Shown: positions 1 through 13,382 of the stretch, in pieces
Layout: the number at the start of each line of letters is the position of its first letter
Numbering within the stretch: the first letter of the stretch is position 1
Source: Pirellulaceae bacterium
Lineage (GTDB): Bacteria; Planctomycetota; Planctomycetia; Pirellulales; Pirellulaceae
Length of the DNA: 13,382 nucleotides
Direction: 5' to 3'
Assembly (NCBI GenBank): GCA_013002105.1
Contig: JABDKS010000403.1
Span: 1-13,382 of the forward strand
Translations under genes and position numbers: made by a program
The notes under the pieces: model-generated
The model's input: only the letters and a program-made list of their open reading frames with translations
Database searches by the model: none
Told to the model about the DNA's origin: nothing

Positions 1-409
1 ACCTGGACCACCGGAAGCGTTGTTCATCGAATCGCCCAGCTGCCGGTTGGCCTAGAAAGTGGGTCGAGATCCGATTCTCGGACAATTCAAACCGACACAG
101 TTGTTGGATCCGCTGCGACTGGGTCCAACCGCGTGTTCCACTGACCGCGCCGCTGAATGAAAAGCCACCGTGGAATTCCACACTTTGGTTTTCCGGGCAG
201 TGGATCTGCCATTTGTAGAAAGTATTGTCATCGGTTGGCACACGACGGATCGCGAATCGACTGGAATCATCGATACGGAGCGCACCGTGAATGGTTACGA
301 GCCGATCGTACCGAGCACGCAGCACAGTATGTTGTTTCTGTTGCCCAAAGAGCATCAGGGCGCCCACGATCGTAAGCGTCAACAAAATCAGATGCAGAAT
401 TTTTTTCAC
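1..409 (-). CDS. Unrecognised membrane-anchored protein, 3' end cut by window edge
   Basis: Read on the minus strand, a GTG at 409-407 opens a frame that stays open for 136 codons to the window edge. An in-frame TAA lies at 424-422, so 409 is the first possible start. The predicted N-terminus is two lysines followed by a strongly hydrophobic stretch at about residues 4-22 (ILHLILLTLTIVGALMLFG), which looks like a signal anchor or uncleaved signal peptide. The remainder is hydrophilic, with no internal membrane segment. I recognise no family motif, so the function is unknown. The next Met is codon 19, inside the hydrophobic segment, which makes it a poor start. No good Shine-Dalgarno site is visible. 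It is divergent from the spermidine-synthase-like gene and may share its control region. The frame is judged real because of its length, its membrane-anchor N-terminus and its fit with the divergent layout. Confidence 0.68.
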   Translation of the reverse strand, partial: MKKILHLILLTLTIVGALMLFGQQKQHTVLRARYDRLVTIHGALRIDDSSRFAIRRVPTDDNTFYKWQIHCPENQSVEFHGGFSFSGAVSGTRGWTQSQRIQQLCRFELSENRISTHFLGQPAAGRFDEQRFRWSR

Positions 410-473
410 GAAGGCTGCAGGTTAGAAATCACGCGGCATTGGCAACACGTCGTTTATTGTAGGCGCCTTTGCG

Positions 474-502
474 AACCGACGCGCGGTCACGACACGTCGG
501 TT
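474..502. promoter_or_regulatory. 8-bp inverted repeat in the divergent spacer
   Basis: The 101-base spacer between the two divergent starts holds the perfect inverted repeat aaccgacg (474-481) and cgtcggtt (495-502), with a 13-base loop. It ends 8 bases before the ATG at 511. A related half-site, acacgtcgtt, lies at 445-454. This could be an operator or a small hairpin over the translation start region. No convincing -35/-10 pair was found, and an 8-bp repeat can occur by chance. Confidence 0.25.
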
Positions 503-510
503 GCGGTAAC

Positions 511-1281
511 ATGGTTGCACCGGCGAGCTTCTCTGGCGCGTTCGGTAAGTACTCCCAACAGGCGGCTGAATCTGTGAGACCATCGAAATTCGAGATTCTT
601 GCCTACGAAGACACGTCGTTGGGTCCACTCTGTCTGCGTCGTCGAGAACTATTGTCGCAACCGGGAACGATTGTCACGGAAGTGACATTGAACCACGAGT
701 TCTTGATGAGCAGTTTCAACACGGATTCGGAGCGTGCGCTTTCCACTCGATCGGTGGAAATCCACGGTGGGAGTGAGCTCAAAACACTAGTGGGTGGTTT
801 TGGGTTGGGTTATACAGCCAGAGAATTGCTGAACCAATCACAGGTACGGTCAGTGGAGGTGATCGAGTTTTTGCCGCCAGTGATCGACTGGCTGCGAGAT
901 GGTTTGATTCCGTTGTCAGATGAATTGAATGCCGCTGAAAACTTGCGGATCACACTCGGAGACGTTTACGAATATTTGTGGGGCGCTGCGGAAACAAAGT
1001 TTGATTTGATTGTGATCGACGTCGATCATTCGCCCGGCGATCAGTTGGCCGAGGAGGAACACGCGTTTTATACGCGTGAAGGGTTGGGCCGTGCGAAAAC
1101 GCATTTGCGACCCGGCGGCGTATTGGCGGTATGGTCCTATGCCGAGAGCAGTTCGTTTTCGGACGCACTGCGCGACACTTTCTGCGACGTGCAATTGGAA
1201 CCGATATGTACGTTCAACTCGTTGGTGGGCCATGAGCAAACCGATTGGTTGTTTTTTGGACGCGACGACCCCGTGGAATAG
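511..1281 (+). CDS. Spermidine-synthase-fold (SAM-methyltransferase-like) protein
   Basis: 256 residues, cytoplasmic, no signal peptide. The Rossmann nucleotide loop is VGGFGLGYTA at about residues 94-103. It is followed by acidic VEVIEF at 115-120, the LGDVYEY motif at 149-155, and FDLIVIDVDHSP at 164-175, the usual order in the spermidine synthase/SAM-methyltransferase fold. True aminopropyltransferases carry a D-S-S-D-P type motif at the last position. Here it reads D170-V-D172-H-S-P, so spermidine synthesis is doubtful and the substrate is unknown. The start is uncertain: ATG 511 is used here, but GTG 574 (residue 22) has a purine-rich AGGCGG 8 bases upstream and lies just before the conserved-looking KFEILAYEDT block. 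TTG 469 is less likely. The UbiA gene follows 116 bases downstream on the same strand. That gap shows no clear terminator or promoter. Confidence 0.82.
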   Translation: MVAPASFSGAFGKYSQQAAESVRPSKFEILAYEDTSLGPLCLRRRELLSQPGTIVTEVTLNHEFLMSSFNTDSERALSTRSVEIHGGSELKTLVGGFGLGYTARELLNQSQVRSVEVIEFLPPVIDWLRDGLIPLSDELNAAENLRITLGDVYEYLWGAAETKFDLIVIDVDHSPGDQLAEEEHAFYTREGLGRAKTHLRPGGVLAVWSYAESSSFSDALRDTFCDVQLEPICTFNSLVGHEQTDWLFFGRDDPVE

Positions 1282-1385
1282 CGTGACCCGTTCACCATGT
1301 CGCGGCAAAGCCTCGACGACGCTGGTTCGTTACGTTGTAGCGATAAATCAATGAATGACTCATCGGCCAACATGACGGTTGCACC

Positions 1386-1390
1386 AAGGA
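1386..1390 (+). promoter_or_regulatory. Ribosome binding site that fixes the UbiA TTG start
   Basis: AAGGA lies 7 bases before TTG 1398. An in-frame TGA at 1356-1358 bars any distant upstream start, and the ATG codons at 1351, 1355 and 1372 are all out of frame. Confidence 0.6.
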
Positions 1391-1397
1391 TCCCAAT

Positions 1398-2255
1398 TTG
1401 TCCGCATTGAATCGTTTGCTTGAGACAATCAAGGTCGCGCGGCCGGGATTTTGGCCGACACATTATTGGTTCTACCTGTTGCCGTTCGCCGGCCGCGACA
1501 TGTTTTCCACGCCTGCCTTTTGGCTAGGCAGCATCTATGTCTGCTTTCCTTTGGGGCTGTTGCTTTATGGCTGGAACGATCTGGGGGATACTACGAGCGA
1601 TCAATACAATCCACGCAAGGATAGTTGGTTATTCGGAGCACTGCCTGACGCATCGTTGCGGCGACGACTACCGGCCATTATCGCGGCGGTTCAGATACCA
1701 TTTTTGATCATGTTCGTTGGATTGGCAGGCGCGAAGATGATTGGCTGGTTTGCTGCGGTCCTGTTTGTCAACGCGACCTACAACTACTGGGGCTTCAAAA
1801 AATTGCCGGTCTTGGATTTACTCAATCAGGTCGGTTATCTGCTGATATTCGTTCTGGCCAGTTGGCTCTGTGATGTACCACAGTTGAACACGGCGGCGAT
1901 GTTATTCAGCGGACTGTTTGCGATGCAAAGCCATCTGTTTGGTCAATTGATGGACATCGATGAAGACCGCATCGCGGGTCGGCATTCGACCGCCATCACG
2001 ATGGGCGTGCGACCGGCAAAATTGTTGCTTGTGGCGATCATGGTGACCGAAAGTGTCATCGCTTACTACCATTTTCAGTATGCCGTCGTAGCTGGTTTTA
2101 TGGCGCTCGGTGCGATTTTCTTTTTGATTGACGCGGCGTTGGGGCCGCAGCGGTATCCCGTCTGGTTTGCCCGTTGGTTCTTCATCGCCTGGAATTGCGT
2201 TGTGATCACATCGATGTACTTTGTGTGGCGATATGAAGTCTTTTTGACGTCCTGA
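1398..2255 (+). CDS. UbiA-family prenyltransferase
   Basis: 285 residues, integral membrane protein of the UbiA superfamily, which transfers polyprenyl groups from a diphosphate donor to an aromatic or other acceptor (quinones, haems, chlorophylls, lipids). The first Asp-rich motif is N60-D-L-G-D64-T-T-S-D68, matching the N-D-x-x-D-x-x-x-D that binds Mg-diphosphate. The second is D186-I-D-E-D190-R-I-A-G-R, followed by HSTAITMG, also typical. Several hydrophobic helices are evident, e.g. around residues 41-58, 92-108, 114-130, 142-158, 203-224 and the C-terminus. Length is normal for the family. Translation begins at TTG with AAGGA upstream. The acceptor cannot be told from the sequence. No quinone or haem biosynthesis gene is adjacent, and the spermidine-synthase-fold neighbour gives no clear clue. 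Confidence 0.9.
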   Translation: MSALNRLLETIKVARPGFWPTHYWFYLLPFAGRDMFSTPAFWLGSIYVCFPLGLLLYGWNDLGDTTSDQYNPRKDSWLFGALPDASLRRRLPAIIAAVQIPFLIMFVGLAGAKMIGWFAAVLFVNATYNYWGFKKLPVLDLLNQVGYLLIFVLASWLCDVPQLNTAAMLFSGLFAMQSHLFGQLMDIDEDRIAGRHSTAITMGVRPAKLLLVAIMVTESVIAYYHFQYAVVAGFMALGAIFFLIDAALGPQRYPVWFARWFFIAWNCVVITSMYFVWRYEVFLTS

Positions 2256-2313
2256 TGTTGACGGGCGAAAAGGTTTCCGTCGCGTTAGAATGAAGTGTTG
2301 AAAAGTTTGTCTG

Positions 2314-2332
2314 AGTCGTTGAATCGACGACT
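2314..2332 (+). other. Small stem-loop upstream of the ceramidase-like gene
   Basis: agtcgt (2314-2319) and acgact (2327-2332) form a perfect 6-bp stem with a 7-base loop, 31 bases before ATG 2364. There is no T-run. It lies in the 108-base gap after the UbiA gene, which may hold a leader. The short stem could be chance. Confidence 0.2.
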
Positions 2333-2363
2333 TGGGTGTGATTCATTCTCGAAAGGTGTTGGG

Positions 2364-3821
2364 ATGCTAGGCCGATCTGATGTTTTAAGATTGATGTGGA
2401 TTGGTTGCTTGGTGATTCCGATGTCACCGGCGTTGGCCGACGACGCGGGAGCGAGCGATCGTGCTGCCGGACCGCAAGCTGGCAAGGTTTTGCGTGCCGG
2501 CGCGGCGGTTGCTGATATTACGCCGCCGTTGGGTGAGGAGGTTGTGGGCGGTTTCGCTCCATTTCCAGCGACGGAGATTCACGATCGTTTGCACGCGCGC
2601 TGTTTGATTCTGGATAATGGCGAAACGACGATCGGGTTTGTGATTTGCGACAACCTGGGTATACCGCATGACGTTTTTGATGCAGCTCGTGAACAGATTG
2701 CGGCGCAAAGCAAGCTTCCCGTTGAGAATCTGTTGATGGCGGCGACTCACACGCATTCGTCGTGTCGAGCGTCGACGGGAAAGTATCGGCCGATTTTGAT
2801 AAGTGGAATTGTCGATGCCGTGATAGAAGCGTTCGCGAATTTGCAGCCTGCGAAAATTGCCTGGGGAGGAATCGATGAGCCATCCGAAGTGTTCAATCGA
2901 CGTTGGTACGTGAAAGACCCCAAGCATCGGACCAATCCGTTTGGTGGCATCGACACCGTGCGAATGAATCCGCCTCGGGGTAATCCGTCCTTGCTGGAAC
3001 CGGCCGGTCCGGTTGATCCAGAAATCTCGTTTATCAGCGTGCAGTCCATCAGTGGTCGACCCATCGCGCTACTGGCAAACTACTCGTTGCACTACGTTGG
3101 CGGCGTGAACAAGGGTGATGTGTCGGCCGATTATTTTGGAATCTTTGCCAATCAAATCGGATCGATGATCGGCGCCACGCCCAACGACAAGTTTGTCGGC
3201 ATGTTGTGTAACGGGACAAGTGGTGATGTGAATAACATCAATTTTCGAATCAGTTCACGCGAGCAATCGCAGGTCTATGCGAAATACGAAAAAATGACCG
3301 AGGTGGCGAATAAGGTTGCCAGTCGAGTCGCCCAGGCACATCAGGAGTTGAAGTTTCAAGATTGGGTTCCCCTTGGGTCACGTCGCAGCGAGTTGAAGAT
3401 GAAGATGCGGAAACCCGACCAGCAACTGCGGGAGTATTTTGAAAACGTGATGGCACAAGACGAGGACGCACCGCGCCATCATCGATACGAGCGAACCTAC
3501 GCGGCGCGAGTGCAGCGATTGCAGGAGGGCCCCGACGAGATCATGATCCCATTGCAGGCGATGCGGATTGGGGACTTAGGTGTCGCGGCGATCCCGTTCG
3601 AGGTGTTCACAGAAATCGGTCTGGAGATCAAAGTTCGGGCGCCACTGGACGATGTATTTACAATTGAATTGGCAAATGACTCGCGAGGTTACTTGCCGAC
3701 ACCGCGGCAGCATAAGCTCGGGGGGTACGAAACCTGGATGGGGACCAGTCGAGTGCAATTGGATGCGTCGGAGTTGATCGTGGATGAAATTATCTCGCTG
3801 ATGGAATCATTGCACGACTGA
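2364..3821 (+). CDS. Secreted neutral/alkaline ceramidase N-domain protein
   Basis: 485 residues. A signal peptide (LRLMWIGCLVIPMSPALA, about residues 8-25) predicts export. The body matches the N-terminal domain of neutral/alkaline non-lysosomal ceramidases: AGAAVADITPP at 45-55, EIHDRLHARC at 71-80, zinc-type ATHTHSS at 127-133, and YSLHYVGG at 240-247. The block NGTSGDVNN spans 283-291, where bona fide ceramidases have GDVSPN with the nucleophilic Ser. That Ser is Asn here (N290), so amide hydrolysis of ceramide is uncertain. The protein is shorter than typical ceramidases and appears to lack their C-terminal immunoglobulin-like domain. Start: ATG 2364 is chosen for its position before the signal peptide and GAAAGG 8 bases upstream. 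The in-frame GTG 2295 would add 23 residues before the signal. The substrate is unknown, perhaps a lipid or another amide/ester. Confidence 0.88.
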   Translation: MLGRSDVLRLMWIGCLVIPMSPALADDAGASDRAAGPQAGKVLRAGAAVADITPPLGEEVVGGFAPFPATEIHDRLHARCLILDNGETTIGFVICDNLGIPHDVFDAAREQIAAQSKLPVENLLMAATHTHSSCRASTGKYRPILISGIVDAVIEAFANLQPAKIAWGGIDEPSEVFNRRWYVKDPKHRTNPFGGIDTVRMNPPRGNPSLLEPAGPVDPEISFISVQSISGRPIALLANYSLHYVGGVNKGDVSADYFGIFANQIGSMIGATPNDKFVGMLCNGTSGDVNNINFRISSREQSQVYAKYEKMTEVANKVASRVAQAHQELKFQDWVPLGSRRSELKMKMRKPDQQLREYFENVMAQDEDAPRHHRYERTYAARVQRLQEGPDEIMIPLQAMRIGDLGVAAIPFEVFTEIGLEIKVRAPLDDVFTIELANDSRGYLPTPRQHKLGGYETWMGTSRVQLDASELIVDEIISLMESLHD

Positions 3822-4026
3822 ACGGTGCAGGGTCGCGTTTGGCGGAGACACTGCGAACACGATTGGTATTGACCCTCTGAGACGGGGCGGTCGTGCTGCT
3901 TGTCCCCCATTGAAAGTGTTGATTTTTCGCTTTTTGCACCAGCGATCGTCGTTATCGTTTTGCAAGGGAGGCAGCTTTCGACGATATTCGTTCCTACATC
4001 ATTGAGCGTTTCCCAAGATTATTTGC

Positions 4027-4030
4027 AGGA
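4027..4030 (+). promoter_or_regulatory. Ribosome binding site favouring GTG 4037
   Basis: AGGA at 4027-4030 abuts the possible TTG start at 4031, which is too close to serve it. It lies 6 bases before GTG 4037, so GTG is the better start. Confidence 0.5.
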
Positions 4031-4036
4031 TTGACC

Positions 4037-5290
4037 GTGAGCGAGACCATCGATTTTACAGATCGTGACGATATCGAAGGAGAAACAGAAGCTGCGCCGC
4101 CGGAATTGTATGCGGCGAACTTAGTGGAGTGGGCCATTGATCGTTATGCCAGTGATTTGTTCGTAAGTGATGCCGAACACTGCGTGGTGGTATCGGTACG
4201 ACGATTGGGAAAAATCGAAGTGGTCCGTCGGCTAGCTCGCAACTACGGTCGCCGGTTGCAGGGGCACCTGCGCGTCTTGGCAGGCGCGGATGCGGGAGAA
4301 ACGATTCGTCCCTCCGATGGCCGCGCTGTCATGCATATTCCCAGCGGCCGCGACATCGATATGCGACTGAGTTCTATTCCGACGTTGTTTGGACAAGACA
4401 TCGCAATTCGGCTGTTTGATCCAGGCGATGGGTCCAGGTCCTTGGAAACGCTTGGCCTGGATCGTCATGAAATGAGCGCGGTGGACCATCTGTTAGATTT
4501 GTCGGCGGGGCTCGTGTTATTGACGGGTCCGACCGCGAGCGGCAAATCCAGCACGCTGTACGCAATGCTTGAGCGGATGAATGACGGGACCCGAAAAATT
4601 CATACGCTGGAGGATCCAATCGAGCATGCGCTGGAGAATGTGATTCAGACGCAGGTCAACTTGCGTGCCGGGCTGGACTTTGCAGATCTCTTGTCGGTTG
4701 TGCTTCGGCACAGTCCTGACGTCATTATGATTGGCGAAATTCGGGATGCACGCACTGCAGCGACGGCGGTTCGCGCCGGGGCGAGTGGTCAGTTGGTTTT
4801 GGCCACCGTTCATGCCAAATCGGCTGCCGAGGCGGTCGATTCGATGTTGCACTATCAAACCAACCCAAAATTCTTGGCCAGTGCGTTGATTGGCGTGATC
4901 AATCAGCGGCTGGTACGAAAACTTTGTTCGAATTGTCGTCAGCCTTTGGAATTGGATCAACCTGTGCCGATGCCCGAGCACATTGCCTATCGGCTCGATG
5001 GTCGCCAGCCCACGTTGTACAAGCCGGTGGGATGCCAAGAGTGTTTCAAAGACGGTTTTCAAGATCTGACTTGTATGCCAGAAATCATGGTCGTCAATCG
5101 AGAGCTTTCCGAGGCGATTTCGCACGGCGCGTCCTCTTACGAATTGGAAGCTCTGGCGCGGCAACATGGCATGCTGACGCTGGGCGACAGCGCGATGATC
5201 CGCGCACTATCGGGAGTTACGACGCCACAAGAAGCGAATCGTCAAGTGTTCAGCTCTGAACTGGCCGAACTCTCGGGCCTCTATCACTAA
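4037..5290 (+). CDS. GspE/PulE/PilB-type secretion ATPase, short and solitary
   Basis: 417 residues, cytoplasmic. Proteins of this family power type II secretion or type IV pilus assembly. Walker A is GPTASGKSS (about 164-172), the Asp box lies around THTLEDPIEH-like HTLEDPIEHA (189-198), Walker B is DVIMIGEIRD (228-237), and the His box is ATVHAKSA (His 259). Two Cys pairs, LCSNC (297/300) and GCQEC (333/336), match the zinc loop of GspE/PilB and exclude PilT, which lacks it. The N-terminal N1 domain of full-length GspE/PilB is missing. The N2 region is diverged: ASDLFVS replaces the usual A-S-D-I-H-x-E, and RRLGKIE stands where R-x-D-G is typical. The segment LAGADAGETIRPSDGRA still follows the family pattern. 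No pilin, GspD, GspF or PilM gene is adjacent. The 215-base gap upstream suggests its own promoter, though none is clear. The 3' end faces a convergent gene. Confidence 0.92.
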   Translation: MSETIDFTDRDDIEGETEAAPPELYAANLVEWAIDRYASDLFVSDAEHCVVVSVRRLGKIEVVRRLARNYGRRLQGHLRVLAGADAGETIRPSDGRAVMHIPSGRDIDMRLSSIPTLFGQDIAIRLFDPGDGSRSLETLGLDRHEMSAVDHLLDLSAGLVLLTGPTASGKSSTLYAMLERMNDGTRKIHTLEDPIEHALENVIQTQVNLRAGLDFADLLSVVLRHSPDVIMIGEIRDARTAATAVRAGASGQLVLATVHAKSAAEAVDSMLHYQTNPKFLASALIGVINQRLVRKLCSNCRQPLELDQPVPMPEHIAYRLDGRQPTLYKPVGCQECFKDGFQDLTCMPEIMVVNRELSEAISHGASSYELEALARQHGMLTLGDSAMIRALSGVTTPQEANRQVFSSELAELSGLYH

Positions 5291-5322
5291 CGGGTGGCGG
5301 CCCCACGATCGATCGCTACCCG
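5291..5322. terminator. Possible bidirectional hairpin terminator between convergent genes
   Basis: cgggtggcg (5291-5299) pairs with cgctacccg (5314-5322): a 9-bp GC-rich stem with one G-U pair and a 14-base loop. It starts directly after the TAA of the ATPase gene and lies 51 bases from the stop of the opposing gene. No T-tract follows on either strand, so it is not a textbook intrinsic terminator. Confidence 0.42.
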
Positions 5323-5373
5323 AGTCTGCGCACGCATTGGTTGCGGCAAAATACGAGAATTTCCGCTCGCTGA

Positions 5374-6855
5374 TCATTCACTGGGAACGTAATTGAGCGT
5401 GTAATAAGCTTCGGCGTGCAGCAGCGGCGTGTCGGTTGCGGAGCGAACACCATCCGCATGCAGTTCGTGAACGTGTCCCACTTGCAGGCCATCAACGTAC
5501 AACCGTACGCTTTTTCGATCGGAGCCGGCGACTGCTCGTGTGATCGCCGGTGCGGTGTGGTCGACTTCGGGGCTGCCGTATGACGATTGGTAAATGTAGG
5601 TGTACGTGCTCAGTTCGTACGAGTCGGCGTTCTCCACCGACTTTTTGTCGACAGGTTTGGTAAACGTTAATTCAAACCCGTCTGGCATGGCACGCATCTC
5701 ATGAATTTCAAAGGGAACCTTGCCGGTCCAATCAACGCGTTCGACAGCGAAAGGTTCTCTGCCACGCGATCCCCAGCCGCGGTTCGTTCCACCGACAAAC
5801 AGTTTGCCGTTGGGTGTGAACTCCAAACCCAGCGATCCGCTGTCGAATCCTTCTAGGAATGGAAAGCAAGCACCTTGGTAATGACCGTTGACCTTTTCTA
5901 AGTAACATCGCATGACCGTGCTGTAGGACTGATCGGTCACGAACATTTGGTTTACAAACGGTCCAAATTTCCCACCGGTGGTATCACAGGCCACGCCGGC
6001 GGCCGACTTGCCCATTTTGTTGTACGGAAACAGGATGGCTGGAGGTTCGAATTTGGGCAGTCGCTCCGCTTCGGTCATGATCCGACTGCCGCTGGTTGGT
6101 TCGTCAGGTTGCTTGCCCATGAACGATTCGGCTAACGAATACCATTGCATCCCGCCGGGATGGCCAACGAACTTGCCATCGACCAGATGTTTCAGCGAGC
6201 ATGTTCCATTCCACGGTCCCTGATTGTCCGTGTAAAACATGTCACCGAGGTGATTGGCACCGATTCCACCGGGTGACCGTACACCGCTGCAAGTGGGAAT
6301 CAGTTTACCGTCGGCCGTGACTCGCACGCACCAGCCTCGATAGGGGACCTTGCTGGAAAAAGATCCGGTCAAACAGAGCACGACCCAAATGTCACCGTTC
6401 TTGTCAAATTTGGATCCAAACGCGTACTCGTGGTAATCACCTGAGATTTCCCAACCGTCGTTGACGATTTCGAAGTCGTCGGCCTGTCCATCGCCATCGG
6501 TATCGCGCATTCGTGTCACATCGGATCGCTGCGTTGTATAAAGCCATCCATCTCGCTGGGCCAGCGTCAGCGTTTCGTGCAATCCATGTGCAAACCGTTG
6601 GAACTGCGACGGGCTGACTGTCTTGGCAAAGGGATCGTGGATCATCCAGATCTCGCCGCGTCGCGAGCAGACCGCCATCTTGCCATCGGGCATCAACTGA
6701 AATCCGCTGGCTTCCAAAACCACGCCTTCAGGCGTTTGAAAGGTCGTAATGGGATAATAGTCAGCTTCGCTGGGCGTTTGCTGCGCATCGGCGGTCGCAA
6801 CCATCGCGGTGGCCAAGAGGGCGATACAAAGAATCGGTTTCATGCTCTTCATCAT
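5374..6855 (-). CDS. Exported beta-propeller protein, soluble-dehydrogenase-like
   Basis: 493 residues. A signal peptide ([20 protein letters not shown], residues 5-24) predicts export. The body reads as a six-bladed-type propeller like those of PQQ-dependent sugar dehydrogenases and planctomycete membrane-bound-dehydrogenase proteins: [17 protein letters not shown] (54-70), a calcium-loop-like [10 protein letters not shown] (118-127), DKNGDIW (151-157), [20 protein letters not shown], and [17 protein letters not shown]. The C-terminal roughly 100 residues (from [20 protein letters not shown]) look like an Ig-like/SbsA-type beta domain. There is no CxxCH haem motif, although relatives often carry a cytochrome domain. 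The gene upstream, 19 bases away on the same strand, carries five haem sites and could be its electron partner. I cannot confirm PQQ binding or the substrate. Starts at 6855, 6852 or 6843 all keep the signal peptide; no strong ribosome site chooses between them. Confidence 0.85.
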
Positions 6856-6874
6856 TTCAGTGTGGCGGCGTTGT

Positions 6875-9800
6875 TTACCAGATGATTTCTTGGGTGATGG
6901 TCGTTGACCCGGCAATTGGAATCAAGACTTCGGAGGATCCATCTCGTTTGCGGATGATCGGTTTTGCGCCATCGGATTGGATGCGGATGGTGACGGTGTC
7001 GTCGACCAGAAAACCACCATCAGGCAGGGGCTGTACATTGCCTGCTGCAGCACGAAAGTAGACCGTGCCGGCGATGTCCACTCCTTCGATGGGCGTGACG
7101 ATTAATTGACGGTCAAACGTGCCGCCCAGATCGCCGGCGACCGGGATCAATTTGTCTTGGACGTTAGCCACCACCGCGTTGTACCGAAAAGTGGGGCGGC
7201 CCTGTTTGTCCAACCGATATCCCAAGAAGCGATAGCCACGTTCTTTAGCAGACGTGGTGGGCCAGTTCGTTTCCAGATCTTCCAGCACCGCGATGGGGGA
7301 TACCGATTCCCATTTGGTGACCCCGCCTCCGAGCGGACTTTGTGTGCCTTGTCCACGTCCGTCCCAATGTTTTGACGCGTCGATGAAACGGTCTTGCCAA
7401 ATCAACGCGAGCGACATTTGGTTTGCGTCCCAGCACAAGTTGGCTTTCTCGGGATAGCCCACGGCAATGCCGCGTGGTGAGACGCCTTCGATAAAGTTTC
7501 GATAGAGGATCGGCCGGTCGATCGGTTTCAATTCCTTCATTCCACCGACGATGCCTTCGGGAACACCGCCGTCGGCACCCTTTTCCAGAAAGGCCCAGAT
7601 CGCGGACAGTTGTTTGGATTGGTGGCCGTCGTAGATATTCATGACCGTACTTTTGCCTTCCGGGTATCCGGTGGGCATGCGTGTTCCGGGACGGTATTGC
7701 TGAGGGTTGGGTAGATAGCGGTGAAACCAGTCTTCACGAATTCGCTTGGTCATCGTATCGAGCGCGATCGCTTGGATACCGGACGATTTAAATTCGCCGT
7801 ACGTGTGGCAACTGACGCAAGCGAGCCCCTTGGACCCGACCAACTGACGACCCAACGTCACGCGTTTTTTGGGCGTGTCAGCGATCGGTGTGATTTCCGC
7901 CTCGGTGCGTTGATCCAATGAGGCAAAGATTTTGGCAAGGTGGCCGGCGTTTTTCTCGCCGAATCTAGGCATATAGGTTTTCATGTACGGTCGGCTTTTG
8001 TCGCCCTTGCTGACCACGTGGTGAATCCAGTCCTCGCGAAGCTTGTCACCGACACCGTCCAGCGGTGGTGGCAGTCGACCTTCGTCTCCCATCTCGGGAA
8101 TCGTACTTACGAAAACCGAATTGCGATCCGATTCGGATCCACCCAGGCCATCACGCTCGTGACAGGCGTAGCAGTTGAGTGTTTTCATGGTGTGGACCAA
8201 CCGCGCGTCGGCTGTGAATGGTTCGGCCGGTTGCCCGGCACGCAGCGCCGCTGCGAGCGCGTCGGTTTGGACACTGGTGAGGTCGTAGTCGGGAGTCGAC
8301 GTTGGCTCCGCTGACAAGCAACCTTTGGAAGCATCGCAATCGACCAGTGCCGGCGCGGTGAGCGACGATGACATCGGTTTGCCATCGTCATTACGAACAT
8401 GACAGGCGGCGCACCCCAGTTGAGAAAACAGTTGACGCCCTTGTTGGGCGATTGCTTCGTTGTAGACGTACGAATCAGATTCGTCATCCGATGACGCAGG
8501 TTCCTGGTCAGTCGGCGTTGGCGAATCGACGGAGGTTGCTGACTGTGTCGCTACGGCCGATTCACGGTCCATGACGATCGCGTGATCAAGTCGACCGGGT
8601 TGAACACCCGGTCCGGCCCAGTCCAGCGTCAAAGATTCTTCACCGCCGCTTTCAAAATATTCCACGCGGATCGCATGAACTCCCTTCTTGAGTTTCAGCG
8701 TTTTTTCTTTGAAGGAATGCGGATGAACACCGTCGTTGTCGATGACTCGTTTACCCGCGATATACAGCATGCTACCGTCGTCCGAGCCCAGGCGAAAACT
8801 ATACGAACCGGTCTTCGCGATGGGTAGAAAACCGTCAAATCGCAGGATCACATCGCTGTTTCGCTGGCCAACACTGATGTCGAGTCCGCGCGACACGCCG
8901 GTCTTGTCGGGTGTCATGCCGTCTAATTTGGGCATCTGACTGACGCCTTTGTAGTAGGCGGCGAATCGCATGTTCGGTTCTTCGGGCAAATGACGCTGAT
9001 CGCCAAAGTCGATTGTGGTTGTATCACCGGTCAAATATTGGGCGATGTGTCGTACGTTCTCTTCCGCAAGATTCAATTGCGGCATCCGGCCGGATGGACG
9101 AACAGCTAATGGGTCTTTGAGAAACTGCTCCAGGCTGGCACGGCTGTACTTTTCCTCGATGCCGACGAGCGGAATTGACGTCGCTGCATTGACCTTTTTG
9201 TCGTTCCGCGCCAGATGGCAAGCGACGCAGCCCGATTCGTGAAAGAGCGTTGCACCCTTGATGGGGTCACCACTGTCACCGCTACTGACAATGGTGTCCT
9301 GACCAACCAGAAAATGAGTCAGTGCGATTGCAGCCTCGGTTCGTTGTAGGCTGCTCATTTCGGCTAACACATCTGGCATCGTAGTACCTGGTTTGACCGC
9401 GTGTGGATCGGCCAGGTACTTCATCATCCACTCGGGATGCACCCGTTCGCCGACCTTGTCCAAGTTGGGCGCTTTTTTTGGTTGGACCAAGCTAGCGAGT
9501 TGTTCGGGCGCGGCATGGCAGGCGACGCAATTCAACTCGCTCAGCAGGAGTCGGCCACCGTTGACGCCATCGCCGGCAGCGGAATGAAACCGTTCAAAGG
9601 CTGGGACGATGGGTCGTCGAGCTTCGGCCTGGAGGTCGCGCGGGCGCACCCAAATGTTTCGATAGCGAACGGGGTTGCCATGATCTTGCAAATAGATCGG
9701 TCCGTTTTCGGGACCTTCCTTGACCGGCGCGGCCGTTGTCGATTTGGGCAGCTCCACATCACGGTGAACGACAACACCATTGAGTTTGACGGTGATCCGC

Positions 9801-10519
9801 GCATTAGCGGTTTTTTTGCCGTTCGAATCGAAGCGAGCCGTCGTGAAGTCGACGTCGTATGTTTGCCATGTCAGTGGCGGCAAACACATGTTCAAATCGG
9901 GCGCGCGAATCGAATACAGGCCACCGGTTTCATTCATCTTGCCGTCGAGTCCGAACGAATCGAGTATTTGAGTCTCGTAGCGACCTTGATGGTACAGACC
10001 GCTATTGCCACGTCCTTGTCCGCGTGCACCGGGTGCGAACGGCGTTCGGAATTCCAGGTGGAGCGTGTAGTCACCGAATGTGTCGATGCTTGTACACCCT
10101 TGAACCAACAATCCGTCGTCAGTGATCTTCGCTCCGTCTTTCCAATGTTCATTTAGACTCTTCTGGCTTCCGTCGAACAGCACGACCGATCCGCTGGGAG
10201 GTTTGGCTCCAAGGGATGGGCTTTGACGATTGACTCGTTTGAAATTGCGCAGCAGCGTTTCCAAAGTAGCGTCGTCGACTTCGATGCTTTTTTTGTCTTT
10301 GCCATTCCAGCCGGCACCGGGCAAACCGTCTGTGTAGGTGACCACCTGAAATTCACCGTCACCCATCGCGATGACTTGCAGCCCGCGGGTCGTGTCGACG
10401 TACTCACCTTGCAAAGCAAAATCGGGATCCTCCATCGCTTGCTCGGGGGTGTCGTAAACCTGACCAAAGCAGGTTGCCGCAGTCGTGGTGATTATCCAAA
10501 CAAGAAGTGCAGGTCGCAT
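6875..10519 (-). CDS. DUF1080 + five c-type haem sites + PA14 multidomain exported protein
   Basis: 1214 residues, exported (signal [20 protein letters not shown], 1-20). Domain order: N-terminal region; DUF1080/3-keto-disaccharide hydrolase (about 108-295) with the hallmark [19 protein letters not shown] (170-188); two cytochrome c domains (CVACH 331-335, CVACH 431-435); PA14 carbohydrate-binding-type domain (about 515-650) with [14 protein letters not shown]; a linker rich in Ser/Thr/Asp/Glu (650-685); three more haem sites (CAACH 703-707, CYACH 783-787, CVSCH 901-905); and a C-terminal beta-rich region (about 985-1214). Likely distal Met ligands are M381, M479, M850 and M948, each in an M-P pair, so the third or fourth haem has another ligand. 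The repeats RVHPEW, KLREDW and RIREDW show duplicated haem modules. ATG 10519 is chosen because it begins the signal peptide; 10552 would add 11 residues and lies out of signal register. The protein probably joins glycoside binding and cleavage with electron transfer. Confidence 0.92.
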
Positions 10520-10764
10520 CGCATCGAGGGTGCTAAAGTGGGGCGGGGGCATCGGGCGAACAGAATGTCGTCGTGCCAATCGGGTAGGTAGATAGTGGGC
10601 AGTGCCAGGCGGCCTTCGAACAACCCGAGTGTTATTATGATCCAAGTTGGCTCGAATTGCACGGCCGGGTTTCATCGCTGACAGCGAAATGGTCCGGCAG
10701 TGCGGGCTACAATATCGCATCACCACTTGCTCGAACGCATGAAAGCCTATTGGAGAACTTGCCC
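10520..10764. promoter_or_regulatory. Divergent intergenic control region
   Basis: These 245 bases separate two exported-protein genes that point away from each other, so promoters for both should lie here. Weak candidates seen are TACAAT at 10708-10713 on the plus strand (no good -35 at 17 bases) and, on the minus strand, CATAAT (10639-10634) with GTGCAA (10662-10657) at 17-base spacing. Both are poor matches to sigma-70 consensus. No strong inverted repeat or riboswitch-like structure was recognised. The in-frame open extensions of both genes into this region look non-coding. Confidence 0.35.
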
Positions 10765-11769
10765 ATGAATCGTGGCTCGAACCGACACCGTTTCCGATCG
10801 ATCGGCATGACCGCCGTGCTCTATTGGGCGCTCGTTGCTGGGACCGCCGGCGTGGCCGCCGAGACGGCCGCCGAGATGAAGATCGATTTACGAGAATCCG
10901 CAGGGGAGGTCATTGTCACTGCCGATGGAAAACCATTCACCCAATACGTCTACGCGGGCCATGCGAAACCCATTTTGTATCCGGTCATCGGTCCGCACGG
11001 TGTACCGATGACCCGCAATTATCCGATGGTCGATGGCGTTGATAACGAAGCCAGTGACCACCCGCATCACAAATCAATTTGGTACACCCATGACGACGTC
11101 AACGGAGTCAAGTTTTGGGCCGAGTATGACAAGAACAATCAAGCGGTATTCGGAAAGATCGTGCAGACGAATCTAAAGCTGCAAGAAAATGAAATCCACT
11201 GCGAAAACCAATGGCGGTCGCCCGACGGAGAGGTGGTCTGTAGCGACTCACGCGTGATCGGATTTGGGGCGTCCCCGACGCACAGAATTATCGACTTTGC
11301 GATCACCTTACGGGCGACTCACGGCGACGCGGTCTTTGGTGATACCAAGGAAGGATCGATGGGGATCCGGACACATCCCCTGTTGCGATTACAGGACGAT
11401 AAGAAACGTGGTAACCATACGGCCAAGGGACAGGCCGTCAACAGTGAAGGTGTCGAGGGGAAAGCGATGTGGGGCAAGCGTGCAAAATGGGTCGATTATT
11501 GGGCACCCATCGATGGGCATACGGTGGGAATTGCCATCATGGATCATCCCAGTAATCCGCGGCATCCGACGTGGTGGCACGCCCGATATTACGGGTTGAT
11601 CGCTGCGAATCCATTCGGCATTCACGACTTTGAAAAGAAACCGGCAGGTACCGGCGATATGACGATCAAGGCAGGCGAGAGTATTACCTTTCGCTATCGG
11701 TTCCTGTTGCACAGCGGGGACGTTCACGAAGCAAACGTGGCACAACAATATGACGAATTTGCGAAGTAA
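10765..11769 (+). CDS. PmoA-family (DUF6807) exported protein
   Basis: 334 residues. An N-terminal signal (RFRSIGMTAVLYWALVAG, about 9-26, ending near GVAAE) predicts export. The body matches the family labelled 'methane oxygenase PmoA', now DUF6807: ADGKPFTQYVYAGHAKPILYP-like opening (53-72), GPHGVPMTRNYP (76-87), DHPHHKSIW (98-106), GSMGIRTHP, and the C-terminal RYYGLIAANPFG with GESITFRYRFLLHSGD. The PmoA label is misleading: it is not a subunit of particulate methane monooxygenase, which is a membrane protein. In planctomycetes such genes often sit near sugar oxidoreductases, suggesting a role with carbohydrates, but no reaction is established to my knowledge. ATG 10765 is preceded by TGGAG 9 bases upstream. 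The open frame reaching back to 10657 lacks a better start. It opens the plus-strand group that continues with the dipeptidase 74 bases on. Confidence 0.87.
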   Translation: MNRGSNRHRFRSIGMTAVLYWALVAGTAGVAAETAAEMKIDLRESAGEVIVTADGKPFTQYVYAGHAKPILYPVIGPHGVPMTRNYPMVDGVDNEASDHPHHKSIWYTHDDVNGVKFWAEYDKNNQAVFGKIVQTNLKLQENEIHCENQWRSPDGEVVCSDSRVIGFGASPTHRIIDFAITLRATHGDAVFGDTKEGSMGIRTHPLLRLQDDKKRGNHTAKGQAVNSEGVEGKAMWGKRAKWVDYWAPIDGHTVGIAIMDHPSNPRHPTWWHARYYGLIAANPFGIHDFEKKPAGTGDMTIKAGESITFRYRFLLHSGDVHEANVAQQYDEFAK

Positions 11770-11819
11770 TCGTTCGCGCCGCGTGTTTGGTGGGACCCGA
11801 TAAGTTTTTGATCACAAAC

Positions 11820-11850
11820 AGGAGTTCGCTCGATGAGCCAGATATGCTGA
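11820..11850 (+). promoter_or_regulatory. Strong ribosome site with 5-codon leader frame overlapping the dipeptidase start
   Basis: AGGAG (11820-11824) lies 8 bases before ATG 11833, the best ribosome site in the window, yet that ATG opens only MSQIC and stops at TGA 11848-11850. The dipeptidase ATG 11844 lies inside this mini-frame in another phase. Ribosomes ending at the TGA could restart 4 bases back, coupling the two. Alternatively the gene once began at 11833 and a small indel shifted the phase. Confidence 0.35.
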
Positions 11851-12908
11851 TTTTTGATGCTCACCTTGATCTGAGTTTGAACGCGATCGAGTACAACCGT
11901 GATTTGCGGATGTCGATCGACGACTTGCGCCGCGCTGAACAAGGGATGGACGATTTGGCTGGCCGCGCGCGGGGGACGGTTTCGTTTCCCGAGATGCGCA
12001 AAGCGGGCATTGGTCTTTGCGTTGCAACACAGTTGGCCGGATGCATGAAACCGGCTGCCCCGGTGGGTGCTTGGAACTCGCCGGAACAGGCGTGGGCGAT
12101 GACGCAGGGTCAATTAGCTTGGTACCGAGCGATGGAATCCGATGGGCAGTTACGGCAAATTTGCGATTCACTGGCACTGCAGGAACACTTGGCTTTATGG
12201 CAGGCAAACCCTGATTCGGCACCCATTGGTTACATGTTGAGTCTGGAGGGGGCCGATTCGATTCGAACGTTGTCGGATTTAGAACATTCTTACGAGCAAG
12301 GTCTGCGAGCGATGGGCCCGGCCCACTACGGTGTTGGTCGTTACGCATTAGGTCACGACTGCGATGGCCCGTTGTCGTTGGCCGGCCAAGATTTGATCCG
12401 ACAGATGGATCGTTTGAATCTGATTTTGGACGCGACGCATTTGTGCGAGCAAACGTTTTGGCAAGTGTTGGAGATATACCAAGGACCGATTTGGGCAAGT
12501 CATCACAATTGCCGATCGATTGCCGATGATCCTCGGCAATTGACGGATCAGCAGATCAAAGCCCTGGCTCGCCGGGGCGCGGTGATTGGAGTGGCGTTGG
12601 ATGTGTGGATGGTCGCACCGGGGTGGGTTCGTGGAAAAACAACCCACCCCACTCCAGGCGGTGACTTGAATGGTTTAGCCGACCACGTCGACCACATGTG
12701 TCAGTTGTTAGGGACAACCAAGCACACCGGGATTGGGACCGATCTGGATGGTGGTTTTGGCACCGAACAAACACCAAGCGATTTGGACACAATTGCCGAT
12801 TTGCAACGACTGTTCGAGATCCTGCGTGGTCGCGGATACAGCGACGAAGACATCGAGCGGATCAGTCATCGCAATTTCATTGATTTTCTCATCCGAGCCT
12901 GGTCTTAA
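11844..12908 (+). CDS. Membrane-dipeptidase-type metallopeptidase, family M19
   Basis: 354 residues, zinc dipeptidase (renal dipeptidase family) that hydrolyses dipeptides, in several members those ending in a D-amino acid. Predicted metal ligands are in place: FDAHLDL (H7, D9), SLEGAD (E135), LDATHL (H199), ASHHNCR (H220) and GIGTDLDG (D300). The motif ISHRNFIDF closes the domain, as usual. There is no signal peptide or lipobox, so it is probably cytoplasmic, unlike secreted relatives. ATG 11844 is used because MLIFDAHLDL matches the normal N-terminus; in-frame GTG 11787 or TTG 11805 would add unlikely residues. Its stop is 3 bases before the next start, so the two genes are almost certainly co-translated. 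Substrate preference for L-D dipeptides is inferred from that neighbour. Confidence 0.93.
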   Translation: MLIFDAHLDLSLNAIEYNRDLRMSIDDLRRAEQGMDDLAGRARGTVSFPEMRKAGIGLCVATQLAGCMKPAAPVGAWNSPEQAWAMTQGQLAWYRAMESDGQLRQICDSLALQEHLALWQANPDSAPIGYMLSLEGADSIRTLSDLEHSYEQGLRAMGPAHYGVGRYALGHDCDGPLSLAGQDLIRQMDRLNLILDATHLCEQTFWQVLEIYQGPIWASHHNCRSIADDPRQLTDQQIKALARRGAVIGVALDVWMVAPGWVRGKTTHPTPGGDLNGLADHVDHMCQLLGTTKHTGIGTDLDGGFGTEQTPSDLDTIADLQRLFEILRGRGYSDEDIERISHRNFIDFLIRAWS

Positions 12909-12911
12909 TTC

Positions 12912-13382
12912 GTGAACAACCCCATAGACTGGATCGAAGTCACCAATCTCCAGCAGATTGATTCGCCCGGACTGATCGTCGATTTCGACCGGGTCGAACG
13001 CAATATTGCTCGGATGGTCGCGATGGTCGACGGCAATGCGGATCGCCTGCGACCACACGTGAAAACACATAAGATGCCCGACGTGATCCAAATGCAGTTG
13101 GATGCCGGGATCAAGCGTTTCAAAGTGGCGACGTTGGCCGAAGCGGAGATGGTGGCGATAGCGGGCGGAACGGACATCCTGCTGGCGCATCAGGTGGTCG
13201 GCCCCAAGGTCGACCGCCTGTATCGTTTGGTCCAAGCTCATCGCGAAGCCTCGTTTGCAGCGATCGTGGATGATCCGGATATCGCAACGGCGATCGCAAA
13301 TCAATTCAGCAGCGACGCTCTACCGCTGCGATTGTACGTCGATGTAGATTGTGGGATGCAGCGAACGGGTATCCGGCTGGGG
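12912..13382 (+). CDS. D-threonine aldolase / D-serine dehydratase-type PLP enzyme, 3' end cut by window edge
   Basis: The first 157 codons of a fold-type III (alanine-racemase-like) PLP protein; the frame stays open to the last base. It begins at GTG 12912, 3 bases after the dipeptidase stop. DSPGLIVDFDRVERNI (17-32) is the usual opening strand, and RPHVKTHK (47-54) carries the PLP-binding lysine, K51. Further family marks are ATLAEAEMVAIAGGTDILLAH-type helix-strand (about 73-92) and VDVDCGMQRTG, where D-threonine aldolases have an arginine-bearing strand near the pyridine ring. Members cleave D-threonine/D-3-hydroxy amino acids or dehydrate D-serine using PLP and a divalent metal. The metal ligands lie in the missing C-terminal part, so the two cannot be told apart. 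A role after the dipeptidase in D-amino acid breakdown is inferred. Confidence 0.92.
   Translation, partial: MNNPIDWIEVTNLQQIDSPGLIVDFDRVERNIARMVAMVDGNADRLRPHVKTHKMPDVIQMQLDAGIKRFKVATLAEAEMVAIAGGTDILLAHQVVGPKVDRLYRLVQAHREASFAAIVDDPDIATAIANQFSSDALPLRLYVDVDCGMQRTGIRLG

Follow-up and report, generated by a model that had tools for sequence, protein, structure and literature searches.

A putative scaffold for sugar oxidation in planctomycetes: a pentahaem cytochrome fused to DUF1080 and PA14 domains, encoded beside a propeller gene

The DUF1080 entries in our structure search whose titles name a specific reaction (9fbe, 8rr2, 8v31 and 8tda) are either 3-keto-glycoside eliminase/hydratases or hydratases of 3-keto-2-hydroxy-glucal, and such proteins, including BT2157, 3osd, are chains of ~240-280 residues, too short to hold the other domains of the fusion protein described here. 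The catalytic residues of the eliminase/hydratases are not named in excerpts of PMC9007349, PMC5673643, PMC10881899 or PMC10628242, the last of which deals with enzymes of another fold. In the Caulobacter lactose pathway, as set out in excerpts of PMC9007349, periplasmic oxidation is tied to a DUF1080 enzyme, an arrangement that is also predicted for the present locus; there, however, LacABC carries out the oxidation and the DUF1080 enzyme is a separate protein, whereas the present locus pairs a pentahaem fusion with a separate gene for a propeller. One representative from each of the ten neighbour families that recur most often was annotated, one having no Pfam match at all, and neither these representatives nor the window genes tested included a GMC-type or Gfo/Idh-type dehydrogenase.

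Cytochromes of PVC bacteria bearing carbohydrate-binding modules or PA14 domains are also in print, their function not being known (excerpt of PMC5615132). These PSCyt fusions and TIGR02604 PVC-type haem-binding proteins resemble our protein in such modules, and the adjoining propeller is weakly TIGR02604-like (34.2 bits, below the cut-off of 122.2). They differ from it in that no PSCyt or PSD model matched at E<=0.1 (Pfam) and in that the propeller is encoded separately and is devoid of a haem motif. PQQ sugar dehydrogenases (GSDH, PF07995; 3a9g, 2ism, 2g8s) share the fold of this propeller, which is set apart by the absence of a PF07995 match at E<=0.1 (Pfam search) and by an Asn-to-Ser exchange. 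The components of the locus are known already; a DUF1080 domain fused to a cytochrome was not found described in the open-access full-text literature, from which subscription papers are mostly absent, and the excerpted part of PMC5673643 describes no such fusion.

Anatomy of the pentahaem fusion

The window, i.e., the whole stretch of DNA analysed, comprises 13,382 nucleotides from a Pirellulaceae bacterium. Its longest open frame spans 6875-10726 on the minus strand, within which we chose the ATG at 10519 as the start, in agreement with a signal-like sequence, judged by eye, from which the protein is predicted to be exported (Table 1). The first-pass annotation had placed DUF1080, two haem sites, PA14 and three haem sites in this order in one chain, and Pfam together with the CxxCH positions showed it to be right; to these parts we add an N-terminal domain, a C-terminal domain and the propeller gene downstream. 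The two cytochrome models matched at residues 421-496 (Cytochrom_C) and 778-860 (Cytochrome_CBB3), the mature chain was modelled by AlphaFold2 with a mean pLDDT of 88.5, and a PHROGs search gave no match.

Table 1. Features of the window, with residue numbers referring to the fusion protein
Feature	Position	Strand	Basis or remark
Pentahaem fusion gene, 1214 aa, NTD-DUF1080-haem2-PA14-haem3-CTD	6875..10519	-	Stop codon 6875-6877
Signal-like N-terminus, residues 1-20	10460..10519	-	Sequence by eye and alignment
Small N-terminal domain, residues about 20-100	10220..10462	-	Alignment; also with some standalone DUF1080 proteins
DUF1080 / PF06439 3keto-disac_hyd, residues 111-292	9644..10189	-	Pfam E 8.8e-33
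Haem c site 1, CVACH 331-335	9515..9529	-	Candidate distal Met381, putative ligand
Haem c site 2, CVACH 431-435	9215..9229	-	Candidate distal Met479, putative ligand
PA14 domain, residues 552-639	8603..8866	-	Pfam E 1.9e-16
Haem c site 3, CAACH 703-707	8399..8413	-	CxxCH motif
Haem c site 4, CYACH 783-787	8159..8173	-	Conserved Met810 and Met850 downstream
Haem c site 5, CVSCH 901-905	7805..7819	-	Candidate distal Met948, putative ligand
C-terminal beta-rich domain, residues 985-1214	6878..7567	-	Alignment, strongly conserved
Partner gene, exported-looking beta-propeller, PQQ sugar dehydrogenase fold	5374..6855	-	Without CxxCH
Neutral/alkaline ceramidase-like protein, PF04734	2295-3821	+	E 1e-13
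Type II/IV secretion ATPase, PF00437	4031-5290	+	E 4.1e-88; convergent with propeller gene
Exported-looking DUF6807 gene	10762-11769	+	Pfam E 1.1e-67; divergent
Membrane-dipeptidase family M19 gene, then alanine-racemase N-domain gene leaving the window edge	11841-13382	+	Pfam

The five haem c motifs claimed in the first pass were borne out: in 20,000 shuffles of the protein CxxCH occurred on average 0.005 times and at most once, and the five motifs, as well as Met381, Met479, Met810, Met850 and Met948, are invariant in all 114 sequences of alignment A2 (the window and 113 of the 119 further proteins listed, after removal by hand of P0005 and five shorter sequences). Met381, Met479 and Met948 lie beyond haem sites 1, 2 and 5, respectively, at distances typical of distal ligands, a role for which they are candidates; Met810 and Met850 are candidate ligands for sites 3 and 4. 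Several CxxCH motifs, conserved candidates for axial ligands and an exported-looking chain mark the protein as a multihaem c-type cytochrome, all five sites of which would be loaded with haem. Among 80 related loci, 67 main ORFs lie free of the locus edge, and these hold five CxxCH motifs in 65 cases, six in L028 and three in L045, the last being a 623-aa ORF near the start of its contig; the 13 ORFs at a locus edge hold five (9 ORFs), four (3) or three (1). The L028 version, from Roseimaritima (8525-13525, plus strand, predicted start), measures 1667 aa, with ~500 extra N-terminal residues and the sixth motif.

The DUF1080 domain scored 114.4 bits against the curated Pfam cut-off of 26.8, and its predicted fold is that of solved DUF1080 proteins in a structure search, with 23-24% identity to the eliminase/hydratase structures; it may act on 3-keto-glycosides. 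PA14 scored 60.7 bits (cut-off 24) and contains an Asp580-Asp581 pair, invariant in 78 of 78 core rows, which we take to be the calcium site of Flo5-type PA14; with both the Pfam match and the Asp-Asp pair, it qualifies as a sugar-binding PA14 domain. Residues 21-120 had no Pfam match. The C-terminal domain, which the whole-model structure search hardly reached, bears a weak resemblance to DUF6797 and to no other family (Pfam, E 0.064, 14.5 bits, cut-off 24.9). As for the divergent DUF6807 gene, blastp (E<=1e-10) found a similar gene at L004 and at none of the other 79 related loci.

Distribution and rearrangement of the pieces

Of 7988 candidates scored in a protein search, 1989 passed E<=1e-3. 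The survey of domain architectures that the first-pass annotation had proposed yielded DUF1080, PA14 and both cytochrome Pfam models in 120 of the 120 matches listed, the window's own included; neither a unique fusion nor an assembly chimera is compatible with these numbers. Scanning of genomes turned up 137 relatives; we kept the 80 best, all of which have planctomycete titles, some at phylum level only. Judged from the Pfam set of the 120 listed proteins and from these titles, the fusion architecture is ordinary within this phylum. For closer comparison, alignment A1 comprised the window and 23 of the 119 other listed relatives, and alignments A4 to A7 hand-chosen loci; from the 26 related genomes described below, PF07995 was searched in 4, PF06439 in 6 and A6 in 11.

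The cytochrome chain was accompanied by at least part of DUF1080 in 45 of the 80 loci and stood without it in 35, some of them cut by a contig end. On a core tree of 78 rows, DUF1080 state changed five times, and once after four contig-cut rows (L027, L041, L043 and L047) were set aside; L054 was scored as having the domain, which there sits in a separate overlapping ORF. The 31 rows without DUF1080 form one group (SH-aLRT 98), three of them (L048, L076 and L080) reaching a contig end. The tree was a quick one with long branches, and its root serves for drawing only, such that gain and loss are not to be read from it. With a single change left, free coming and going of DUF1080 is ruled out.

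The same pieces recur in other combinations. In Fuerstiella (genome G022, of the kind lacking the fused DUF1080), the cytochrome locus L056 has no adjoining propeller, and the propeller gene is found 24 bp downstream of a standalone gene that encodes the N-terminal domain and a DUF1080 domain of the same subfamily; in Thalassoglobus (L022), such a standalone gene lies directly upstream of the fused gene. A relative of this DUF1080 subfamily was found elsewhere in 8 of 8 genomes searched of the DUF1080-less kind (best E 4.4e-110 to 1.4e-93), in some of them without the N-terminal domain. Since PF06439 is a huge family, with at least 27-54 matches per genome among the matches listed in each of 6 genomes, presence elsewhere in a genome says little by itself. 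DUF1080 is fused straight to a GSDH propeller, in one shared open frame, in at least three of the four genomes searched with PF07995 (G004, G013 and G018). Single chains joining DUF1080 to a GSDH-type propeller lie at L102 (985-2946, plus strand), L103 (782-2662, plus) and L104 (1101-3272, minus), and in the genomes of these three loci we found neither PqqC nor a PqqE over the cut-off. These rearrangements are our main reason for thinking that the three pieces serve one job.

The propeller partner and its cofactor

The propeller gene, whose ATG at 6855 lies 19 bp past the stop of the cytochrome gene, usually accompanies the fusion as a conserved downstream neighbour. All other families are confined to 12 or fewer of the 80 loci, the next most recurrent being a BamB-like propeller (12 loci) and a sulfatase (11). 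Structurally, the protein has the fold of a PQQ sugar dehydrogenase. By sequence, it reached 24.7 bits against DUF7133 (Pfam cut-off 27), and a PDB sequence search with the propeller profile revealed no real relative. Alignment A3 comprised the propeller of the window and 47 from the 119 others listed.

The PQQ-site residues of soluble GDH, which we take to be functional, are His, Arg, Asn and Gln. When the propeller was aligned by hhalign with GSDH, including E. coli YliI (probability 82%, 160 columns), its Arg194 fell opposite the Arg of the R-N-P motif, the Asn position was occupied by Ser and the Gln position of YliI by Gly, this Gln also not being kept in planctomycete GSDH rows. The catalytic His147 of YliI fell opposite Asp141 in hhalign and opposite Glu144, adjoining the invariant His143, in two of three MAFFT modes run on every fourth row of A3; the third mode puts it elsewhere and also misplaces the Arg.

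We searched for pqq genes in 26 genomes drawn from those of the 80 related loci, the window's own genome not being among them. No PqqE exceeded the cut-off in any of the 26, weaker radical-SAM matches below it occurring in all 26 and in 14 of 14 controls, and PqqC was found in none of the 26, many of which are drafts, in a search that had no positive control. Across the phylum, PqqC appeared at E<=1e-3 in 6 of 199 genomes, and in one of them (G123) a strong match was split between two neighbouring pieces that scored 112 and 110 bits, neither reaching the cut-off; from this match it is clear that the search is able to find the gene. Given that the 26 genomes yielded no PqqC and no PqqE over the cut-off, and that the alignments leave the catalytic His without a clear position, PQQ is doubtful, and the cofactor of the propeller may not be PQQ. 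PQQ may be scavenged from outside; otherwise the propeller would use another cofactor or none. Of note, PF07995 matched 5 to 14 times per genome in G004, G013, G016 and G018, although the searches had detected neither PqqC nor a PqqE over the cut-off there. No paper on PQQ in planctomycetes was found in open-access full text, where subscription papers are mostly absent.

Candidate roles in sugar oxidation

Three findings, namely the exported-looking multidomain chain, the conserved propeller gene downstream and the rearrangement of the pieces in other genomes, form the basis of the reading that we tentatively favor, at somewhat less than even confidence: that the product of the gene is a scaffold which conducts electrons and binds sugar, within a secreted three-part device for carbohydrate oxidation in planctomycetes. 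PA14 would hold the glycan, the propeller would oxidise a hydroxyl of the bound sugar, the five haems would pass the electrons to a soluble cytochrome or an oxidase, and the DUF1080 domain would eliminate or hydrate the oxidised, possibly 3-keto, glycoside, upon which the bond would break. The first-pass annotation had suggested that the fusion could unite substrate binding, cleavage and electron transfer, which is partly supported: the anatomy, conservation and gene linkage of the fusion are shown here, and we infer every catalytic step, the direction of electron flow, the substrate and the location in the cell. C3 is proposed as the oxidised position purely by analogy; in sugar dehydrogenases with the closest fold, the site of action is C1. 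The more specific version, in which oxidation of the sugar falls to a propeller dehydrogenase that uses an unrecognised cofactor other than PQQ, DUF1080 cuts the glycosidic bond and five haems drain the electrons, all on one secreted, respiration-wired scaffold, strikes us as unlikely.

The strongest rival, which we regard as somewhat unlikely, is a sugar-binding respiratory cytochrome whose PA14 and DUF1080 domains (the latter a jelly roll also resembling CBM66) merely bind carbohydrate, leaving a glycan-tethered electron carrier devoid of its own cleavage activity. Against mere binding stands the structure search, in which DUF1080 entries matched better than CBM66, as well as the signature residues, which are invariant and shared with L102 and L103, whose own DUF1080 domains match eliminase/hydratase entries in the PDB.

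Another alternative concerns the propeller, which could be a binding or lactonase-like subunit and not a dehydrogenase, the haem protein being fed by an unrelated donor. We consider this distinctly unlikely.

Least probable is a direct glycosidase acting on ordinary polysaccharide, with the haem chain and propeller oxidising the released sugars, as the Thermogutta protein THTE_1561 would suggest, being reported active on xanthan, lichenan and other glucans (excerpt of the review PMC10881899) after a role first proposed from transcripts (excerpt of PMC5673643), but against which the four reaction-named DUF1080 entries speak.

Returning to the favored reading of a scaffold for carbohydrate oxidation, the locus raises a cofactor question, that of dehydrogenase-type propellers in genomes in which PqqC was not found and PqqE did not exceed the cut-off. 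It also offers a concrete, testable hypothesis: that such cytochromes may serve extracytoplasmic sugar oxidation and DUF1080 may work on the product of that oxidation.
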